Below the pieces are notes generated by a model that searched no databases, was not told the DNA's origin, and worked only from the letters and a program-made list of their open reading frames with translations. DNA of 64,000 nt from Gammaproteobacteria bacterium. Its GTDB lineage: Bacteria > Pseudomonadota > Gammaproteobacteria > Steroidobacterales > Steroidobacteraceae. Location of the stretch: contig JAJFKF010000018.1 in NCBI GenBank assembly GCA_021773365.1, positions 1 to 64,000 of the forward strand, read 5' to 3'. Below are positions 1-64,000 of this stretch, one piece after another. Within the stretch, counting starts at the first letter, position 1. Each line of letters begins with the position of its first letter. Made by a program: the position numbers and the translations under genes.

Positions 1-222
1 ATGCGAAATTTCACCCAGCGTTACGACTCTGGCATCGCCGATCAGCCTGCCGATGACTGCCAGGTCGGAAGAATCCGTATCGCCGGCGTCCAACGTACGC
101 AGCGGGACCGCATGCTGCTGCAGCCAGGCCAGGCGGTCGTCCGGGCTGACCGCGCCGGCAGATGTGCCAGGCCACGCCGCGACGGCACCGACCAGGACGA
201 TCAGCAACTGAACCGTGCGCAT
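1..222 (-). CDS. erythromycin-esterase-like protein, N-terminal part (runs off the window)
   Basis: Seventy-four codons are visible from an ATG at 222 and remain open at base 1. Residues 1-22 look like a secretion signal (basic MRTV start, hydrophobic stretch, AGA end). What follows matches the start of erythromycin-esterase family proteins: a WLQQHAVPLRT segment, an acidic linker, then GDARVVTLGEISH, the segment that carries the first catalytic Glu and His of the family. The start lies 3 bases after the stop of the TonB receptor upstream, so the two are almost certainly cotranscribed. The family includes EreA-type macrolide esterases, but most chromosomal members have no known substrate and an exported one beside a TonB receptor more likely acts on an imported compound. 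The family call is firm; the substrate is unknown. Confidence 0.75.
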   Translation of the reverse strand, partial: MRTVQLLIVLVGAVAAWPGTSAGAVSPDDRLAWLQQHAVPLRTLDAGDTDSSDLAVIGRLIGDARVVTLGEISH

Positions 223-225
223 CGC

Positions 226-3200
226 CTAGTGGAACGACTTGCGCAACGAAATCGTATAGCGCCGCAGGCGCGGATCGCCATAGGTGCTGTAGCCCGCGCT
301 GGTTGAACTGGTTGACGCCAGAATGGGCGGAGACGTATCGAGCAGGTTCTGAATACCGAAGGACAGCTCGGTGTTGGCCAACAGACCTCCAGCAAAGCGT
401 GCCGCCTCATCGAAGCGGTAATTCACGTGCAGATCGTGATAGGTCTGGGCCGGCACCACCGCCGAGCCCTGGTTGAATATCGCCGTTTGCCGCGATGACT
501 CCCCGGCTGTCGCCGTATAGATGTAATAGGAATCATAGTGCTGCACATTCCAGCCGAAGGTCACGGCATCGAGATCCCACAGCAGCCCCGCGTTACCGCG
601 TAATTTCAGCGGTCCGCCCGTATAGCCAATCCGGTCCACCGTCTCCAGGTCCGGCCGCAGCTGATTGGTGTAGTGCGGCTGCCAGGTCGCGATGGCGTAC
701 CAGTGAAAGTGCCCGAATCGCCCGGTCTGCAGCATGTAGTCCAGCTGCACATCGTAGGCTTCCAGCTTTGAACGGGCGATGTTGACCGCCGTGGCATCAA
801 ACGAGGTAATCGGGCCGGCCCAGCCCGGCTGGTCGCCCGGCAGATTGGCGCCGCGGGTAATTCTCCCCGGAAAATTCGCCTCGTTATCGAGCAGGTACTG
901 GGCGCCAGGAATCTGGATTTCATCATTCTTGTCGATCTGCGTGTAGTCCACCGACAGCCTGAGCCCCGGCAGCACACGGGGCGTGAAGATCATCCCGACC
1001 GACACGCTTTCGGAAGTCTCGGGCTGAAGGTTGGCACTGCCGCCGCTGACGTAGGTAAAGCTCTCGCCAACGTAGGAATTGGTATCGCCGCGCATCGGGT
1101 CGCTCAGCCCCAGGGAGAAGTTGTATGTGGTAATGGAAGGGGCAACCTGCGTAACCGAAGGCGGCAGAAAGCCGGTACCAAAGCTGGCCCGCAGCGTCAG
1201 ATCCTCCAGCGGCGCATAACGCACGGCCACCGTGTAGTCAGTGGAACCGAACCGGCCGGTCGTATATGTCAAAGAGGGAAATGGGCCCTCCCGGGAGGCC
1301 ACCGCCATGGAAGAGATCGGGTTACCGGTGGTCATGTACTTGTCGTGGCGCACGGAAAGTTGCAGTTCCAGCTCACGTGCCAGGGACGATGCATTGTTGC
1401 GTGAAATCAACGGTATCCGCGTCTCCAGATAGTAAGAGTCGGTGTCCTGTGAGCGACGCGGATACCAGGAAGTGTTGTAAAGCGGTTCCAGGTTCGCCGT
1501 CGCGTTGGTGGTGTTGATGTACTGGTAGAACGCTTCTTTGATGTCCGTCTCGCGGCGCGAGACCAGCGCCGCAAGCCGCAGTGGCCCACCCGGCAGATCG
1601 ATCAGCGGCCCGGACAGACGCAAGGTGGCGTCTTTCAGCACCGTGTCATATGGGCCACTGAACGCATTTGGCGTCGGCAGCAGAAAGGGGGTGAAATCCA
1701 GCGGATAGGCCATGCCTTCCTGCAACGGATTGAGTCCCGGCTGACCGGCTGCAGGCGGCACGCCAAACAACAGATCGAAGGCCGTATTATTCACCGTGGC
1801 GATGGTCGTCTCTCTTTCGAAACGCGACCGATTCCAACCGTAGTCGATTTCACCGGTCCAATCGTGGGGCAGACGCGCAATCAACCCGGCCGTCGCACGT
1901 ACAGTGGTCGACTCGCTGCGGTTCGGAAAAATAAACCCCGGCGTCGGGAACGTTACGACGATATCCTGCTGAAAAGGATTCTCCGGCTGATCCGCATACA
2001 GCAGAGCAAGATCAGGCACGGAAGCGCCACTGGAACGCGCCTTATTGCCGAGACTGGACACATCCAGAAACGCCTCCACCCGCGCACCAAACTCGCGGCG
2101 CAGGTTCAGTGCAACCGAGTTCATGGTCGGCGTGGCCAGCAACCCGCGCTCTCCCCCGTTCACGCCGGCCGGCAGGTTCAGGTTGTACTGCCCTGCGTTG
2201 GCGACCAGCGCTGCGCCATTGTCGGAATCGGGGCCGGCATAGCCGATGGGAATGTAGGTAGTAATGTTACCCAACGCGGTGCCGCCATAGATGGGATCGA
2301 GAGTCAGCGGCACCTGCCCATTCGCATCGAAGGAATAGCTGTTGATATTGGGCGTGGAGCCGAGCGGCGGTACGATCGAACCGGTCACCGCGCCTGGATT
2401 GTTGTTCAACTGCAGCGCGATGGCGCGCCGGGCAAAATCGCGATCGCCGATGGTCAGGTTGTTCGCCTGTGAATGGGTCGCGGAGATCATCACCGTGGTG
2501 CGCCCGTTTTCGAGACTGAAACCGGCATTGGCATCCAGACGCATCGCACCCGTATCGGTGTCGAAGGTGTTGGCATAGCGGCCGTTGAGTTCAAGTCCAC
2601 GGTAATCACGGCGCAAGACAATATTTACCACGCCACCGGTGGCACTGCCGCCATAGATCCCACCGGCCGTTGAGGGCAGCACTTCAATGCGCTCGATCGC
2701 CGCCAGCGGAATACCGTTCAGATCGGGTTGCAGCGGAAAACCGCTGGAAGTCAGCTCCGGCAGGCGCCGGCCGTCGACGACCACCAGGGTCTCGTTCTGT
2801 CCCAGGCCGCGCAGATTGATACTGGAGGTGGTCTGACCCTCCCCGGTGTTTTGATTGACGCTGCCCGCGGCAGCGTTCATCGGCAATCGTGTTCTGAAGA
2901 ACTCTTCCAGACTGCTCGCCTGAGAGTTCTGAATATCCTCGCTGTCGAAGACCACATAGGGCTGCGGATCATCCTCGGTCCGCCTGATGTCGGTGTTCAG
3001 TGTGCGCCGGCCTTTGACGAGAATCTCCGGCGTGCCTTTCTCCTCCTCGCCGCCATTCCCGGCGGAATCGGTGCGTTGCGCGGTCTCGCCGGTCTGCACA
3101 CGCGCCAGCCGCAATTCACCGGCGCTTTGCCCGACACCGGCGGGTATATGCGCCGCGGCGCTTTCATCCGTTCCCACGTGCGAGGTGATGCGGCGGATTT

Positions 3201-3483
3201 CTATGGTGCGTGAGTTGACATAGGCATAGGTCAGGCCCGACCGGTTCAGCAGCCGGTTCAATGCCTCATCCGGCGTATAGCTGCCTTTTACCGCCGGCGC
3301 ACGTTTGTCCTGGGTGATCTTCGCGTAGTGCACCAGCGACAACCCGCTTTGATTGGCGAACACCTGCAGCGCCCTGGTAAGCGGCTGCGCCGGAATATCG
3401 AGCCGGTAGGTATCCTGGGCCATGGCAGGTGCGGCCTGTAGCAACAGACAGGACGCCAGCAAACGCAGTACGCGTGCAATCAT
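226..3483 (-). CDS. STN-domain TonB-dependent outer-membrane receptor (FecA-like)
   Basis: This is a 1085-residue outer-membrane receptor for active uptake of an unknown ligand. Residues 1-22 form a signal peptide ending AMA. Residues about 25-100 are an STN (secretin/TonB N-terminal) signalling domain (DIPAQPLTRALQVFANQSG), which contacts a FecR-type regulator. The plug follows at about 165-290 (SSINLRGLGQNETLVVVDGRR, then GGIYGGSATGGVVNIVLRRD), then a long beta-barrel ending YTISLRKSFH. A strong ribosome site (AAGGAGAA) sits 5 bases upstream of the ATG. Upstream on the same strand lie a FecI-like sigma factor and FecR, and downstream an esterase-like gene, giving a complete cell-surface signalling unit. 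A linker of about 65 residues rich in Gly, Glu and Ala joins STN and plug. The ligand cannot be read from sequence. Confidence 0.95.
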   Translation of the reverse strand: MIARVLRLLASCLLLQAAPAMAQDTYRLDIPAQPLTRALQVFANQSGLSLVHYAKITQDKRAPAVKGSYTPDEALNRLLNRSGLTYAYVNSRTIEIRRITSHVGTDESAAAHIPAGVGQSAGELRLARVQTGETAQRTDSAGNGGEEEKGTPEILVKGRRTLNTDIRRTEDDPQPYVVFDSEDIQNSQASSLEEFFRTRLPMNAAAGSVNQNTGEGQTTSSINLRGLGQNETLVVVDGRRLPELTSSGFPLQPDLNGIPLAAIERIEVLPSTAGGIYGGSATGGVVNIVLRRDYRGLELNGRYANTFDTDTGAMRLDANAGFSLENGRTTVMISATHSQANNLTIGDRDFARRAIALQLNNNPGAVTGSIVPPLGSTPNINSYSFDANGQVPLTLDPIYGGTALGNITTYIPIGYAGPDSDNGAALVANAGQYNLNLPAGVNGGERGLLATPTMNSVALNLRREFGARVEAFLDVSSLGNKARSSGASVPDLALLYADQPENPFQQDIVVTFPTPGFIFPNRSESTTVRATAGLIARLPHDWTGEIDYGWNRSRFERETTIATVNNTAFDLLFGVPPAAGQPGLNPLQEGMAYPLDFTPFLLPTPNAFSGPYDTVLKDATLRLSGPLIDLPGGPLRLAALVSRRETDIKEAFYQYINTTNATANLEPLYNTSWYPRRSQDTDSYYLETRIPLISRNNASSLARELELQLSVRHDKYMTTGNPISSMAVASREGPFPSLTYTTGRFGSTDYTVAVRYAPLEDLTLRASFGTGFLPPSVTQVAPSITTYNFSLGLSDPMRGDTNSYVGESFTYVSGGSANLQPETSESVSVGMIFTPRVLPGLRLSVDYTQIDKNDEIQIPGAQYLLDNEANFPGRITRGANLPGDQPGWAGPITSFDATAVNIARSKLEAYDVQLDYMLQTGRFGHFHWYAIATWQPHYTNQLRPDLETVDRIGYTGGPLKLRGNAGLLWDLDAVTFGWNVQHYDSYYIYTATAGESSRQTAIFNQGSAVVPAQTYHDLHVNYRFDEAARFAGGLLANTELSFGIQNLLDTSPPILASTSSTSAGYSTYGDPRLRRYTISLRKSFH

Positions 3484-3580
3484 GGAACTTCTCCTTCAGC
3501 GGCTTCGACCGGCGCGACATGCGCGCCCTTACTGAAGAAGACTGGGTCAGCCCGCCAATTCGCTACCCTGGCGATAAGTT

Positions 3581-4666
3581 TCACTCCGGCAGCGTCAGGG
3601 TGATGCGCGAAGCGGACGAACCGCCGCTGACCTCGCCGTTGTTAGCCAGAAAGCCGAGCAGGTCCCCGGGTTTATCGGCATCAAACACGCCGCTGATGCG
3701 CTCGGCGGCCAGCACAGGATCGTGAATAACAAACTGCCTGAGGTTGTAGCGGTTGAACTCAACCACGACTTCGGCCAGAGCTGCATTCTCGAAGACCAGG
3801 CGGTGCTGGCGCCAGGCCGTTGCAGCCCGCGCGCTGGTGCTCGCCGGCCGCAGATCAGCAGCAGTCGGCTTACGCTCCGGCGAAATAACGATCTCATCGC
3901 CCTCACTCAGCTCCACCGGCCGGCCGGCGGCGACCATCACCCTGCCCGGCGTACCGTGCTCCAGCAACCTGTTGGACACCGCCACGCGACCCTCGATCAC
4001 CGTAACCACCGTGCCGTGCGTACGTCGGCGCACATTGAACTGCGTACCCACCGCGCGTACCACGGCCGCGTCGCTGGTGACCGTAAACAGCCGCCGCACA
4101 TCTTTCGCCACGACAAAAAACGCCTCACCCTGTTCGAGATGAATGTCGCGACGCGTGCCGGTCAGCGCCACACGCAGGCTTGAGTGGCTGTTCAGATCAA
4201 CGACCGAACCATCCGCCAGCACGATGCGCCGCTGCTCGTCGATGCCGGTGGTGTAAATCTCTCCGGCCGGCGCGTGGGGCCACAACGCCACGGTCGCGGC
4301 GAAAGCGGCTATCGCCACAACCGCGACGGCGGCCGCGGCAATGAAACGCCGTCGCGCCGGCCGCTGGAGCGGCGGACTCGATGCTGCAGTCGAGCGAACC
4401 GGCAACCCGATCACATTGCGACGTTCGTCATCGAGCAGGGCCCGCAGGTCGTCCGCACCGGCCGGATCGTCCCACGCCACATCCTGCATCGCCAGGAACA
4501 GCACCTCGGCATGGAAATACTCACGCACATGCACGGGCGACTCACGCAGCCATTGCATGAACGCCGCCTTGCCCGCTGCATCAAGCCCGGTACCGTGCAG
4601 CCGCACTACCCACTCTGCAGCGGCCTCACCTGTGGCGCTGGCGGCCTTCTGTTGCGCTGTACTCAT
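3581..4666 (-). CDS. FecR-family anti-sigma regulator
   Basis: This 361-residue inner-membrane signal transducer should relay the state of the TonB receptor to the adjacent sigma factor. Residues about 10-50 are the DUF4880 sigma-binding region (AAEWVVRLHGTGLD, FMQWLRESP). One membrane helix lies at about 108-130 (IAAAAVAVVAIAAFAATVAL). The periplasmic FecR domain follows (IVLADGSVVDLNSHSSL, HLEQGEAFFVVAKD, VRAVGTQFNV, VIEGRVAV), and the C-terminus has a DUF4974/STN-like part (LAEVVVEFNRYN). Its ATG overlaps the sigma-factor stop as ATGA, so translation is coupled. It lies about 100 bases upstream of the receptor gene it probably serves. Confidence 0.93.
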   Translation of the reverse strand: MSTAQQKAASATGEAAAEWVVRLHGTGLDAAGKAAFMQWLRESPVHVREYFHAEVLFLAMQDVAWDDPAGADDLRALLDDERRNVIGLPVRSTAASSPPLQRPARRRFIAAAAVAVVAIAAFAATVALWPHAPAGEIYTTGIDEQRRIVLADGSVVDLNSHSSLRVALTGTRRDIHLEQGEAFFVVAKDVRRLFTVTSDAAVVRAVGTQFNVRRRTHGTVVTVIEGRVAVSNRLLEHGTPGRVMVAAGRPVELSEGDEIVISPERKPTAADLRPASTSARAATAWRQHRLVFENAALAEVVVEFNRYNLRQFVIHDPVLAAERISGVFDADKPGDLLGFLANNGEVSGGSSASRITLTLPE

Positions 4667-5184
4667 CCGCCCCGCTCCGCCTCATCGGGTTCGGCAAGGT
4701 AGTCCTTGCACAGAGCAATGCTCCTGGCCAGATGCTTGTTTACCATTTGCACGGAAAGCCCTACGAAATCGGCAATCTGCTGGTAAGTCATGCCATCGCG
4801 CCGGTGCAGCAACACGATGGTGCGCTGCGTTGGACTGAGGCGGTCTAACGCCTGCGCCAAGCGCTTCATCTGCTGGGCCTGCAGGACCTGGCGGTAGGGA
4901 CCGCCACGCTCGTCGGCACCCTCCAGTGTCGCTGTGACATGCTCGAAACGGTTCCGCGCGGCCATACGCCATTCGTAGGCGACATTCGCCGCCACACGCA
5001 GAGCGAAACTGTGTGGATCGCGGATCGAATTCACGTCCACCACGCGCATCAGCCGCAGATACACCTCCTGGGCGAGATCCTCCGCCTCCGCCCGGTTGGC
5101 CAGCCTCCGGCCCAGGAAGCGGATCAATGCCTCCCCGGACTCCTCGACAAGCTGGTTCAGCCAGTTCTGATCGGCCAGTGACAT
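4663..5184 (-). CDS. ECF sigma factor, FecI-like
   Basis: This 173-residue RNA polymerase sigma-70 factor of the extracytoplasmic class is expected to transcribe the downstream receptor operon. Region 2 is seen in FLGRRLANRAEAEDLAQEVYL and the following RMRVV-type segment, and region 4 in LDRLSPTQRTIVLLHRRDG followed by the helix-turn-helix MTYQQIADFVGLSVQMVNKH. I chose the ATG at 5184 because homology starts directly after it; the frame is open to 5244, with further ATGs at 5214 and 5244, and the true start is not certain. The gene is coupled to fecR by a 4-base overlap. An AT-rich TATATATGTGTA stretch at about 5257-5268 may hold its promoter. Confidence 0.9.
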   Translation of the reverse strand: MSLADQNWLNQLVEESGEALIRFLGRRLANRAEAEDLAQEVYLRLMRVVDVNSIRDPHSFALRVAANVAYEWRMAARNRFEHVTATLEGADERGGPYRQVLQAQQMKRLAQALDRLSPTQRTIVLLHRRDGMTYQQIADFVGLSVQMVNKHLARSIALCKDYLAEPDEAERGG

Positions 5185-5339
5185 CGCTGCAATCGCCCCA
5201 TAACCGCCCGACATGCCGCGCAACGTACCGCGGAACCTTGCCACGGAACGGGGCTACACATATATAAAGACTGGGTGAGGCTGCTTTTCGACTACCGGCG
5301 TCTACCTGAGCTCACTATCGCCACGGCATGAATGCGCGG

Positions 5340-8300
5340 CTACTGGAAGCTCTTGCTCACCGAAATCGAGTAGCGCCGCAGGCGCGGGTCGCCGTAGAAA
5401 CTGTAACCGCCGCCAGCGCTGCTGGTGGCCAGGATCGGTGGGCTGCTGTCGAACACATTCTGTATCGAGACCTGGATCTCCGCATTCCGCAGCAGATCGA
5501 TATCGAAAGCCGGGGCATCGAACCGGTAGCGCGCGAACACGTCATGATAACTTTGCCTGGGGATGGTATCCGACCCTTGATCGAGGATGGCAGAGTCAAC
5601 GATGAAAGCAATGTCCGTAGGATTGTAGATCTTGTAGGAATGGAAGTACTGCATATTCCACCCGGCCGTCCACGAACCGCGGCTCCAGCTCAGTCCGCCG
5701 TTGCCCCGCCATTTGAGCGGACCGTCACCATAGCCAACTAGATCGTACTCCGGCGTGTCGGAGAACACCTGCTGCATGAGATGCGGCTGATAGGAGGCGA
5801 TGATATTGGCCGCAAACGACCCGTACGCCGTCTCCCAGACGTAGTCAGCCTGCAGGTCATATGCATCCACATCGCTGTGGGCAATATTAATGTTGCCATT
5901 ATCGATTGCGAGAATCGGCCCTCTGGTGTAGCCCAACACCTCATCCGCCTCGGTCAGCGCGCCACGTAGAATTCTGCTCGCAAAACCCTCATCCTCAAAA
6001 GCCAGCATGGTCGCTAATGGCACGCTGCTGATCTCATTGGTCTTGCGAATGCGGGTGTAGTCCAGCGACAGACGCAGCCCCGGCAGAGCGGACGGCTCAA
6101 ATATCAATCCAGCGGACAGACTCTCCGATTCCTCCGCAGTCAAATCAAAGCTGCCAGCGAACGTATAGTTCTGCAAAGAACTTATGGGAGCGTAGCCGCG
6201 TTTCGGATCCTGTATAAGCTGCGAAAAAATATTGATTAGAAACGCACTGCCGCTAAGAGGCGCGAGCTGGCTCACTGATGGCGGCAGAATGCCCTTGCCG
6301 TAGCTGGCGCGCAACGTTAGGGCACGGATGGGTTTGAAACGCAGACCAACGGTATATTGATTGGCATCGGTTTTCAGGCTGCGAGTCGGTATGTCCGGAA
6401 GCGGTTCTTCAAGCGACGACCGAACCACCTCGTAGTCATCGAAGCTGCGATGCCGGATATCGCTCCTGTCAAAACGGTAGGAGGCCTGTAAATCCAGCGC
6501 ACGCACCCAGGACCGCGCATTGAGCGCGGACACCAGCGGCGCGATCACTTCGACATAAACGCTCTCGGTGGTTGCGCCAAAGGGCGGATAGTAGTGATAG
6601 GTCGGCACATTCGGCTCGTCATAGTGAACTCGCGTGGAATCATCGGTGAACTCCTTGCGCTGCTCGAGCAGGCTCGACAGAATAATCTGCCCACCCGGCA
6701 AGTCCCATACCGGTCCGGCCAGGCGCAGGGTCGCATCTTTCAGCACATTGTTATACGAGCCACTGTTGTTGGGCGATGGCTCGAACAGGTATGGGGAGAA
6801 ATTCAGTGGATAGACGTTAACATCGCGCAGCGGATTCAAGCGACCATCAGTTATCGCGTCGTCACCGTCAAGAGTAATGTGATTAGAAGTATACGTGCCA
6901 CCGCCGCTGCTGCGACTCCAGTTGTACTCGGCCTGCATTGTCCAACCGCGAGGCAGCCGAACAATCACGCCGCCGTTGATCTGGCGCGTCCTGGATCTTG
7001 AGAATGCACTGACCCCATGATCGAAACCAACGAACGGTACGGTAATGCTCACCGACTGCATAAATGGATTCGCATCTTCCTCGGCCGACAGGGTGTAAGT
7101 TGTCCAGGGACTGTAGTACGAGTTCCCGCGGTTATCGTTGTTTGAGGCATCGATGAAGGCCTCAACGCGACCGGAAAACTCCCGTCGCACGCTCAGTGAC
7201 AGCGACCGCACTGTGGGATTGGAAACCAGATCCCCTAACGCGCCCCCATGGTCCAGAGGCAAGTCGAGATTGTAATGCCCGGCCGTCTGCAGAAAAGCAG
7301 CGCCATCGTCGCTGTCTGGGCCCTCATAACCCAGCGGAACGTAAGCGTTGGGGTAGCCCAATGACTGCATTGTGGACTTCAACACTAGCGGCGAGCCGTC
7401 GGTTGTACGGATATTGGTGGTATAGCCGGCAGGAGGCACGGAACCAAATCCGTCCTCATTGTTTTTTATCAGCAGATGGCGTGCGCGCAGAGCGAAATCT
7501 CGATCGCCATTGCGCAGCGGCTCCGAGCCACGGTAGCTGGCGGCAATCATCACATTGGTGCGCCCACCTTCGAGACTGAAACCGCCGCTGGCTTCGATGC
7601 CGCGCTGCATGCCGCCACCGTCCATGGTGTCATGGTAGGTCCCGCGCACTTCAAGGCCCTGATAGTCGCGTTTGAGGATGATATTGACGACGCCCCCAGT
7701 AGCGCTACCGCCATAGATGCCACCCGCCGTGGAAGGCAACACCTCGATGCGCTCTACGGAAGACAGGGGAATGCCGTTGATGTCAGGCTGAAACTGGTCG
7801 ATCTGGCCGGCCACGCTGGGCACGCGGCGGCCGTTGACCAGCACTAACGTCTCGTCCGTACCGAGTCCGCGCAGGTTGATCGAACTTTGATTGCCGCGCA
7901 GATTACCTGGCAGTTGCGCTTCGGTGGCCTGGACCTGGTTCATCGGCAAGCGATACTTCAGAAAGCTCTCCAGGTCGGTGGCCATGGAGCGCTTGATCTC
8001 CTCGGCACCAAAGACCACGTAGGGCTGCACGTCGTCCGCGGTGCGCCGGATGTCGGTGTTGGAGCTGCGTGAACCTTTGACCAGGATTTCGGGAACGCCT
8101 TTGGCGTCGCTGGCGGATGCATCTGCTGTTTCCGCGCCGGTGCTGGAAGTTGTATCCGGTTGAACCGCAGTCTCGGCACGGGCGAGGACAAGCGAGCGCA
8201 ATGCAGAGCGGCGTGGTGCGCCCGTGGACTGTGCGTCGGTGGCCTGCCCACCCTTATCAGCGACCGCCTGTATGGCCACTGTGCTCTGATCAACCACCGA

Positions 8301-8594
8301 ATAGCGCAGGTTCGTCCCCTGCAGCAGGCGCGACAGCGCCTCGCCTGCGCCCAGTTTGCCTGCCACACCGGCGGAGGACTTGCCGTTGACCAGCGCCGTC
8401 GGGCTGCTGATCTGGATGCCGGACTGCTCGGAGTACTTGATCAGCGCCTCGGTCAGCCGCTGCGGGGCGATGTCGAACTGCACGGTTTGTGTCAGCTCGG
8501 GTGCGGCCTGGAGCGTGCCGTGGGCGAGCAGCAGGGCAAGCACGAATGCGCCGAGCTGTGGTGACGGGCGGAAATAGGCAACTGACAGTTTCAT
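5340..8594 (-). CDS. STN-domain TonB-dependent outer-membrane receptor, paralogue
   Basis: This 1084-residue receptor is similar in architecture and sequence to the one at 226-3483. A signal peptide is followed by an STN domain (FDIAPQRLTEALIKYSEQSG), a linker of variable sequence, a plug containing GNQSSINLRGLGTDETLVLV and GGIYGGSATGGVVNIILKRD, and a barrel ending YGDPRLRRYSISVSKSFQ. The ATG at 8594 (MKLSVAYF) is preferred over the upstream in-frame ATG at 8669 because it directly begins a signal peptide. It is divergent from a second FecI/FecR pair at 8771-10361, which is its probable regulator; it also sits just upstream, on the same strand, of the first FecI/FecR unit. The two receptors look like an old duplication. 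Confidence 0.94.
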   Translation of the reverse strand: MKLSVAYFRPSPQLGAFVLALLLAHGTLQAAPELTQTVQFDIAPQRLTEALIKYSEQSGIQISSPTALVNGKSSAGVAGKLGAGEALSRLLQGTNLRYSVVDQSTVAIQAVADKGGQATDAQSTGAPRRSALRSLVLARAETAVQPDTTSSTGAETADASASDAKGVPEILVKGSRSSNTDIRRTADDVQPYVVFGAEEIKRSMATDLESFLKYRLPMNQVQATEAQLPGNLRGNQSSINLRGLGTDETLVLVNGRRVPSVAGQIDQFQPDINGIPLSSVERIEVLPSTAGGIYGGSATGGVVNIILKRDYQGLEVRGTYHDTMDGGGMQRGIEASGGFSLEGGRTNVMIAASYRGSEPLRNGDRDFALRARHLLIKNNEDGFGSVPPAGYTTNIRTTDGSPLVLKSTMQSLGYPNAYVPLGYEGPDSDDGAAFLQTAGHYNLDLPLDHGGALGDLVSNPTVRSLSLSVRREFSGRVEAFIDASNNDNRGNSYYSPWTTYTLSAEEDANPFMQSVSITVPFVGFDHGVSAFSRSRTRQINGGVIVRLPRGWTMQAEYNWSRSSGGGTYTSNHITLDGDDAITDGRLNPLRDVNVYPLNFSPYLFEPSPNNSGSYNNVLKDATLRLAGPVWDLPGGQIILSSLLEQRKEFTDDSTRVHYDEPNVPTYHYYPPFGATTESVYVEVIAPLVSALNARSWVRALDLQASYRFDRSDIRHRSFDDYEVVRSSLEEPLPDIPTRSLKTDANQYTVGLRFKPIRALTLRASYGKGILPPSVSQLAPLSGSAFLINIFSQLIQDPKRGYAPISSLQNYTFAGSFDLTAEESESLSAGLIFEPSALPGLRLSLDYTRIRKTNEISSVPLATMLAFEDEGFASRILRGALTEADEVLGYTRGPILAIDNGNINIAHSDVDAYDLQADYVWETAYGSFAANIIASYQPHLMQQVFSDTPEYDLVGYGDGPLKWRGNGGLSWSRGSWTAGWNMQYFHSYKIYNPTDIAFIVDSAILDQGSDTIPRQSYHDVFARYRFDAPAFDIDLLRNAEIQVSIQNVFDSSPPILATSSAGGGYSFYGDPRLRRYSISVSKSFQ

Positions 8595-8661
8595 GAAGAT
8601 TCCCCGGTAAGACGCCCCAGTGGGCGGTGTTTCCGGGTGCTGAGACGGGCGCCTGCGGGGA

Positions 8662-8702
8662 TTTTGCAATCAATTTGCCCGCGGCCGAAATAAATTGCAA
8701 AA
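8662..8702. promoter_or_regulatory. inverted repeat in the receptor/sigma divergent promoter region
   Basis: A perfect 9-bp inverted repeat, TTTTGCAAT at 8662-8670 and ATTGCAAAA at 8694-8702, lies between the divergent receptor (start 8594) and sigma-factor (start 8771) genes. The segment is AT-rich compared with its surroundings. It could be a regulator-binding site serving either gene. Nothing in the sequence names the regulator. Confidence 0.4.
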
Positions 8703-8770
8703 ATGGCCACGCCATCCGTCTACAGGGCAGCAAGGGTCCGGATGGACCATGCAGAGCCACGGCCACGCAC

Positions 8771-9346
8771 ATGCAGCGCACCGACAGCAAGCACACACCG
8801 GCGGGTGACGCATCGCAGGAATCGTGCGGCCGAACCGAACTGATCGAGCGTTTGTTTCGCGACCACAACGAAGCCCTGGTGCGCTTCGTGTTCGCGCGGC
8901 TGCGTTCTTATCAGGCGGCGCGGGAGGTGGCGCAGGAAGCCTATGTCCGCCTGCTGAGCCTCGACGAACCGGGTGCGGTCAGCTACCTGCGTGCATTTTT
9001 GTTCAAGACCGCCGCCAATCTGGCGGTGGACCGGCTGCGCGCGGACGAGACCCAGAACCGCGCCGCGGAGCTGTCGCTGTTCCAGAACCTGCACGAGGAA
9101 CGCACGCCGGAGCGGCGCGTGGCCGGCACGCAGACCCTGCAGCGCCTGCAGCGGCTGATCGCGGCCATGCCGCCGAAATGCCGCCGCGCCTTTGTCGCCA
9201 ACCGCTTTGAAGGCCTGGACTTCGCCACCATTGCCCGCGAGATGCATCTGTCCGAGCGCATGGTGCGCACCTACGTGGTGCGCGGGATACTGCAATGTCA
9301 GGCTGCGCTGGACCGGGACACCCGCAAGGACACCGCTGATGAATAA
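8771..9346 (+). CDS. ECF sigma factor, FecI-like
   Basis: This 191-residue extracytoplasmic-function sigma factor has region 2 in LFRDHNEALVRFVFARL and AAREVAQEAYVRLLSL, then FLFKTAANLAVDRLR, and region 4 in MPPKCRRAFVANRFEGLD followed by FATIAREMHLSERMVRTYV. I placed the start at the ATG at 8771, which leaves about 20 residues before the conserved part; the frame is open further upstream to 8627 but that extension lacks family similarity. It overlaps the following fecR by 8 bases. The likely target is the divergent TonB receptor at 5340-8594. Confidence 0.9.
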   Translation: MQRTDSKHTPAGDASQESCGRTELIERLFRDHNEALVRFVFARLRSYQAAREVAQEAYVRLLSLDEPGAVSYLRAFLFKTAANLAVDRLRADETQNRAAELSLFQNLHEERTPERRVAGTQTLQRLQRLIAAMPPKCRRAFVANRFEGLDFATIAREMHLSERMVRTYVVRGILQCQAALDRDTRKDTADE

Positions 9347-10361
9347 TGCAATGACCGAACCCTGGTGGGATGACGTCGAGGAAGATCCCATCCACGCGCA
9401 GGCCGCCGAATGGCTGACGCGACTGGAGAACCCGCAGGTTTCCCTGGAGGAGACACTGAACTGGCAGCTGTGGATGCAGGCCGACCAGCGTCATGCGCAG
9501 GCTTTCGAGCGCATCGAACGCACGGCGCGGACGCTGCGCGAGCTGCCGCGCGCGGCCGTGGCAGCGCCTGCCGAGCCGCAGCGTTTCACGCGACGCTTCA
9601 CACGACATCTGGTGCCGCTGGCGATGGCCGCTTCGCTGGCCGTGGCGGCGGTAGGCGGGTACTGGCTGATCGACTTTGTCGATCGCGATTCCGGGACCGA
9701 CATAATCAGCACAGCCATCGGCGAGAACCGCTCACTGCGGCTGGACGACGGTTCGCGGATCACGCTGGGCGGCGGCACAGAGTTGCGCGTGGCGTTCAAC
9801 GACACTTCGCGGCGCATTGAACTGCACCATGGCGAGGCCTTGTTTGCCGTGGAGAAGGACGCCGCGCGACCGTTCACCGTCACCGCGGGTGACGCCCGCA
9901 TCCGGGCGGTGGGTACGGAGTTCAACGTGCTGCGTGGTCGCGACCGGGTGGTTGTGGCCGTGGTGGAAGGGCGGGTTATGGTGGAACCGCTGGCTGTACA
10001 GATCAGCGAGAAGGTGAGTTCCGCGAGCGTGCAGCTCGATGCCGGCCAGCAGACCATCGTCGATGAAGCCGGTATCAGCGCCGCCAGCCAGTTGGCCAAC
10101 CTTGACACCGCCACTGCCTGGCGTTCGGGACGACTGACCTTCCGCGGTGAACCACTGCGCCATGTGGTGGAGGATGTCAACCGCTATGCGGGCAAACCAG
10201 TACAGATCGAGGAACCGGCGATCGGGGAACTGAGATTTACCGGAACGGTACATAGCGACAATGTCAGCGGGTGGATCGCCAGCCTCGAGAAGGCATTCGG
10301 AGTTCAGGCCAGCGAGGACAGAAACAGGATCGTACTGAGGCTGGCTGCCGCGCCGCTTTAG
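9339..10361 (+). CDS. FecR-family anti-sigma regulator
   Basis: This is a 340-residue inner-membrane regulator. The DUF4880 region is at about 15-55 (QAAEWLTRLENPQVS, WMQADQRHAQAFERI), a single membrane helix at about 92-113 (LAMAASLAVAAVGGYWLIDF), then the FecR domain (SLRLDDGSRITLGGGTEL, GEALFAVEKD, IRAVGTEFNVLRG, VVEGRVMV), and a C-terminal segment (PLRHVVEDVNRYAGKPV). The start at 9339 overlaps the sigma-factor stop by 8 bases; a frame open further upstream runs through the sigma gene and is not coding. Expected to control the preceding sigma factor in response to the divergent receptor. Confidence 0.92.
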   Translation: MNNAMTEPWWDDVEEDPIHAQAAEWLTRLENPQVSLEETLNWQLWMQADQRHAQAFERIERTARTLRELPRAAVAAPAEPQRFTRRFTRHLVPLAMAASLAVAAVGGYWLIDFVDRDSGTDIISTAIGENRSLRLDDGSRITLGGGTELRVAFNDTSRRIELHHGEALFAVEKDAARPFTVTAGDARIRAVGTEFNVLRGRDRVVVAVVEGRVMVEPLAVQISEKVSSASVQLDAGQQTIVDEAGISAASQLANLDTATAWRSGRLTFRGEPLRHVVEDVNRYAGKPVQIEEPAIGELRFTGTVHSDNVSGWIASLEKAFGVQASEDRNRIVLRLAAAPL

Positions 10362-10379
10362 CCTTGCACCCTGCGGCGG

Positions 10380-10413
10380 TGATGTGTATATTCCGCGCGA
10401 CTTATACACATCA
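10380..10413. promoter_or_regulatory. palindromic operator of the vapBC pair
   Basis: A perfect 11-bp inverted repeat, TGATGTGTATA at 10380-10390 and TATACACATCA at 10403-10413, is separated by 12 bases and ends 10 bases before the vapB start. VapB-VapC complexes of this family bind such dyads to repress their own promoter, so this is a probable autoregulatory operator. Confidence 0.7.
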
Positions 10414-10423
10414 GGACGGGGCC

Positions 10424-10624
10424 ATGCGGACCAACATCGACATCGACGATGTGCTGATGAACCGGGCGCTGAAAGCCTCCGGTTTGCCCACCAAGAAGGC
10501 AGCGGTCGAGGAAGGTCTGCGCCTGCTGATCCGCATGCGCGACCAGGGCGGCGTACGTGAGCTGTTCGGCAGGATTCCGCTCGACCTGAACCTCAACCGC
10601 AGCCGGCAGGGCCGGCGCTCTTGA
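10424..10624 (+). CDS. vapB: VapB-family antitoxin
   Basis: This 66-residue protein begins MRTNIDIDDVLMNRALK and continues LPTKKAAVEEGLRLLIRMR, the typical N-terminal DNA-binding half of VapB (DUF2191) antitoxins. The C-terminal tail (LFGRIPLDLNLNRSRQG) would be the toxin-binding part. The ATG at 10424 is chosen because it starts the conserved segment; the frame is open upstream without similarity. It overlaps vapC by 4 bases and is preceded by a dyad operator. Normal length for the family, so the pair looks intact. Confidence 0.92.
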   Translation: MRTNIDIDDVLMNRALKASGLPTKKAAVEEGLRLLIRMRDQGGVRELFGRIPLDLNLNRSRQGRRS

Positions 10625-11037
10625 TTGTCGTCGACAGCTCGGTCTGGATCGATTTCTTTGGCGGCCGGCAAACGCCGCAGACCATGGCGCTGACCTCGCT
10701 GATGGGCGAGAAACCGCTCCTGGTCGGTGACATCATTCTGTGCGAACTGCTGCAGGGCGCCCGCAATGAGGAAAACGCACGGGCGCTGGAGAAAGCTTTG
10801 CGCAAGTTCGAGATCGTGCCCATGCTCGGCGAAACTATCGCCATCGCCGCGGCCGGGCACCATAGGAAACTGCGGGGGAAGGGCATCACGGTGCGCAAGA
10901 CCATCGATCTGATCATCGGCGCCTTCTGCATCGCCAGCGGCCACAATCTGCTGCACGCCGACCGGGACTTCGACCCGATGGAAAAACACCTGGGTCTGAA
11001 GGTCGTGCCCGCCGGCTGGATGGTGCATGACGGCTGA
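10621..11037 (+). CDS. vapC: VapC-family PIN-domain ribonuclease toxin
   Basis: This 138-residue PIN-domain protein is the predicted toxin, an Mg-dependent RNase. The acidic active-site set is complete: Asp5 in VVDSSVWIDFF, Glu42 in ILCELLQGARN, Asp96 in KTIDLIIGAFCI and Asp114/Asp116 in LLHADRDF. The start is a TTG at 10621 that overlaps the vapB stop as TTGA, indicating translational coupling. Length and motifs are intact, so it should be active unless bound by VapB. The RNA target is not predictable. Confidence 0.92.
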   Translation: MIVVDSSVWIDFFGGRQTPQTMALTSLMGEKPLLVGDIILCELLQGARNEENARALEKALRKFEIVPMLGETIAIAAAGHHRKLRGKGITVRKTIDLIIGAFCIASGHNLLHADRDFDPMEKHLGLKVVPAGWMVHDG

Positions 11038-11052
11038 AGGCGCAGCCGTCAT
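11027..11052. terminator. hairpin between convergent vapC and rho
   Basis: A 9-bp perfect stem (ATGACGGCT at 11027-11035 and AGCCGTCAT at 11044-11052) with an 8-base loop overlaps the vapC stop codon and lies 12 bases from the rho stop. No T-run follows on either strand, so it is at best a weak bidirectional terminator or an mRNA 3'-end stabiliser. Confidence 0.4.
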
Positions 11053-11064
11053 CGCCGCCCGGTC

Positions 11065-12531
11065 TTAACGCTTCATCGCGTCAAAGAATTCCGAATTGAC
11101 TTTGGTGTCCTTGAGTTTATCCAGCAGGAATTCCACTGCCGCCAGCTCGTCCATGGGATGCAGCAGCTTGCGCAGTATCCACATCTTCTGCAGTTCATCC
11201 GGCGCGGTGATCAGCTCTTCCTTACGGGTACCGGAGCGGTTGATGTTGATGGCCGGGAACACCCGTTTCTCGGAAATGCGCCGGTCGAGGTGGATTTCGG
11301 AGTTACCCGTACCCTTGAATTCCTCATAGATCACATCGTCCATCTTGGAGCCGGTATCGATCAGGGCTGTCGCCAGAATAGTCAGGCTCCCGCCCTCTTC
11401 GATATTGCGCGCGGCGCCGAAAAAGCGCTTCGGCCGCTGCAGTGCATTGGCATCGACACCACCTGTCAGCACCTTGCCCGAGGAAGGCACCACGGTGTTG
11501 TAGGCGCGCGCCAGACGCGTGATCGAGTCGAGCAGGATGACCACGTCCTTCTTGTGCTCCACCAGCCGCTTGGCCTTCTCGATGACCATCTCCGCCACCT
11601 GCACGTGACGCGTGGCGGGCTCGTCAAAGGTGCTGGAAACCACCTCGCCCTTCACCGTGCGCTGCATCTCGGTGACTTCCTCCGGGCGCTCGTCGATGAG
11701 CAGCACGATGAGGTAGATCTCCGGATGGTTGGCCACCATTGAGGTCGCGATGTTCTGCAGCAGCATGGTCTTGCCCGCCTTGGGCGGGGAGACGATGAGA
11801 CCACGCTGACCTTTTCCGATCGGCGACATCAGGTCGATGGCCCGGCCGGTGAGGTCTTCAGTGCTGCCGTTGCCGCGTTCGAGCTTGAAGCGCTTGGTCG
11901 GATGCAGCGGCGTGAGATTCTCGAACAACACCTTGTTGCGTGAGCTTTCCGGCGAGTCGAAGTTGATCTCGCCCACCTTGAGCAGTGCGAAGTAACGCTC
12001 GCCGTCCTTCGGCGGACGGATCAGTCCCGAGACGGTGTCGCCGGTGCGCAGATTGAAACGACGGATCTGGCTGGGACTGACGTAAATATCATCGGGTCCA
12101 GCCAGGTAGGAGCCGTCGGAGGAACGCAGAAAGCCGAAGCCGTCCTGCAGGATCTCCAGCACACCGTCACCATAGATGTCCTCGCCGTTGCGCGCATGCG
12201 CCTTGAGCATGGCGAAGATGATGTCCTGCTTGCGCGAGCGGGCCATGTTCTCCACGCCCGCCTGGGTAGCCATGTCCACAAGGTCGGCAACCGGGCGCTT
12301 CTTCAGCTCCGTCAGACTCATGGAGTTGCGGGTGGCTGCCAGATCCTCCGGGCTGATGATATCCAGCCCCTCACCGTCGGCGTGATCGTCCGGGAATTCG
12401 TCCATTCCACCGCCGTTACCGCCACTATTACCGCCGCCACGGCGCCCGCCGCGGTTCGGATCGTGGTTGCGATGACGTCCCTGCCCTTTCGACCGGCCGC
12501 CACGGGCGGTATTGCCCAGGTAACCTCTCAC
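11065..12531 (-). CDS. rho: transcription termination factor Rho, with N-terminal extension
   Basis: Rho is the hexameric RNA-dependent ATPase that ends transcription. The conserved protein begins at residue 70 ([18 protein letters not shown]); the RNA-binding cold-shock-like fold has [14 protein letters not shown], the P-loop is [14 protein letters not shown], Walker B is [16 protein letters not shown], and the secondary RNA site lies in the [14 protein letters not shown] loop. The frame extends 69 residues upstream as a Gly/Arg/Asn-rich segment ([12 protein letters not shown]) followed by an acidic stretch. The GTG at 12531 overlaps the trxA stop as GTGA, which favours the 488-residue form; the alternative is the ATG at 12324, giving the usual length near 419. 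The trxA-rho order is conserved in gammaproteobacteria. Confidence 0.97.
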
Positions 12532-12854
12532 AGGTTGCTGTCCAGGAAGGCGGCCAGCTGCGACTTGGACACCGCGCCGACTTTCTGGGCCTCCACTGTG
12601 CCGCCCTTGAACAGGATCAGCGTCGGAATGCCGCGAATGCCGAATTTCGGCGGCGTCTGCGGATTCTCGTCGATGTTGATCTTGGCGATCTGCAACCGCT
12701 CGGAGTATTCGCCGGCAATTTCATCGAGAATGGGAGCGATCATCTTGCATGGGCCGCACCACTCGGCCCAGAAATCCAGCAACACGGGTTTGTCGGATTT
12801 CAGTACGTCAGCGTCAAACGTCGCGTCGGTGGTGTGAACAATATTGTTGCTCAC
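12528..12854 (-). CDS. trxA: thioredoxin
   Basis: This 108-residue thioredoxin carries the redox active site WCGPCK at residues 32-37 and the cis-proline segment [14 protein letters not shown]. It reduces protein disulfides in the cytoplasm with thioredoxin reductase. The start is GTG at 12854, marked by a strong AAGGAGG ribosome site about 8 bases upstream; no ATG fits better. The stop overlaps the probable GTG start of rho. trxA next to rho and divergent from rhlB matches the common gammaproteobacterial order. Confidence 0.97.
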
Positions 12855-13186
12855 TTATGAGGCCTCCTTATCAGAATTGGGTTTGAGTGGCTTCGGATCA
12901 TCAGACCTGCGCCATGGGGAAAAATTTTAGGGGAGATGGGGTATTACAGAGAACCGTTGGGTGAGTGTCCGTGTTTCGGCCCGCCGTGGGGGGCCGCGCC
13001 GCTGGCGGCGCGAAGAATTGATTTTGCGGTTACAATGACCTTGCGTACTGGCCCTGCGTGCTCTGAAGGGTCTAGCGATCTGGAGCCGAATGATGGCGTT
13101 GCGAACAATCGCGGACGGAGCCGCTTGGGGTGGCAGGTATTGGACCGAACTTTTCATCATTTTGCAAGCCTGTCGATAACTCGTCT
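12855..13186. other. trxA-rhlB divergent intergenic region
   Basis: This 332-base gap holds the trxA ribosome site and presumably both divergent promoters. An AT-richer patch around 13017-13036 contains TACAAT at 13031-13036, a possible -10 element for rhlB, but no well-spaced -35 was found. No convincing gene, RNA or repeat is seen; short open frames here lack similarity to any family I recognise. Confidence 0.5.
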
Positions 13187-14497
13187 ATGAGCGATACCCA
13201 CCTTTCCGAACTGTCCTACTCCTCCCTGGCCCTGCCCGAATCACTGGCACGCGGCATTGCCGATGCGGGTTTCGAGCACTGCACGCCCATTCAGGCCGAG
13301 ACCCTGCCACTGGCGCTGGGCGGTCGGGATGTGGCCGGACAGGCCCAGACCGGCACCGGCAAGACAGCCGCTTTCCTCGTCGCCCTGTTCAACAATCTGT
13401 TGACGCGCCCGTCCCCGCCCACTCGCCCGGTATCCGCACCGCGCGCGCTGATCGTGGCCCCCACCCGCGAACTGGCGGTGCAGATCCACCACGATGCGGA
13501 GATTCTCGGGCAGCACACCGGCCTGAGCATGGGTCTTGCCTTTGGCGGCACCGACTACGAGAAGCAACGCCGCACCCTTGAAGAGGGCGTGGACGTCCTG
13601 ATCGGCACACCAGGGCGCACCATTGATTTTTTCAAGCAGAAGGTCTTTTCGCTGCGCCACGTCCAGGTAGCGGTCCTGGATGAGGCCGACCGCATGTTCG
13701 ACCTGGGCTTTATCGCCGACATCCGCTACCTCCTGCGCCGGATTCCCAGCCCCGAGCAGCGCCTGTCGATGCTGTTCTCCGCAACCCTCTCGCACCGGGT
13801 GCTGGAGCTGGCCTACGAGCTCATGTACATCGCGGATCTGGTGCGCGTGGAGCCGGACAAGGTCACCGTGGATCGGGTGCGCCAGCGTCTGTACCTCCCG
13901 GCCACCGACGAGAAAGTCCCGCTCCTGGTCAGCCTGCTGCGACAAATGGACCCGCATCGCACGATGGTGTTCGTCAATACCCGTCGCGGCGCGGAGGCGC
14001 TCGAACGGGTGCTGTGCGCCAACGGCTTTCATGCCGAGGCACTTTCCGGTGACGTTCCGCAGCGCAGACGCCTGCGCATGTTGCGTGATTTTCTCAGCGG
14101 CAATCTTGCCATCCTGATCGCCACCGATGTGGCCTCACGCGGTCTGCACGTGCCCGATGTCAGCCATGTGTTCAACTTCGACCTGCCGCAGGATGCCGAG
14201 GACTATGTGCATCGCATCGGCCGCACCGCGCGCGCCGGCGCCGAAGGCGACGCCATCAGCTTCGGCTGTGAGATGTACGCCGTGTCTCTGCCGGAGATCG
14301 AGCAATTCATCGGCCGCAAGATCCCGACCGAACCCATCGTGCCGGAGCTGCTGGCGGATGTGCTGCCACCAGGACCGCGCAAGGTACGCGAAGGCGAGGA
14401 AGCGGGCGCGCAACCACACAGACAACATCGCAGCCGCCGACAGGGACGCGGGGGGAACAATCGGCCGCAACGAGGAACGGGGCCGGGGAGACGCTGA
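13187..14497 (+). CDS. rhlB: DEAD-box RNA helicase RhlB
   Basis: This 436-residue ATP-dependent RNA helicase is expected to unwind structured RNA for RNase E-type degradosomes. It has the Q motif (FEHCTPIQAETLP), motif I AQTGTGKT, PTRELA, motif II DEAD (VLDEADRMFD), motif III SAT, and motif VI HRIGRTARAG. The segment GAEGDAISFGCEMYAVSLPEIE is the RhlB-type version of the core end. The C-terminal 35 residues are very rich in Arg, Gln and Gly, a usual RNA-binding tail. Homology starts at the ATG at 13187. Position opposite trxA-rho supports the subfamily name. Confidence 0.93.
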   Translation: MSDTHLSELSYSSLALPESLARGIADAGFEHCTPIQAETLPLALGGRDVAGQAQTGTGKTAAFLVALFNNLLTRPSPPTRPVSAPRALIVAPTRELAVQIHHDAEILGQHTGLSMGLAFGGTDYEKQRRTLEEGVDVLIGTPGRTIDFFKQKVFSLRHVQVAVLDEADRMFDLGFIADIRYLLRRIPSPEQRLSMLFSATLSHRVLELAYELMYIADLVRVEPDKVTVDRVRQRLYLPATDEKVPLLVSLLRQMDPHRTMVFVNTRRGAEALERVLCANGFHAEALSGDVPQRRRLRMLRDFLSGNLAILIATDVASRGLHVPDVSHVFNFDLPQDAEDYVHRIGRTARAGAEGDAISFGCEMYAVSLPEIEQFIGRKIPTEPIVPELLADVLPPGPRKVREGEEAGAQPHRQHRSRRQGRGGNNRPQRGTGPGRR

Positions 14498-14531
14498 GCC
14501 ACAGGCTTCGGCGCCGTTCCAGGCGGGCTGG

Positions 14532-15200
14532 TTATCCTGGCATCAGCTCACCCACCGCATCGACAGCCGGGAAGCCCCCCATTTCCGTTCTCGGCCGCGT
14601 CGAATCCGGCCGTGCAATGCCATATACCCACTGGATGCCGTACAGCCGTGCCGCTTGCAGCACTGCCGGACTGTCATCGACAAACAACGTGCGTGACGAG
14701 TCGAATCGCTCCGCCGCGGCCAGGCGCGGCCAGAACTGCGCCGACTCCTTTGGTGCTCCGAACGGATGCGAGGAATACATCGCATCGAAATGACCGGTAA
14801 AGTTCAGCTGTTCGTTCTTCACCGCCAGGGTCACAGGGTGGGCGTTGGTCACCAGGGCAATGCGCTTGCCCAGCAGCCGCAGCCGCGACAGGAATGCCTC
14901 GGCCCGCGGCAGCCACTGCACCTGCCCCCGCACCTCCCGCTTGAGCGCCTCCAGATCCAGGGCCAGTTCGCGCGTCCAGTAATCCAGGCAATACCACTGC
15001 AGGGTTCCGCGCTGGGCAGCGAACAGCGGCGCCAACCGCGCCCTGGCCGTTTCCAGGTCCAGGCCATTGGCCGCGGCAAACCGGGCCGGAACCTGCTCCA
15101 GCCAGAAGTGGTTGTCGAAGCTCAGGTCGAGCAGGGTGCCGTCCATGTCGAGCAGGACGGTATCGATGGCAGACCAGTCCGGAGGGGCAACGTTGTGCAT
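14532..15200 (-). CDS. yrfG: GMP/IMP nucleotidase YrfG-like (HAD family)
   Basis: This 222-residue haloacid-dehalogenase-fold phosphatase matches the E. coli YrfG pattern closely: the nucleophile motif is LLDMDGTLLDLSFDNHFW (Asp18, Asp20), followed by LQWYCLDYWTRELALDL, the second motif VTNAHPVTLAVKNE, Lys in FGAPKESAQFW, and the metal-binding motif LFVDDSPAVLQAA. YrfG dephosphorylates purine mononucleotides. The gene is convergent with rhlB and divergent from the ydcH-like gene. Length is normal. Confidence 0.9.
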   Translation of the reverse strand: MHNVAPPDWSAIDTVLLDMDGTLLDLSFDNHFWLEQVPARFAAANGLDLETARARLAPLFAAQRGTLQWYCLDYWTRELALDLEALKREVRGQVQWLPRAEAFLSRLRLLGKRIALVTNAHPVTLAVKNEQLNFTGHFDAMYSSHPFGAPKESAQFWPRLAAAERFDSSRTLFVDDSPAVLQAARLYGIQWVYGIARPDSTRPRTEMGGFPAVDAVGELMPG

Positions 15201-15316
15201 GATCGGGTACGGCCGGTGGGATTGTCATATGATAGCCGCCGAAGCCCGCCCCGTCGTGGCCGCGGGATTGCTCGTAACCGGCCGTGATAAGCTAAGGCTG
15301 CTGTGCGAGACCCGCC

Positions 15317-15541
15317 ATGAGCGCGCCTACAGACAATATTGACACAGAACTTTTCAGGAACATCGAGCGCCTGCGTCAGCTCAGAATCGAGCACCGCGAC
15401 CTCGATGACGTCATCAGCCGCCTGTCGCTCGATTTCGATGTGAATGAATTGCAGCTCAAGCGCCTGAAACGGCGCAAACTCATCCTTAAAGACCAGATCA
15501 TCCGGCTGGAGAGTCAGCTGATCCCGGACCTCAACGCCTGA
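15317..15541 (+). CDS. YdcH-like DUF465 protein
   Basis: This 74-residue mostly helical protein (FRNIERLRQLRIEHRDLDD, then LQLKRLKRRKLILKDQI) matches the small DUF465/YdcH family of two-helix proteins with unknown function. Its TGA stop shares one base with the ATG of the mechanosensitive channel gene (TGATG), so the two are translationally coupled. The long charged helices suggest a coiled-coil hairpin. Confidence 0.85.
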   Translation: MSAPTDNIDTELFRNIERLRQLRIEHRDLDDVISRLSLDFDVNELQLKRLKRRKLILKDQIIRLESQLIPDLNA

Positions 15542-16866
15542 TGGAGCACTTGCTGCAAGTCGGCGGAGAGCTGTTCCAGCGTCTGCTCACCCAAAAACTG
15601 CTTACCGAAATAGCCGCGGTGGCCGTGGCATTCGGGCTGGCCTGGGCACTGCGCAGGCTCGTACGCAACTGGTTGCGCCGCCGCGATGCGCCCGCCGCGG
15701 CAAACTGGCGAGAGCATATTCTCGAGGGAGCGGTGATTATCAGCCCCTTCCTCGTCGCGCTGCTGCTGCTGTTCATCAGCCGCGCAGTGCTCGATGCCAT
15801 CGGCCTGGTAAGCGATTTCTCCAGCCTGGCGCTGCAACTCACCGGCCTGCTGGTACTCATCCGTTTCGGTGTGTACCTGCTGCGCCTCTCGCTGGGCAGC
15901 GAAAGCCGTCTGCGACTATGGGACAACCGCCTGGCATTCCTGCTGTGGGCCATTGTGGCCATCAACATGCTGGGCTGGCTGGATCCGGTAGTGGACTGGC
16001 TCGACAACGTCGGCATCGGCAAGGGTGATAACCGCTTTACGGTGTGGTCCATCATCAAGTCGCTGTTCATCATTACGCTGTTCATCCTGGGTGGCACCTG
16101 GACCGCCCGCTGGATCGAGCGGCGTCTGATGAGCGTGCAGGGCCTGGCGCCGGGCACGCGCATCGGTATTTCCAAGTTCTCGTATTCCTTCCTGGTTGCG
16201 CTGAGCATACTGCTGGGCCTGAGTGCATCAGGACTGGACCTGACCACGCTCACGGTATTTGCCGGCGCGATTGGTGTGGGCCTGGGCTTCGGCCTGCAAT
16301 TCCTGGCGGCAAACTACATGAGCGGTTTTGCGCTGCTCATGGACCGCTCCATCAAACCCGGCGACGTCATCAGCTTCACCGGCATGGGCGGCACCAGCAG
16401 CGAGGGCTTCGGCTGGGTGCAGGAGCTGCGCGGACGCTACGTGGTCGTGCGCGATCGGGATGGCGTGGAAACCCTGTTTCCGAACCAGACCTTCATCACC
16501 AATCCGGTCATCAACTGGAGCTACACCGACCCGAAAGTACGCCTGAAGCTGCCGATACGCATTGGCTACCAGGATGACGTGGAGCTTGCCCTGGAAGTGC
16601 TGCTGAAGGCGGTTGAAAACCAGCGGCGCATCCTGCGTGACCCGCCACCGGTATCACGGCTGATGAGCTTCGGAAATTCAGGCATGGAGCTGGAGCTGCG
16701 CTTCTGGATCGCCGATCCGCAGGAAGGGGTCAACAATGTCCGCTCGGACGTCAACCGCGCGATCTGGCGACTGTTCCGTGAACATGACATCACCATACCG
16801 GTCACCCGCCAGGACGTGCGCCTGATCGACGGAACGCCCGACGATCCCGGCCAGGGCCAGGGCTAG
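15541..16866 (+). CDS. MscS-family mechanosensitive ion channel
   Basis: This 441-residue inner-membrane channel would release solutes on hypo-osmotic shock. About five hydrophobic segments are visible: near 60-82 (PFLVALLLLFISRAV), 98-118, 130-150, 170-186 and 212-232. The pore helix carries the typical Gly/Ala pattern VFAGAIGVGLGFGLQFLAAN at about 239-258, followed by the beta domain start DRSIKPGDVI and the LFPNQTFITNPVINWSY segment. It is larger than E. coli MscS because of the extra N-terminal helices. Its stop overlaps the convergent repressor stop at CTAG (16863-16866). Confidence 0.93.
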   Translation: MEHLLQVGGELFQRLLTQKLLTEIAAVAVAFGLAWALRRLVRNWLRRRDAPAAANWREHILEGAVIISPFLVALLLLFISRAVLDAIGLVSDFSSLALQLTGLLVLIRFGVYLLRLSLGSESRLRLWDNRLAFLLWAIVAINMLGWLDPVVDWLDNVGIGKGDNRFTVWSIIKSLFIITLFILGGTWTARWIERRLMSVQGLAPGTRIGISKFSYSFLVALSILLGLSASGLDLTTLTVFAGAIGVGLGFGLQFLAANYMSGFALLMDRSIKPGDVISFTGMGGTSSEGFGWVQELRGRYVVVRDRDGVETLFPNQTFITNPVINWSYTDPKVRLKLPIRIGYQDDVELALEVLLKAVENQRRILRDPPPVSRLMSFGNSGMELELRFWIADPQEGVNNVRSDVNRAIWRLFREHDITIPVTRQDVRLIDGTPDDPGQGQG

Positions 16867-17327
16867 GCAGCCAGCTTTACCAGGCGCGCCACCACCTTGC
16901 GGTCGAAAGCGGCCAGGGTGCCCATGAAGTGATAACAATGCGCGATAAGCCCGGCCTTCTTCTCCGCCGTGAGCTTCAGCGCCTGCGCACGCGATTCCTG
17001 CTCTACTGCCTCCGCGATGGCGCTTAGCAGCGCCTCGTCCAGCACAGGCGCACCATAGGGCGTTTGCGGTTCACGGACCTGAGACTGTTCCGCCTCGCGG
17101 CGCGGGCCGCGACCGATCATCAGCCACTCCACCCTCGTGCCGGTTGCCTCGCAAATGCGCAGCACATCGCCCACGACCGGCTCGGAGCGGCTTGTCAGCC
17201 AGTTGCGCAGCGCGCCCTCGGAACGGCCGATGGCCTTGGCGAGTAAGCTGGTATTGCGGTGATCGCGAACCACCTGCTTCAGACGCGCAGCAAAACCGGA
17301 AACGGTTTCACCCAATTCCACATTCAT
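16863..17327 (-). CDS. CI-type helix-turn-helix repressor
   Basis: This 154-residue protein has an N-terminal HTH of the phage CI repressor type (VSGFAARLKQVVRDHRN, LLAKAIGRSEGALRNWLTS) followed by ICEATGTRVEWLMIGRGP, a signature of this class. The C-terminal half (about 85-154) has no LexA-like protease motif and looks helical. I use the ATG at 17327 (MNVELGET); the longer frame to 17384 crosses an operator-like repeat. It is divergent from a small gene at 17491, and the gap contains repeated TTCGTATGAA-type sites, so it probably represses both itself and that gene. It may descend from a prophage. Confidence 0.85.
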   Translation of the reverse strand: MNVELGETVSGFAARLKQVVRDHRNTSLLAKAIGRSEGALRNWLTSRSEPVVGDVLRICEATGTRVEWLMIGRGPRREAEQSQVREPQTPYGAPVLDEALLSAIAEAVEQESRAQALKLTAEKKAGLIAHCYHFMGTLAAFDRKVVARLVKLAA

Positions 17328-17473
17328 ACGAACACGACCCGACCCTGGAGTGCCTGCGGCAACGATAGCCTGCGTCGTACGCACGGCTCAAGTTTCGTAT
17401 GAAGATGTTTACTTTACGTATGTATATGTGTACAGTGCGCCCCAATACGGTTTATGGCGCGAACTTCGTATTG
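17323..17473. promoter_or_regulatory. cluster of operator-like repeats between divergent genes
   Basis: Copies of the motif TTCGTATGAA occur in this AT-rich gap: one exact on the minus strand at 17323-17332 (over the repressor start codon), one exact on the plus strand at 17394-17403, a related TTTACGTATGTA at 17413-17424, and a partial TTCGTATTG at 17465-17473. The spacing and location over the start of a CI-type gene are what is expected of an autoregulated divergent operator. The assignment to the adjacent repressor is inference. Confidence 0.6.
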
Positions 17474-17490
17474 TTGTGCTGGAGAAGACC

Positions 17491-17757
17491 ATGGCAAACG
17501 GTCAATTTACGACAAGGGATCAGCAGGTACGCACCCGGCTGGGCGAGCTGCTGCGAAGCCTGGAGCAGATCGAATCGGTCATCAGCGTCGCCACGGCGGC
17601 GCTCCGTCATCAGAATTGCGAGCGCGACATGGACGTGGCCCGGGTGCTGCAGCGGAGCGCGGGTGACCGGCTGTCAGTGGAGATCGAAAGAACCACCGAG
17701 TTGCTGGCAGCTTTCGCAGCCGCGCCACCGCGCCAACAGGCAAGGCCCCGAAAATAG
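17491..17757 (+). CDS. small hypothetical protein divergent from the CI-type repressor
   Basis: This 88-residue protein (MANGQFTTRDQQVRTRL start) is mainly helical and charged, with a short Pro/Arg/Gln-rich tail (PPRQQARPRK). I recognise no family. The ATG at 17491 is preferred since the in-frame extension upstream to 17350 runs through the operator-like repeats. It is followed by a good intrinsic terminator. Position opposite a CI-type repressor suggests it is the gene under that repressor's control. Confidence 0.6.
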   Translation: MANGQFTTRDQQVRTRLGELLRSLEQIESVISVATAALRHQNCERDMDVARVLQRSAGDRLSVEIERTTELLAAFAAAPPRQQARPRK

Positions 17758-17798
17758 GCAGGCCCGGTGCACGTGCCACCGGCGCCTGCGGGGGTTTT
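17758..17798 (+). terminator. intrinsic terminator, probably bidirectional
   Basis: A GC-rich hairpin spans 17758-17789 (GCAGGC pairing with GCCTGC and an inner CGGTG with CACCG, loop of about 7 bases) and is followed by GGGGGTTTT to 17798. It ends the 88-residue gene on the plus strand. On the other strand TATTTT follows the same stem, so it may also serve csrA. Confidence 0.65.
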
Positions 17799-17811
17799 GA
17801 TCAAACCGGCC

Positions 17812-18027
17812 TTATGGCGCCGATGGGGTACTGCGTTTCTTGCCAGCGGCGGACTGAACTGAAACGTCCCGCTGCTTCAGGGTGTGGATTTCCTCGCGGT
17901 CGATGGTGACATTGCGGGGCGCCTCTATCCCGAGCCGAACCTGATTGCCCTTTACGCCGATGACCAGGATGGAAATGTCGTGACCCACGCGGATCGACTG
18001 ATTACGACTACGTGTGAGAACCAGCAT
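17812..18027 (-). CDS. csrA: CsrA-family mRNA-binding regulator
   Basis: This 71-residue protein binds GGA motifs in mRNA leaders to control translation. The CsrA core is complete: MLVLTRSRNQSIRVG, ISILVIGVKGNQVRLGIEAP, then the RNA-contacting VTIDREEIHTL. The last 20 residues are a basic Ser/Lys tail not found in short CsrA. The ATG at 18027 starts the conserved sequence. Canonical gammaproteobacterial csrA sits by alaS; here it lies in a small island between HTH genes, so it may be an accessory paralogue. Confidence 0.92.
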   Translation of the reverse strand: MLVLTRSRNQSIRVGHDISILVIGVKGNQVRLGIEAPRNVTIDREEIHTLKQRDVSVQSAAGKKRSTPSAP

Positions 18028-18117
18028 GCTGCTCCTTAGCGGTGGGGGGACTGAACCCGGGCCTGCAGTATATATCCCGTGGACGATCTGCGACAAGTCT
18101 CCGCATCATCGGCAGCC

Positions 18118-18351
18118 ATGAAAGCCAGTCAAGTGTCGAAAGTATTCGGACGGGTGCTGCGCGATCAGCGCCTGGCAATGGATCTGTCGCAGGAGGCGCT
18201 GGCCCTGGCGGCGGATGTGGACCGCACCTTTGTGAGTCAGATGGAACGCGGCATTCGCCAGCCCACGCTAACCACACTGTTCAAGCTGTCTGCGCCGTTG
18301 AAGGTCTCGGCGTCGACGCTGATGACGCGCACGGAGAAGCTGCTGCCTTAG
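18118..18351 (+). CDS. XRE-family transcriptional regulator
   Basis: This 77-residue single-domain Cro/CI-type DNA-binding protein has the HTH in FGRVLRDQRLAMDLSQEAL, LAADVDRTFVSQMERG and the following QPTLTTLFKLSAPLKVSAS. The frame also has a GTG at 18079; the ATG at 18118 is nearest the conserved part, so it is used. It is divergent from csrA, 90 bases away, and convergent with the RND transporter gene. It could regulate csrA, but no operator was identified. Confidence 0.85.
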   Translation: MKASQVSKVFGRVLRDQRLAMDLSQEALALAADVDRTFVSQMERGIRQPTLTTLFKLSAPLKVSASTLMTRTEKLLP

Positions 18352-18374
18352 TCGGACCTGCGTTATCGGACTGC

Positions 18375-20714
18375 TTAGCCGGGCCCGGGTTTTTCCCGCA
18401 CCAGCCAGGCAGCCAGGGCGGGGAGCAGCAAAATGGCGCCGAGCATGTTCACCAGGAACATGAAGGTGAGCAGTACACCGATGTCGGCCTGAAATTTCAA
18501 CGGCGAGAACACCCAGGTCACCACACCGATGGCCAGAGTGATGCCGGTGAAGATGACGCTGGCGCCGGTGACGCTCAGGGTGCGCCGGTAGGCTTCCTGA
18601 ACGGGCAGGCCCTGGCGCAGGAATTCCTGCATGCGGCTGAACAGGTAGATGCCGTAGTCCACGCCTATTCCCACACCCAGAGCGACCATCGGCAGCGTGG
18701 AGACCTTGAGACCGATGCCAACCAGCGCCATCACTGCATAAGCCAGCACCGAAACCAGCGCCAGCGGCAACACCACGCAAATCGTCCCTGACACGGATCT
18801 GAACGTCAGCAGACACATGAGGATCACCGCCGCGAACACGCCACCGAGGATGGGGTATTCCTTGGCCTTCACTTCCTCGTTGGTGGCTGCCATGACGCCG
18901 ACGTTGCCGGTGGCGAGCATGAAGCGTACGCCAGGGGTTTCGTTGGCAGCGCGCCAGCGTTTGACCTCATCGACTATACGGGCAATGGTTTCAGCCTTGT
19001 GGTCGGTGGTGTAGATCATCACCGGCATGGCGCTGCAATCGCTGTTGAACAGACCGGTGCTGGTCTCCAGATAGGCTTGCGCCTGCACCAGCTGCAGTTC
19101 GTTGCGCGGCAGGGTGCGCCACTCCAGACTGCCCTCGTTCCAGCCCGAACTCACCACGCGCATCACGCCGGGCAGCGACACCACGTTCTGCACCCCCGCC
19201 ACATTGGTCATGTGCCAGGCGAAGCGGTCGATCGGCGCCATGACAGCGTGCTGAATACAGCCATCGGCCGGGGTCTCGACGATGACATTGAGTACATCCA
19301 CGCCGATGGAAAATTTGTCAGTGATGACATCCGAGTCCCGGTTGTAGCGCGAGTCCGGCCGTAGCTCCGGCACACCGGCCTCGCTATCGCCGATGGGCGC
19401 TTCCCGTCCCTTCCAGGCGCCGACGGCGGCCAGCAGCAGCATCACTACGATGATGAACGCAGCCGTGCGCCGCTCTGCCACGCAGGCCACGCGCCGCCAC
19501 AACCGTTCCAGCACCGCCCGGCGCCGTTCGATGCGCCCTCGATAACCCTCATCGAAGCGCAACAATGAGACCAGTACCGGCAACAGGATGAGATCGGTGA
19601 GGATCACCACGCCCACGCCCAGACTGGCGGTGATCGCCATCTCCTGGATCACGCTGACGGGAATCAGCAGTATGGTGACGAAGCCGACCAGATCGGCCAG
19701 CAGCGCCACAATGGCGGGCAGGAACAACGCACGGAAAGTGTGCTGCGCCGCCTCGTTGCTGTCTGCGCCGGCCAATGCCGCGTCGCCGACGGCACTGATC
19801 TTCTGCACGCCGTGGCTGACGCCGATGGAAAAAATGATGAAAGGCACGAGAATGCCGAGTGGGTCGACACCGTAGCCCAACACCACCAGCAGCCCCAGCT
19901 GCCACACAACTGCCACCAACGAACAAACAATCGGCACCAGCGCGACCTTGAACGACTGGATGTAGATCCACACCAGCAGCAACGTCAGGATCACGGTAAT
20001 AGCGGCAAAGACCACCACCGCGAGAGAACCCTCGGCGATGTCACCCATCACCTTGGCAAAGCCGATGATGTGGACGTCAACGGCGTCGGTTTGCAGGCGC
20101 TGGCGCAGCTCCTCCAGCGCTCCGGCCACCTCGATGTAGTCGAGCGACTCACCGGTCACCGGATCGACGTCCTGAAGCGAGGCGCTGACCAGCGCACCGG
20201 AAAAATCACTGGCCACCAAGCGTCCGACAATACCGGCCTTGATGATGTTGGCCCGCACCTCGGCCAGGCCTCTGGCAGTGGGCTGGAAATCCGCCGGAAC
20301 GACGTTGCCGGCCTGAATGCCGTCTTCGACCACCTCGGTATAGCGCACGTTGGGTGTAAACAGGGACTGCACGCGCGCACGGTCGACGCCACGCACGAAG
20401 AACACCTCGTCGGTAGCCTTGCGCAGAGTGGCGAAGAACTCCGGGGTGAACATGTTGCCGTCGCGCGCGATCAGCGCCACGAGTACGCGATTGGCGCCGC
20501 CGAACTGCTCCTGGTGCTTCAGGAGGGTCTGCATGTATTCGTGCTTGACCGGCAGCTGCTTGGTGAAGCTGGCGTCGATGCGCAGGCCAGTGGTCGCCAT
20601 CCAGGCCATGCCAGCCGTGATCAGGGCGAAGACGATGAGAACCAGTCGCCGATGGCCAAAAACCAGCCGCCCGAGCGCAGCTATGAAAGCCGGTTGTCGG
20701 GATGATTCCTTCAT
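18375..20714 (-). CDS. MMPL/RND-family transporter
   Basis: This 779-residue inner-membrane protein has the two-fold RND layout: an N-terminal helix (RRLVLIVFALITAGMAW), a large periplasmic loop (about 45-225), helices 2-6 including FIIFSIGVSHGVQKISAV, a second loop, and helices 8-12 including MVALGVGIGVDYGIYLFSRM. It resembles the MMPL/HpnN type that moves lipids or hydrophobic compounds rather than drug pumps of the AcrB type, and it is shorter than AcrB. It is the last gene of a four-gene operon with DUF1302, DUF1329 and YCF48-like genes; its ATG overlaps the preceding stop (ATGA). Likely an envelope-spanning transport system; cargo unknown. Confidence 0.92.
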   Translation of the reverse strand: MKESSRQPAFIAALGRLVFGHRRLVLIVFALITAGMAWMATTGLRIDASFTKQLPVKHEYMQTLLKHQEQFGGANRVLVALIARDGNMFTPEFFATLRKATDEVFFVRGVDRARVQSLFTPNVRYTEVVEDGIQAGNVVPADFQPTARGLAEVRANIIKAGIVGRLVASDFSGALVSASLQDVDPVTGESLDYIEVAGALEELRQRLQTDAVDVHIIGFAKVMGDIAEGSLAVVVFAAITVILTLLLVWIYIQSFKVALVPIVCSLVAVVWQLGLLVVLGYGVDPLGILVPFIIFSIGVSHGVQKISAVGDAALAGADSNEAAQHTFRALFLPAIVALLADLVGFVTILLIPVSVIQEMAITASLGVGVVILTDLILLPVLVSLLRFDEGYRGRIERRRAVLERLWRRVACVAERRTAAFIIVVMLLLAAVGAWKGREAPIGDSEAGVPELRPDSRYNRDSDVITDKFSIGVDVLNVIVETPADGCIQHAVMAPIDRFAWHMTNVAGVQNVVSLPGVMRVVSSGWNEGSLEWRTLPRNELQLVQAQAYLETSTGLFNSDCSAMPVMIYTTDHKAETIARIVDEVKRWRAANETPGVRFMLATGNVGVMAATNEEVKAKEYPILGGVFAAVILMCLLTFRSVSGTICVVLPLALVSVLAYAVMALVGIGLKVSTLPMVALGVGIGVDYGIYLFSRMQEFLRQGLPVQEAYRRTLSVTGASVIFTGITLAIGVVTWVFSPLKFQADIGVLLTFMFLVNMLGAILLLPALAAWLVREKPGPG

Positions 20715-21721
20715 GGAGAGACGCTGCCCACGCCGCCCTCCCCGACCGTGAGCAGCCGGCCGTTACCCAGTGCGAGCACCGCCTGGATACCCTTGCGGTC
20801 AGGCTGTTGCCGCAGTTCAAAGCTTGCGGCGTCATCACCGCTGACCAGCAGTACGCCAGCCAGTCCGCTGATAACGACCGTCTGGTCATCGAGCCGCACC
20901 GCGTCTGTAAGCATGGCAGTGGTGCCAGTGGGCAGCTCTGTCCAGTTGTACCCACCATCCGACGAACGGAACAGGTGGCCGCGCAGGCCGAATGCCAGCA
21001 GGGCATCACCCCGCAATGGCAGTATGCCGAAGAACGAGCCCTCGTACGGTGAAGGCAGGATGATCCAGCTCAGGCCATCGTCGTCGGAACGGAACAGGAA
21101 GCCGGCCTCAGCCGCCAGGTAAAGCGCGCCCGCAGCGGAACGCGCGATCTTGTTCAGATGCCGGTCATTGGCGAGGGCATCTTCATAGCCGTACTCCGGG
21201 TCCTGCTCTGCAGTTGATTTCGAATTGGCAATAGCTGGCGGTTCCTGCGGGGAAAATTGCTGGCGCGCCCAGCTCACTCCGCCGTCCTCGCTGCGCAGAA
21301 TGGTGCCGTATGCGCCGACGGCAAGGCCGTAGCGCGCGTCGCGGAACCACACATCCAGCAAGGGTTGTTCCCTGTCCGGCGCGTAATGCACCAGCGTCCA
21401 GTTATCCCCGCCATCTTCCGTGCGCAGAATTACCTCGTCATGACCCACTGCCCATCCATGCCGCTCATCGACAAAGAACACTCCGGTGAGCATGGATTGC
21501 GTCGGCACGCGCGCCTGACGCCACGATCCTCCAGCATCCCCGCTCAGCAGTATGTGACCGCGCTCACCGACCACGACCAGTCGGGGACCGGCATGGGCAG
21601 CATCCAGCAGGAGAGACCGGGGCGCCAGCGGCGCGAGCTGCGCGTATTCCGCAGCTGGCGCGGCAGCGGCAAATGCCAGCATCGACAGCGCTGCGCCAAG
21701 TCGAACTGCACTACGCCGCAC
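20711..21721 (-). CDS. YCF48-like beta-propeller periplasmic protein
   Basis: This 336-residue protein starts with a signal peptide (about 1-23, ending APAAEYA) and then shows repeated propeller blades with the pattern I-L-x-S-x-D-G-G-x-W: HILLSGDAGGSWRQAR, VILRTEDGGDNWTLVH, TILRSEDGGVSWARQQ, FLFRSDDDGLSWIIL, HLFRSSDGGYNWTELP. This is the BNR/YCF48 (photosystem-II stability factor Hcf136-like) fold. It lies 18 bases after the DUF1329 gene and overlaps the RND gene by 4 bases. In this context it is probably a periplasmic assembly or adaptor part of the transport system. Confidence 0.88.
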   Translation of the reverse strand: MRRSAVRLGAALSMLAFAAAAPAAEYAQLAPLAPRSLLLDAAHAGPRLVVVGERGHILLSGDAGGSWRQARVPTQSMLTGVFFVDERHGWAVGHDEVILRTEDGGDNWTLVHYAPDREQPLLDVWFRDARYGLAVGAYGTILRSEDGGVSWARQQFSPQEPPAIANSKSTAEQDPEYGYEDALANDRHLNKIARSAAGALYLAAEAGFLFRSDDDGLSWIILPSPYEGSFFGILPLRGDALLAFGLRGHLFRSSDGGYNWTELPTGTTAMLTDAVRLDDQTVVISGLAGVLLVSGDDAASFELRQQPDRKGIQAVLALGNGRLLTVGEGGVGSVSP

Positions 21722-21739
21722 GAAACTGGCCGCCGCCCC

Positions 21740-23116
21740 TCATCGCCTGCCGCGACTGCGCAAGGCGTTGGGCTGAAAGTCCGCTACCGTGCGTTTGATG
21801 GAGAAGTCATAACTGGTCGGTTCCTCGTTCTGCAGACCGAGCGCCAGATAGCGCCGATTCTGCAGGTCCATGACCAGCTCCAGGGTGGTCCACAGCGAGG
21901 GCACGCCGTAGTACTGCATGGCATGGCCTTCCTGCACCCGCCACAGCTGATCACGCTTGTCGTAACAATCCACCGCCACGATCTGCCAGGAATCCTCATC
22001 CACGTACAGGGTGCGGCGTTTGTAGACGTGATCGGTACCGGACTTGAGCATCGAATCGACCACCCACACGCGATGCAGTTCGTAACGGGCCAGCTCCTGA
22101 CTGATGTGCTGCGGGCGCAGGATATCGCTGTATTTGAGTTGATTGCTGTTCAGGCGGTAGGCGTTGTACGGCACATAGATTTCCTTCTTGCCTAGCAGCT
22201 TCCATTCGTAGCGCTCCGGGCTGCCGTTGTACATGTCGAGCTGGTCGGAGGTGCGCTGGTTGTCAGACGCGGTGCCGGGATTGTCGAAGGCCACATTCGG
22301 CGCGCGACGCACGCGACGCTGGCCGGGGTTGTACAGCCAGGCGCGGCGATTCTCCTTTGACTGGTTCAACGTCTCGTGCACCAGCAGAATCTCGCCGGCC
22401 AGCCGTGCGGGCGCCAGCGTTTCCTGGATGAAATAGATGATCACGTTGTTGAGATCCTCTTCCTTTGCACCTGCCAGGGCATAGGCAAAGAGAAACTCGT
22501 CGCGAAACTTCACCGGCGTGTAGTTGCCGTCGGCGGTCACGGCCACCTGGCCAAACTGGCGCTGTGCGGAGTCGGCGCGATAGCGCAGGATGTGATTCCA
22601 GAACACCTCCACGCCGGACTGCGGAATGGGAAAGGGGATGCCCTCCACCGCCCCGGTTACGCCATTGCCACCGGAAACGAGATTCGCCGTCGTGGCGATG
22701 CGTTTGGTGGCGTCGTATATGCGTTGCGGCGCGGCGGCGGTGCGGTGCGTGGGATACACCCGCATGAAGTAGTCCTCGTATGTACGCAGCAACGCCTTGT
22801 GACCCTCGGTCAGATGATCGGCGTACTGGGCCATATTCCCGGCATTTATGGTCAGCAGCGGCTTCTCGTCCGCGAAGGGATCCGGGTGATGTTGACCGGA
22901 ACGATAGTCCGGGAAGCCCGCTTTGGCGGGCGTGCTCAGCCCCCCGTTCCATGCGGGGATGGTGCCGGCGGCGTTACCGGCTTTCTCCCCGCCCAGGGGC
23001 GTAAGGTCGGCGCCCAGACGGGCCGCCTCCTGGGCGGTGATTTCAGCCAACACAGCGTTGGCGCAGAAACAGCCAATCAGGATACTGCCGGCGGAGAGTA
23101 TTGCCTTCTTGAACAT
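21740..23116 (-). CDS. DUF1329 outer-membrane/periplasmic protein
   Basis: This 458-residue exported protein has a signal peptide at about 1-24 (MFKKAILSAGSILIG, cleaved after VLA) and the DUF1329 pattern: GADLTPLGGEKAGNAAGTIPAW near the start, FPDYRSGQHHPDPFADEKPL, and RRTLYVDEDSWQIVAVDCYD near the end. DUF1329 proteins are thought to have a LolA/LolB-like lipid-binding fold and nearly always accompany DUF1302 barrels and an MMPL transporter. The ATG at 23116 is 10 bases after the DUF1302 stop. A carrier role across the periplasm is inference. Confidence 0.92.
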   Translation of the reverse strand: MFKKAILSAGSILIGCFCANAVLAEITAQEAARLGADLTPLGGEKAGNAAGTIPAWNGGLSTPAKAGFPDYRSGQHHPDPFADEKPLLTINAGNMAQYADHLTEGHKALLRTYEDYFMRVYPTHRTAAAPQRIYDATKRIATTANLVSGGNGVTGAVEGIPFPIPQSGVEVFWNHILRYRADSAQRQFGQVAVTADGNYTPVKFRDEFLFAYALAGAKEEDLNNVIIYFIQETLAPARLAGEILLVHETLNQSKENRRAWLYNPGQRRVRRAPNVAFDNPGTASDNQRTSDQLDMYNGSPERYEWKLLGKKEIYVPYNAYRLNSNQLKYSDILRPQHISQELARYELHRVWVVDSMLKSGTDHVYKRRTLYVDEDSWQIVAVDCYDKRDQLWRVQEGHAMQYYGVPSLWTTLELVMDLQNRRYLALGLQNEEPTSYDFSIKRTVADFQPNALRSRGRR

Positions 23117-23126
23117 TGCAGTCTCC

Positions 23127-25265
23127 TCAGAACGAATACTTGAGAGCGGCGGCGACGAAGTCGCGGTCATTCACGTCGTTGAAGCGCCCGGCGCCGGCGA
23201 ATCGCGTCCAGCTCAAATCCAGCTCCCAGGTGCTTAGCAGGTTGCCGCTCACGCCCAGCGTCAGCGCATTGCGCCCTTCGACAAAGCTTCCGCCAGGGCC
23301 AGGCGTTGTGCCATCCACGTCGTGCTGCCAGGACATCCGCGGCAACACGTTCCAGGCGCCGATCAGACCGGGATACTCGAGACGTCCGGCCAGACGGTAT
23401 CCCCAGGAAGTGGCGTCAGCAAAACGGTCCTGCGGCTCCAGCAATGCGAGTGCCAGACACTCGGCCGTGGGCAGATGCGGACAGTGGCGCCCGATCAACT
23501 CCGCATTGCCACTGACCGAGGTCCCCGGACCGTTGAACCGCAAGCCGCGCTCGTTGGGCCCGCCGGTGAGTTTGTCGGGCATGCCATCAACGTGCGTGAC
23601 CGCCCCTTCCAGCAGCAGCACCATCTGCGAGGCGCCAAAGATGTTGGCGAAGACCTTGGTGGCCGTTGCCTGGAACTGGTAGGTGTCAAACAGGCCCCAA
23701 CCCTGCACCACCTCATTCAACCCAAAGGGGCCGAGCTGCCCGCAACGCGAAACCGTCGGAATGGCGGAACTACACCCGGTGGGGAAGGGCACACCAGGAG
23801 CGCTGACGGGAAACAATGCCTGCTCCAGTGGACTCAAGGCTGCGAACAGCAGCTCGACATCGTCGTACTGCAGCGGCACATCCATGCGGTATGACAACTC
23901 ACCCTGCAGGGCAATACCGCTCGACTGCAGCTGGGTGTTGAAACTCAGACCAACAAGCTTGATGTCCTCGGGAAACTCCGTGAAGTACCGCGCCGTCTGC
24001 GCGTACTCATGAGTGGCAATGTTGCTGGCGTTGCGTGAGATGTCCGCCGGACTGAGTCCGGAGAGGGCGTAGTTCGCACCCAGGGTCGCATACTGGGTTG
24101 CGGATGCCAGCGACAGGTTGCCGCCGCTGGCCGCCGCCGTGGCAACCGCAGCGTTGGCCGCAGTGGCGACAGCAGCCGCGAACGGCAAACCACCAGCCAG
24201 CGCCTGCGCGGCCCCACCCACGGCGGTGGCAGTGCCGGCGGCGTTGCCGATGCCGGCGGGCGTCCCGGTGCGGCCGGAGATCAGCGGTAGCCGGCTGTGA
24301 TAGTTGACAAAAAACAGGCCGATTTCCGTGCCGTTATTAAAATCCGGCAGGTAGGTGCGCAGCGCCACGCCGTACTGCCCGCTGTCCTCGGGCTCAATCG
24401 TCTGTCCGCGCGGCACCGCCTGGAAGTCGCGGATGAACGGCCCTCCCAGTGGAGTGAAATCCACTCCCTGGTCGGAAAAGCCACCGAAACCCAGGAACAC
24501 CTGGCTGCCACCATCGGTCGCGAAATCATTGCTGCTGAAGAAAGAACCTACCGGCTCGGGCTTCGTGTCATTCCAGTCGAACTGATAGAACAGCTCTACT
24601 GCCGTATTGTCAGTCACACCCAGTGACATGAAAGCCAGCTCCTGCGGCAGGAATCCCTCGCGCAGTTCCGCGCCCGGCACGCGCAATGCCGAAACATCGA
24701 AATGATTGATGACGTTGATACCACCCTGGATGAAGGTGCTCTCGCCCCAGCTGACAACCTGGCGGCCCAGACGGATATCCAGCGGCATTTCACCAATGTT
24801 GAAACTGCCATAGACAAAGGCGTCGAGCAGGCGTGTGTACTGCCCGATCAGATCCCGGGCGTCCTGTGACAACGCTGTACGCCCGGTTTCCCTGTCCATC
24901 ACGCGATAGTCATACAGGCCTGAACCGCGGACGAAAGCACCGAAGCGACCGTAGTCCAGCGACAACTCGCTGACGGCCTTCAGGGCACTGCTGACAACCG
25001 ACTGGCTGTAGTTGAGATTGCCGTTGTCGATATTCGGCGAGCGTCCACAGCCACCGTTGGCAATGCCGACCAGACGACAGTCTTTGGCCTGCAGGCGCCA
25101 GGACTGGCCGAAGGTCAGTGTGGTATCCCAGGCACCCCGGAACCGTCCATCATCGCTGCCAAATTCCACGGCTCCCGCGGGCGGCGCGGCCACCAGACCC
25201 GCCAGAACGGCGGCCGACAGGATTGAACGCATTACAATTACAGGCTTCGCGGATACGATCTTCAT
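23127..25265 (-). CDS. DUF1302 outer-membrane barrel protein
   Basis: This 712-residue protein carries a signal peptide of about 32 residues, then the typical DUF1302 start (FGSDDGRFRGAWDTTLTFGQSW), repeated beta-strand segments, LGRQVVSWGESTFIQGGINV and a C-terminus ending in Phe (DFVAAALKYSF) as expected for an outer-membrane barrel. A long Ala/Gly-rich, low-complexity loop lies at about 340-400. I use the ATG at 25265; its bases overlap the stop of a 46-codon leader ORF as ATGA. It is the first structural gene of the operon with DUF1329, YCF48-like and RND genes. Confidence 0.9.
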   Translation of the reverse strand: MKIVSAKPVIVMRSILSAAVLAGLVAAPPAGAVEFGSDDGRFRGAWDTTLTFGQSWRLQAKDCRLVGIANGGCGRSPNIDNGNLNYSQSVVSSALKAVSELSLDYGRFGAFVRGSGLYDYRVMDRETGRTALSQDARDLIGQYTRLLDAFVYGSFNIGEMPLDIRLGRQVVSWGESTFIQGGINVINHFDVSALRVPGAELREGFLPQELAFMSLGVTDNTAVELFYQFDWNDTKPEPVGSFFSSNDFATDGGSQVFLGFGGFSDQGVDFTPLGGPFIRDFQAVPRGQTIEPEDSGQYGVALRTYLPDFNNGTEIGLFFVNYHSRLPLISGRTGTPAGIGNAAGTATAVGGAAQALAGGLPFAAAVATAANAAVATAAASGGNLSLASATQYATLGANYALSGLSPADISRNASNIATHEYAQTARYFTEFPEDIKLVGLSFNTQLQSSGIALQGELSYRMDVPLQYDDVELLFAALSPLEQALFPVSAPGVPFPTGCSSAIPTVSRCGQLGPFGLNEVVQGWGLFDTYQFQATATKVFANIFGASQMVLLLEGAVTHVDGMPDKLTGGPNERGLRFNGPGTSVSGNAELIGRHCPHLPTAECLALALLEPQDRFADATSWGYRLAGRLEYPGLIGAWNVLPRMSWQHDVDGTTPGPGGSFVEGRNALTLGVSGNLLSTWELDLSWTRFAGAGRFNDVNDRDFVAAALKYSF

Positions 25266-25402
25266 AACCATCTCCGGGAAAGAACGGCCATGCATATACG
25301 GCCGACGATACAGAAATCGGCGCCCGGGCGAGACAAAGGAACAGGAGCAACGCCACCCTGGAACGGGCTGCGATGAGGTCGGAGAAAAATGCCGTATTCC
25401 AT
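25262..25402 (-). CDS. 46-residue leader ORF coupled to the DUF1302 gene
   Basis: An ATG at 25402 follows a very strong ribosome site (AAGGAGGAG, about 5-8 bases upstream) and opens a 46-codon frame whose TGA overlaps the DUF1302 ATG as ATGA. The DUF1302 ATG has a weaker site of its own (CCCGGAGAT just upstream). The peptide (MEYGIFLRPHRSPFQGG start) has no clear domain; its first residues recall luciferase-like monooxygenases but the rest does not. It may be a translational coupling leader or the remnant of a lost gene. Confidence 0.5.
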   Translation of the reverse strand: MEYGIFLRPHRSPFQGGVAPVPLSRPGADFCIVGRICMAVLSRRWL

Positions 25403-25571
25403 CGGTACTCCTCCTTCAGATGCTGCACAGAAGCGGCGGCAGAAATCAGCATTCCCGGCCGGCCTGGTTACAACAAGTCGTCTGCGCAGCAGTATAGCAG
25501 CGGTGCTGCGATGCGCCAGCCTGAGCCTGCCTGGGGGGGGTTCAACGCTGGCGGGCCCAACGGACCACGAA
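25403..25571 (-). promoter_or_regulatory. promoter region of the DUF1302 operon
   Basis: Together with the leader ORF, this gap separates plsB from the DUF1302 gene. It contains TGCTATACTG on the minus strand (TATACT at 25491-25496), an extended -10-like element, about 90 bases upstream of the leader ORF. No clear -35 was seen at the expected distance. A run of eight G lies at about 25535-25543 near the plsB stop. No gene is seen. Confidence 0.35.
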
Positions 25572-28010
25572 TCAGGTATGCGCCACCTGCAGAATGCTGT
25601 GCCGAATCTGCTCGCTGAGCACGACCTGGGCATCACTGGCGACGTTGAGCAGCACCTCGTCGAAGGTCAGGTGACCTTCCGGACTCGTCTGTATCACTCC
25701 ACGCTCGCGCAGCAGGCGAATGAAATTGTCGAACAGGGTGCGGTCAAAGAACTCCGGAGCGCTCAATCCATACAGCGTCGCCATGCGCTGTGCCGTGAGA
25801 CGGCAACGGGAAACCAGCGCTTCTTGCCCGATCGCATTGCTTCCGGCCTGGATGAGCAGGGCAACGATGAGGTAGTAGCGCTCCACGATCTGAATAGTGC
25901 CCTGGGCCAGCACCGACAGCTGCATGGCCTGCGGCGCGGTGGGTGGCGGGCGGCGCCAGACATCGCCTTCAGCGCTGTACTCCAGCAGGCCGCGCTCGGC
26001 AAACACGCGCAGGATGGCCGCAACCACTTCATCCAGCTCATCCTCGCGCCAGCGCAGAAAAAGCTCATCGGCGATATAGGGATAGATACGCCATGCTAGG
26101 CGCTGCAGGTCGACGGTACGCAGGACGGTATTGCTGACAAAGCAACATGCAAGGAGCGAGGGCATGGCGAACAGGTGCAACACATTGTTGCGGAAATAGG
26201 TTTGAAGCACCGCGCTGCGCTCGTCCATGCGCAGGATGTCGCCTGAGGCATGCGCGCGGCGCTCCAGCAATTGCATGCTCTCGGCATGGCGTACGATAGC
26301 CGCGCCACTCATCGCGGATTCGCCCAGTTGCGCAAGTTTGATGCGGTCCGAATAAGGCGCGGCCTGTATCAGGCCAAGATACAGCTCGAGCTGGCGGATC
26401 AGATCCCCTTCCAGCATGGCCTGGCGCGGCGTGGCCAGCAAGGCCATCGCCAGCAGGCTCACCGGCGTCACCGCCGCAGCGCTGTTGATATTCACCATGA
26501 TGGTCTGCGCCAGCTCGTCGACCACCGCGCTCACCGCGCGCACATCAAGCGTGGCAGTATCGTGCTTGCGCAGCAGATCATTCAGTGCAATGGGCTCTCC
26601 CAGACTCACGTGCACCTTGCCAAACTTTCGCCGCAGCTGCGGCAGCGTTCTGAGCAGGCCCCACACTGTTTCCTTCTTCTTTGGCCGCCCACTGAGTTCA
26701 TCGATGTAAGTATCGCCCTCCACCAGCCGCTCGTAGCCGAAATACACCGGCAGGAAAACCACCGGCCGCTTCGGGTCACGCAGGTAGCTGCGCACCGTCA
26801 TCGACAGCATTCCGGTCTTCGGTTTCAACAAACGACCGGTGCGGCTGCGCCCGCCCTCGATAAAATACTCCAGCGAATGACCCCGGGCCATCATCAGCCC
26901 CAGGTACTTCATGAACACCGCCGGGTACAGCGCATTGCCGCGGAATGTACGTCGCAGGAAGAACGCCCCGCCCTTGCGCAGGAACCGACCGATTACCGGC
27001 AGGTTCAGGTTCACGCCGCCGGCGGTGTGCGGAATGGCGAAACCCTTGACGTAGATGATGTAGGACAGCAGCAGGTAGTCCATATGGCTGCGATGACACG
27101 GCACGTACACCAGCTCGTTGCCCTCAGCCACCTGCTGCAGGGTATCCAGATGATGCAGTTCAACCCCGTCGTACAACCGGTTCCACAGGCGCGTCAGCAG
27201 CCGCGCCATGAAACTTACGAAGGCATGTGAGTAGTTGGCAGCGATTTCATCGGCATACCCCTTGGCGACCAGCAGCGCATCACGCCGCGAAAGATTCTTT
27301 TCCTTCATTTCCTGCGCAACGGCCGCACGTACCGCCCGCGTGGACAGTACCTGCGCGACGATGGTGCGCCGATGGGAAAGGTCAGGACCGATGGTCGCTG
27401 CCCGCTGCGCACGGAACTGCACGCGCAGCGTGCGCGCGATGCGCCGCACCGCACGCGCATGATCCAGGCCCTCGTCCATGACGCCGCGCAGCTGCAGTGG
27501 CTCACCAAACTGCACCAGTGTGTGGCGACCATTGAACAGCACGGTGAGGAACTTGCGAAAACGCCCGGCCAGCGCCCAGTTCTCCGCCAGCATCAACCGC
27601 AGCCACGAACCTTCCTTCTGCGGCGCCCGGCCCCAGAATATGGCCACCGGCACGATATCCACATCGAAGGCCGGATCGACGGCAGCGGCAGCCAGCAGCT
27701 CCTCCAGCAGCCCGGGTGGCCGTCGGTCCACGCGCGTGCGAATCCAGCCCGTCCGCCTTCCCAGGTAACAAACCGAACGCGGTCGTTCAGCGCCGATCTT
27801 CAGGCGTCGGCTGGGCCGGGGAAGCCGTTCGGCGACACAGACCTCCTGCAGCACCAGCAGATCCGACAGGCTTTGCCTTTCCAGTACGTAGCAGATAGGC
27901 CGGCCACGGCCGCGCAGACGCTGGGCCGCATCCTCCGGCCTGACCCGGGTTCGGACCCACAACGCCAGCGGTTTACGCGCCAGCCAGATCGCCACCCGGC
28001 TGACTCGCAT
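25572..28010 (-). CDS. plsB: glycerol-3-phosphate 1-O-acyltransferase
   Basis: This 812-residue membrane enzyme acylates sn-glycerol 3-phosphate with acyl-CoA or acyl-ACP, the first step of phospholipid synthesis. The acyltransferase motifs are present: PCHRSHMDYLLLSY (His/Asp catalytic pair), GGAFFLRRTFRGN, the FIEGGRSRTGRLLKPK block that binds the phosphate, and VFLPVYFGYERLVEG. Length agrees with E. coli PlsB (about 807). Its ATG overlaps the stop of the small lipoprotein gene as TAATG, so they form an operon. A patatin-like lipase gene is divergent from this unit. Confidence 0.97.
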   Translation of the reverse strand: MRVSRVAIWLARKPLALWVRTRVRPEDAAQRLRGRGRPICYVLERQSLSDLLVLQEVCVAERLPRPSRRLKIGAERPRSVCYLGRRTGWIRTRVDRRPPGLLEELLAAAAVDPAFDVDIVPVAIFWGRAPQKEGSWLRLMLAENWALAGRFRKFLTVLFNGRHTLVQFGEPLQLRGVMDEGLDHARAVRRIARTLRVQFRAQRAATIGPDLSHRRTIVAQVLSTRAVRAAVAQEMKEKNLSRRDALLVAKGYADEIAANYSHAFVSFMARLLTRLWNRLYDGVELHHLDTLQQVAEGNELVYVPCHRSHMDYLLLSYIIYVKGFAIPHTAGGVNLNLPVIGRFLRKGGAFFLRRTFRGNALYPAVFMKYLGLMMARGHSLEYFIEGGRSRTGRLLKPKTGMLSMTVRSYLRDPKRPVVFLPVYFGYERLVEGDTYIDELSGRPKKKETVWGLLRTLPQLRRKFGKVHVSLGEPIALNDLLRKHDTATLDVRAVSAVVDELAQTIMVNINSAAAVTPVSLLAMALLATPRQAMLEGDLIRQLELYLGLIQAAPYSDRIKLAQLGESAMSGAAIVRHAESMQLLERRAHASGDILRMDERSAVLQTYFRNNVLHLFAMPSLLACCFVSNTVLRTVDLQRLAWRIYPYIADELFLRWREDELDEVVAAILRVFAERGLLEYSAEGDVWRRPPPTAPQAMQLSVLAQGTIQIVERYYLIVALLIQAGSNAIGQEALVSRCRLTAQRMATLYGLSAPEFFDRTLFDNFIRLLRERGVIQTSPEGHLTFDEVLLNVASDAQVVLSEQIRHSILQVAHT

Positions 28011-28240
28011 TACTGGCTGGCGTCCTCGAGCTGCCTGTTCAGGTCATCCATGCGCCCTTCCATCTTCTTGACCTGCTCCTTGGCCTTGTCGATCTGCCGG
28101 ACCTGCTCGCCGAAGACTGTCTCCTCGATCGGCATCGGCGCCTCCTTGCGACCAGCCTCATCAGACCCGCAGCCGACCAGCGCCGCACAGAGCACGGCAG
28201 TCACGCATATGGAAAGGCCCATCGAACTGTAACGTCTCAT
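28010..28240 (-). CDS. small coiled-coil lipoprotein
   Basis: This 76-residue protein begins with a lipoprotein signal (MRRYSSMGLSICVTAV, lipobox LVGC with Cys24) and ends in a charged heptad-like helix (QIDKAKEQVKKMEGRMDDL, then NRQLEDA). The ATG at 28240 is chosen since a longer open frame upstream is antisense to the patatin gene. The stop overlaps plsB ATG (TAATG). It is probably a periplasm-facing anchored helix; function unknown. It recalls small helical Lpp-like lipoproteins in layout only. Confidence 0.75.
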   Translation of the reverse strand: MRRYSSMGLSICVTAVLCAALVGCGSDEAGRKEAPMPIEETVFGEQVRQIDKAKEQVKKMEGRMDDLNRQLEDASQ

Positions 28241-28303
28241 GGGTATACCTCCCGGTTTCCAGGCTGGCAGTGTACCCTCTTGGCGGGAGGGCAGCGCCCA
28301 CCG

Positions 28304-30079
28304 ATGAGCCTGGAAAACGACAACATTGTGGAAACCGCCATTGAGCGGCGCAATCCCCTTGCCCTGCTTGGGGCCTTCCAGCTTTTCCGCGACCTGGATG
28401 CGGCAACACTGGCCGCCATCGCCACTGAAATCGAATGGTTTTCCCTGCCCGGCGGCGCCTGTTTGTTCGAGGCTGGCGCCGCCCCGGATGCACTGTATCT
28501 GGTCATCAGCGGCTGCCTGGGTGCCTACACCCACACGCCTGCGGGCCAGACACGCCTCGCGGGGCGCATTGCCGCCGGGGAGACGGTAGGCGAGATGGCG
28601 TTGATTTCCGGCCATCCGCGCACCGCCCGCGTGGTGGCGCTGCGCGATACGGAGATCGGGCGTTTTTCGCGGCAGGCTTTCGAACATCTGCTCCTCGATC
28701 ACCCCCAGGCGATGCTGCGAGTCGCGCAACTGACTGTGCAGCGCCTGGAGCGCTCCCTGCGCCAGCCACGCAGCAGCGCAAGGCCGGTGCCCAGGACTTT
28801 CGCTCTGGTACCGCACGATATCGAAGTGAATGTGGCGCAGGTGGCCACGCAGTTGCTCAATGCGCTCAGACGGCACGGACGCGCCGAACTGGTGTGGAGC
28901 GCGCGTGGGGCTGAACATACCAGCCACTGGTTCCACAACGTGGAAGCAGCCAATGATTTCGTGGTCTATGTGGCTGATCCGCGCGCCACGTCCTGGAGCA
29001 AGCTTTGCCTGCGCCAGGCCGATGCCGTGTTGCTCGTCGCCCGCGCCGAGGCTGTACCCACGCCGTGGCCGCTGCCCGCTGAGCGTATCCGCAATGCGGA
29101 GCTGATCCTCGTGCATGAGGATCATGCCGTTCGCAGCGGCACGCGCCGCTGGCTGGACCAGCAACCTGTGGCCTCGCATCATCATGTACGCAACGAGCAG
29201 GATGTGGCGCGAGTGGCACGACTGCTGACCGGCCGCGGCCTTGGGCTGGTGCTTTCCGGCGGCGGTGCGCGAGGATTCGCCCATATCGGCATCGTGCGCG
29301 CGCTGCGCGAGGCCAACATTCCCATTGATGCGATTGGTGGCACCAGCCTCGGCGCCATCCTGGGTGCGGCTGTGGCCTCGGAGTGGACCCATGAGGAAAT
29401 GGTGGAACGATTCCGCCGCACCTTCGTCGACACCAATCCACTGAATGACTACACCCTGCCGCTGGTATCGCTGGTGTCGGGACGCAAGGTCACCGGTTTG
29501 TTGCGCGGGGAGTTCGGCGAAATCGCCATCGAGGACTTGCCGGTACCTTTCTTCTGCGTGTCCTCGAACCTGACCACCGGGGCCATCTCAGTTCACCGCC
29601 AGGGGCTGCTGTGGCGCTGGTTGCGCGCCTCGGTGGCCATTCCCGGGGTACTGCCGCCCATTTTTCATAACGGCGAAGTTCACGTGGACGGCGGAGCGAT
29701 GAACAACCTGCCCGTGGATGTGATGCGCGAGTTCGGCCGCGGCCCGGTGATCGGTGCGGATGTGGGCGCGGACCGTGCCTTCACGGCCGACTTCGACGGT
29801 GTGGACGTGCCCGGCATCTGGAAAGCGATGAGCTGGTTCCGCGCCAGAAAGAAACGCGTGAACATCTTCCAGATCCTGTGGCGTGCCGGCATGGTCAACA
29901 GCGCCGCGGTCACGGCGGCACATCGCGAGGAAACCGACCTGCTGCTGCAGCCGCCGCTGGAGGCGGTGGACATGCTCAACTGGAAAGCCTTCGACACCGC
30001 AATCGAGGCCGGCTACCGCTATACCCGGAAACAGCTGGAAAACCTGCCTGCGACGGCACTCGATGGCCGTGCCGGATAG
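28304..30079 (+). CDS. cyclic-nucleotide-domain patatin-like phospholipase (NTE family)
   Basis: This 591-residue protein combines an N-terminal cNMP-binding-like domain (about 20-150: FRDLDAATLAAIATEIEWF, GETVGEMALISGHPRTARV) with a C-terminal patatin lipase domain. The oxyanion motif is LSGGGARGFAHIGIV at about 318-332, the nucleophile elbow GGTSLG places Ser near 348, and the catalytic Asp lies in VDGGAMNNLPVD near 462. The middle part (about 160-290) resembles a degenerate receiver or linker. The arrangement matches bacterial neuropathy-target-esterase-like lysophospholipases. Divergent from plsB with 63 bases between, it may balance phospholipid turnover against synthesis. Ligand of the regulatory domain unknown. 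Confidence 0.92.
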   Translation: MSLENDNIVETAIERRNPLALLGAFQLFRDLDAATLAAIATEIEWFSLPGGACLFEAGAAPDALYLVISGCLGAYTHTPAGQTRLAGRIAAGETVGEMALISGHPRTARVVALRDTEIGRFSRQAFEHLLLDHPQAMLRVAQLTVQRLERSLRQPRSSARPVPRTFALVPHDIEVNVAQVATQLLNALRRHGRAELVWSARGAEHTSHWFHNVEAANDFVVYVADPRATSWSKLCLRQADAVLLVARAEAVPTPWPLPAERIRNAELILVHEDHAVRSGTRRWLDQQPVASHHHVRNEQDVARVARLLTGRGLGLVLSGGGARGFAHIGIVRALREANIPIDAIGGTSLGAILGAAVASEWTHEEMVERFRRTFVDTNPLNDYTLPLVSLVSGRKVTGLLRGEFGEIAIEDLPVPFFCVSSNLTTGAISVHRQGLLWRWLRASVAIPGVLPPIFHNGEVHVDGGAMNNLPVDVMREFGRGPVIGADVGADRAFTADFDGVDVPGIWKAMSWFRARKKRVNIFQILWRAGMVNSAAVTAAHREETDLLLQPPLEAVDMLNWKAFDTAIEAGYRYTRKQLENLPATALDGRAG

Positions 30080-30093
30080 GCGCTCACGTTGCA

Positions 30094-30112
30094 GATAAGA
30101 ATTATTCTCAAC
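30094..30112. promoter_or_regulatory. Fur-box-like site upstream of the PiuC gene
   Basis: The 19-base segment GATAAGAATTATTCTCAAC, read on the minus strand, matches 13 of 19 positions of the classical Fur consensus and lies 35 bases before the hydroxylase start. An iron-regulated PiuC gene is expected from the family. The call rests on consensus match and context. Confidence 0.55.
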
Positions 30113-30147
30113 TATAGTGCCCACCCCGCCGCTGCCTGTCCAAGCCC

Positions 30148-30825
30148 ATGCTACTAGCCATCCCGAACGTTCTTACCGCCGAGCAGATCGCCGAAAGCCG
30201 CAGGATCATTGAAGCGGCCGAGTGGGTGGATGGGCGGATCACCGCCGGCCATCAGGGTACGCACGTCAAGCGCAACCAGCAGTTGCGGCCGGAGTGCCCC
30301 TCCGCACGGCAGGTGGGTGAAACCATCGTCAAGGCCCTCACTGCCAATCCGCTGTTTCTGTCCTCCGCCCTGCCGCTGTACATCATGCCACCCATGTTCA
30401 ACCGCTACGCAGACGGACAGGTCTTTGGCACGCATGTGGACGGCGCCATGCGCCTGATGCCCAACGGCCAGCGCATTCGCACCGACATTTCCTGCACCCT
30501 GTTTCTTGCGGCACCCGAGGAATACGACGGCGGGGAACTGGTGGTGAGGGACACCTATGGCTCCAAGAGCGTCAAGCTCCCTGCCGGCCATGCGATTCTC
30601 TACCCCTCGACCAGCCTGCACCAGGTCACGCCCGTCACGCGCGGCGCGCGCCTGTGTTCGTTTTTCTGGGTGCAGAGCATGATCCGTGACGATGCGCGCA
30701 GGGCGCTGCTCTTCGACATGGATGTGGCCATCCAGCGTCTCGCAGCAGAGCACCCGACGAACCCCTCGGTGATCCAGCTCACCGGCGTCTACCACAACCT
30801 CCTGCGGCAGTGGACCGAGGTGTAA
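30148..30825 (+). CDS. PKHD-type Fe(II)/2-oxoglutarate hydroxylase, PiuC/YbiX-like
   Basis: This 225-residue protein is a 2-oxoglutarate and Fe(II)-dependent oxygenase. The iron ligands are His96 and Asp98 (FGTHVDGAM) and His158 (TSLHQVTPV), with Arg166 as the probable 2-oxoglutarate contact. The flanking segments ([35 protein letters not shown]) are those of the PiuC/YbiX family, usually expressed under iron limitation beside TonB siderophore receptors; no such receptor adjoins it here. A Fur-like site lies just upstream. Confidence 0.93.
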
Positions 30826-30853
30826 TCCACCCCCCTCAATGCAGTCAGCGCAG

Positions 30854-31723
30854 TCAGTGCGGGAGGGAACGGCCGAAGCGGCCGTTATTGAAGTCCTCCA
30901 CCGCCTGGCGGATCTGTGCTTCGCTGTTCATCACGAACGGGCCATAGCCCACGATGGGCTCGTCGATGGGCTGGCCGCCCAGCAGCAGAAGTTTCGCATC
31001 GTTGTTGGCCTCGATGGTCACCTCGCTGCCGGAACGATCGAACGTTACCATCTGCGCTGCCCGCGCGATGGCCTCACCGTTCACCTGCACGGTACCGTGC
31101 AGGACGACGACAGCCGCCGTGTGCCCCTCGGGCAGCATGAACTGCGCCTTCTTGCCGGCACGCAGCCGCACGTCCCACACATCTACCGGCGTGAAGGTGC
31201 GCGCGGCGCCGCGCCGGCCGGCATGCTCACCGGCGATGACACGCACGCTGCCGGCCTCATCCGGCAGCTGCACCTCGGGGATGTCGCTGCCCAGCAGCGT
31301 CTGGTAGCCCGGCGGCGCCATCTTGTCCGCGGCTGGCAGGTTCACCCAAAGCTGCACCATCTCCAGCGTGCCGCCCTTGTTTGTGAACTCACGGGAATGA
31401 AATTCCTCATGGAGGATGCCTGCAGCGGCCGTCATCCACTGCACATCACCGGGCCCGATGCGCCCACCGGCGCCGGTGGAATCACGATGCTCCACCTCTC
31501 CCTGGTAGACGATGGTGACGGTCTCGAAGCCGCGGTGCGGATGCTCGCCCACCCCACGCGGGCGCTCAGCCGGCGCGAACTCGGCCGGCCCGGCATAGTC
31601 GAGCAGCAGGAAGGGACTGAGTTCACGGCCATGACTGCTATAGGAGAATAGCGAGCGCACGGGAAAGCCATCGCCCACCCAGTGGGGAGACGGCGGACTG
31701 GAGACATCCAGAATCTTCTTCAT
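30854..31723 (-). CDS. pirin-family cupin protein
   Basis: This 289-residue two-cupin protein has the pirin metal-site pattern in the first cupin: GEHPHRGFETVTIVYQGEVEH and MTAAAGILHEEFH (three His and a Glu). Bacterial pirins include quercetin dioxygenases and proteins of unknown role. The ATG at 31723 (MKKILDVSSPP) starts the family sequence; the longer frame upstream is not coding. Convergent with the hydroxylase gene. Confidence 0.92.
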   Translation of the reverse strand: MKKILDVSSPPSPHWVGDGFPVRSLFSYSSHGRELSPFLLLDYAGPAEFAPAERPRGVGEHPHRGFETVTIVYQGEVEHRDSTGAGGRIGPGDVQWMTAAAGILHEEFHSREFTNKGGTLEMVQLWVNLPAADKMAPPGYQTLLGSDIPEVQLPDEAGSVRVIAGEHAGRRGAARTFTPVDVWDVRLRAGKKAQFMLPEGHTAAVVVLHGTVQVNGEAIARAAQMVTFDRSGSEVTIEANNDAKLLLLGGQPIDEPIVGYGPFVMNSEAQIRQAVEDFNNGRFGRSLPH

Positions 31724-31838
31724 CGTGCTTCTCCTGCGGAACCAGGGTCGGTGGAGGGGCAGCATGGGGGCGCACGCCCTGCATACAAGTCGATGCCCGA
31801 CGAGCGCCCATGGCGCACGGCCATTTCCCGCGGACTCC

Positions 31839-32357
31839 TCAGGCGGGGGAACCGGCCTCCAGGCCACGCAGCAGGGCAGCAAACAACTCATTGATCTGCT
31901 GAATGTTTTCCTGCAGGCGGTGGCCCCCGTCCACGACATGCAGGGCGGCGCGGTGCTCCCGCGCCCAGCGGATGCTGTTCTCCACCGGCACGATGTCATC
32001 GCTCCAGCCATGAACAATGGCCACCGGGCAGGCTGCCGGTTGCGGTGTGTACTGCTCGTAGCCGGGCATATAGAAAGCCGGCGCCATCAGAAACAAACCG
32101 CGTGCCTTCAGCGTCTGCGAGGCGGCGGTGGCGACGTGCCCACCGAGGCTGGAACCGACCAGCACTGCCGGCCGGCCCAATTCGCGCCCGACCTCCAGCA
32201 GCCGCTCCACCCGCCTGGCCGGATTATCAATGCCCTGGTAGTCCACCGACTCGACCTGGAACCCCAGTCCGCGGGCCACCCCGGCCATGGCCGTGATCTT
32301 GCTGCCCCAGGGACCGCTGCCCTGGCCGTGGGAGAAAATGACGTACTGATCGCTCAT
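31839..32357 (-). CDS. alpha/beta-fold hydrolase
   Basis: This 172-residue small hydrolase has the oxyanion segment FSHGQGSGPWGSK near the start, the nucleophile elbow VGSSLGGHVA, an Asp in HGWSDDIVPV and the catalytic His in VVDGGHRLQE, so the Ser-Asp-His triad is complete. It resembles short YqiA/UPF0227-like esterases. The ATG at 32357 fits the conserved start. It is 115 bases upstream of pirin on the same strand. Substrate unknown. Confidence 0.88.
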   Translation of the reverse strand: MSDQYVIFSHGQGSGPWGSKITAMAGVARGLGFQVESVDYQGIDNPARRVERLLEVGRELGRPAVLVGSSLGGHVATAASQTLKARGLFLMAPAFYMPGYEQYTPQPAACPVAIVHGWSDDIVPVENSIRWAREHRAALHVVDGGHRLQENIQQINELFAALLRGLEAGSPA

Positions 32358-32430
32358 GACGCGGATGTTATCGGTATCAGGGATCTTTCGCTCTATCTCT
32401 CTTCCAGACGCGCTTTCATTGTGCAGTACT

Positions 32431-33510
32431 CTACTGGACAAACAGCACGCCCTGCGCGCCGAAGCTGTCCACATCAACAAAACCGCTCATACCCACACCC
32501 ACAAGCCGATACAGCGTATGCGCTGGCAGCGTTATCCGGCTGCGCAGTTCACAGGCAATGTCCGCCAGCTGTTGCGCGGATGCCGGACAGTTCCCCGGTG
32601 TAGTGCTGCGTGTCAGCGTGCGGAAGTCCGCCGTCTTCAGCTTCAGCACAACAGTGCGCGGAACGCGTCCGCGCTCGCGCTGCGCCGCCACCCAGGTCTT
32701 CTCGGCCAGGCGGCGAATATGCGGTTCGAGTGCTTCAAGAGTGAGATCGCGTTCAAAGGTATCCTCCGCGGAGACCTGAACCGTGGGCCGGTTGGGTTCC
32801 ACCGGACGCTCATCGATCCCGCGGGAGAGTTCATGCAGACGCCTGCCCCAGCGCCCGAAATACTGCGCCAGCAATGGGGATCCCAGCGTACGCAGCTCTC
32901 CTACCGTCGTCGCGCCCAGTTCCTGCAGCTTGCGCTCCATCACCCGACCCACCCCTGGCAGCCGCCCAACTGGCAGTGGCGCCAGCAGGGCATCGACCTG
33001 ATGCGGCCGGATAACAAACAAGCCATCGGGCTTGTGCCAGTCCGAGGCGAGCTTGGCCAGAAATTTGTTTGACGCCACACCAGCCGAGGCGGTCAGCTGT
33101 GTTTCCTCGCGGATCTCGGCGCGGATGACCTGCGCAGTAGAGGTGGCCGAAGGCAGACCCGACTTCGTCACGGTGACGTCCATGTAGGCCTCATCCAGTG
33201 ACAGGGGCTCAATGAGTTCCGTGTGCCGCGCGAAGATGGCGCGAATCTGCCGCGAGACAGTCTTGTAACGGTTGAAGTCCGGCGGCACGAAGACGGCCTG
33301 CGGGCACAAGCGCTCAGCGCGTACCGCGGGCATGGCCGAGTACACACCGAATTTGCGCGCTTCATAGCTGGCGGCGCACACCACCGAACGGGCGCCGCGC
33401 CAGGCCACCACCACCGGACGCCCGCGCAGCGACGGTTCATCGCGCTGCTCGACAGAGGCGTAGAAGGCGTCCATGTCAACGTGGACGATCTTGCGGGGCG
33501 GGGACTGCAT
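32431..33510 (-). CDS. dinB: DNA polymerase IV
   Basis: This 359-residue Y-family translesion polymerase has the catalytic carboxylates in IVHVDMDAFYASVEQRD and PLSLDEAYMDVT, the steric-gate region, and the helix-hairpin-helix LLAPLPVGRLPGVGRVMERKLQELG. The little-finger domain follows and ends in a DFRTLTRS-type strand. The ATG at 33510 starts the conserved core. The C-terminus ends FGAQGVLFVQ rather than with a strong QL-x-LF clamp motif, which may be degenerate. No LexA box was identified. Confidence 0.95.
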   Translation of the reverse strand: MQSPPRKIVHVDMDAFYASVEQRDEPSLRGRPVVVAWRGARSVVCAASYEARKFGVYSAMPAVRAERLCPQAVFVPPDFNRYKTVSRQIRAIFARHTELIEPLSLDEAYMDVTVTKSGLPSATSTAQVIRAEIREETQLTASAGVASNKFLAKLASDWHKPDGLFVIRPHQVDALLAPLPVGRLPGVGRVMERKLQELGATTVGELRTLGSPLLAQYFGRWGRRLHELSRGIDERPVEPNRPTVQVSAEDTFERDLTLEALEPHIRRLAEKTWVAAQRERGRVPRTVVLKLKTADFRTLTRSTTPGNCPASAQQLADIACELRSRITLPAHTLYRLVGVGMSGFVDVDSFGAQGVLFVQ

Positions 33511-33589
33511 GACAGGACGCCATATGGCGCAAATTCCCTGACTGCGCAAGCCGTATCACGCACGGAACACCGCTACGGGCCGCTGATGT

Positions 33590-34663
33590 TCAATCAGGAT
33601 GATTCAATCGCGCCCAGATACGATCAGCCCGCCCCGCTGGCACACCGCCTTGAATCAACGCTGCGCGAGCCTCCTCATCCGCCATCACCTCATGGTGGCG
33701 CAACAGCGCAAGCGCACCGGCAAGACGCCCCGCGCGCAGGCATTGCCCCAGTGGCGACAGCGCCTGCAGGGCGCCCTGCGACTGCTGTTCTGCCAACGCC
33801 TCCAGCATGGGCGTGGATAACTGCCAGCTTCCGGCCACGCTACGGCCAACGGCCGCGGCATGTTTGTCGATTAGCATTGCGACAATTGCCGCATCGGGCT
33901 GTGGCGTACCCGCCACCCCGTACTGGTCCAGTGTGGCGCGAAATACAATGATGGTGCCCAGCCCCATCAGCATGCCGAGCAACTGCGCGGCAAACGGATC
34001 GGCATCTTCAAAGCCTGCCGCACACACCTCGGCCGCACCGGCGGCGAAAGTGGTGTGATCCCAAGTCATCTCCGGGAATTTCGTGAACGCGCCGCCGGAA
34101 CTACGAAATACCGGCTGCAGCAGCGCAGCGGCTATCAGTGAGCGAATGCCCTCCGTACCCAGTACCGCAATGGCCCGGTCGATGCTCTCCACCGGCTGCG
34201 CCCGTACGCGATAGAAAGCCGTATTCGCAAGCCTGAGCAGATTGCCCGCCAGCGCCGGATCGCGGCCAATGATGGCGCCGATTTCCTGGCGCGAGGCTTC
34301 ATCATCGTTCACGGCCCGCAGCAGCTGCGGCAGCATCAGGGGACGCCGGGGTGCGTAGCGCAGCTCTCCTGAAGACGCGGAGAGCGCCGCCTCCGTGGCG
34401 GCAATCACGCCATCGTGAGCCTGCGCGGAATAAAGACGCAGCGTGCGTACATTGAAGGCGAGTTTGTGGAATTTCTCGAAGGCCCCGGCAATAACCAGAG
34501 CTTGCTCGTCCGGAGAGATGGCAGACAAGTCCGGCGATGCAGCCAACGGGGATTTCGCCTGCCGGCCCGCCGTCGCGCCGGTCCGGCGACTGCGCCGCAC
34601 CGACAGGGCTATCGCAACAAGTATCAAGGCCAGCGCCAGGGCCAACAGCCATCCCATCTGCAT
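33590..34663 (-). CDS. membrane-anchored HDOD-domain protein
   Basis: This 357-residue protein has one N-terminal membrane helix (GWLLALALALILVAIALSV), a charged linker, and an HDOD-type domain (about 100-320: LMLPQLLRAVNDDEASRQEIG, RDPALAGNLLRLANTAFYR, IDRAIAVLGTEGIRSLIAAA). HDOD domains are HD-like but lack nuclease ligands and act as signalling modules. It lies 18 bases downstream of the tail-sheath-like gene and is probably cotranscribed with it. Confidence 0.88.
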   Translation of the reverse strand: MQMGWLLALALALILVAIALSVRRSRRTGATAGRQAKSPLAASPDLSAISPDEQALVIAGAFEKFHKLAFNVRTLRLYSAQAHDGVIAATEAALSASSGELRYAPRRPLMLPQLLRAVNDDEASRQEIGAIIGRDPALAGNLLRLANTAFYRVRAQPVESIDRAIAVLGTEGIRSLIAAALLQPVFRSSGGAFTKFPEMTWDHTTFAAGAAEVCAAGFEDADPFAAQLLGMLMGLGTIIVFRATLDQYGVAGTPQPDAAIVAMLIDKHAAAVGRSVAGSWQLSTPMLEALAEQQSQGALQALSPLGQCLRAGRLAGALALLRHHEVMADEEARAALIQGGVPAGRADRIWARLNHPD

Positions 34664-34681
34664 GGGCGGCGATTGTGCCTG

Positions 34682-36337
34682 CTAATGGCGGCTCAAGCCA
34701 TCCATACCGCCGAGCGCCTGGAAGGTGCCGGTCATTTCCTCATCAAGGCGTCGTCCGCCGGTTTCCAGGCGATTGACGCTGACCGGCCGCACCCGGCTGC
34801 CGGCGGGACTGTGCGTCAGCATGTACGCGTGGTACTCGCCGGGCCGCTGTGCCGCAAAGCCGAACAGAATGTTGACGGTGCCGGTGCGCACCTGCTCCAG
34901 GCCGTTATGCCGCTGGTCGCAGACCACGAACCAGGATTCATCGGAATCATGGCCCACAAAGGCGCCTTCATCATCAAGCGCCAGCAGGAAAGTCTCGATC
35001 TGTTCCACCACGCGGCGGCGCAGGGCGGCATCGTTGGTGGCGAACACCACCCAGCGCGTGGCGCGCTCGATACTGCTGATGATGAGCAATGCCAGCCGTC
35101 GCGAGGCCAGATGCTTCCAGTCTGCTGCGCCGCTGTTGCCGGCCGCCAGCGTGCAGGCACCGAGCTGATGGCGCGGCGGACCCACTGCGCGCGCGGCTGG
35201 CAGCGTGTTGACACCGAACTGCGCCAGCCGTACCCGTTCGTCCTCGCTGACGCTGCAGGCAGGACGGCAGTTCGCCCGCAATGTCAGATCCTCGCACTGC
35301 AACGCCGACCACACCGGCGTGTGCTCATCGTTTCTGGCCAGCATGCCGGCAACCGCACCACAGGATGAGAACTGCTCGAAGCGCCCGCGCAGGCGGTCAT
35401 AGCCGAGAATGCGCGGGAAGTACATCAACGCATTCTCACTGTGCAGGTTCCAGTCGCGCAGTCCCTGCACAGCCTGTGCGGCATCCTGCCAGGCCAGCGG
35501 CGGATCAACCACCAGCATGGAGTGGCGTTCGCGGCAGAAGCGGGCGGCCACCAGCAACATGCCGGGACCGATATCCGTCTCGCGCGTCAGCGGTGGAACG
35601 CACAAAAAATTGAAATGATCGGCGGCCTGCAGGGCAAAGAGCCCCGCGGCGGTGGCCGCCGAACCGATCAGGTCGTAGTCGGTCAATGGCGCACCGTCAT
35701 TGCCGTCGGAACTGGAATGTACATAGCCGACGTTGCTGCCCGCTTCCGGGCCGAGCGTACGCTCCGGCCTGCGGGCGGGCGCATCACCCAGCACCCTCGC
35801 CAGCTGCGACTCAGCCAGCGCGTCGACAACGTAGCGGCTCGATTCCGGCCGCACTGACAAACGGCGGAAGATTTCCTGGTCTTCCACGTGCTCCGAGCGC
35901 GGCGCGCGTACACGCTGGATAACGAGGTTGAAGCGATCGAGTTCGTCGGCGCCTACGCTGTCGTAGTCCACGGATGCTCGCAGGTACTCTCGCGTGCCCG
36001 GTTGCAACGCCTGCAGCACCAGCTGCTGCGTACCGGCGGGCAGGGCCAGTGTCGGCGGGCGACCGCCGTTGACCACCCGCACGATCAGCGCGGCGCGCCC
36101 GCCATTATCGAAGTACTGCTCGACCGCGTAACTCAGCGTGCTGGGCTGCCACAGGCCACCGAAGACGGCCTGGTACTCGTTGAAACTGGAAATGGCCACC
36201 GGTTGGCCGACCGGACCGCGCAGGGTGCGGCCGACAAAGGCGGTCACAGCCGTCGCGACGCGGCCAATGCCCTGCTCAGGTCCGGCCTGTTCGGCGACCT
36301 GAATTCCAATTAGCGAAGTCTGGAAAGTTTGTGCCAC
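34682..36337 (-). CDS. orphan contractile-tail sheath-like protein
   Basis: This 551-residue protein begins at a GTG (36337) after a GGGGA ribosome site and shows the phage/R-pyocin tail sheath pattern: AVTAFVGRTLRGPVGQPV, SFNEYQAVFGGLW, SYAVEQYFDNGGRAALIVRVV near the start, LMYFPRILGYDR in the middle and a C-terminal sheath domain (WKHLASRRLALLIISSIERA, ATNDAALRRRVVEQIETFL). Sheath proteins polymerise and contract to drive an inner tube. No tube, baseplate, ATPase or spike gene is present nearby, so it is either a remnant or a protein reused alone. Next gene is an HDOD protein. Confidence 0.85.
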   Translation of the reverse strand: MAQTFQTSLIGIQVAEQAGPEQGIGRVATAVTAFVGRTLRGPVGQPVAISSFNEYQAVFGGLWQPSTLSYAVEQYFDNGGRAALIVRVVNGGRPPTLALPAGTQQLVLQALQPGTREYLRASVDYDSVGADELDRFNLVIQRVRAPRSEHVEDQEIFRRLSVRPESSRYVVDALAESQLARVLGDAPARRPERTLGPEAGSNVGYVHSSSDGNDGAPLTDYDLIGSAATAAGLFALQAADHFNFLCVPPLTRETDIGPGMLLVAARFCRERHSMLVVDPPLAWQDAAQAVQGLRDWNLHSENALMYFPRILGYDRLRGRFEQFSSCGAVAGMLARNDEHTPVWSALQCEDLTLRANCRPACSVSEDERVRLAQFGVNTLPAARAVGPPRHQLGACTLAAGNSGAADWKHLASRRLALLIISSIERATRWVVFATNDAALRRRVVEQIETFLLALDDEGAFVGHDSDESWFVVCDQRHNGLEQVRTGTVNILFGFAAQRPGEYHAYMLTHSPAGSRVRPVSVNRLETGGRRLDEEMTGTFQALGGMDGLSRH

Positions 36338-36516
36338 GGGATTCCCCGACGACGGGGCACAGTCCGGTTGCTTGTTGTGCCGTGACTTTAGCACAGTCCC
36401 CCTGCCGCCGACCCCCGGCGCGGCTGACATATTGCGCGCCAAAGACCAACGGGGCACGCATTTTGCGGTATCGTTGCGGCGCATTTTCCGGTTCTGAATC
36501 CCACGGGTACGTCTCG

Positions 36517-37488
36517 ATGCACAAGGTTACCGGCCGCTGGAAGCTGGGGCTGGCGCTGGCGCTGGTCACGGCGCTGGCATGGGGGGTTCTGCCCATCCCG
36601 CTGAAGCTCGCGCTGCAGGGCATGGATGCCTACACCATCACCTGGTATCGCTTTGCGGTGGCAGGCGTGGTGTTGGCCATGATCATGGCGGGCACACGGC
36701 AGCTGCCTTCGCTGCGCGGCCTCGGCAGCCGCGTGTGGTGGGCGCTGACTATCGCGATCAGCGGATTGCTCGGCAACTATCTGCTGTACCTGCTCGCGCT
36801 GGATCACACCTCCCCGGCCATTGCACAGGTGGTCATCCAACTCGGGCCCATGTTCTTTCTGCTCGGCGGTCTGCTGGTCTTCAAGGAACGTTTCTCACCG
36901 CTACAGTGGGTGGGACTGGTGGCGCTGCTCCTGGGCCTGGGCCTGTTCTTCAACCGGCGTCTGCCGGAGCTGGTGGACTTCTCACAGACAACCGGGCTGG
37001 GTGTGCTGCTGATGGTGGGCGCGGCGCTGGTGTGGGCCGCCTATGCGCTGGCCCAGAAACAGCTGCTGAAGCGCTTTGGCTCACAGCAGATCCTGCTGCT
37101 GGTGTATATCGGCGCCATCATCATCCTGCTGCCGGCAGCCGATCTCGGATCAGTGCGCGACCTGCAGCCACTGCATGCCTGGATGCTGGCCTTCAGCTGC
37201 GTTAACACGCTGATCGCCTACGGCGCCTTCGCCGAGGCGCTGGAGCACTGGGAGATCTCGCGCGTCAGCGCCGTGCTTGCATTGACGCCGCTGGTGACCC
37301 TGGGCAGCGTCTGGGCGTGCGATCGTCTCTTCCCCGGCCTGTTGCCGCCGGAGGGGCTGAATGTGCTGAGCATTATCGGCGCGCTGCTCGTGGTAGCCGG
37401 TTCGGCCACCTGCGTGCTCAGCGGCACAAGGAAAGGAAACAAGGCTGCCGCAGCGGTTCAGCCGCCGAGCAGTCCCGCCACGTCATAG
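36517..37488 (+). CDS. EamA-family membrane transporter
   Basis: This 323-residue protein has ten predicted helices in two EamA repeats (for example LALVTALAWGVLPIPLKLAL, PAIAQVVIQLGPMFFLLGGLL, LGVLLMVGAALVWAAYALAQ, VSAVLALTPLVTLGSVWACD). These drug/metabolite-superfamily exporters move small metabolites or amino acids; the substrate is not predictable. The ATG at 36517 begins the first helix. Divergent from the tail-sheath gene; its 3' end abuts a truncated glycosyltransferase remnant on the other strand. Confidence 0.9.
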   Translation: MHKVTGRWKLGLALALVTALAWGVLPIPLKLALQGMDAYTITWYRFAVAGVVLAMIMAGTRQLPSLRGLGSRVWWALTIAISGLLGNYLLYLLALDHTSPAIAQVVIQLGPMFFLLGGLLVFKERFSPLQWVGLVALLLGLGLFFNRRLPELVDFSQTTGLGVLLMVGAALVWAAYALAQKQLLKRFGSQQILLLVYIGAIIILLPAADLGSVRDLQPLHAWMLAFSCVNTLIAYGAFAEALEHWEISRVSAVLALTPLVTLGSVWACDRLFPGLLPPEGLNVLSIIGALLVVAGSATCVLSGTRKGNKAAAAVQPPSSPATS

Positions 37489-37489
37489 G

Positions 37490-37624
37490 TCAACCCGCCT
37501 GGCCGGGCGTCGTCAGCAATGTTTCATGGCCCAATCGCGCCAGGCCACGCCGGAAGGTCTGGATGGAGGTCGAGACACCGTTGATCCTGGGGAAATACAC
37601 GTCTGAAATCATAAGGATACGCAA
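37490..37624 (-). pseudogene. 5' remnant of a glycosyltransferase (GT4-like)
   Basis: A TTG at 37624, preceded by a GGAGG ribosome site 7 bases upstream, opens a 44-codon frame reading LRILMISDVYFPRINGV, then STSIQTFRRGLARLGHE. This is the nearly invariant N-terminus of GT4 glycosyltransferases that transfer sugars to lipids or polysaccharides (usual length about 380). The frame stops at 37490, one base beyond the transporter stop on the other strand, and no continuation is seen. So the start and ribosome site survive while the body has been lost. Confidence 0.7.
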
Positions 37625-37773
37625 ACGGCAACCTCCGCCAGCTAAAGCGGGCGCCACGGTACGTAACTTGTATTACAGGCGTGTGATACCCGAAACTCGG
37701 CCGCAGTCTTCCGGTCCAATCAAAGGCGTCACCGGGCGCCGACCTCCTTCCAGGAAAACTGCGGAGAGCACTA

Positions 37774-38313
37774 ATGACAAAAAATACATCGTCCAGATTC
37801 AGCGTCGCGCTGACCATGATGGCCACTGCCGCGGCGCTTGCATTGGCCCTGGCCGGCTGCGCACCAAAGTGGATGGCCCGTCCCGACAGCGACGGCCCGC
37901 ATGGCGTCGTACAAACGGCCACACTCTCCCCGCCCATTGGCCTGCATCGCGTGGTGCTGCAGGCAGTCGACGGCGAAGCGGTGTCCTCGAGCAGCTCTCT
38001 GCGTGTGCCCCCGCATGCTTCCCTGGTGATCGTCAAATCCGGCTTCCAGCTCACCGACGCGCGCAGCCAGTTTGTTCTGCCGCCCGGCGAGCATGAACTG
38101 GATTTCACCGCCGTGGTGGATGAACGCGATGCACAGATGTTCCTGTCCACCACCTCGCCTTATTCGGAGAAAGGCGCGGGCAAACTCACGATAATGGTGC
38201 AGGAAGGGCAACGGTACTACATCGCGGCCAAGGTAAATCCAGGCAAGCCGGATGACTGGGAGCCGGTGGTTTACAAGGTGGAGGAGATCGAGAAATACGA
38301 TCCCCGGGGGTAA
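37774..38313 (+). CDS. hypothetical lipoprotein
   Basis: This 179-residue protein starts with a lipoprotein signal (ATAAALALALAGC, Cys29). The mature part has beta-strand character: LHRVVLQAVDGEAV, SLVIVKSGFQLTDARS, QFVLPPGEHELDFTAVVD and GQRYYIAAKVN, resembling PEGA-like or carrier-bound Ig folds that start from VLPPGEHEL-type segments. I recognise no named family. Upstream, 37625-37773 holds no gene. It is convergent with the M1 peptidase gene. Confidence 0.75.
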   Translation: MTKNTSSRFSVALTMMATAAALALALAGCAPKWMARPDSDGPHGVVQTATLSPPIGLHRVVLQAVDGEAVSSSSSLRVPPHASLVIVKSGFQLTDARSQFVLPPGEHELDFTAVVDERDAQMFLSTTSPYSEKGAGKLTIMVQEGQRYYIAAKVNPGKPDDWEPVVYKVEEIEKYDPRG

Positions 38314-38356
38314 GTTTGTCTGATGGCCGCGCTGGGTCCAGGGATCGCAACGCGGC

Positions 38357-40312
38357 CTATTCCCCCTTCAGCACAATCGCATCCAGCGTATTCACCGCAA
38401 TCGGGTGATACCCGGGCCGCGCCTTGTTGTACACCCGCCGCGCAAACTCCACCCCCCAGTCCGTCTTCATCAACTCCTCGTACAATGGCCTGATAAGCTT
38501 GCGCCGGCCGATACTCATCAGGTATTCCTCCAGCCGCGTCATCGCCGGCTCATACCGGTTGCGAATGGCGATCTTCAGCCAGCTGTGAGCAATCTCCGCA
38601 TTGCCGGTGCCCGTCAGCATGAATGCCGTATCCAGCGACTGCAGCTGAACCAGTGTCAGCTTCTCCGGCATGTTGTCCAGGAAATGCAGCCACTCATGCG
38701 TGGACCACGCCGAAGTACCAAGCTCGCTGGCCTGCTTGTGTCCTTGCAGCCATTGCTTCCGCGCCTCATCCACCTTTATCAGCGCATCTGACTTGGGCAA
38801 CACTGCATCTTCCGGCAGGCCCGGCGCGTACACCCATTGCTTGATGGCCTCTTCAGTTACCGGCGGCCGCTTGCCCTCAAGCAGCTTCTCATGCAGGTAG
38901 GCAAGGAACTGCTCGGTAGTGATGCTCTTGAAGGCGAAATGGGCGAAGTAGTTGCCCAGGAAGTTGTGGAACTTCTCCCGTCCGATTTTCGATTCCAGGT
39001 AGACGAGAAACAAACGTCCTTTCTCGTAGGGCACGCTGGAGAACACATCGTCCGGATCGCGCCCGCGCAGATCAACGGCAAGCACCTGATCCTGCGGCGG
39101 CAGGCGCGCCAGATCATCACGCAGCGTCCGCAGTCCCAGCACATCCTCCATTGCCCGACGCTCCTCGCCGTACAGCGCCTCCATGATCCGCGACTCGAGG
39201 TAGACAGTGAACCCCTCGTTCAGCCACAGATCCCGCCAGGTGGCGTTGGTGACCATGTTGCCCGACCAGGAATGGGCCATTTCATGCGCAATTAGCGACA
39301 CCAGACTTTTGTCGCCGGCGATGACGGTGGGCGTGATGAAGGACAGCCGCGGGTTCTCCATACCACCGAAAGGAAAACTTGGCGGCAGGATCAGCAGGTC
39401 GTAGCGATCCCAGTAGTAGGGACCGAACAATTCCTCGCAGGTCTTGAGCATGGACTCGGTGTCGGCGAACTCGCGCGCCGCCGCATCGAGCACCGACGGC
39501 TCGGCGTATACACCGGTGCGCGAGCCCAGGGCCTTGAACTTCAGATCGCCCACCGCCAGCGCGATCAGGTAGGACGGGATGGGGCGGGTCATCTCGAATT
39601 CGAACTCGAACTCCACGTCATCGGTGCTACCTGCCCCTTTATCGCGCGCCGCGCTCATCACCGCCACCAGCCCCTCGGGCGGGAAGATGGTGGCGCGGTA
39701 GGTCACGCGCACCGACGGGGTGTCCTGCAGCGGAATCCAGCTGCGTGCGTGGATGGCCTGCGACTGGGTAAACAGGAACGGATGTTTCTTGCCGGCCGTC
39801 TGCTGTGGGGTCAGCCACTGTAATCCCGAAGCATTCTCGCCGGTGTGATAGGTCACCCGCACCATAAGCGAACCATGCGGATTGTTCTTCTCGTCCTTGC
39901 CGGTAACGAAGGCGTCGAGAGATTGCGGCAGAGTGATCTCAAGCGGCGTGCCGAGGTTCGGATCGGTTTCACCAAAGCTGAATCGCAACTCCTGATCACG
40001 GCCGTCCGGCTTCACCAGGGCCACTTCACGCACGGTAAGATCGCGGGTATCGAGAATGAGAGTACGTGCGTCCGGATCAATGCGGCGTACCTTCAGGTCC
40101 ACCACGCCGTCAAGCATGCGCTCCTCGAACATCACCTGCACGGCGATATCCACATGCTCGACCATCAGCTGGTGCGGATTGGAGAAGGAATGGTAGTCGC
40201 GACCCGGGTCAATGGGTCCACCCGGCACGGCAGCCGCGGCACCACCAGTCACGATCACGACAGCACTCATGGAAACAAACAACCTCAGGGCTGCAAATAC
40301 TGGTCTCTTCAT
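38357..40312 (-). CDS. M1-family aminopeptidase, leukotriene-A4-hydrolase-like
   Basis: This 651-residue exported zinc metallopeptidase has a signal peptide (about 1-28, ending GGAAAAV), the substrate-binding GGMEN motif (FGGMENPRLSFITPTV), and the zinc motif HEMAH at 343-347 with the third ligand Glu in LWLNEGFTVYLE; the proton donor Tyr lies in VPYEKGRLFLVYLE. The C-terminal helical domain resembles leukotriene A4 hydrolase. The ATG at 40312 is used; an in-frame start 15 bases upstream is possible. It would trim peptides in the periplasm. Same strand as the L,D-transpeptidase upstream, 20 bases apart. Confidence 0.93.
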   Translation of the reverse strand: MKRPVFAALRLFVSMSAVVIVTGGAAAAVPGGPIDPGRDYHSFSNPHQLMVEHVDIAVQVMFEERMLDGVVDLKVRRIDPDARTLILDTRDLTVREVALVKPDGRDQELRFSFGETDPNLGTPLEITLPQSLDAFVTGKDEKNNPHGSLMVRVTYHTGENASGLQWLTPQQTAGKKHPFLFTQSQAIHARSWIPLQDTPSVRVTYRATIFPPEGLVAVMSAARDKGAGSTDDVEFEFEFEMTRPIPSYLIALAVGDLKFKALGSRTGVYAEPSVLDAAAREFADTESMLKTCEELFGPYYWDRYDLLILPPSFPFGGMENPRLSFITPTVIAGDKSLVSLIAHEMAHSWSGNMVTNATWRDLWLNEGFTVYLESRIMEALYGEERRAMEDVLGLRTLRDDLARLPPQDQVLAVDLRGRDPDDVFSSVPYEKGRLFLVYLESKIGREKFHNFLGNYFAHFAFKSITTEQFLAYLHEKLLEGKRPPVTEEAIKQWVYAPGLPEDAVLPKSDALIKVDEARKQWLQGHKQASELGTSAWSTHEWLHFLDNMPEKLTLVQLQSLDTAFMLTGTGNAEIAHSWLKIAIRNRYEPAMTRLEEYLMSIGRRKLIRPLYEELMKTDWGVEFARRVYNKARPGYHPIAVNTLDAIVLKGE

Positions 40313-40332
40313 GGCCCCCTCCGGCAACAGTC

Positions 40333-41679
40333 TTATTGTGGTATCCCCCGCCCGTCCGCCGGCTTCGGAGGCACAGGCTCCGCGGCGTCCGGTTCCCGAT
40401 CAGTCAGCAATTCATCGAACTTTACCGCATCGAACTGTACCTTACCGTCCCAGGTCGCTCCCTGCGGCAATTCATTGCGCACCCGGCGCGCGGCCAGCAG
40501 CGCTGCCTCCAGACCGCCCGCGGCTACCGGCAAAGTGGTGGCCTGGCCGGTGTCGCCGCCACCTGCAGCTACAGCAGCAATCTTGTCGGGCTGGCGGGCG
40601 GACTGCTGGACGGCGACCAGCTGCACCGACAATGGTACGCCGAGGGGCTGGTCGACCAGTGTTTCGACATGCGCCCAGTCAATGCGCAACGCTCTCGCCT
40701 GCAGCGACTTGCCGATGGCAGCCGACAACGTCTTCTCCAGCAGCTTGCGATGGCTTTTGCCCCAGTCGCGCTTGTCATCCTCGAGCACCCCGTAGGGCTG
40801 CATCACCAGCTGCTCGCCGGCGGCATCCACCCGGCCGAACAGGAAAGGCTGGTTGACCACGCGCACCTTCTCGCCCACCGACAGCATCGCAAACAACTGT
40901 TCAATGTCTTCCGGATACAGGCGGATGCAGCCGTGGCTTGAGCGCATGCCCACGCCGTAAGGTTTGTTGGTACCGTGAATGAGATAGGAGGGCCAGCCAA
41001 GCCGCATCGCGTAGGCACCCAGCGGGTTGTCCGGACCGGGCGGTACCCTGGCGGGCAGCGGATCGCCGTTCCTGCGGTGCTCCTCGCGCACCGATACCGG
41101 CACGGTCCAGACGGGGTCCCTGGTGCGCTGGGTGATTCTGGTGCTGCCCTCAGGGGTGGCCCAGCCCACCTTGCCAATGCCGATGGGATGGGTAATCACC
41201 ACCGCCTTGCCGGCAGGCTGACCTTTCTCCGGCGGCAGAAAATAAAACAGCCGCATGGCCGGTACGTTGATGACCACGCCTTCGCGCGGCGCGTGCGGCA
41301 GCACGAAGCGGGTGGGCAGGACGATCTGGCGCCCCTCGCCAGGGAGCCATGGATCGACTCCCGGGTTGGCGCGCAGGATTTCCTCGTAACCGAGATTGAA
41401 GCGCCGGGCGATGTCCGGCAGGGTATCCTCGGCCGTCGCGGTCGTGACCTGGATCAGGCCGACGACATCGTCCTGCCGCGGATCGAATTCAAAGCGATGC
41501 GTGGCCACAGGGGCCAGCAACTGGGGCTGGGCCGCAATCTCCCCGGCAGGCGGTTGCGAAGGCCGGCGCTGCCACGGCTCCGACAGCAGCGAACACGCCG
41601 ACAACACCAGTGCCGCTGCAGCGAGAAGCAGCGCAGTGCACCAGCGCAGGGATCGGCGCGAAGGCCAGGGGGCTTGCAT
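40333..41679 (-). CDS. LysM-L,D-transpeptidase lipoprotein
   Basis: This 448-residue protein forms or attaches 3-3 peptidoglycan cross-links. It starts with a lipoprotein signal (AAAALVLSAC, Cys29), has a LysM-like segment (TLPDIARRFNLGYEEILRAN, then PGVDPWLPGEGRQIVLP), and a YkuD catalytic domain with HGTNKPYGVGMRSSHGCIRL, catalytic Cys251. The C-terminal 150 residues have no recognised domain and are rich in Ala, Gly and Asp. It matches the ErfK/YbiS/YnhG type. Probably an operon with the M1 peptidase downstream. Confidence 0.93.
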   Translation of the reverse strand: MQAPWPSRRSLRWCTALLLAAAALVLSACSLLSEPWQRRPSQPPAGEIAAQPQLLAPVATHRFEFDPRQDDVVGLIQVTTATAEDTLPDIARRFNLGYEEILRANPGVDPWLPGEGRQIVLPTRFVLPHAPREGVVINVPAMRLFYFLPPEKGQPAGKAVVITHPIGIGKVGWATPEGSTRITQRTRDPVWTVPVSVREEHRRNGDPLPARVPPGPDNPLGAYAMRLGWPSYLIHGTNKPYGVGMRSSHGCIRLYPEDIEQLFAMLSVGEKVRVVNQPFLFGRVDAAGEQLVMQPYGVLEDDKRDWGKSHRKLLEKTLSAAIGKSLQARALRIDWAHVETLVDQPLGVPLSVQLVAVQQSARQPDKIAAVAAGGGDTGQATTLPVAAGGLEAALLAARRVRNELPQGATWDGKVQFDAVKFDELLTDREPDAAEPVPPKPADGRGIPQ

Positions 41680-41793
41680 GGGGGGATTATGGTCACGACC
41701 TGCCCCTAAAAAAAACCCCGGTGGCGTCAGGACAGCGGCCGGATCATGGGCGAAGCGGATGCCAGCAAGGGACAGCCGGAGAAATGTGATGCT

Positions 41794-41988
41794 TCAGTGC
41801 AGGCGCGACCAGTGCAGAATCCGGATGTCGCTGCTGCTGACTTCCAGGCTGCGGGCCAGGATGGAGGCCACCTCGCGCAGGTTGGGCGAGCGCAGCAGAG
41901 AGCGGTTCAGCTCCACCACGCCGGTGAATTCGCTGGCGTTCCGGGGCTGGCTGCTCATGACGAAATGCGTGTAGTACTTGGCGCTCAT
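41794..41988 (-). CDS. small hypothetical protein
   Basis: This 64-residue frame (MSAKYYTHFVMSSQPRNA start) has balanced composition: a helical stretch with NLREVASILARSLEV and ends RILHWSRLH. It fills the space between the L,D-transpeptidase gene and greB. The ribosome site is weak and no family is recognised. The length and protein-like composition support it, but it could be spurious. Downstream on its strand a run of eight T (41708-41715) may mark a terminator. Confidence 0.5.
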   Translation of the reverse strand: MSAKYYTHFVMSSQPRNASEFTGVVELNRSLLRSPNLREVASILARSLEVSSSDIRILHWSRLH

Positions 41989-42107
41989 GGCTCAAAAGCG
42001 TAGTCAGCGTCTGGAGATGAAACCGTGAACGAAACCTCAATTAGCTGGCGATTCAGGGATTTTCGCAGGCGATTCAGGCCACATCATGCAGAGCGGGGCC
42101 GCTGACA

Positions 42108-42596
42108 ATGACAGGCTCGAAATACATTACGCGCGCCGGCGAACAGCGCCTGCGCGCCGAACTTGATCACCTGTGGCGCGTACTGCGTCCGCAGGTTACG
42201 CAGGCGGTGTCGGAGGCCGCTGCACAGGGCGACCGCTCGGAAAACGCCGAATACATCTACGGCAAGAAGCAGCTGCGGGAAATCGACCGCCGGGTGCGCT
42301 TTCTGCGCAAGCGTCTGGACGGCATGGTCGTGGTGGAACAGCCGCCCGGCGATCCGCGTCGGGTGTTCTTTGGCGCCTGGGTGAGCCTCGAGGACGACAC
42401 CGGGCTGCGACGGCGCGTGCGCATCGTGGGCCCGGATGAGTTCGATGCGCAGGAGCACTACATCAGCATGGACTCACCGCTGGGAAAGACCTTGTTCCGC
42501 AAAACAGTGGATGATGAGTTTACGCTGCAGCTGCCAGGCGGGGTACGAAGCTTTGTTGTTCTCGAGATTGAATATGAACAAACAAATGAAACTTGA
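42108..42596 (+). CDS. greB: transcription elongation factor GreB
   Basis: This 162-residue protein rescues backtracked RNA polymerase by stimulating transcript cleavage. The N-terminal coiled coil carries the GreB form of the tip ([20 protein letters not shown]) with acidic residues reaching the active site, and the C-terminal FKBP-like domain ends with [14 protein letters not shown]. The pattern [18 protein letters not shown] separates it from GreA. Convergent with the homospermidine synthase gene. Confidence 0.95.
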
Positions 42597-42620
42597 CGCC
42601 ACGACAGGAACTGCACCCAA

Positions 42621-44051
42621 CTACTTCACCAGCACATTCCTGAACTGCCAGGGATCGTCCGTATCGATGTCTTCCTCAAACAACCCGGGCCGGTCGCTCA
42701 ACGGCGTCCAGTCCGTGTAATGCCCTTTCACCGGCCCAAGATACGGCATCTGCACTTCCAGGCACCGCCGGAAATCCATCTCGTCCGCCTCGACGATCCC
42801 GGCCTCGGGATTTTCCAGCGCCCAGACCATGCCTGCGAGCACCGCCGAGCTCACCTGCAACCCGGTGGCGTTCTGGTACGGCACCAGCTCGCGGGTCTCC
42901 TCGATCGACAGCTGCGAACCGTACCAGTAGGCGTTCTTCGCATGGCCGTACAGCAGCACGCCCAGCTCATCGATGCCATCGACGATCTCGTTCTCATCGA
43001 GAATGTGCCAGTCCGGCTGCGCGCGCCCGGCAGCGCCAAACATCTCGTGCAACGAAAGCACCGCGTCATTGGCCGGATGGTAGGCATAGTGGCAGGTCGG
43101 GCGGTACACGACCTTCTCACCGTCACGCACGGTGAAATAGTCGGCGATGGAAATCGACTCGTTGTGCGTCACCAGATAACCATACTGCGCGCCCGGCGTC
43201 GGACACCAGCTGCGCACCCGCGTGTTGGCGCCCGGCTGCAGCAAGTAGATGGCCGCCTTGCAGCCCTCCTTCTGCTCGCAGGCGTTTTCCGGCATCCACT
43301 TCTCATGGGTGCCCCAGCCCAGTTCCGCCGGCTGCAGACCCTCGGAGACAAATCCCTCCACCGACCAGGTGTTGACGAACACGTTCATCGGCTTGGGATT
43401 CTTTGAGCGCTGGGTATCGCGCTCGGCGATGTGCACGCCCTTCACGCCCAGCTGCTGCGCCAACCGGCCCCATTCCTCGCGTGTGTTCGGTTCCGCAATC
43501 TTCACCTTGAGGTCGCCGGCCAGATTGAGCAGCGCCTGTTTGACGAACCAGGACACCATGCCCGGATTCGCGCCGCAGGTAGACACGGCCGTGGGACCAC
43601 CGGGATTGCGCCGCTTGGCCGCCAGCAGCGTTTCACGCAGTGCATAGTTGGTGCGCGCCTCCGGGCCGGCATTCTTGTCGAAATAAAATCCCAGCCAGGG
43701 CTCAACCACCGTGTCGACGTACAGCGCACCGATCTCGCGGCACATCTCCATGATCTGCACCGAGGAAGTGTCCACCGACAGGTTGACGCAAAACCCCTGG
43801 CCACTGCCGGCGGTCAGCAGCGGCTGCAGCAGCTGGCGATAGTTCTGCCGCGTCACCTCTTCCTTGATGAAACGCACGCCGTGTTTGTCGGCGAGCGCGC
43901 GGCCGCTGTCGTCCGGATCAACGATCACGAAGCGCGACTTGTCGTACTCGAAATGCCGCTCGATCAGCGGCAGGGTGCCCTTGCCGATGGAGCCGAAGCC
44001 GATCATGACGATGGGGCCGGTGATTTTCGCGTGGACGGTGTGCTGGTTCAT
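42621..44051 (-). CDS. hss: homospermidine synthase
   Basis: This 476-residue NAD-dependent enzyme makes homospermidine from putrescine (or putrescine and spermidine). The Rossmann start is VMIGFGSIGKGTLPLIERHF, followed by VNLSVDTSSVQIMEMCRE, STCGANPGMVSWFVKQAL, and the central TYR-type segment IYLLQPGANTRVRSW; the length equals that of bacterial HSS. The ATG at 44051 begins MNQHTVHAKITG. Arginine decarboxylase (speA) lies 1.7 kb away on the other strand and would feed putrescine synthesis through agmatine. Confidence 0.95.
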   Translation of the reverse strand: MNQHTVHAKITGPIVMIGFGSIGKGTLPLIERHFEYDKSRFVIVDPDDSGRALADKHGVRFIKEEVTRQNYRQLLQPLLTAGSGQGFCVNLSVDTSSVQIMEMCREIGALYVDTVVEPWLGFYFDKNAGPEARTNYALRETLLAAKRRNPGGPTAVSTCGANPGMVSWFVKQALLNLAGDLKVKIAEPNTREEWGRLAQQLGVKGVHIAERDTQRSKNPKPMNVFVNTWSVEGFVSEGLQPAELGWGTHEKWMPENACEQKEGCKAAIYLLQPGANTRVRSWCPTPGAQYGYLVTHNESISIADYFTVRDGEKVVYRPTCHYAYHPANDAVLSLHEMFGAAGRAQPDWHILDENEIVDGIDELGVLLYGHAKNAYWYGSQLSIEETRELVPYQNATGLQVSSAVLAGMVWALENPEAGIVEADEMDFRRCLEVQMPYLGPVKGHYTDWTPLSDRPGLFEEDIDTDDPWQFRNVLVK

Positions 44052-44129
44052 GAAATCTCCATTGTGCGATACCGATGTGTCGTGCCGGTGTGCGGTGCCC
44101 ATGCCCGGGGCGCCGACAGACAAAACTGT

Positions 44130-44807
44130 TCAGCCGGCGCCGCCCTGCCTGTTCCAGTGCGGTGGGCAGGTGCGCTCAAAGCCGGGCATCGACTCCACCC
44201 GCGCCATCCAGCGCGCCAGCGCCGGATAGTTGTTCTCCATCGGCAGGAAGCGCGGGCGCAGCTCCACCGCCTCCGGCCGGTTCAGTGCCCGCAGCAGCAG
44301 GCGAATATTCGGGTAAATGATCATGTCGGCTGCCGACATGCTCTCACCGACAATCCAGTCCGACTTGCTTAATCGTCCCTCGATGGTGCGCGCCTCTCCG
44401 CCCAGAAGATGAATGGCGCGGGTCACCTCATCCTCATGCCCCTCCAGCCCGCGGAACAGGATGGTGTTGACGATCCGGCCTAACTGCGGCTCGGCATAGG
44501 CCTGATACTCGCAGATCACTCGCATGATCACGCCGGACTCCTCCGGCGTGCGACCGAACATGGGCGGATCGGGATACTTGAGGTCCAGGTAGTACAACAC
44601 CGCCAGGGACTCAAACACCACGTAGTCGCCATCCTTGAGCACCGGCACCTGGCCGCGGAAATTGAGCTTGAGCATCTGCGGGGACTTGTGCTCCTGCCGC
44701 GAGAAGTCAAGCAGATGCGAAACGTAGGGCAGGCGCTTGTACTCCAGTGCCAGCATTACGCGCCAGGAGTAAGGACTCCCGCTACCCCAGTACAGCTCCA
44801 AAGCCAT
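44130..44807 (-). CDS. glutathione S-transferase
   Basis: This 225-residue cytosolic GST has a thioredoxin-like N-terminal domain (LYWGSGSPYSWRVMLALEYK, then QVPVLKDGDYVVFESLAVL with the glutathione-contacting Glu-Ser) and an all-helical C-terminal domain (GLEGHEDEVTRAIHLLGG, ADMIIYPNIRLLLRAL). The catalytic residue is probably Ser11 or Tyr13 in SPYSWR. Substrate unknown. Start 38 bases from the divergent sseA gene; ends 78 bases before hss. Confidence 0.9.
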   Translation of the reverse strand: MALELYWGSGSPYSWRVMLALEYKRLPYVSHLLDFSRQEHKSPQMLKLNFRGQVPVLKDGDYVVFESLAVLYYLDLKYPDPPMFGRTPEESGVIMRVICEYQAYAEPQLGRIVNTILFRGLEGHEDEVTRAIHLLGGEARTIEGRLSKSDWIVGESMSAADMIIYPNIRLLLRALNRPEAVELRPRFLPMENNYPALARWMARVESMPGFERTCPPHWNRQGGAG

Positions 44808-44845
44808 AGAATCACATCCGAAACCCGATAGAAGTGTACGTCACC

Positions 44846-45700
44846 ATGTCTGCTCTTGAAACACTGATCGAACCGGCGCAACTGCACACCCACCTTCACG
44901 ACCCGCAGTGGATCGTGCTGGACTGCCGCTTTGAGCTCTCGCGCGCCCAGGCCGGCCGCGAAGCTTACCTGCAAGACCATATTCCTGGCGCACATTATGC
45001 GCATCTGGAAGAACATCTCTCAGGACCGGTGACGGCAGTTTCCGGGCGCCATCCACTGCCCGATCGCGCGCAGCTTGCCGCGCGGCTGCGCAGCTGGGGC
45101 ATTACCGCGACCACCCAGGTAGTGGCTTACGACGAGGCCAACGGCGCCTACGCCGCGCGGCTGTGGTGGCTGCTGCGCTGGCTGGAACATCGCAATGTAG
45201 CGGTGCTGAATGGCGGCCTGTCAGCGTGGCGGAAGGCAGGATTCCCTATCGACAATGCTGTTCCCCCGGCGGCAGCCCGCTACCCGGCCCCGATCTCCAC
45301 AGGCACGGAAAAAGGCGGGCAGCTGACGGCCGGCGAGGTTCAGCAGGGACTCGCGGACGGCACCATCTGCCTGATAGACGCCCGTGGCGCCGACCGATTC
45401 GCCGGTCAGAATGAAACCATCGATCCGGTGGCAGGCCACATCCCCGGCGCCCGCAATCACCCTTTCCCGGACAATCTCGATGCCAATCAGCGCTTCCTGC
45501 CCGCAGCGCAGCTGCGCGAACGCTGGGCAGCCACGCTCGCAGGCGCCTCTCCCGACAGCGTGGTGTGCATGTGCGGCTCGGGTGTCACCGCCTGTCACAA
45601 CCTGCTGGCGATGGAAGTCGCGGGCCTTCACGGCGCGAAGCTGTACGCCGGATCCTGGAGCGAATGGATCAAAGATCCCGCCCGCCCCGTCACGCGGTAA
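44846..45700 (+). CDS. sseA: 3-mercaptopyruvate sulfurtransferase SseA-like
   Basis: This 284-residue protein has two rhodanese domains. The C-terminal domain carries the active loop CGSGVTA (Cys243, in VVCMCGSGVTACHNLL), the form found in mercaptopyruvate sulfurtransferases; the N-terminal domain (VVAYDEANGAYAARLWWLL) has lost the cysteine and is structural, as usual. It transfers sulfur from 3-mercaptopyruvate to thiophiles. The ATG at 44846 is preferred; a GTG 12 bases upstream is also in frame. Divergent from the GST gene. Confidence 0.92.
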   Translation: MSALETLIEPAQLHTHLHDPQWIVLDCRFELSRAQAGREAYLQDHIPGAHYAHLEEHLSGPVTAVSGRHPLPDRAQLAARLRSWGITATTQVVAYDEANGAYAARLWWLLRWLEHRNVAVLNGGLSAWRKAGFPIDNAVPPAAARYPAPISTGTEKGGQLTAGEVQQGLADGTICLIDARGADRFAGQNETIDPVAGHIPGARNHPFPDNLDANQRFLPAAQLRERWAATLAGASPDSVVCMCGSGVTACHNLLAMEVAGLHGAKLYAGSWSEWIKDPARPVTR

Positions 45701-45745
45701 GCAGATAATTTACTTCCCACCCCATTTTGTTATCGTGCGCCCACT

Positions 45746-47707
45746 TTGAACGCCCCCGCCAAAAAACCATCCATCGCGCTGCCCTGGAAGATTGACGATT
45801 CCCTGGACCTCTACCAGGTGCAGGCCTGGGGCAAGGGCTACTTCGGCATCAACGACGCCGGTCATGTCGTGGTACGGCCCGACACCGAGAGCCGGGAAAT
45901 TGATCTGTACGAAGTGGTGCAGGGTCTGGAAGCGCGGGACCTGCGCGCCCCGCTGGTGGTGCGCTTCTCGGACATCCTCGCCCACCGGCTGCGCCACCTG
46001 CACGACGCCTTTGCCACCGCCATCGCGGAGAACGAGTACCAGAACCGCTACACCGCGGTCTTTCCCATCAAGGTCAACCAGCAACGCCTGGTCGTCGAGG
46101 AAGTCTATCGCTACGGCGCGGACTTCGGCTTCGGCCTGGAGGTCGGCTCAAAGCCGGAACTGCTGGCGGTAATGGCCATAACGGAGGGCGACACCGAGCG
46201 ACTCATCGTTTGTAATGGTTTCAAGGACGACAGCTATATCGAAGCGGTCATTCTCGCCGCCAAGCTCGGCCGCATGATCATCCCGGTAGTGGAGAACTTC
46301 TCCGAGCTGCACCTGATCCTCAAACACGCCGAGCGCTACAAAGTGAGGCCGAAGATCGGCGTGCGCGTAAAACTGGCCAGCGAAGGCGCTGGCCGCTGGC
46401 GCCAGTCAGCCGGGGAGAAATCCAAGTTCGGTCTGTTCATCACCGAAATCCTCGACATGGTGGAGACTCTGAAGCAGCACTCCATGCTCGACTGCCTGCA
46501 GCTGGTGCACTGCCATCCGGGCAGCCAGCTGCAGGACATTCGCAGGGTGAAAGACGCTGTTAATGAGCTGGCCCACGTCTATGCGGAACTCAAGCACATG
46601 GGTGCGGGACTGCAGTACATCGACATTGGCGGCGGGCTCGGCGTGGACTACGACGGCAGCCGCACCAACTTTGAATCGTCGATGAACTACAGCCTCAACG
46701 AATACGCCAGCGACGTGGTGTATCGCATTGCCAGCGTATGCGACGCGCGCAAAATCCCGCACCCGATGATCGTCAGCGAGTCCGGCCGCGCCATCGCCGC
46801 GCACCACAGCGTTCTCATCTTCAACGCGCTGGGCTCATCGGCTCTGGACAAGTTCCGCGTGGCCGGCCGCCTGGACGAGAACCACAGCGATCGCGCCGGA
46901 GTCGTACCGCAACCGGTACAGGATCTGTTCGAGGCCTACAACGGCGTCAACAAGCGCCGGCGGGTGGAGTGCTACCACGATGCGCAGCAGGCACGCGAGC
47001 AGGTGCTGCAGATGTTCAATCTGGGGCTGCTTACCCTGGAGTTTCGTGCCCTGGCCGAGCGGCTGTACTGGGCCACCTGCGCGAAGATCCGCGACCTGTG
47101 CCGCAAGCTCGGTGACGTGCCCGAGGAACTGGAGGACCTGGAGTCCATTCTCAGCGACACCTATTTCTGCAACTTCTCGGTTTTCCAGTCCCTGCCGGAC
47201 AGCTGGGCCATCGGCCAGCTCTTCCCCATCATGCCGGTCCACCGCCTGAATGAACGGCCCACGCGCAATGCCGTGCTGGCTGACATCACCTGCGATTCGG
47301 ACGGCAAGATCGACCACTTCGTCAGCCACCGCGACGTCAAGCGCACCCTGGAGCTGCACGACCTGCAGCCCGGCCAGGACTACTACATGGCCGCCTTCCT
47401 GGTGGGCGCCTATCAGGAGACCCTGGGCGATCTGCACAACCTGTTCGGCGACACCCACGTGGTGCATATCCGCCTGCACGATGAGGGCGGGTGGTGGATC
47501 GAGGAAGTCGTCAAGGGCGATACGGCAAACCGCGTCCTGGAATATATGGAGTACGACGTGGCTGAGCTGCACCCGCGCCTCTCGCGGGACTGTGAACGGG
47601 CCGTGCGGGAAGGACGGCTGACGGTGGCGGAGAGCCAGGCGCTGAAGCGGTTCTACGAAAGTGAGCTGGATGGGTACGCCTATCTGGAGCCGGACGGGGC
47701 TCACTGA
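45746..47707 (+). CDS. speA: biosynthetic arginine decarboxylase
   Basis: This 653-residue PLP enzyme converts arginine to agmatine for polyamine synthesis. The PLP lysine is Lys109 in FPIKVNQQRLVVEEV; the phosphate loop is DIGGGLGVDYDGSRTNFE, and the C-terminal region has SNFSVFQSLPDSW-type sequence (CNFSVFQSLPDSWAIGQLF) and DITCDSDGKIDHF. A TTG at 45746 is the only start in reach, with NAPAKKPSIALPW following; no good ribosome site is seen, so the start is less certain than the gene. It is 45 bases after sseA. Confidence 0.95.
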   Translation: MNAPAKKPSIALPWKIDDSLDLYQVQAWGKGYFGINDAGHVVVRPDTESREIDLYEVVQGLEARDLRAPLVVRFSDILAHRLRHLHDAFATAIAENEYQNRYTAVFPIKVNQQRLVVEEVYRYGADFGFGLEVGSKPELLAVMAITEGDTERLIVCNGFKDDSYIEAVILAAKLGRMIIPVVENFSELHLILKHAERYKVRPKIGVRVKLASEGAGRWRQSAGEKSKFGLFITEILDMVETLKQHSMLDCLQLVHCHPGSQLQDIRRVKDAVNELAHVYAELKHMGAGLQYIDIGGGLGVDYDGSRTNFESSMNYSLNEYASDVVYRIASVCDARKIPHPMIVSESGRAIAAHHSVLIFNALGSSALDKFRVAGRLDENHSDRAGVVPQPVQDLFEAYNGVNKRRRVECYHDAQQAREQVLQMFNLGLLTLEFRALAERLYWATCAKIRDLCRKLGDVPEELEDLESILSDTYFCNFSVFQSLPDSWAIGQLFPIMPVHRLNERPTRNAVLADITCDSDGKIDHFVSHRDVKRTLELHDLQPGQDYYMAAFLVGAYQETLGDLHNLFGDTHVVHIRLHDEGGWWIEEVVKGDTANRVLEYMEYDVAELHPRLSRDCERAVREGRLTVAESQALKRFYESELDGYAYLEPDGAH

Positions 47708-47834
47708 CTCCCGGGCGGATTGTCCCAGCGAAGTAACCCGCATTGAAGCCCACGGCGCTTGGGACTCACCTTCTGCCACGTGCATGGCGCACATTCTGTG
47801 CCTCGCGCTGTTGAGCAGCGCACAGAATCGTGAC

Positions 47835-47852
47835 CGGTCACACGACTGTCAT
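47835..47852 (+). promoter_or_regulatory. Pho-box-like direct repeat
   Basis: CGGTCAC and CTGTCAT, separated by 4 bases, give TGTCA-like cores spaced 11 bases apart, the layout of a PhoB box. A TATGCT -10-like element follows at 47866-47871, and the ribosome site GGAG lies at 47885-47888 before the GTG at 47901. The first half-site deviates from consensus, so the call is tentative. Confidence 0.35.
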
Positions 47853-47900
47853 GCGGTCGCCCACGCTATGCTGCAGCGCAAGTTGGAGAAATTGCCTACA

Positions 47901-48224
47901 GTGAACACACAACGGAACAACAGCGAAACCGCACCGGGGGCCGACGAGCCCTCCGGACGCGTTCGCTTTGACGACCGCGGCAATGCCGTGTGGGAAACCT
48001 GGCGCGGTCGCCGGCTTGAGCATCCGGCCCTGGCCATCATGGATGACGATCTTCCCTCCCCCAGCGGGGCAGCCAAGGTGAACGCCAAGGCCGGCCGCCT
48101 CGGCTACAACCCCTACGAAAGCGGACTGGTCAGGAAAAAAACCGCGGAACGCCCACGCAAGAAGGACCTGCGCACACTGTCGCATTGGATCCAGATGCAA
48201 AAGATACGGGGCGAAAAGGACTGA
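47901..48224 (+). CDS. conserved-looking hypothetical protein
   Basis: This 107-residue protein has a disordered polar N-terminus, then RVRFDDRGNAVWETWRGRR, a Pro/Ser-rich middle and GRLGYNPYESGLVRK, and a basic C-terminus. The patterns FDDRGNAVWE and GYNPYESG recur in small Proteobacterial proteins of unknown function as far as I recall. I prefer the GTG at 47901, which has a GGAG 12 bases upstream; an ATG at 47868 is in frame but has no ribosome site and overlaps a possible -10 element. It is 193 bases after speA. Confidence 0.6.
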   Translation: MNTQRNNSETAPGADEPSGRVRFDDRGNAVWETWRGRRLEHPALAIMDDDLPSPSGAAKVNAKAGRLGYNPYESGLVRKKTAERPRKKDLRTLSHWIQMQKIRGEKD

Positions 48225-48260
48225 GCTCCGAGCTGGCATCGCCCGCGCGCTGCCACAAAA

Positions 48261-48278
48261 CTGTCATCCCAGCGTCAA
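48261..48278 (+). promoter_or_regulatory. Pho box upstream of the phoX remnant
   Basis: CTGTCAT and GCGTCAA with a 4-base spacer (CCCA) give two cores 11 bases apart, a good PhoB-box match on one half and fair on the other. It lies 70 bases before an ATG with a strong ribosome site. PhoX alkaline phosphatases are classical phosphate-starvation genes, which supports the reading. Confidence 0.5.
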
Positions 48279-48347
48279 TCCTCCTTCACGACGCTCTCCT
48301 TCAATACACGGGATCTTTCTTGAAACCCGTCGGAAGGAGAAAGCCCC

Positions 48348-49778
48348 ATGTCCTCGCAGAAGAATGTCCCTGTGGCCGCTCACCGGGAAGAAGAACAACA
48401 ACGGGCATGACCGCGACTGCGATCCACGCGAAAGCCGCCGCTTGAAGAGGACGAGGTGCGCAAGGAGATGGCTTCCCATGGCGTGGGTGTCGTGGAAATC
48501 AAGGAACAACACGGTCAGTGGCGCGTGAAACGAAGCCGCCTGAACCGACGCATCACCACACAGACACCGATGAAGCTCACCGGCCCGGTGCGCGGCAGCA
48601 ATCTGGTCAAGACAAAGTACAGCCCCAAGGGTGACCGCACCCGCGGCACGCTGAATAACTGCGCCAGCGGCTACACACCCTGGGGTACGTATCTGACCTG
48701 CGAAGAGAACTGGGCAGGCTACTTCTTCAACAAGGGACCCCGGCCGCGCGAGCATTCCCGCTATGGCGTATCGACTGGTGTGGGCAACTACGGCTGGGGC
48801 ACACGCCCCGAAGACCCGTACGCGCGCTTCAACGCCACACCAGATTCCGCCGACTACTATGATGCGCAGGCGGCGAAGGGCGACTACCGCAACGAGCCAA
48901 ACAACTTCGGCTGGGTGGTGGAGATCGACCCCTTCGATCCAAAGTCCACACCGAAGAAGCGCACCGCGCTCGGACGCATGGGCCACGAAGGCGCATGGCT
49001 GGCGCCGACAGAGCCGGGCAGACCGATCGTGGTGTACATGGGCGATGACTCGCGCGGCGAGTACATGTACAAATTCGTCAGCAAGAAGCCCTACTGGCCC
49101 TGGAGCTGCAACGGCGATGACCTGCTCGACGAGGGCACGCTGTACGTGGCGCGCTTCGAGGACGACGGCAGCGGCAGCTGGCTGGCGCTGGAATTCGGCC
49201 GCAACGGTCTCACACCGGAAAACGGTTTCAGGGATCAGGCCGATGTGCTGGTCAATACGCGCACCGCCGCTGACTTCGTCGGCGCCACGCGCATGGACCG
49301 GCCGAAGTGGGCATCCATCGACCCGCGCGCGGGCAATCCCGACGGCCACATCATCCGCTGGCGCGAGGAGCGCGGTCGTTACTGGGCAACGGAGTTCAAG
49401 TGGGACATCTTCCTGTTCGGCGGCCCGACCAGGGAAACCATTGAGGCCCTCGGACCGGTGGCGCCGTACAACGCCGACCCACTCTATGCCGTACAGGCCT
49501 TCCCCGGCAGCATCGAGCAGACCTTCCTCGGCGAGGAAGCCAGCTTCAACAGCCCTGACGGACTGTGGGTGGACGAGGTGACCGGACTGCTGTGGATCCA
49601 GACGGACGGCTATTCCAATGCCGGCCGCGGATTCGGCAACCAGCAGATGTTTGAGCCGGCGCCCTGCGCCGGCTTTTTTGTACGTCCCGGCTCCGCGGAA
49701 CCCATGGTGCCGTCGCATCCTCGCGGCTACCATGCGAAAACTGCGCCACAGAAGCGCAAGCAAGGGAGACGAGAATGA
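48348..49778 (+). pseudogene. truncated PhoX-like (DUF839) alkaline phosphatase
   Basis: The recognisable part spans about 48441-49650 and matches the middle of PhoX phosphatases: EVRKEMASHGVGVVEIKEQ, TRGTLNNCASGYTPWGTYL, TCEENWAGYF, MGHEGAWLAP, VYMGDDSRGEYMYKFVS and DGLWVDEVTGLLWIQTDG. Intact PhoX is about 600-700 residues. Here the Tat-signal half is missing, and an ATG at 48348 with a GGAGAA site is followed in the same frame by a TGA at 48408. At the 3' end the usual closing segment after NQQM is lost and the frame runs through an intrinsic terminator into the next gene. A GTG at 48456 could still give a 440-residue product, but it would lack export. Confidence 0.8.
49655..49679 (+). terminator. 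intrinsic terminator inside the phoX reading frame
   Basis: GCCGGCGC at 49655-49662 and GCGCCGGC at 49666-49673 form a perfect 8-bp stem (9 with the flanking A-T pair) with a 3-base loop, followed at once by six T. This is a textbook intrinsic terminator located where PhoX homology stops, about 96 bases before the next start codon. Confidence 0.85.
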
Positions 49779-52700
49779 GAGCAAACGGCAGGGCCGGGCG
49801 AAACGTTCCCCGTGACATACCGCGACGTTCGACGCAGGTCCCAGCGGCGCTGCTGGCGGTTCTGCTGTCCGCCTGCGGGGGCGGAGGAAGCGGCGGCGGC
49901 CAGAATGCAGGACCATCCACGCCGCCACCTCCTGCGCCGGTACCCCTGCGATCGTCCGTACACGATCTGATCGCCAATGACATCGCCTGGGATGCGACGA
50001 GTAGCCGGCTGTACATCGCGCTGGGCAGCACGGCTCCGCACTACGCCAACTCGATCGCCGCCCTCGATCCGCTGACCGGACAGATTCTGGCCACCGTGTT
50101 CGCCGGCAGCGAGCCGCTGCGAATCGCGGCCTCCGATGACGGTCAGTATCTTTACGCTGGCCTGATCGGAGCCACGCAGATCAAGCGGTTCCGCCTGCCC
50201 CAGCTCACGCTGGACCTGACCATCCCGGTGGATACCGCGCCCTCCGCGCCCGCCTATCCCTTCGAGCTGGCGGTGGCGCCCGGCGCTCCGCAGACGGTGG
50301 CGGTCTCGCTGTTCGACAAGACGAACTACGGGCGGCCGGTCAGGCTGGTGGTCTACGACAATGCGGTGTTGCGGACCGTGATTGCCGACGAGCGGATGTC
50401 GCTGAACTCCATCGGCTGGGGCAGCAACGCGCAGACCCTGTACGCCTACGACAATGACAGGGGATTGAACGGCGAGTATTCCCTCTACTCGTTTCTCGTG
50501 GGACAGGACAGTGCGCAGACCAGCACCCAGACAGACACGCTGCCCAGGATCCGGCGAGTCAGGATCCATCATGCCGCGAACCGGGTGTATCTCGACGATG
50601 GCCGCGTGTATGACCCTGCCGCCCGTATGCTGCTCGGCACCTACGGGGTAACCTACGAATCACAGACCATTCCCGCTCTGAGACCCGACACGGGACTACG
50701 GCGCGTGTTCGCCGCCAGCAGATCCAACTCGGCACTGCGGCTGGAGTCCTTCAATCTCGATACCTATACGCGCATCGACACGAACCTGGTTCATGATATC
50801 GGCGGCGTGCCGCTACGCCTGCTGCGCTGGGGACAGGACGGCCTCGCCTGCCTCATGGACAGCGGAAAGATCGTCATCGCCGCCGGATCGTTTGTCTCCG
50901 GCCAGACGAGCACCACCACGCCGGGCGCCGCGCAGCAACCACCCACTCCGCCCGAACCGCTCTCCTTCACGCACCAGGTCTCTTCTCTGCCGGTCAATGA
51001 TCTGGCTTGGGACCCGCATTCGCAGCTGCTGTACCTGGCGGTGCCGAGCCTTGCCGCGCTGAACCGCAACAGCATCACCGCGTTCGACCCCATGACGGGC
51101 GCCTTCACCGGCTCGGTGTTCGCAGGCAGCGAACCCGGCGTGCTCGCGGTATCCGACGACGGTCAGTACCTGTACGCAGGGTCGTTCGGCTCCACCTATG
51201 TACGGCGATTCAGACTACCCCAGCTCTCGGCTGACCTCAGCATCCCACTTGGCATGCACGTACTGGCAAATCAAAGCCACAACGGGCCGGTGTTCGCGCG
51301 CCAGATAGCGGTGGCGCCCGGTGCGCCGGGCACCATCGGCGTCGTGAGGCTCAACCCCCAGAACTCCGATGGCCTCGCGGGCATGTCGGTGCACGACGAT
51401 CACCTGCGCCGCGCCGGCATCCCGGACTACCTCGTTTCCGGGGTACATGCCATGCAGTGGGGCCCGACGCCGGATACGTTATATCTCGGTGCGCACTTGG
51501 CGCTGCACAGGGGCCGGATGACGTCCGATCCAATGGAGATGACGCTGATCGGCAGTCCCCTAGCTTACAACGATGAGCCATTCAGACTGGCGGCGCAGAC
51601 CGTCTACACGCCCAGCGGTCTGGCGATCGATCCACAGACAGCCGGGATCCTCGGCACCTACGCGGTGGGCGGCGCCTTCGCGCCCGATGTGGAGAATGAC
51701 AGGATGTTCTTCGCATACCTCGATCCCGAGGGTGTAACGACGGTAACCGCTTTCGACCGGACGCGCTTCGTCCCCATCGCCTCCGCGCAAATGCCTGATG
51801 TCCAGGGTGGTGCACCGTGGCGAATGGTCCGCTGGGGAACCGACGGTCTGGCTTTCGCCACCACCGGCGGCAAGCTGGTAGTGTTCTCCGGAACCCTTGT
51901 TGCGCCGGGTGGCGGCGCGGTACCCGTGGGTACTGTACCCGGGGGCGGCAGTATCAATCCGCCGTCCACGGGAATCACGCCGGTCATCGTGCCGGTTGCC
52001 GGCAACGACATCGCGTGGGATGTGCTGCGCGGCACCCTGTATATGTCGGTGTCCGACACCGCTTCCGAGAGCGCCAATACGATCTGCGCCGTAAATCTCA
52101 CAACAGGCGCCATCACCGCCGCAATAGCGGTCGAGTCCACTCCCTCCGGGCTGGCCATCTCGGACGACGGGCAGTATCTCTATGCTGCGCTCGCCGCAGC
52201 GGGCAAGATCCAGCGGTATACCCTGCCGCAGCGGACGCTCGACCTCACGATCCCGATCGACCCGGTGAGCGAAAGTTCCATCGTGGTGCAAGTCGCGCCC
52301 GGCGCGCCGCGCACTATCGCCGTGTCCCGCGCCAGCGCGAACCACCTGCGCTATATGGACGGCGTCGTGGTCTACGACGACGCCATCGCGCGTGCGCCCG
52401 GCATTCTCGGATATATTCCCGGCGAAAGAATGGCGTGGGGCGTCGATGCAGGAACGCTGCATACGCTGGAAAGCTCAAGCAGCGGATTCACGCTCCGCTC
52501 ATTCCTGATGTCCGACAGCGGAGCCACTCCCGACGGCATCGAGTCGCGCGTATTCAGCGTGGCGGCGCCCTCTCTCTTGCACATTGGATTCAGTCACCAC
52601 GGCGGTCTGCTGTATGGAGATACGGGCGCCGTGTTCGATACCCAGACCCGCCAGCTTGCGGGAACGTTTCCCATGAGCGGGTGGGGGCCGGTGGACAATG

Positions 52701-52963
52701 CCGGCTGGGGGCCGTCCGTTACCAGCGGTGCGGCTAACAGGACCTATTTCGCCGCGTGCAACGCGCCGCGCAATCCAACCAGCGTCTGCAACATCACCCT
52801 CCTGGCGTTCGATTCCATGCGCTACACCCCGGCGGCGGCGGCTTTCGTCAATGGAACGGACGGGTTGCCGGTCAAGCTGGTGCAGACCGGCGCCACTTCG
52901 TTCGCGTTCATCACGCATGCCGGGCAGGTGGCGCTGGTACAGGATGCGATCTTCGACAATTAG
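49775..52963 (+). CDS. large triple-repeat beta-propeller lipoprotein
   Basis: This 1062-residue protein starts with a lipoprotein signal (ALLAVLLSACGGGG, Cys34) and a Gly/Pro-rich linker. Three tandem units of about 335 residues begin near residues 65, 405 and 742 with NDIAWDATSSRLYIALGS, NDLAWDPHSQLLYLAVPS and NDIAWDVLRGTLYMSVSD, each followed by SDDGQYLYAG, (R/Q)FRLPQL-type strands and (I/V)xVAPGAP. This resembles YVTN/lactonase-type propellers repeated threefold. The ATG at 49775 has GGGAG upstream. Function unknown; probably a surface or periplasmic binding scaffold. Separated by a terminator from the phoX remnant. Confidence 0.85.
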   Translation: MRANGRAGRNVPRDIPRRSTQVPAALLAVLLSACGGGGSGGGQNAGPSTPPPPAPVPLRSSVHDLIANDIAWDATSSRLYIALGSTAPHYANSIAALDPLTGQILATVFAGSEPLRIAASDDGQYLYAGLIGATQIKRFRLPQLTLDLTIPVDTAPSAPAYPFELAVAPGAPQTVAVSLFDKTNYGRPVRLVVYDNAVLRTVIADERMSLNSIGWGSNAQTLYAYDNDRGLNGEYSLYSFLVGQDSAQTSTQTDTLPRIRRVRIHHAANRVYLDDGRVYDPAARMLLGTYGVTYESQTIPALRPDTGLRRVFAASRSNSALRLESFNLDTYTRIDTNLVHDIGGVPLRLLRWGQDGLACLMDSGKIVIAAGSFVSGQTSTTTPGAAQQPPTPPEPLSFTHQVSSLPVNDLAWDPHSQLLYLAVPSLAALNRNSITAFDPMTGAFTGSVFAGSEPGVLAVSDDGQYLYAGSFGSTYVRRFRLPQLSADLSIPLGMHVLANQSHNGPVFARQIAVAPGAPGTIGVVRLNPQNSDGLAGMSVHDDHLRRAGIPDYLVSGVHAMQWGPTPDTLYLGAHLALHRGRMTSDPMEMTLIGSPLAYNDEPFRLAAQTVYTPSGLAIDPQTAGILGTYAVGGAFAPDVENDRMFFAYLDPEGVTTVTAFDRTRFVPIASAQMPDVQGGAPWRMVRWGTDGLAFATTGGKLVVFSGTLVAPGGGAVPVGTVPGGGSINPPSTGITPVIVPVAGNDIAWDVLRGTLYMSVSDTASESANTICAVNLTTGAITAAIAVESTPSGLAISDDGQYLYAALAAAGKIQRYTLPQRTLDLTIPIDPVSESSIVVQVAPGAPRTIAVSRASANHLRYMDGVVVYDDAIARAPGILGYIPGERMAWGVDAGTLHTLESSSSGFTLRSFLMSDSGATPDGIESRVFSVAAPSLLHIGFSHHGGLLYGDTGAVFDTQTRQLAGTFPMSGWGPVDNAGWGPSVTSGAANRTYFAACNAPRNPTSVCNITLLAFDSMRYTPAAAAFVNGTDGLPVKLVQTGATSFAFITHAGQVALVQDAIFDN

Positions 52964-53025
52964 GCGATTTCTGTCTCGTCGCGATCGCTTCGCTGAACGC
53001 CGTCGCCCCCGCCGAAGCCCGCACC

Positions 53026-56000
53026 TCAGCGGTCGCTGACCGTGCCGCGCTGGGTCTTGCCGCGCACCGGATCGGGCGGGCGCACCGCCGCGGGCGGCGG
53101 ATCGTTCCGCAGCGCCTCCATCACCACCTCGATGGCTTTTTCCAACTGCGGATCGCGGCCGGCAATGACGTCGGCCGGCGTCTGCTCCACCTCGATGTCC
53201 GGCGGCACGCCTTCGTTCTCCACGATGTAGCCCTCTTCGGCCGTCCAGATGGCCAGGTTCGGCGCCGCGACGTAACCGCCGTCCATCAGAACCGGAAAGC
53301 CGAGGGTGCCCACCAGGCCGCCCCAGGTCGGCTGACCTATCAGCGGCCCCAGCCCGAACTTGCGGAACATCCATGGCAGCAGATCGCCACCCGAGCCGGC
53401 GGTCTCATCGATGATCATCGCCTTCGGTCCCTGGATCGAGGCGAAGGGCGTTTTGAGGTTCTCCCCGTAGCGCATCGCCCAGTTGGCGATGAACGGACGG
53501 CGCAGGATGTCGATGTAGTAGTCGGCGATGCTGCCGCCGCCGTTGAAGCGTTCATCGACGATGATGGCGTCCTTGTGCACCTGCGGATAAAAATAGCGTT
53601 TGAAGTAGGCGTGACCCTGGCCGGCGGTGTTCGGCACATAGACGTAGGCCACGCGGCCACCGGTGGCCTCATCGACCTTTTTCAGGTTGCCCTCCACCCA
53701 GTCGCGGTTGCGCAGTGCCGCTTCGCTGGCGACGGGCACCACCTGCACCGTGCGCGATCCGGAGCCATCCGCGTTCGGCCCGAGCGTGAGTTCGACGATC
53801 TTCTCCGCCGTATTTTCGAAGTAGCTGTAGAGGTTGGCGGGCGGCTTCAGGTCGCGGCCGTTGACGGCCAGCAGGTATTCGCCAGCGCCGGCATTGACGC
53901 CCGGTTCCGTCAGCGGCGAACGCAGCTGTGGATTCCAGTTCAGGCCGCCGTATACCTTCTTCAGCCGGTAGCGGCCGTCGGCGATTTCATAGTCGGCGCC
54001 CAGCAGACCGCCGGGCACGCTGCGCGGCTCGGCAATGGTGTCACCGCTGGCGACGCGATGGTGTCCCACCGCCAGCTCGCTGCACATCCATTGCACCACG
54101 CGGTTCAGGTCGGCGCGGGTGGCCAGGTGCGGCAGGAACGCCGCGTACTTCTCCCGCTGCGCTTCCCAGTCCACGCCGTGCATGTTGGGCGCGTAGAAGT
54201 AGTCGCGATTGATCCGCCAGGCCTCCGCGAAAATCTGCCGCCACTCGGCGCGCGGATCGACGCGGACCTCGATGACATCCATCGCCAGGCGTCCCTTGCC
54301 GGGGTCGATCTTGCCCGCGGTGGCGACGATGGAGAAGACAAGGCCGTTCTTGTAGAGCAGTTTCTCGCCATCGAAGGAAACCATGTAGCTGTCCACATCG
54401 GCCAGCAGCACCTCGTTCTCGCGCTCCTTGAGCTTGTAGCGGTTCAGCGCGGTCTTGCCGTCGGCCGAGCGCAGGTAGTAGATGTTTCCCGCCGCGCCGG
54501 TCTGCAGGCTGGAGAGGCTGGCCGCCGCAACCGGCAGGGCGACGATGCGCGATTCCAGGCCGTCGATGTCGATGCGGAACGGCGGGGACTTCTCCGCCGA
54601 CGCCTCATCCGCATCTTTGTCGGCATTCTTCACCTCCTTGCCGGACTTCGGCTTCTGCGCCTCGCCGGGCTTCTCCTCATCGCTTTCCTTCGCCAGCGGC
54701 GAGGGCTCGTCCCGGCGCAGCACCGCCAGATAGATGCCCGCGGTCCCGCGCATGTCGGCGTTGGACTGCGCAAACCAGTCATTGACCGGCCCCGCGTCGG
54801 TGGAGGCGAGAAAGTACAGGTACCTGCCGCTGCGGTCGAAGACCGGTTCGCTGAGATCGCCGAGGCCGTCGCCGATCTGGAAGGATTTGTCCTGTGCGGT
54901 GGAGTAGACATACACCGTGGTAATCAGCGCCCGGTTACGCATGGCGTAGGCCAGCCAGTTCGAATCCGGCGACCAGTCGTAACTGATGTTGACCGCCGGC
55001 CCGTAGATGGGCTGCGAGGCGACTTTTCTGGAAACGCCGCTGGCGACATCCATCCAGTACACGCTCTGCGAATTGTCGTAATAGGCGATCTTGCGTGAAT
55101 CCGGCGACCACACCGGCGCGCTGTAGAAACCCGCGCCCGCGACCTCAAGGACCCGCGGTTCACCCTTGCCGTCCTGGCTGCCGATGTAAAGCCGATACTC
55201 CCCGGAGCGGTCTGAAAACCAGGCGATGGACCGCCCGTCCGGCGACCAGGCGGGAAAGCGGTCGTGCGCGCCCACGCTATTGGTCAGATTGCGCACATCA
55301 CCCTTTTCGGCGGGGACGGTAACGATCTCGCCGCGAAATCCGAATACGGCGCGCGCGCCGGTGGGCGACAGCGCCGCATCGCGGATCCACTTCACGCCCC
55401 TGGCAAACCGCGGCCGCGCTTCGCGCAGATCCGAAGCGACGCCGACAATGAGCCTGCGGCTTGCGCCCGATTGCGGCTCGAACAGATGCAGTGCGCCAGC
55501 CTGTTCATAAACGATGCGGCCAGCGCCCGCAGCGGCATTGAGCACCGGAAAATCGGCGTGCTGCGTGAGCTGGCGCACCTGCTGCGTGCGGGTGTCATAG
55601 GCGAACAGATTGAACTCGCCGTTGCGGTCGGAGCGGAAGTACACCGTCTCCTCCAGCCACATCGGATCGGTGTCGTTGCTGCGCGTCGGGGGCTGCGGGA
55701 CCTTTTCGATTGCATGCCCGCGAGTGTCGTACAGCCACAGACGGGAAACCGTTCCGCCGCGGTACTGCTTCCACTGCTCGAAGCGCGCACCGATCGGGTT
55801 GTAGGCAATGCGCTGGCCATCGGGGGAGTAGGTGGCGCGCGCCGCATTTGGAATCGGCAGAGCGGTGGCGCTACCGCCCTCCACGGGCACCGTGAACAGT
55901 TGCATGTAGCGATTGGTGAAAACCGTGCGTGGCGAGGTGAACAGGACGGCTTTACCGTCGGGCGTGAATCCCTGCACCAGATCCGCGTCTGGATGCCAGG

Positions 56001-56334
56001 TCAGTCGCGTGGGCGGACCGCCGGTCACGGGCACCGTGAAGACATCGACATTGCCGTCGTACTGCGCGCTGAACGCAATCGTCTGCCCATCGGGCGAGAA
56101 CACGGGGCTGGACTCGACGCCTTCGTCTGTCGTCAGCGGGCGGACATTCTTCAGCCTGGGGGTGCCATCGAGTTCGGCGACAAACAGATCGCCGCCATAA
56201 ATGAAGGCTACATGGCTGGCGCTGATGGCCGGCTGGGTGAGCATACGGGTATCCGCCGTATCGATCCGGGCCTCGGCGGCGAATGCGGCCGCCAGGGCAA
56301 GGCATGCGAACAAGGTCATTTGTGGCTTGGACAT
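53026..56334 (-). CDS. tricorn-protease-like S41 peptidase
   Basis: This 1102-residue exported protein has a signal peptide (about 1-20), two N-terminal beta-propellers (SPVFSPDGQTIAFSAQYDGN, RFPAWSPDGRSIAWFSDRSG), a PDZ-like region (about 790-850) and a C-terminal S41 peptidase core (IVDERFNGGGSIADY; ETAGSGGDLLPWMFRK with nucleophile Ser981). The order matches the archaeal tricorn protease and its bacterial homologues, which degrade oligopeptides. The ATG at 56334 has GGAGG just upstream. Divergent from an S9 peptidase, 197 bases away, a pair likely to act on the same peptides. Confidence 0.93.
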   Translation of the reverse strand: MSKPQMTLFACLALAAAFAAEARIDTADTRMLTQPAISASHVAFIYGGDLFVAELDGTPRLKNVRPLTTDEGVESSPVFSPDGQTIAFSAQYDGNVDVFTVPVTGGPPTRLTWHPDADLVQGFTPDGKAVLFTSPRTVFTNRYMQLFTVPVEGGSATALPIPNAARATYSPDGQRIAYNPIGARFEQWKQYRGGTVSRLWLYDTRGHAIEKVPQPPTRSNDTDPMWLEETVYFRSDRNGEFNLFAYDTRTQQVRQLTQHADFPVLNAAAGAGRIVYEQAGALHLFEPQSGASRRLIVGVASDLREARPRFARGVKWIRDAALSPTGARAVFGFRGEIVTVPAEKGDVRNLTNSVGAHDRFPAWSPDGRSIAWFSDRSGEYRLYIGSQDGKGEPRVLEVAGAGFYSAPVWSPDSRKIAYYDNSQSVYWMDVASGVSRKVASQPIYGPAVNISYDWSPDSNWLAYAMRNRALITTVYVYSTAQDKSFQIGDGLGDLSEPVFDRSGRYLYFLASTDAGPVNDWFAQSNADMRGTAGIYLAVLRRDEPSPLAKESDEEKPGEAQKPKSGKEVKNADKDADEASAEKSPPFRIDIDGLESRIVALPVAAASLSSLQTGAAGNIYYLRSADGKTALNRYKLKERENEVLLADVDSYMVSFDGEKLLYKNGLVFSIVATAGKIDPGKGRLAMDVIEVRVDPRAEWRQIFAEAWRINRDYFYAPNMHGVDWEAQREKYAAFLPHLATRADLNRVVQWMCSELAVGHHRVASGDTIAEPRSVPGGLLGADYEIADGRYRLKKVYGGLNWNPQLRSPLTEPGVNAGAGEYLLAVNGRDLKPPANLYSYFENTAEKIVELTLGPNADGSGSRTVQVVPVASEAALRNRDWVEGNLKKVDEATGGRVAYVYVPNTAGQGHAYFKRYFYPQVHKDAIIVDERFNGGGSIADYYIDILRRPFIANWAMRYGENLKTPFASIQGPKAMIIDETAGSGGDLLPWMFRKFGLGPLIGQPTWGGLVGTLGFPVLMDGGYVAAPNLAIWTAEEGYIVENEGVPPDIEVEQTPADVIAGRDPQLEKAIEVVMEALRNDPPPAAVRPPDPVRGKTQRGTVSDR

Positions 56335-56531
56335 GTCATCCTCCCTATTTTCAGGGCAGCAGTATATGCGGTCATCGCAACCCAGAACCCCTGCCGCCAG
56401 TGGAAGTTGCACGCTAGGCATCGCGGCTCATGAACGATCCCCATGAGCGTCCCTTTGCCACTATCTCCCTTGCGCCTTCGTCCCTCATCCCCTACCTTTT
56501 GCGACCCTTGTTCTTCCATCAGAGCCCCATC

Positions 56532-58589
56532 ATGCGAACTCTGCTCCCCTGCGCCGTCTTGCTGCTCGCCATCACCGCCGCCGGCGCCGCAGACCTCAAG
56601 CCCTTCTCCCCCGACGATCTGGTCCGGCTGGACCGCGTCTCCGACCCGCAGCTGTCGCCCGATGGTCGCGCCGTGGTCTTCACCGTACGCAAGACCGACA
56701 TGGACGCCAATCGTGGCCGCACCGACCTGTGGTTGCTTGATCTGACCCGCAGCGGCGCCCAGCCGCGGCAGCTCACGCAACACGAATCCGGCGACTCCAG
56801 CGGCCGCTGGTCGCCGGATAGCAAGTCCATCTACTTCCTGTCCAGTCGTTCCGGCAGTTCGCAGGTGTGGCGACTGAGCCTGAACGGCGGCGAAGCCGCG
56901 CAGGTCACCCGCCTGCCGGTCGGTGTGAACGGGCTGCGCCTCTCCCCGCGCGGGGATCGCCTGCTGCTGGCCCTGGACGTGTTCCCCGACTGCGGCGCCG
57001 ATCTGGACTGCACGGCAAAGCGCCTTGAAGAACAGGAGAAGTCACCGGAAACCGGCCGGGTATACGACCGCATGTTTGTCCGTCACTGGGATTCGTGGAA
57101 GAACGGCACCCAGGGACAGCTGTTCTCCGTGCGTCTCGACGGCCGCGGCCGCACCGAGGGCGCGGCGGTGAACCTCAGCGGCAGCCTGGATGCAGACGTG
57201 CCGACAAAGCCCTGGGGCGGCGATGATGATTTTGTTTTCAGCTCCGACGGCGCCCGGGTGGTGTTCGTCGCACGCGTAAAGGGTCAATCAGAGCCCTGGT
57301 CGACCAACTTCGACCTGTACGAAGTGCCCGCCGATGGGAGCACAGCACCGCGCAACTTCACCACGAACAACAAGGCCTGGGACGCGCATCCGGTGTTTTC
57401 ACCGGACGGCCGGTATCTGGCGTGGACGGCGATGGAGCGCCCGGGTTTCGAAGCCGACCGCTTCCAGCTCATGCTGCGCGATCTGAAAAGCGGTGAGGTG
57501 CGCGCCCTTACCGCCGACTGGGACCGCTCCATCGGCAGCTTCAGTTTTTCCGCCGACGGGCAGCGCATCCTCGCCACCATCCAGCACCTCGGCCAGCATC
57601 CCCTGTGGGCCATCGATCTGCGCAGCGGCAAACGCACGGAGTACGTCGCCAAAGGCAATGTGGGCAGTTTCTCCGCCGGCAACAAACAGGTGGTCTTTGC
57701 CATGGCATCGCTGTCCGCCCCCGCGGCGCTGTACGCCATCCCCGCCGGCGGCGGCAACGCGGTGCAGCTCACGCACTTCAACGACGATGCACTGGCGCAG
57801 CGCGCCATGGGTGAGTTCGAGCAGTTCACCTTTGCCGGCTGGAACAACGAGACGGTATACGCCTACGCCATGAAGCCGGCCAACTACCAGCCCGGGCGCA
57901 AGTATCCGGTGGCCTTCATCATTCACGGCGGCCCGCAGGGCAGTTTCAGCAACGGCTGGAGCTTCCGCTGGAATCCTCAGATCTATGCCGGCGCCGGCTA
58001 CGGCGTGGTGTTCGTGGATTTCCACGGCTCCACCGGCTACGGACAGGAGTTCACCGATTCGATCAGTGGCGACTGGGGCGGCAAGCCATTGGAGGATCTG
58101 CAGAAGGGGCTGGCCGCGGCGCTGGAGAAATACAACTGGCTGGACGGCGAGCGCGTCGGCGCGCTGGGCGCCTCATACGGCGGCTACATGATCAACTGGA
58201 TCGCGGGAAACTGGCCGGACCGCTTCAGCTGCCTGGTGAACCACGACGGAGTGTTCGACCAGCGCATGATGTACTACGCCACCGAGGAACTGTGGTTCCC
58301 CGAATGGGAACATGGCGGACCTTATTTCCAGCGCGCACAGGAATACGAGAAACACAATCCCGTGCTGCACGTGGATAAATGGAAGACACCCATGCTGGTC
58401 ATCCACGGCGAGCAGGACTTCCGCGTACCGGACACCCAGGGCCTGGGCGCCTTCACGGCGCTGCAGCGCCGCGGCATCGACAGCCGGCTGCTGTACTTCC
58501 CGGACGAGAACCACTGGGTACTGAAGCCGCACAACAGCCTGCAGTGGCACCGGGAAGTGCTGGGGTGGCTGGAGAAATACCTCAGGTAA
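56532..58589 (+). CDS. S9-family prolyl oligopeptidase-like peptidase
   Basis: This 685-residue exported serine peptidase has a signal peptide (about 1-19), an N-terminal seven-bladed propeller (SPDGRAVVFTVRKTDMD, WSPDSKSIYFLSSRSG, VFSPDGRYLAWTAMER) and a C-terminal alpha/beta hydrolase. The catalytic Ser548 lies in GALGASYGGYMINWI, with Asp in VIHGEQDFRVPDTQ and His in FPDENHWVLKPHN. It resembles dipeptidyl-peptidase 5/acylaminoacyl peptidases. The ATG at 56532 starts the signal peptide. Divergent from the tricorn-like gene. Confidence 0.93.
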   Translation: MRTLLPCAVLLLAITAAGAADLKPFSPDDLVRLDRVSDPQLSPDGRAVVFTVRKTDMDANRGRTDLWLLDLTRSGAQPRQLTQHESGDSSGRWSPDSKSIYFLSSRSGSSQVWRLSLNGGEAAQVTRLPVGVNGLRLSPRGDRLLLALDVFPDCGADLDCTAKRLEEQEKSPETGRVYDRMFVRHWDSWKNGTQGQLFSVRLDGRGRTEGAAVNLSGSLDADVPTKPWGGDDDFVFSSDGARVVFVARVKGQSEPWSTNFDLYEVPADGSTAPRNFTTNNKAWDAHPVFSPDGRYLAWTAMERPGFEADRFQLMLRDLKSGEVRALTADWDRSIGSFSFSADGQRILATIQHLGQHPLWAIDLRSGKRTEYVAKGNVGSFSAGNKQVVFAMASLSAPAALYAIPAGGGNAVQLTHFNDDALAQRAMGEFEQFTFAGWNNETVYAYAMKPANYQPGRKYPVAFIIHGGPQGSFSNGWSFRWNPQIYAGAGYGVVFVDFHGSTGYGQEFTDSISGDWGGKPLEDLQKGLAAALEKYNWLDGERVGALGASYGGYMINWIAGNWPDRFSCLVNHDGVFDQRMMYYATEELWFPEWEHGGPYFQRAQEYEKHNPVLHVDKWKTPMLVIHGEQDFRVPDTQGLGAFTALQRRGIDSRLLYFPDENHWVLKPHNSLQWHREVLGWLEKYLR

Positions 58590-58616
58590 ACACGCGGCAT
58601 CGAAGCGGCTGCGGCG

Positions 58617-58679
58617 TTACAAACCGAAGCGCCTGGTGAAGGCGATGGAATAGCGCCGCAGGCGCGCGTCCATCCCATT
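58617..58679 (-). pseudogene. C-terminal relic of a TonB-dependent receptor
   Basis: The last codons read DARLRRYSIAFTRRFGL and stop at 58617. This is the end strand shared by both complete receptors in this window (DPRLRRYTISLRKSFH and DPRLRRYSISVSKSFQ). The upstream part of such a gene is absent: within 20 bases begins the stop of a DUF4143 ATPase. The relic marks a boundary where a receptor gene was replaced or deleted. Confidence 0.65.
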
Positions 58680-58698
58680 GCACAAATTCCGCTCCGGG

Positions 58699-60144
58699 TC
58701 AGCTGAAAGTTATCGTGCGCTGCGGCTGCTCGCTGAGGCCCGCGAGAAAGGCCCACACCGGCAGCGTAGCCACATCGGGCTGCCAATCGAACACGTCGCG
58801 AGAGAGCACCAGCCCTTGTTTGAATCGGCTTCTGATGGCAGATCTTGCGCGGGACAACCCTGCTGCATTATCACCCTTGAGTTCGATCGGCAGGCGCGGC
58901 CGCTGCAGATCAGTGACGCAGGGAATCATGAAATCGATCTCGCGATCATTGCTGGACCGCCAGTATCCAACCGCTCCCGGTATCGCCGATGCCTGGATCA
59001 ACGCCTGCGCCGCAGCCCGAAACAATCCCGCCGCCGCCACCGACTCCACCAGACCGTCAGTGGATGGCAGCGACGTCACAGGAATAAGTGCGTGCGGGAC
59101 CTGCGCGAACAGCGGATCCAGCAAGTAAAGTTTACGTTGTTTGTTCGGCTCCAGGCTGTTGTCGCCGATATCCCAGTAGTACAAGGTTAGAAGCGTAAAT
59201 ATCTCCGCCAGAAACTCTGCATAGTCCCGCGCTGTATGGGGACTGGCCACGCCCATGGCGCGGCTCGCCGCCAGCCAACTCAGGGGAGAACCCAGTGATT
59301 CGCCCACCGCCTGCAGGAGCTTGAGCGCGGCCGTGCGGTCACGCATGGATCTGGAGATGTCACCGGAGATCACATCCCACAACATCTGCAGAGTTTCGCT
59401 GGAGACTGTGCGGCCATCGCCCTGCAATGCATCATTTGTTGCTGTGGGGAATCCGCCCACGCGCAGGTAACCGTCGAAAGCATCGCGTAGAACGGGGCCC
59501 TGTGACACCAGCCGTGCGGCGATCCCCTCACCCCGAGCGGTCAGAAAGTCTTCAGCCGCGATAGGCTCATCGTCGAAATGTACGCCGTGCAGTGCAAGAC
59601 AGTAGTCGCGGAAGGACATCGGGAGCTGCAGGTAGTCCTTGCCCCTGCCTCTGCGGCCCGGCAAACGTTCAGCGCCGCGTTTCAAATCGTGTGCGGAGGA
59701 CGCCGTCAGCAGCAGCGCATCGTCGGCAGTCAATCCCGCATCCCATGCGGCTCTGACACCGAGCTGCCAGTCCGGCAGCGCGGTGATTTCATCAAAAAAC
59801 AGATACCAGGGTCCCTTGGGGGCAGGGTGCAGGCGCTTGGCGGCACGCACCAACTCGCCGATTATCGTAGCCTCCTGCGGCACATCGAAGGAGACATACA
59901 AAATGCGGGATTCGCCCGCATCAACCAGGCGGCGGATCATGCGCTTCAGGGTCGTGGTCTTTCCCGCCTGCCGCGGGCCGCGCAGGGTATGGGTATCCTC
60001 GAACCTTAGTTGAATGGCCTTCAGCGGCGCCGGATCCCATTTCACCTGGCTACGTTCCAGACGCCGCAGATGCAAGTCGTCCCCCATACCCTGACCGAAC
60101 CACCAGGGATGTGTTTCCCGCAGTTTCTCGTCGGATATAGACAT
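58699..60144 (-). CDS. DUF4143-type ATPase (AAA_14)
   Basis: This 481-residue protein has an AAA P-loop GPRQAGKTT at 56-64, a Walker B WYLFFDEITAL at 113-123, an arginine-rich central part (LLTASSAHDLKRGAERLPGR), and a C-terminal DUF4143 region with a PD-(D/E)XK-like end (REIDFMIP, then LPIELKGDN). Such ATPases are frequent, variable and of unknown function; links with toxin-antitoxin or phage defence are speculated. Its ATG at 60144 lies inside a perfect dyad, so the gene is probably autoregulated. It abuts the receptor relic. Confidence 0.88.
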   Translation of the reverse strand: MSISDEKLRETHPWWFGQGMGDDLHLRRLERSQVKWDPAPLKAIQLRFEDTHTLRGPRQAGKTTTLKRMIRRLVDAGESRILYVSFDVPQEATIIGELVRAAKRLHPAPKGPWYLFFDEITALPDWQLGVRAAWDAGLTADDALLLTASSAHDLKRGAERLPGRRGRGKDYLQLPMSFRDYCLALHGVHFDDEPIAAEDFLTARGEGIAARLVSQGPVLRDAFDGYLRVGGFPTATNDALQGDGRTVSSETLQMLWDVISGDISRSMRDRTAALKLLQAVGESLGSPLSWLAASRAMGVASPHTARDYAEFLAEIFTLLTLYYWDIGDNSLEPNKQRKLYLLDPLFAQVPHALIPVTSLPSTDGLVESVAAAGLFRAAAQALIQASAIPGAVGYWRSSNDREIDFMIPCVTDLQRPRLPIELKGDNAAGLSRARSAIRSRFKQGLVLSRDVFDWQPDVATLPVWAFLAGLSEQPQRTITFS

Positions 60145-60192
60145 AAATACCCCCTATATTTGCAGAACGATGCAAATATAGGGGGTATTTAT
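60143..60192. repeat. perfect 22-bp inverted repeat over the ATPase start codon
   Basis: Two 22-base arms, at 60143-60164 and 60171-60192, are perfect reverse complements separated by 6 bases (GAACGA). Each arm contains AAATACCCCC and TATATTTGCA. The ATPase ATG (60144-60142 on the minus strand) lies at the end of the first arm. It can act as a dyad operator at DNA level or as a hairpin near the mRNA start. The regulator is not known. Confidence 0.9.
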
Positions 60193-60483
60193 TGGCAATG
60201 CAACGCTCATGGGTGCGCCAGACGTAGCCGGCGAACGAGGGCGACATCGTCCTGCTCGACAGCGTACCAGCGGCGCTGGAGCATGGAGAACCGGTGCTGC
60301 TGAGGGGTAGATTGCCCACGACTTTCAATTAACCGCGCCAATTTCACCGGATTTCAGGGCTGTTCGGAATGTACCCACGCGTCATTGAGCGCCAGATAAG
60401 GGCGGCCTTGTCCGATGCCCGGGCCATCGGTTCGGTTCCGGCGCTCAAGATCGATGCCGCGGCCGTGGCACGGTCGATAACCT
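60193..60483. other. intergenic stretch with fragmentary coding traces
   Basis: This 291-base stretch has no complete gene. At 60369 on the plus strand a frame starts MYPRVIERQIRAALSD, resembling the usual beginning of DUF4143 ATPases, but loses the P-loop that should follow. Short open frames on the minus strand near 60200-60330 have no recognised family. Confidence 0.35.
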
Positions 60484-60723
60484 TCAGCGCGCACGGGCTG
60501 CACCATTCGCTACTTCGGCATCCGCAAGGACCTGTGCTTCGGCTTCCAGACGCAGGATGGTATCAACATCGCCGCCACGAAGATGGCGGTGACGACGCAT
60601 CAGGACGGTGCCGCCGCCGAAACTCCAGTTGGCAATCGTGGTTCCTCTCGCCTGCACCGCATCGATCAGCGTGAGCGTGCGCTGAAACAGTGTTTCCCAG
60701 ATTCTGAGTTGATCGTCCGTCAT
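60484..60723 (-). pseudogene. N-terminal remnant of an AbiEii-like nucleotidyltransferase
   Basis: From the ATG at 60723 the frame reads QRTLTLIDAVQARG, then NWSFGGGTVLMRRHRH, which is the start of the nucleotidyltransferase core (GG-T/S motif) of AbiEii-type toxins. After RHRH homology fades (RGGDVDTILRLEAEA) and the protein ends after 79 residues, against more than 200 in complete members. Its ATG overlaps the stop of a preceding frame (ATGA), as in a normal two-gene operon. Confidence 0.6.
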
Positions 60724-61078
60724 GCTCCCTTCTCCGGTGCGCCAAGCTGCTGAGCGAGCTTCACGAGATTCTGCTCCACCTTGCCGGGTTTGGCCCACTG
60801 GCTGACCTGCCGGACCAGCCCCTCCATGATCGCTGGCGCGGCCTCTTCGAGCAGGACGCGCATATGCGGACGGCGGGTATCTCCACCACATCCATGGCAA
60901 GCCCCAACTGCTCCAGAATGGCATTTATCTTCCGGATGCCGAGATCCTCGACGACGCCGTTTTCCAGGCGATTGAGCGTGGTGCGGGTAACCCTGGCGGC
61001 GGCCGCAAGCTGCGCCTGCGTCAGGCCCCGGTCATTGCGGGCCCTGCGGAGGAAGTCACCGAGAATGATGTGCTGCGC
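60720..61078 (-). pseudogene. frameshifted XRE-family regulator
   Basis: One frame gives a clear HTH: LGDFLRRARNDRGLTQAQL, AAAARVTRTTLNRLENGVV, then EDLGIRKINAILEQLGLAMD down to about 60880. A second frame, offset and starting at ATG 60863, carries EEAAPAIMEGLVRQVSQWAK and runs to 60720 with an ATGA overlap with the AbiEii-like remnant. The two are best read as one gene broken by a frameshift near 60865-60895. The 5' end lacks a start codon in frame. Confidence 0.6.
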
Positions 61079-61387
61079 GAACTGCTGGGCTTGCCACGCA
61101 AGGGCGCTGGCCCGAGGAAGAACTCCGCACCCGCGCCCGATGACTGGATCACCAAAGGCGTACGACTGCCGGCCGGCACCGAGCTGCGCGCGACATACAA
61201 AGGAAAAACCTATCTCGCGCGCGTCAACGCCGGCGCACTGGTGATGGGCGGGCAGCGATTCGACAGCCCGTCAGCCGCCGCCATGAAGATCACCGCTCAT
61301 CCGGTCAATGGCTGGACCTTCTGGGAATGCCGCCTGCCGGGCCAGGGCGGGTGGCAGGTATTGAAGGCGCTGCGCAGATCGACCTGA
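61070..61387 (+). CDS. RAMA-domain small protein
   Basis: A GTG at 61070 opens a 105-residue frame. Residues about 28-100 match the RAMA domain (restriction enzyme adenine methylase associated): GVRLPAGTELRATYKGKTYL, SPSAAAMKITAHPVNGWTFW, then GGWQVLKALR. Such domains bind DNA or modified DNA and occur in methylases and defence proteins. The start is uncertain; the frame is open upstream, antisense to the XRE remnant. It overlaps the ATPase fragment downstream. Confidence 0.6.
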   Translation: MLRELLGLPRKGAGPRKNSAPAPDDWITKGVRLPAGTELRATYKGKTYLARVNAGALVMGGQRFDSPSAAAMKITAHPVNGWTFWECRLPGQGGWQVLKALRRST

Positions 61388-61656
61388 TGTTCATCCGCAA
61401 GGACTCGAAACTCATCGTCTGCGAAATCAAGTACAACAACGAGTCCACGCTCAACCGCCAGGTCATCCGGGAAACGCAGGCTATGGTCGACGCCTTCCTC
61501 GCGGCGAACCCCAGGTACGCCCGCTACACGGTGGAGACAGCGCTGATCAGCACCGAGCCTGTGCCCGAAAGCATCCGGCTGGAAGCCTATTTCACTTACC
61601 TGGTGACCGGTTCGGACCTGCTGGCGGCATCGCGGATGCTGGCATCCAGCGCATAA
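61327..61656 (+). pseudogene. C-terminal remnant of a DUF234/ATPase_2-like ATPase
   Basis: From about 61366 the frame reads GAAQIDLMFIRKDSKLIVCE, then IKYNNESTLNRQV, matching the PD-(D/E)XK-like C-terminus of archaeal-type ATPases (ATPase_2 with DUF234). The P-loop part is missing. A possible start ATG at 61387 overlaps the RAMA stop as TGATG, so an 89-residue product could still be made. The tail ends LAASRMLASSA. Confidence 0.55.
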
Positions 61657-61710
61657 CAGCGCTGCGTAAGTTTCTTCTTTAAATTCAACGGGATGGCAGG
61701 TTGTTTGCAG

Positions 61711-61758
61711 ATCCACATCAGCAATGTGGATAATCCACGGCCTTGATGTAGATTATCC
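61711..61758. promoter_or_regulatory. overlapping dyads upstream of the second DUF4143 ATPase
   Basis: ATCCACAT (61711-61718) and ATGTGGAT (61724-61731) form one dyad, GTGGATAATCCAC (61726-61738) is a palindrome on its own, and GGATAATC (61728-61735) is repeated in reverse as GATTATCC (61751-61758). The set ends 9 bases before the ATPase start and looks like an operator region. Confidence 0.5.
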
Positions 61759-61767
61759 GGACTTGCC

Positions 61768-63012
61768 ATGACCCCTTCACCGAACCCATCCGCCGTCCTG
61801 CCGCGCGCCGCAGCGCCCCTGCTGGACACGGCGCTCGACACCATGAGAGTGGTCGTCGTGACCGGGGCCCGCCAGACCGGCAAGAGCACGCTGGTCCACA
61901 CTCACCCGCGGCTGTCCGGATATCCCCACTTCACGCTCGACGATGCGGCCACCTTGATGCGGGTGCGCGCCGACCGGCAGGCTTTTCTGCGCAGCGAGCC
62001 GCGCATGAGCATCGACGAAGTGCAGCGCGATCCGGAATTGATGCTGGCGATCAAAACCGTGGTCGATTCACAGCGGCCGCAGCGCCGCGGACAGTTCGTG
62101 CTCACGGGCTCGGCGAATCTGCTGATGATGAAACATGTCGGGGATTCCCTGGCGGGCCGTGCGTACTACCTGCGTCTGCACCCACTCACCCGCAGCGAGC
62201 AACTGGGTCAGGGCGCCACGGGCATCTGGTCCCGGCTGTTCGACTCCGAGCCCGCCCAGTGGCTGGACCTGGTGCGCGAACAGGCATCGCCGCCGTGGGA
62301 CTGGCGCGAGGCCGTCCAGCACGGTGGCTTTCCAGCGCCGTCCATCGAACTCGACAACGCCCGCACCCGGGCGCTGTGGTTCGAGGGTTACATTGCCACT
62401 TACCTGGAGCGAGACCTGCGCGATCTGCAGGCGGTGACCAACCTGCATAACTTCCAATTGCTCATGCAGGCGGCGGCGCTTCGCATCGGCAATCTCCTGA
62501 ACCACACCGAACTGGGCCGCGACGTGAAGATGCCCTCCACCACGGTGCATCAGTACATGAACCTTCTGGACACCTCATTCCAGGCCACCCGGCTCCTGCC
62601 CTACGCGGTCAATCGCGGCAAACGTCTCATCAAGACACCCAAACTGTACTGGAATGATGTGGGCCTCGCCTTGCACCTGGGCGGGGCCACGCCGGGTGGT
62701 GAGCACCTGGAAAATCTGGTGCTCACCGATCTGCTCGCGTGGAAGGAAACCGAATCTCCGCGGCCGGAGGTCTCGTACTGGCGCACCTCGCAGGGCGAAG
62801 AAGTCGATTTCGTCATCACCCGCAAACGGCAGCTCCTGGCGGTCGAAGTCAAGGCAGGCGCAGCCCCCGCCCCACGGGATGCGCGGCACCTGCGCACCTT
62901 CTGCGATGAATATGGCTCACGAGCCCATGGCGGCTTGCTCCTGCACGGCGGAGAAGAAACGTACTGGCTGGGGGAAAAAATCCTGGCCACGCCTTGGTGG
63001 CGGGTGCTTTGA
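61768..63012 (+). CDS. DUF4143-type ATPase (AAA_14)
   Basis: This 414-residue protein has the P-loop GARQTGKST at 33-41, Walker B in PRMSIDEVQRDPELMLAIK, the sensor segment VLTGSANLLMMKHVGDSLAG, and the DUF4143 C-terminal part (ESPRPEVSYWRTSQGEEVDF, then LLAVEVKAG), a PD-(D/E)XK-like fold end. It is shorter than the ATPase at 58699 and belongs to the same broad family. Upstream dyads suggest autoregulation. Biological role unknown. Ends about 100 bases before an AbiE pair. Confidence 0.9.
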   Translation: MTPSPNPSAVLPRAAAPLLDTALDTMRVVVVTGARQTGKSTLVHTHPRLSGYPHFTLDDAATLMRVRADRQAFLRSEPRMSIDEVQRDPELMLAIKTVVDSQRPQRRGQFVLTGSANLLMMKHVGDSLAGRAYYLRLHPLTRSEQLGQGATGIWSRLFDSEPAQWLDLVREQASPPWDWREAVQHGGFPAPSIELDNARTRALWFEGYIATYLERDLRDLQAVTNLHNFQLLMQAAALRIGNLLNHTELGRDVKMPSTTVHQYMNLLDTSFQATRLLPYAVNRGKRLIKTPKLYWNDVGLALHLGGATPGGEHLENLVLTDLLAWKETESPRPEVSYWRTSQGEEVDFVITRKRQLLAVEVKAGAAPAPRDARHLRTFCDEYGSRAHGGLLLHGGEETYWLGEKILATPWWRVL

Positions 63013-63060
63013 AAGCACGTACGCGTCCCGCTGGAGCATCCCGGCCGAGGGGGGTAGCCA

Positions 63061-63106
63061 TAAGTGGACAAGAAAACTATAAAAAAGTAGTATCTACGTC
63101 CACTTA
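63061..63106. promoter_or_regulatory. inverted repeat operator of the AbiE pair
   Basis: TAAGTGGAC at 63061-63069 and GTCCACTTA at 63098-63106 are perfect 9-bp reverse complements 28 bases apart, ending 3 bases before the antitoxin ATG. The region between is AT-rich. AbiEi antitoxins are known to repress their operon through inverted repeats in the promoter, so this is a probable operator. Confidence 0.65.
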
Positions 63107-63109
63107 CCA

Positions 63110-63658
63110 ATGAAAAAGTCGCACGCCACCGAAGTCTTACGGCATTGGGACAGTAAGGGCCGGTACGTCTTTACCCGGCGCGAACTGGCCAGGCTGTTCC
63201 CGTCCGACGGGCCACGGACTTTCGGTGAGGGTCTGAACCGGCTGGTGAAAAGCGGGCTGTTGGTCCGCGCCTGCCGCGGCGTTTTCGCCAATCCGCATGC
63301 GCAGTCCTTCGACAGCTACGCCGCAGAACGCATCGCCAGGGCCCTGCGGCCGGGTGAATACAACTACGTAAGCCTGGAGTCGATGCTGTCCGAGTACGGC
63401 GCGATCTCACAGATCCCCGTCGACCGGCTGACGGTGATGACCACCGGGCGCAAGGGCACGTACCGGACACCCTACGGCGTCATCGAATTCACGCACACCG
63501 CGCGGCCGGCGCGCGACATCATCGGACAGATCAAACAGGTGAACGGCCGGCCGCTGCGCATCGCCAGCAAGGCTGCCGCCTGGCGTGACCTGAAACGCGT
63601 GGGACGCAATGTACAAATGGTGGACCGGGAAATCGTGGAGGCGGCTGACGATGAGTGA
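63110..63658 (+). CDS. AbiEi-family type IV antitoxin
   Basis: This 182-residue protein has a winged-helix N-terminus (YVFTRRELARLFPSDGPRTF, GEGLNRLVKSGLLVRACRG) and the AbiEi core (GEYNYVSLESMLSEYGAISQ, VMTTGRKGTYRTPYGVIEF). It neutralises the AbiEii toxin without binding it directly in known systems and represses the operon. No ribosome site is seen before the ATG, so it may be translated from a short or absent leader. It overlaps the toxin gene by 8 bases. Confidence 0.88.
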   Translation: MKKSHATEVLRHWDSKGRYVFTRRELARLFPSDGPRTFGEGLNRLVKSGLLVRACRGVFANPHAQSFDSYAAERIARALRPGEYNYVSLESMLSEYGAISQIPVDRLTVMTTGRKGTYRTPYGVIEFTHTARPARDIIGQIKQVNGRPLRIASKAAAWRDLKRVGRNVQMVDREIVEAADDE

Positions 63659-64000
63659 AATCGCGGATTTCCAGGCGCTGGTCGAGCGGGTCGTGCGGAG
63701 CGACGGCGGCAGCCGCGAACGCATGCGTCCCGTCATTGCGAAGGAGCTGCTGCATTACGACATCCTCTTTGCCCTGGAACAGGAGGGACTGCTGGATCGG
63801 GTGACTTTTCAGGGCGGAACCTCGCTGCGGCTGTGCTACGGCTCGCCACGCCACAGCGAGGACCTGGATTTCGTCGGCGGCCGGGAGTTCGCCGCCACGC
63901 AGTTGTTGAGCATGAAATCCTGCATCGAACGCTACGTCGGCGGGCGTTACGGGCTCGAAGTGACGGTCAAGGAACCCAGGGAAGTAATCATGGAACCGGA
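63651..64000 (+). CDS. AbiEii-family nucleotidyltransferase toxin (runs off the window)
   Basis: About 116 codons are visible from the ATG at 63651. The nucleotidyltransferase signature is present: VTFQGGTSLRLCYGSPRHSE followed by DLDFVGG, giving the GG-T/S and D-x-D motifs of the catalytic site. AbiEii-type enzymes add nucleotides to RNA targets and stop growth. Overlap of 8 bases with the antitoxin gene is typical. The remainder of the gene is beyond the window. Confidence 0.88.
   Translation, partial: MSEIADFQALVERVVRSDGGSRERMRPVIAKELLHYDILFALEQEGLLDRVTFQGGTSLRLCYGSPRHSEDLDFVGGREFAATQLLSMKSCIERYVGGRYGLEVTVKEPREVIMEP

What the first reader, a model, noticed from the sequence alone, without database searches (positions are those of the whole stretch)
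60143..60192. Start codon of a DUF4143 ATPase lies inside a perfect 22-bp dyad
Sequence shows two 22-base arms separated by 6 bases, perfect without a mismatch, with the ATG of the ATPase gene at one end. The GGGGG/CCCCC blocks flanked by AT-rich parts give a strong hairpin as well as a DNA dyad. Such an arrangement can both bind a regulator and occlude or mark translation start. Autoregulation by the ATPase itself is possible inference, which would make the unit self-contained.
Basis: partly seen in the sequence, partly recalled or inferred. Interest (0 to 1): 0.62.

Follow-up and report, generated by a model that had tools for sequence, protein, structure and literature searches.

The report
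Private operator on an ATPase-nuclease's start codon
The perfect 22-base mirror repeat is real and is probably the on/off switch that this gene carries for itself; across bacteria and archaea, many genes of the same family (one of the commonest untested anti-virus candidates) carry their own differently spelled switch in the same place, so each looks like a self-controlled unit.

Summary
Observation confirmed: two perfect 22-bp arms with a 6-nt spacer at 60143-60192, the only local perfect inverted repeat above 11 bp in the window (shuffles reach 12). The ATG of an AAA_14+DUF4143 gene (58699-60144, minus) overlaps its edge. But other family members have their own, differently spelled repeats in the same place. 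Of 284 distinct DUF4143 genes from many phyla, 132 (46%) have a strong dyad or a direct repeat at 22-24 or 32-33 bp in the start region, against 18 of 260 control genes (7%). These spacings are about two or three helical turns, and the spacing class follows protein phylogeny (11 changes; 31 expected). Near-consensus promoters placing transcription start at the ATG are about 18-fold enriched; Shine-Dalgarno motifs are depleted. The protein models as a STAND/Orc-like ATPase with a winged helix and a restriction-type nuclease domain; PADLOC lists the family as defence candidate PDC-S01. Best reading: a gene-private DNA operator for transcriptional autoregulation by the ATPase itself. Binding is inferred, not shown; a domain-level test did not single out the winged helix, and the window gene's own promoter is weak.

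The parts
60143..60164 (.). left arm of the dyad (ATAAATACCCCCTATATTTGCA)
60165..60170 (.). 6-nt spacer of the dyad; dyad centre lies 23.5 nt upstream of the ATG of the minus-strand gene
60171..60192 (.). right arm of the dyad (TGCAAATATAGGGGGTATTTAT)
60150..60154 (-). CCCCC on +, GGGGG on the gene strand, 5 nt before the ATG; could serve as a weak Shine-Dalgarno (inference). Centre-to-centre distance to the other tract (60181-60185) is 31 bp, about three helical turns
   Evidence: sequence read directly
60175..60203 (-). possible weak promoter: TTGCAT (60203-60198), 17-nt spacer, TATATT (60180-60175), with the -10 inside the dyad; below the tool's threshold
   Evidence: read by eye; one search found no promoter above threshold
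58699..60144 (-). P0001, 481 aa: AAA_14 STAND-type ATPase, winged helix about 270-341, PD-(D/E)XK-like nuclease domain about 362-470 (E402, D404, E421, K423); PADLOC PDC-S01 family
61768..63012 (+). second AAA_14+DUF4143 gene of the window (PDC-S01, E 4e-111)
61711..61753 (+). upstream repeat of the second gene: ATCCACATCAGCAATGTGGAT (61711-61731) and ATCCACGGCCTTGATGTAGAT (61733-61753), 22-bp spacing, ending 14 nt before its ATG; below the family threshold (score 7), but its consensus fits nowhere else in the genome except one 1-mismatch site

Best explanation
The dyad is a gene-private DNA operator covering the promoter, transcription start and start codon of an AAA_14/DUF4143 ATPase-nuclease. 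The encoded protein, as an oligomer, most likely binds this symmetric site and represses its own transcription; when it is titrated away or switched by a trigger such as an invader, expression rises. Many family members have their own site sequence, built as inverted repeats or as direct repeats two or three helical turns apart. Shown by computation: the repeats, their enrichment, position, spacing, uniqueness and co-inheritance with the protein. Inferred: that the protein itself binds, that binding represses, and what relieves it.
For: (1) Combined set of 284 distinct genes: inverted repeat score >=12 or phased direct repeat score >=10 in 46.5%, controls 6.9%, shuffles 0.8%. First set alone: 38/174 against 14/260 dyads, Fisher p=3e-7. 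(2) Direct-repeat spacings in the first set were 22, 23, 24, 32 and 33 bp (9, 7, 8, 23, 12 genes) with about 0.7 at any other spacing; controls had 3, 2, 2, 0, 0. (3) Spacing class follows the protein tree: 11 changes against 31.3 in shuffles, 0 of 200 as low. (4) A prediction noted before analysis held: new relatives of a 32-bp member had 32-bp repeats in 13 of 26 (score >=8; mean 0.21 at other spacings). (5) Near-consensus promoters whose -10 ends 4-12 nt before the ATG: 35/257 against 2/260; SD-like motifs 41/257 against 114/260. (6) Upstream similarity falls to near background below about 50% protein identity. (7) All three operators tested are essentially private in this genome. (8) In the window gene's clade the dyad centre stays 19.5-26.5 nt before the ATG in four members despite unrelated sequence. 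(9) The model has a STAND/Orc-like ATPase with a winged helix and matches DNA-bound Orc1/Cdc6. (10) Annotated isolates show the pattern: an Azotobacter chroococcum gene has an 18-bp-arm dyad ending in its annotated ATG, and Agrobacterium fabrum has 22-bp-spaced repeats.
Against: No binding or expression data. About half of the family shows no repeat above threshold. A hold-out of 84 top-scoring DUF4143 genes had many dyads (31/84) but direct repeats at the preset spacings in only 3, so spacing is clade-specific. Operator similarity does not correlate specifically with identity in the winged helix (partial r 0.04; nuclease domain 0.17). The window gene has no promoter above threshold, and its GGGGG could act as an SD. 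Start codons are inferred for most genes. Control genes were matched for intergenic position, not for being regulators or defence genes.
Confidence: 0.7

Rival explanations
1. RNA hairpin: the transcript starts upstream of the dyad and the stem hides the GGGGG ribosome site and the ATG, giving translational control.
For: Very stable stem (-47.8 kcal/mol, z -7.5) that would bury GGGGG and AUG.
Against: Many relatives use direct repeats, which cannot form such a stem; many palindromes have 0-1 nt loops, and G-T mismatches are rarer than A-C (8 against 19), not enriched; many promoters put transcription start at or near the ATG, so the left arm would not be transcribed.
Confidence: 0.1
2. The operator is read by a host transcription factor (for example a stress or defence regulator), not by the encoded protein.
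For: A dyad over a promoter is a usual repressor site, and the domain test did not implicate the winged helix.
Against: Sites are private to single genes in the genome, unlike a regulon, and their geometry follows this protein's phylogeny across phyla.
Confidence: 0.1
3. The protein binds the repeats for another purpose: as a self-recognition or parking site that holds the nuclease inactive, or as an iteron-like initiation or cleavage site.
For: Iteron-like direct repeats at helical spacing, Orc/Cdc6-like fold, and a nuclease domain whose divergence correlates best with operator divergence.
Against: Repeats sit over promoter and start codon rather than elsewhere; no second copy of the site in this genome.
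Confidence: 0.12
4. Chance or mobile-repeat origin: the dyad is an end or copy of a dispersed palindromic element that landed by the gene.
For: Arrays of a similar 23-bp unit (AAATAGGGGGTATTTATG...) are dispersed in one Kiritimatiellae MAG away from such genes.
Against: Single site in this genome; no DNA match in phages; strong family-wide association of dyads with this gene.
Confidence: 0.03

Closest known systems
PDC-S01 phage-defence candidate (AAA_14/DUF4143, COG1373)
   Same: P0001 and the second window gene match PADLOC PDC-S01 models; ATPase plus PD-(D/E)XK layout as described (PMC12988326)
   Different: No description of an upstream operator was found; experimental validation is described as pending for most PDCs
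AbiEi antitoxin autoregulation (type IV toxin-antitoxin)
   Same: A defence-associated protein binds inverted repeats in its own promoter and represses it (PMC7319586 abstract); an AbiEi gene also lies at 63110-63658
   Different: AbiEi is an antitoxin in a two-gene operon; here a single gene would encode both regulator and predicted effector, and no AAA_14 protein is involved in AbiE
Plasmid Rep proteins with iterons and Orc1/Cdc6 initiators (function from general knowledge)
   Same: Winged-helix proteins that bind direct and inverted repeats, iterons being spaced at about two turns, and Rep proteins also repressing their own gene; P0001 aligns with DNA-bound Orc1/Cdc6 (2qby Z 11.7, 2v1u Z 11.3)
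   Different: Sites here are at the gene's own start region, unique in the genome and not a known origin; the protein carries a nuclease domain
SSO1545 (2fna) and PABY2304 (2qen) archaeal STAND ATPases
   Same: Same ATPase plus winged-helix core (Z 16.2 and 15.9)
   Different: No operator is known to me for them

Membership tests
PDC-S01 (AAA_14/DUF4143 ATPase-nuclease) | AAA_14 and DUF4143 domains above Pfam cut-offs | tested here: met
   76 bits (cut-off 27) and 30.4 bits (cut-off 28.1)
PDC-S01 (AAA_14/DUF4143 ATPase-nuclease) | PADLOC PDC-S01 model match | tested here: met
   E 2.1e-19
PDC-S01 (AAA_14/DUF4143 ATPase-nuclease) | ATPase fused to a PD-(D/E)XK-type nuclease domain with conserved E-x-D...E-x-K | tested here: met
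   invariant E402, D404, E421, K423; C-terminal model's matches are mostly restriction-endonuclease-like, Z 4.5-7.6, Foldseek alone not significant
PDC-S01 (AAA_14/DUF4143 ATPase-nuclease) | antiviral activity | not testable with these tools
   needs phage assays
autoregulatory operator | symmetric or repeated site over the promoter/start region, enriched in the gene family | tested here: met
   132/284 against 18/260
autoregulatory operator | site private to its gene in the genome | tested here: met
   three operators searched in the own genome
autoregulatory operator | site geometry co-inherited with the protein | tested here: met
   11 changes against 31.3 expected
autoregulatory operator | divergence of the DNA-reading domain explains divergence of the site | tested here: inconclusive
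   bootstrap partial r winged helix 0.04, AAA 0.12, nuclease 0.18
autoregulatory operator | the protein binds the site and represses its promoter | not testable with these tools
   needs gel shift and reporter assay
leaderless promoter of the family | near-consensus -35/-10 with the -10 ending 4-12 nt before the ATG, at the window gene | tested here: not met
   family-wide enrichment, but no promoter above threshold at this gene
intrinsic terminator | GC-rich stem followed by a T run | tested here: not met
   none found
dispersed palindromic repeat | several copies in the genome | tested here: not met
   one site only
AbiE toxin-antitoxin | AbiEi antitoxin with AbiEii partner as the regulated gene | tested here: not met
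   P0001 is AAA_14/DUF4143; the AbiEi gene is 3 kb away

The most novel reading that the evidence does not exclude
The DUF4143/PDC-S01 family, among the commonest candidate defence genes in prokaryotes, is a one-gene self-contained system in which each copy carries a private operator, made of inverted repeats or of direct repeats two or three helical turns apart, lying over its promoter and start codon and co-evolving with the ATPase-nuclease that reads it; the operator insulates paralogues from each other and may also hold the nuclease in check until an invader displaces it.
Probability: 0.5. Interest if true: 0.75.

Novelty: new variant of a known kind. Interest (0 to 1): 0.62.

Why it matters
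PDC-S01 is reported as the fourth most common defence system across prokaryotes and is unvalidated (PMC12988326); a genome may hold 10-20 copies. A private operator gives a direct handle on what the protein binds, how many subunits bind, and why many paralogues can coexist. It makes the family testable: each gene supplies its own predicted ligand DNA.

Tried and rejected
The 20-mer is not conserved across 398 genomes of the phylum. No viral homologue of P0001 was found; six viral contigs hold the 17-mer exactly but were not examined. Plasmids gave one distant homologue. Direct-repeat spacing did not replicate in the canonical top-scoring clade. The domain-wise correlation did not point to the winged helix. 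Literature: DUF4143 occurs in one held paper and COG1373 in seven, the latter seen as titles and abstracts only. In Thermus thermophilus HB27 a DUF4143 gene, TT_P0211, rises 6.6-fold when wild type carries a plasmid (PMC4406477); I did not establish that it is the gene read, and the authors link the effect to Argonaute.

Full report
Observation. The dyad is as described: 22-nt arms at 60143-60164 and 60171-60192, perfect, 6 nt apart. It is the only perfect local inverted repeat above 11 bp in 64 kb, and whole-window shuffles reach 10-12. The minus-strand gene 58699-60144 begins with an ATG whose first two bases lie in the dyad. Its 481-aa product has AAA_14 and DUF4143 domains and matches PADLOC's phage-defence candidate PDC-S01.

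The sequence itself is not shared. With up to 3 mismatches the 19-base core of the arm occurs only here in the genome, and a 20-mer with 2 mismatches is not at homologues in 398 genomes. A scan of genome contigs gave chance-level hits plus one dispersed repeat in a Kiritimatiellae MAG, unrelated to the gene family.

The arrangement is shared. The 52% identical paralogue (L131) has AACCCCGG..AAATTTAAT-6-ATTAAATTT..GGGGTC before its ATG. In this clade the dyad centre lies 23.5, 26.5, 25.0 and 19.5 nt upstream of the ATG in P0001, L131, L348 and L168, with unrelated sequences. Other paralogues and homologues carry their own dyads, up to 35-bp perfect arms (L479).

Enrichment. I collected DUF4143 genes from the own genome, relatives and a wide set of phyla. 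In a 260-nt start region, inverted repeats scoring >=12 occur in 38 of 174 genes against 14 of 260 control genes with intergenic upstream DNA (Fisher p=3e-7; Mann-Whitney p=7e-14). With two later sets added (284 distinct genes) a dyad or phased direct repeat is present in 46.5%, controls 6.9%, shuffles 0.8%.

Spacing. Direct repeats fall at 22, 23, 24, 32 or 33 bp (9, 7, 8, 23, 12 genes); other spacings average 0.7, and controls have 3, 2, 2, 0, 0. These are about two and three turns of B-DNA. On the protein tree the five classes need 11 changes, against 31.3 for shuffled labels, and two-turn against three-turn needs 4. Repeat sequences differ between genes and resemble each other mainly above about 50% protein identity. 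In the window gene the C5 and G5 tracts are 31 bp apart, centre to centre.

Replication. A hold-out of 84 genes, the top-scoring DUF4143 matches of the class, confirmed dyads (31/84) but had the preset direct-repeat spacings in only 3 genes, all 23 bp. So geometry is clade-specific. A prediction noted before analysis, that relatives of the 32-bp gene L160 should show 32 bp, held in 13 of 26 new genes at score >=8 (8 at >=10), with 0.21 at other spacings.

Promoters. Near-consensus -35/-10 pairs with the -10 ending 4-12 nt before the ATG, which imply leaderless or very short-leader mRNA, occur in 35 of 257 family genes and 2 of 260 controls; SD-like motifs in 41 of 257 against 114 of 260. Some dyads enclose or overlap these promoters, for example L346, L348 and L327. 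For the window gene no promoter passed the scan; a weak TTGCAT-17-TATATT pair at 60203-60175 would start transcription near the dyad centre (read by eye).

RNA or DNA. The window hairpin would be very stable, but the family's direct repeats, 0-1 nt loops and lack of G-U bias (G-T 8, A-C 19) argue for a DNA site.

The protein. The model (pLDDT 91.6) has a STAND/Orc-like ATPase and a winged helix; best matches are CED-4, plant NLRs, SSO1545 and PABY2304 (Z about 16), and DNA-bound Orc1/Cdc6 follows at Z 11-12. The winged helix is read from the order of helices and strands in the model. The C-terminal domain has invariant E402, D404, E421 and K423 and aligns mostly with restriction-endonuclease folds at modest Z. 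A test of which domain's divergence tracks operator divergence gave partial r 0.12 (AAA), 0.04 (winged helix) and 0.18 (nuclease) by bootstrap, so it did not identify the reader domain.

Privacy. Three operators of this genome were searched: the window dyad, that of the second DUF4143 gene (61711-61753; one extra 1-mismatch site) and that of L160. Each sits at its own gene. A host regulon is therefore unlikely, and the ATPase itself is the simplest reader.

Isolates. In PLSDB records, Azotobacter chroococcum GKQ51_RS23695 has an 18-bp-arm dyad whose right arm ends in the annotated ATG, Agrobacterium fabrum FY134_RS23945 has 22-bp-spaced repeats, Rhizobium sp. Pop5 has TAGCCG copies at multiples of 22 bp, and Ca. 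Rhabdochlamydia has a 32-bp repeat. Two Thermus thermophilus strains share a short dyad (TGAATGActaTCATTCA) ending 2-3 nt before the ATG.

Known context. PDC-S01 is reported as the fourth most common defence system across prokaryotes, with validation pending for most PDCs (PMC12988326). I found no description of its operator; the library lacks bioRxiv and most subscription papers, so absence is weak. AbiEi autoregulation through promoter inverted repeats (PMC7319586) is the nearest studied parallel.

Verdict. The autoregulation idea is supported at family level and unproven at the bench; I put it at 0.7.

Noticed in passing
L014, L049, L084, L095, L119 (Kiritimatiellae MAG JAFPNP01): Intergenic arrays of a 23-bp unit AAATAGGGGGTATTTATG..., three to four copies in either orientation, dispersed in one rumen MAG between unrelated genes; resembles the window arm but is not linked to DUF4143 genes.
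   Followed up: partly
60200-61700: Apparently decayed stretch between the two DUF4143 genes: short frames with RAMA/DUF2924-like similarity (61070-61387) and a fragment with a weak DUF234 match and an EIK-type motif (61327-61656), as in a worn defence island.
   Followed up: partly
63110-63658 (+): AbiEi-family antitoxin gene (NCBIfam equivalog NF047376, E 5.5e-73), about 100 nt downstream of the second DUF4143 gene.
   Followed up: no
L479, L464: Dyads with about 35-bp and 29-bp arms spanning promoter and ATG of L160-like DUF4143 genes, with recurring AATAGTC-TTGACTATT around the -35 in this clade.
   Followed up: partly
L367, L373, L375, L379, L402, L288: In the canonical DUF4143 clade, many dyads share a central AAGTTnnACTT-like core with gene-specific outer arms.
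   Followed up: no
L157, L180, L181, L187, L395, L413, L420, L496, L499: Members of the 22/23-bp spacing class repeat variants of one core (about AATTRGMCG) across different classes.
   Followed up: no
G000 contigs: The genome holds 14 DUF4143 matches on 12 contigs, and some unrelated genomes hold over 20.
   Followed up: partly
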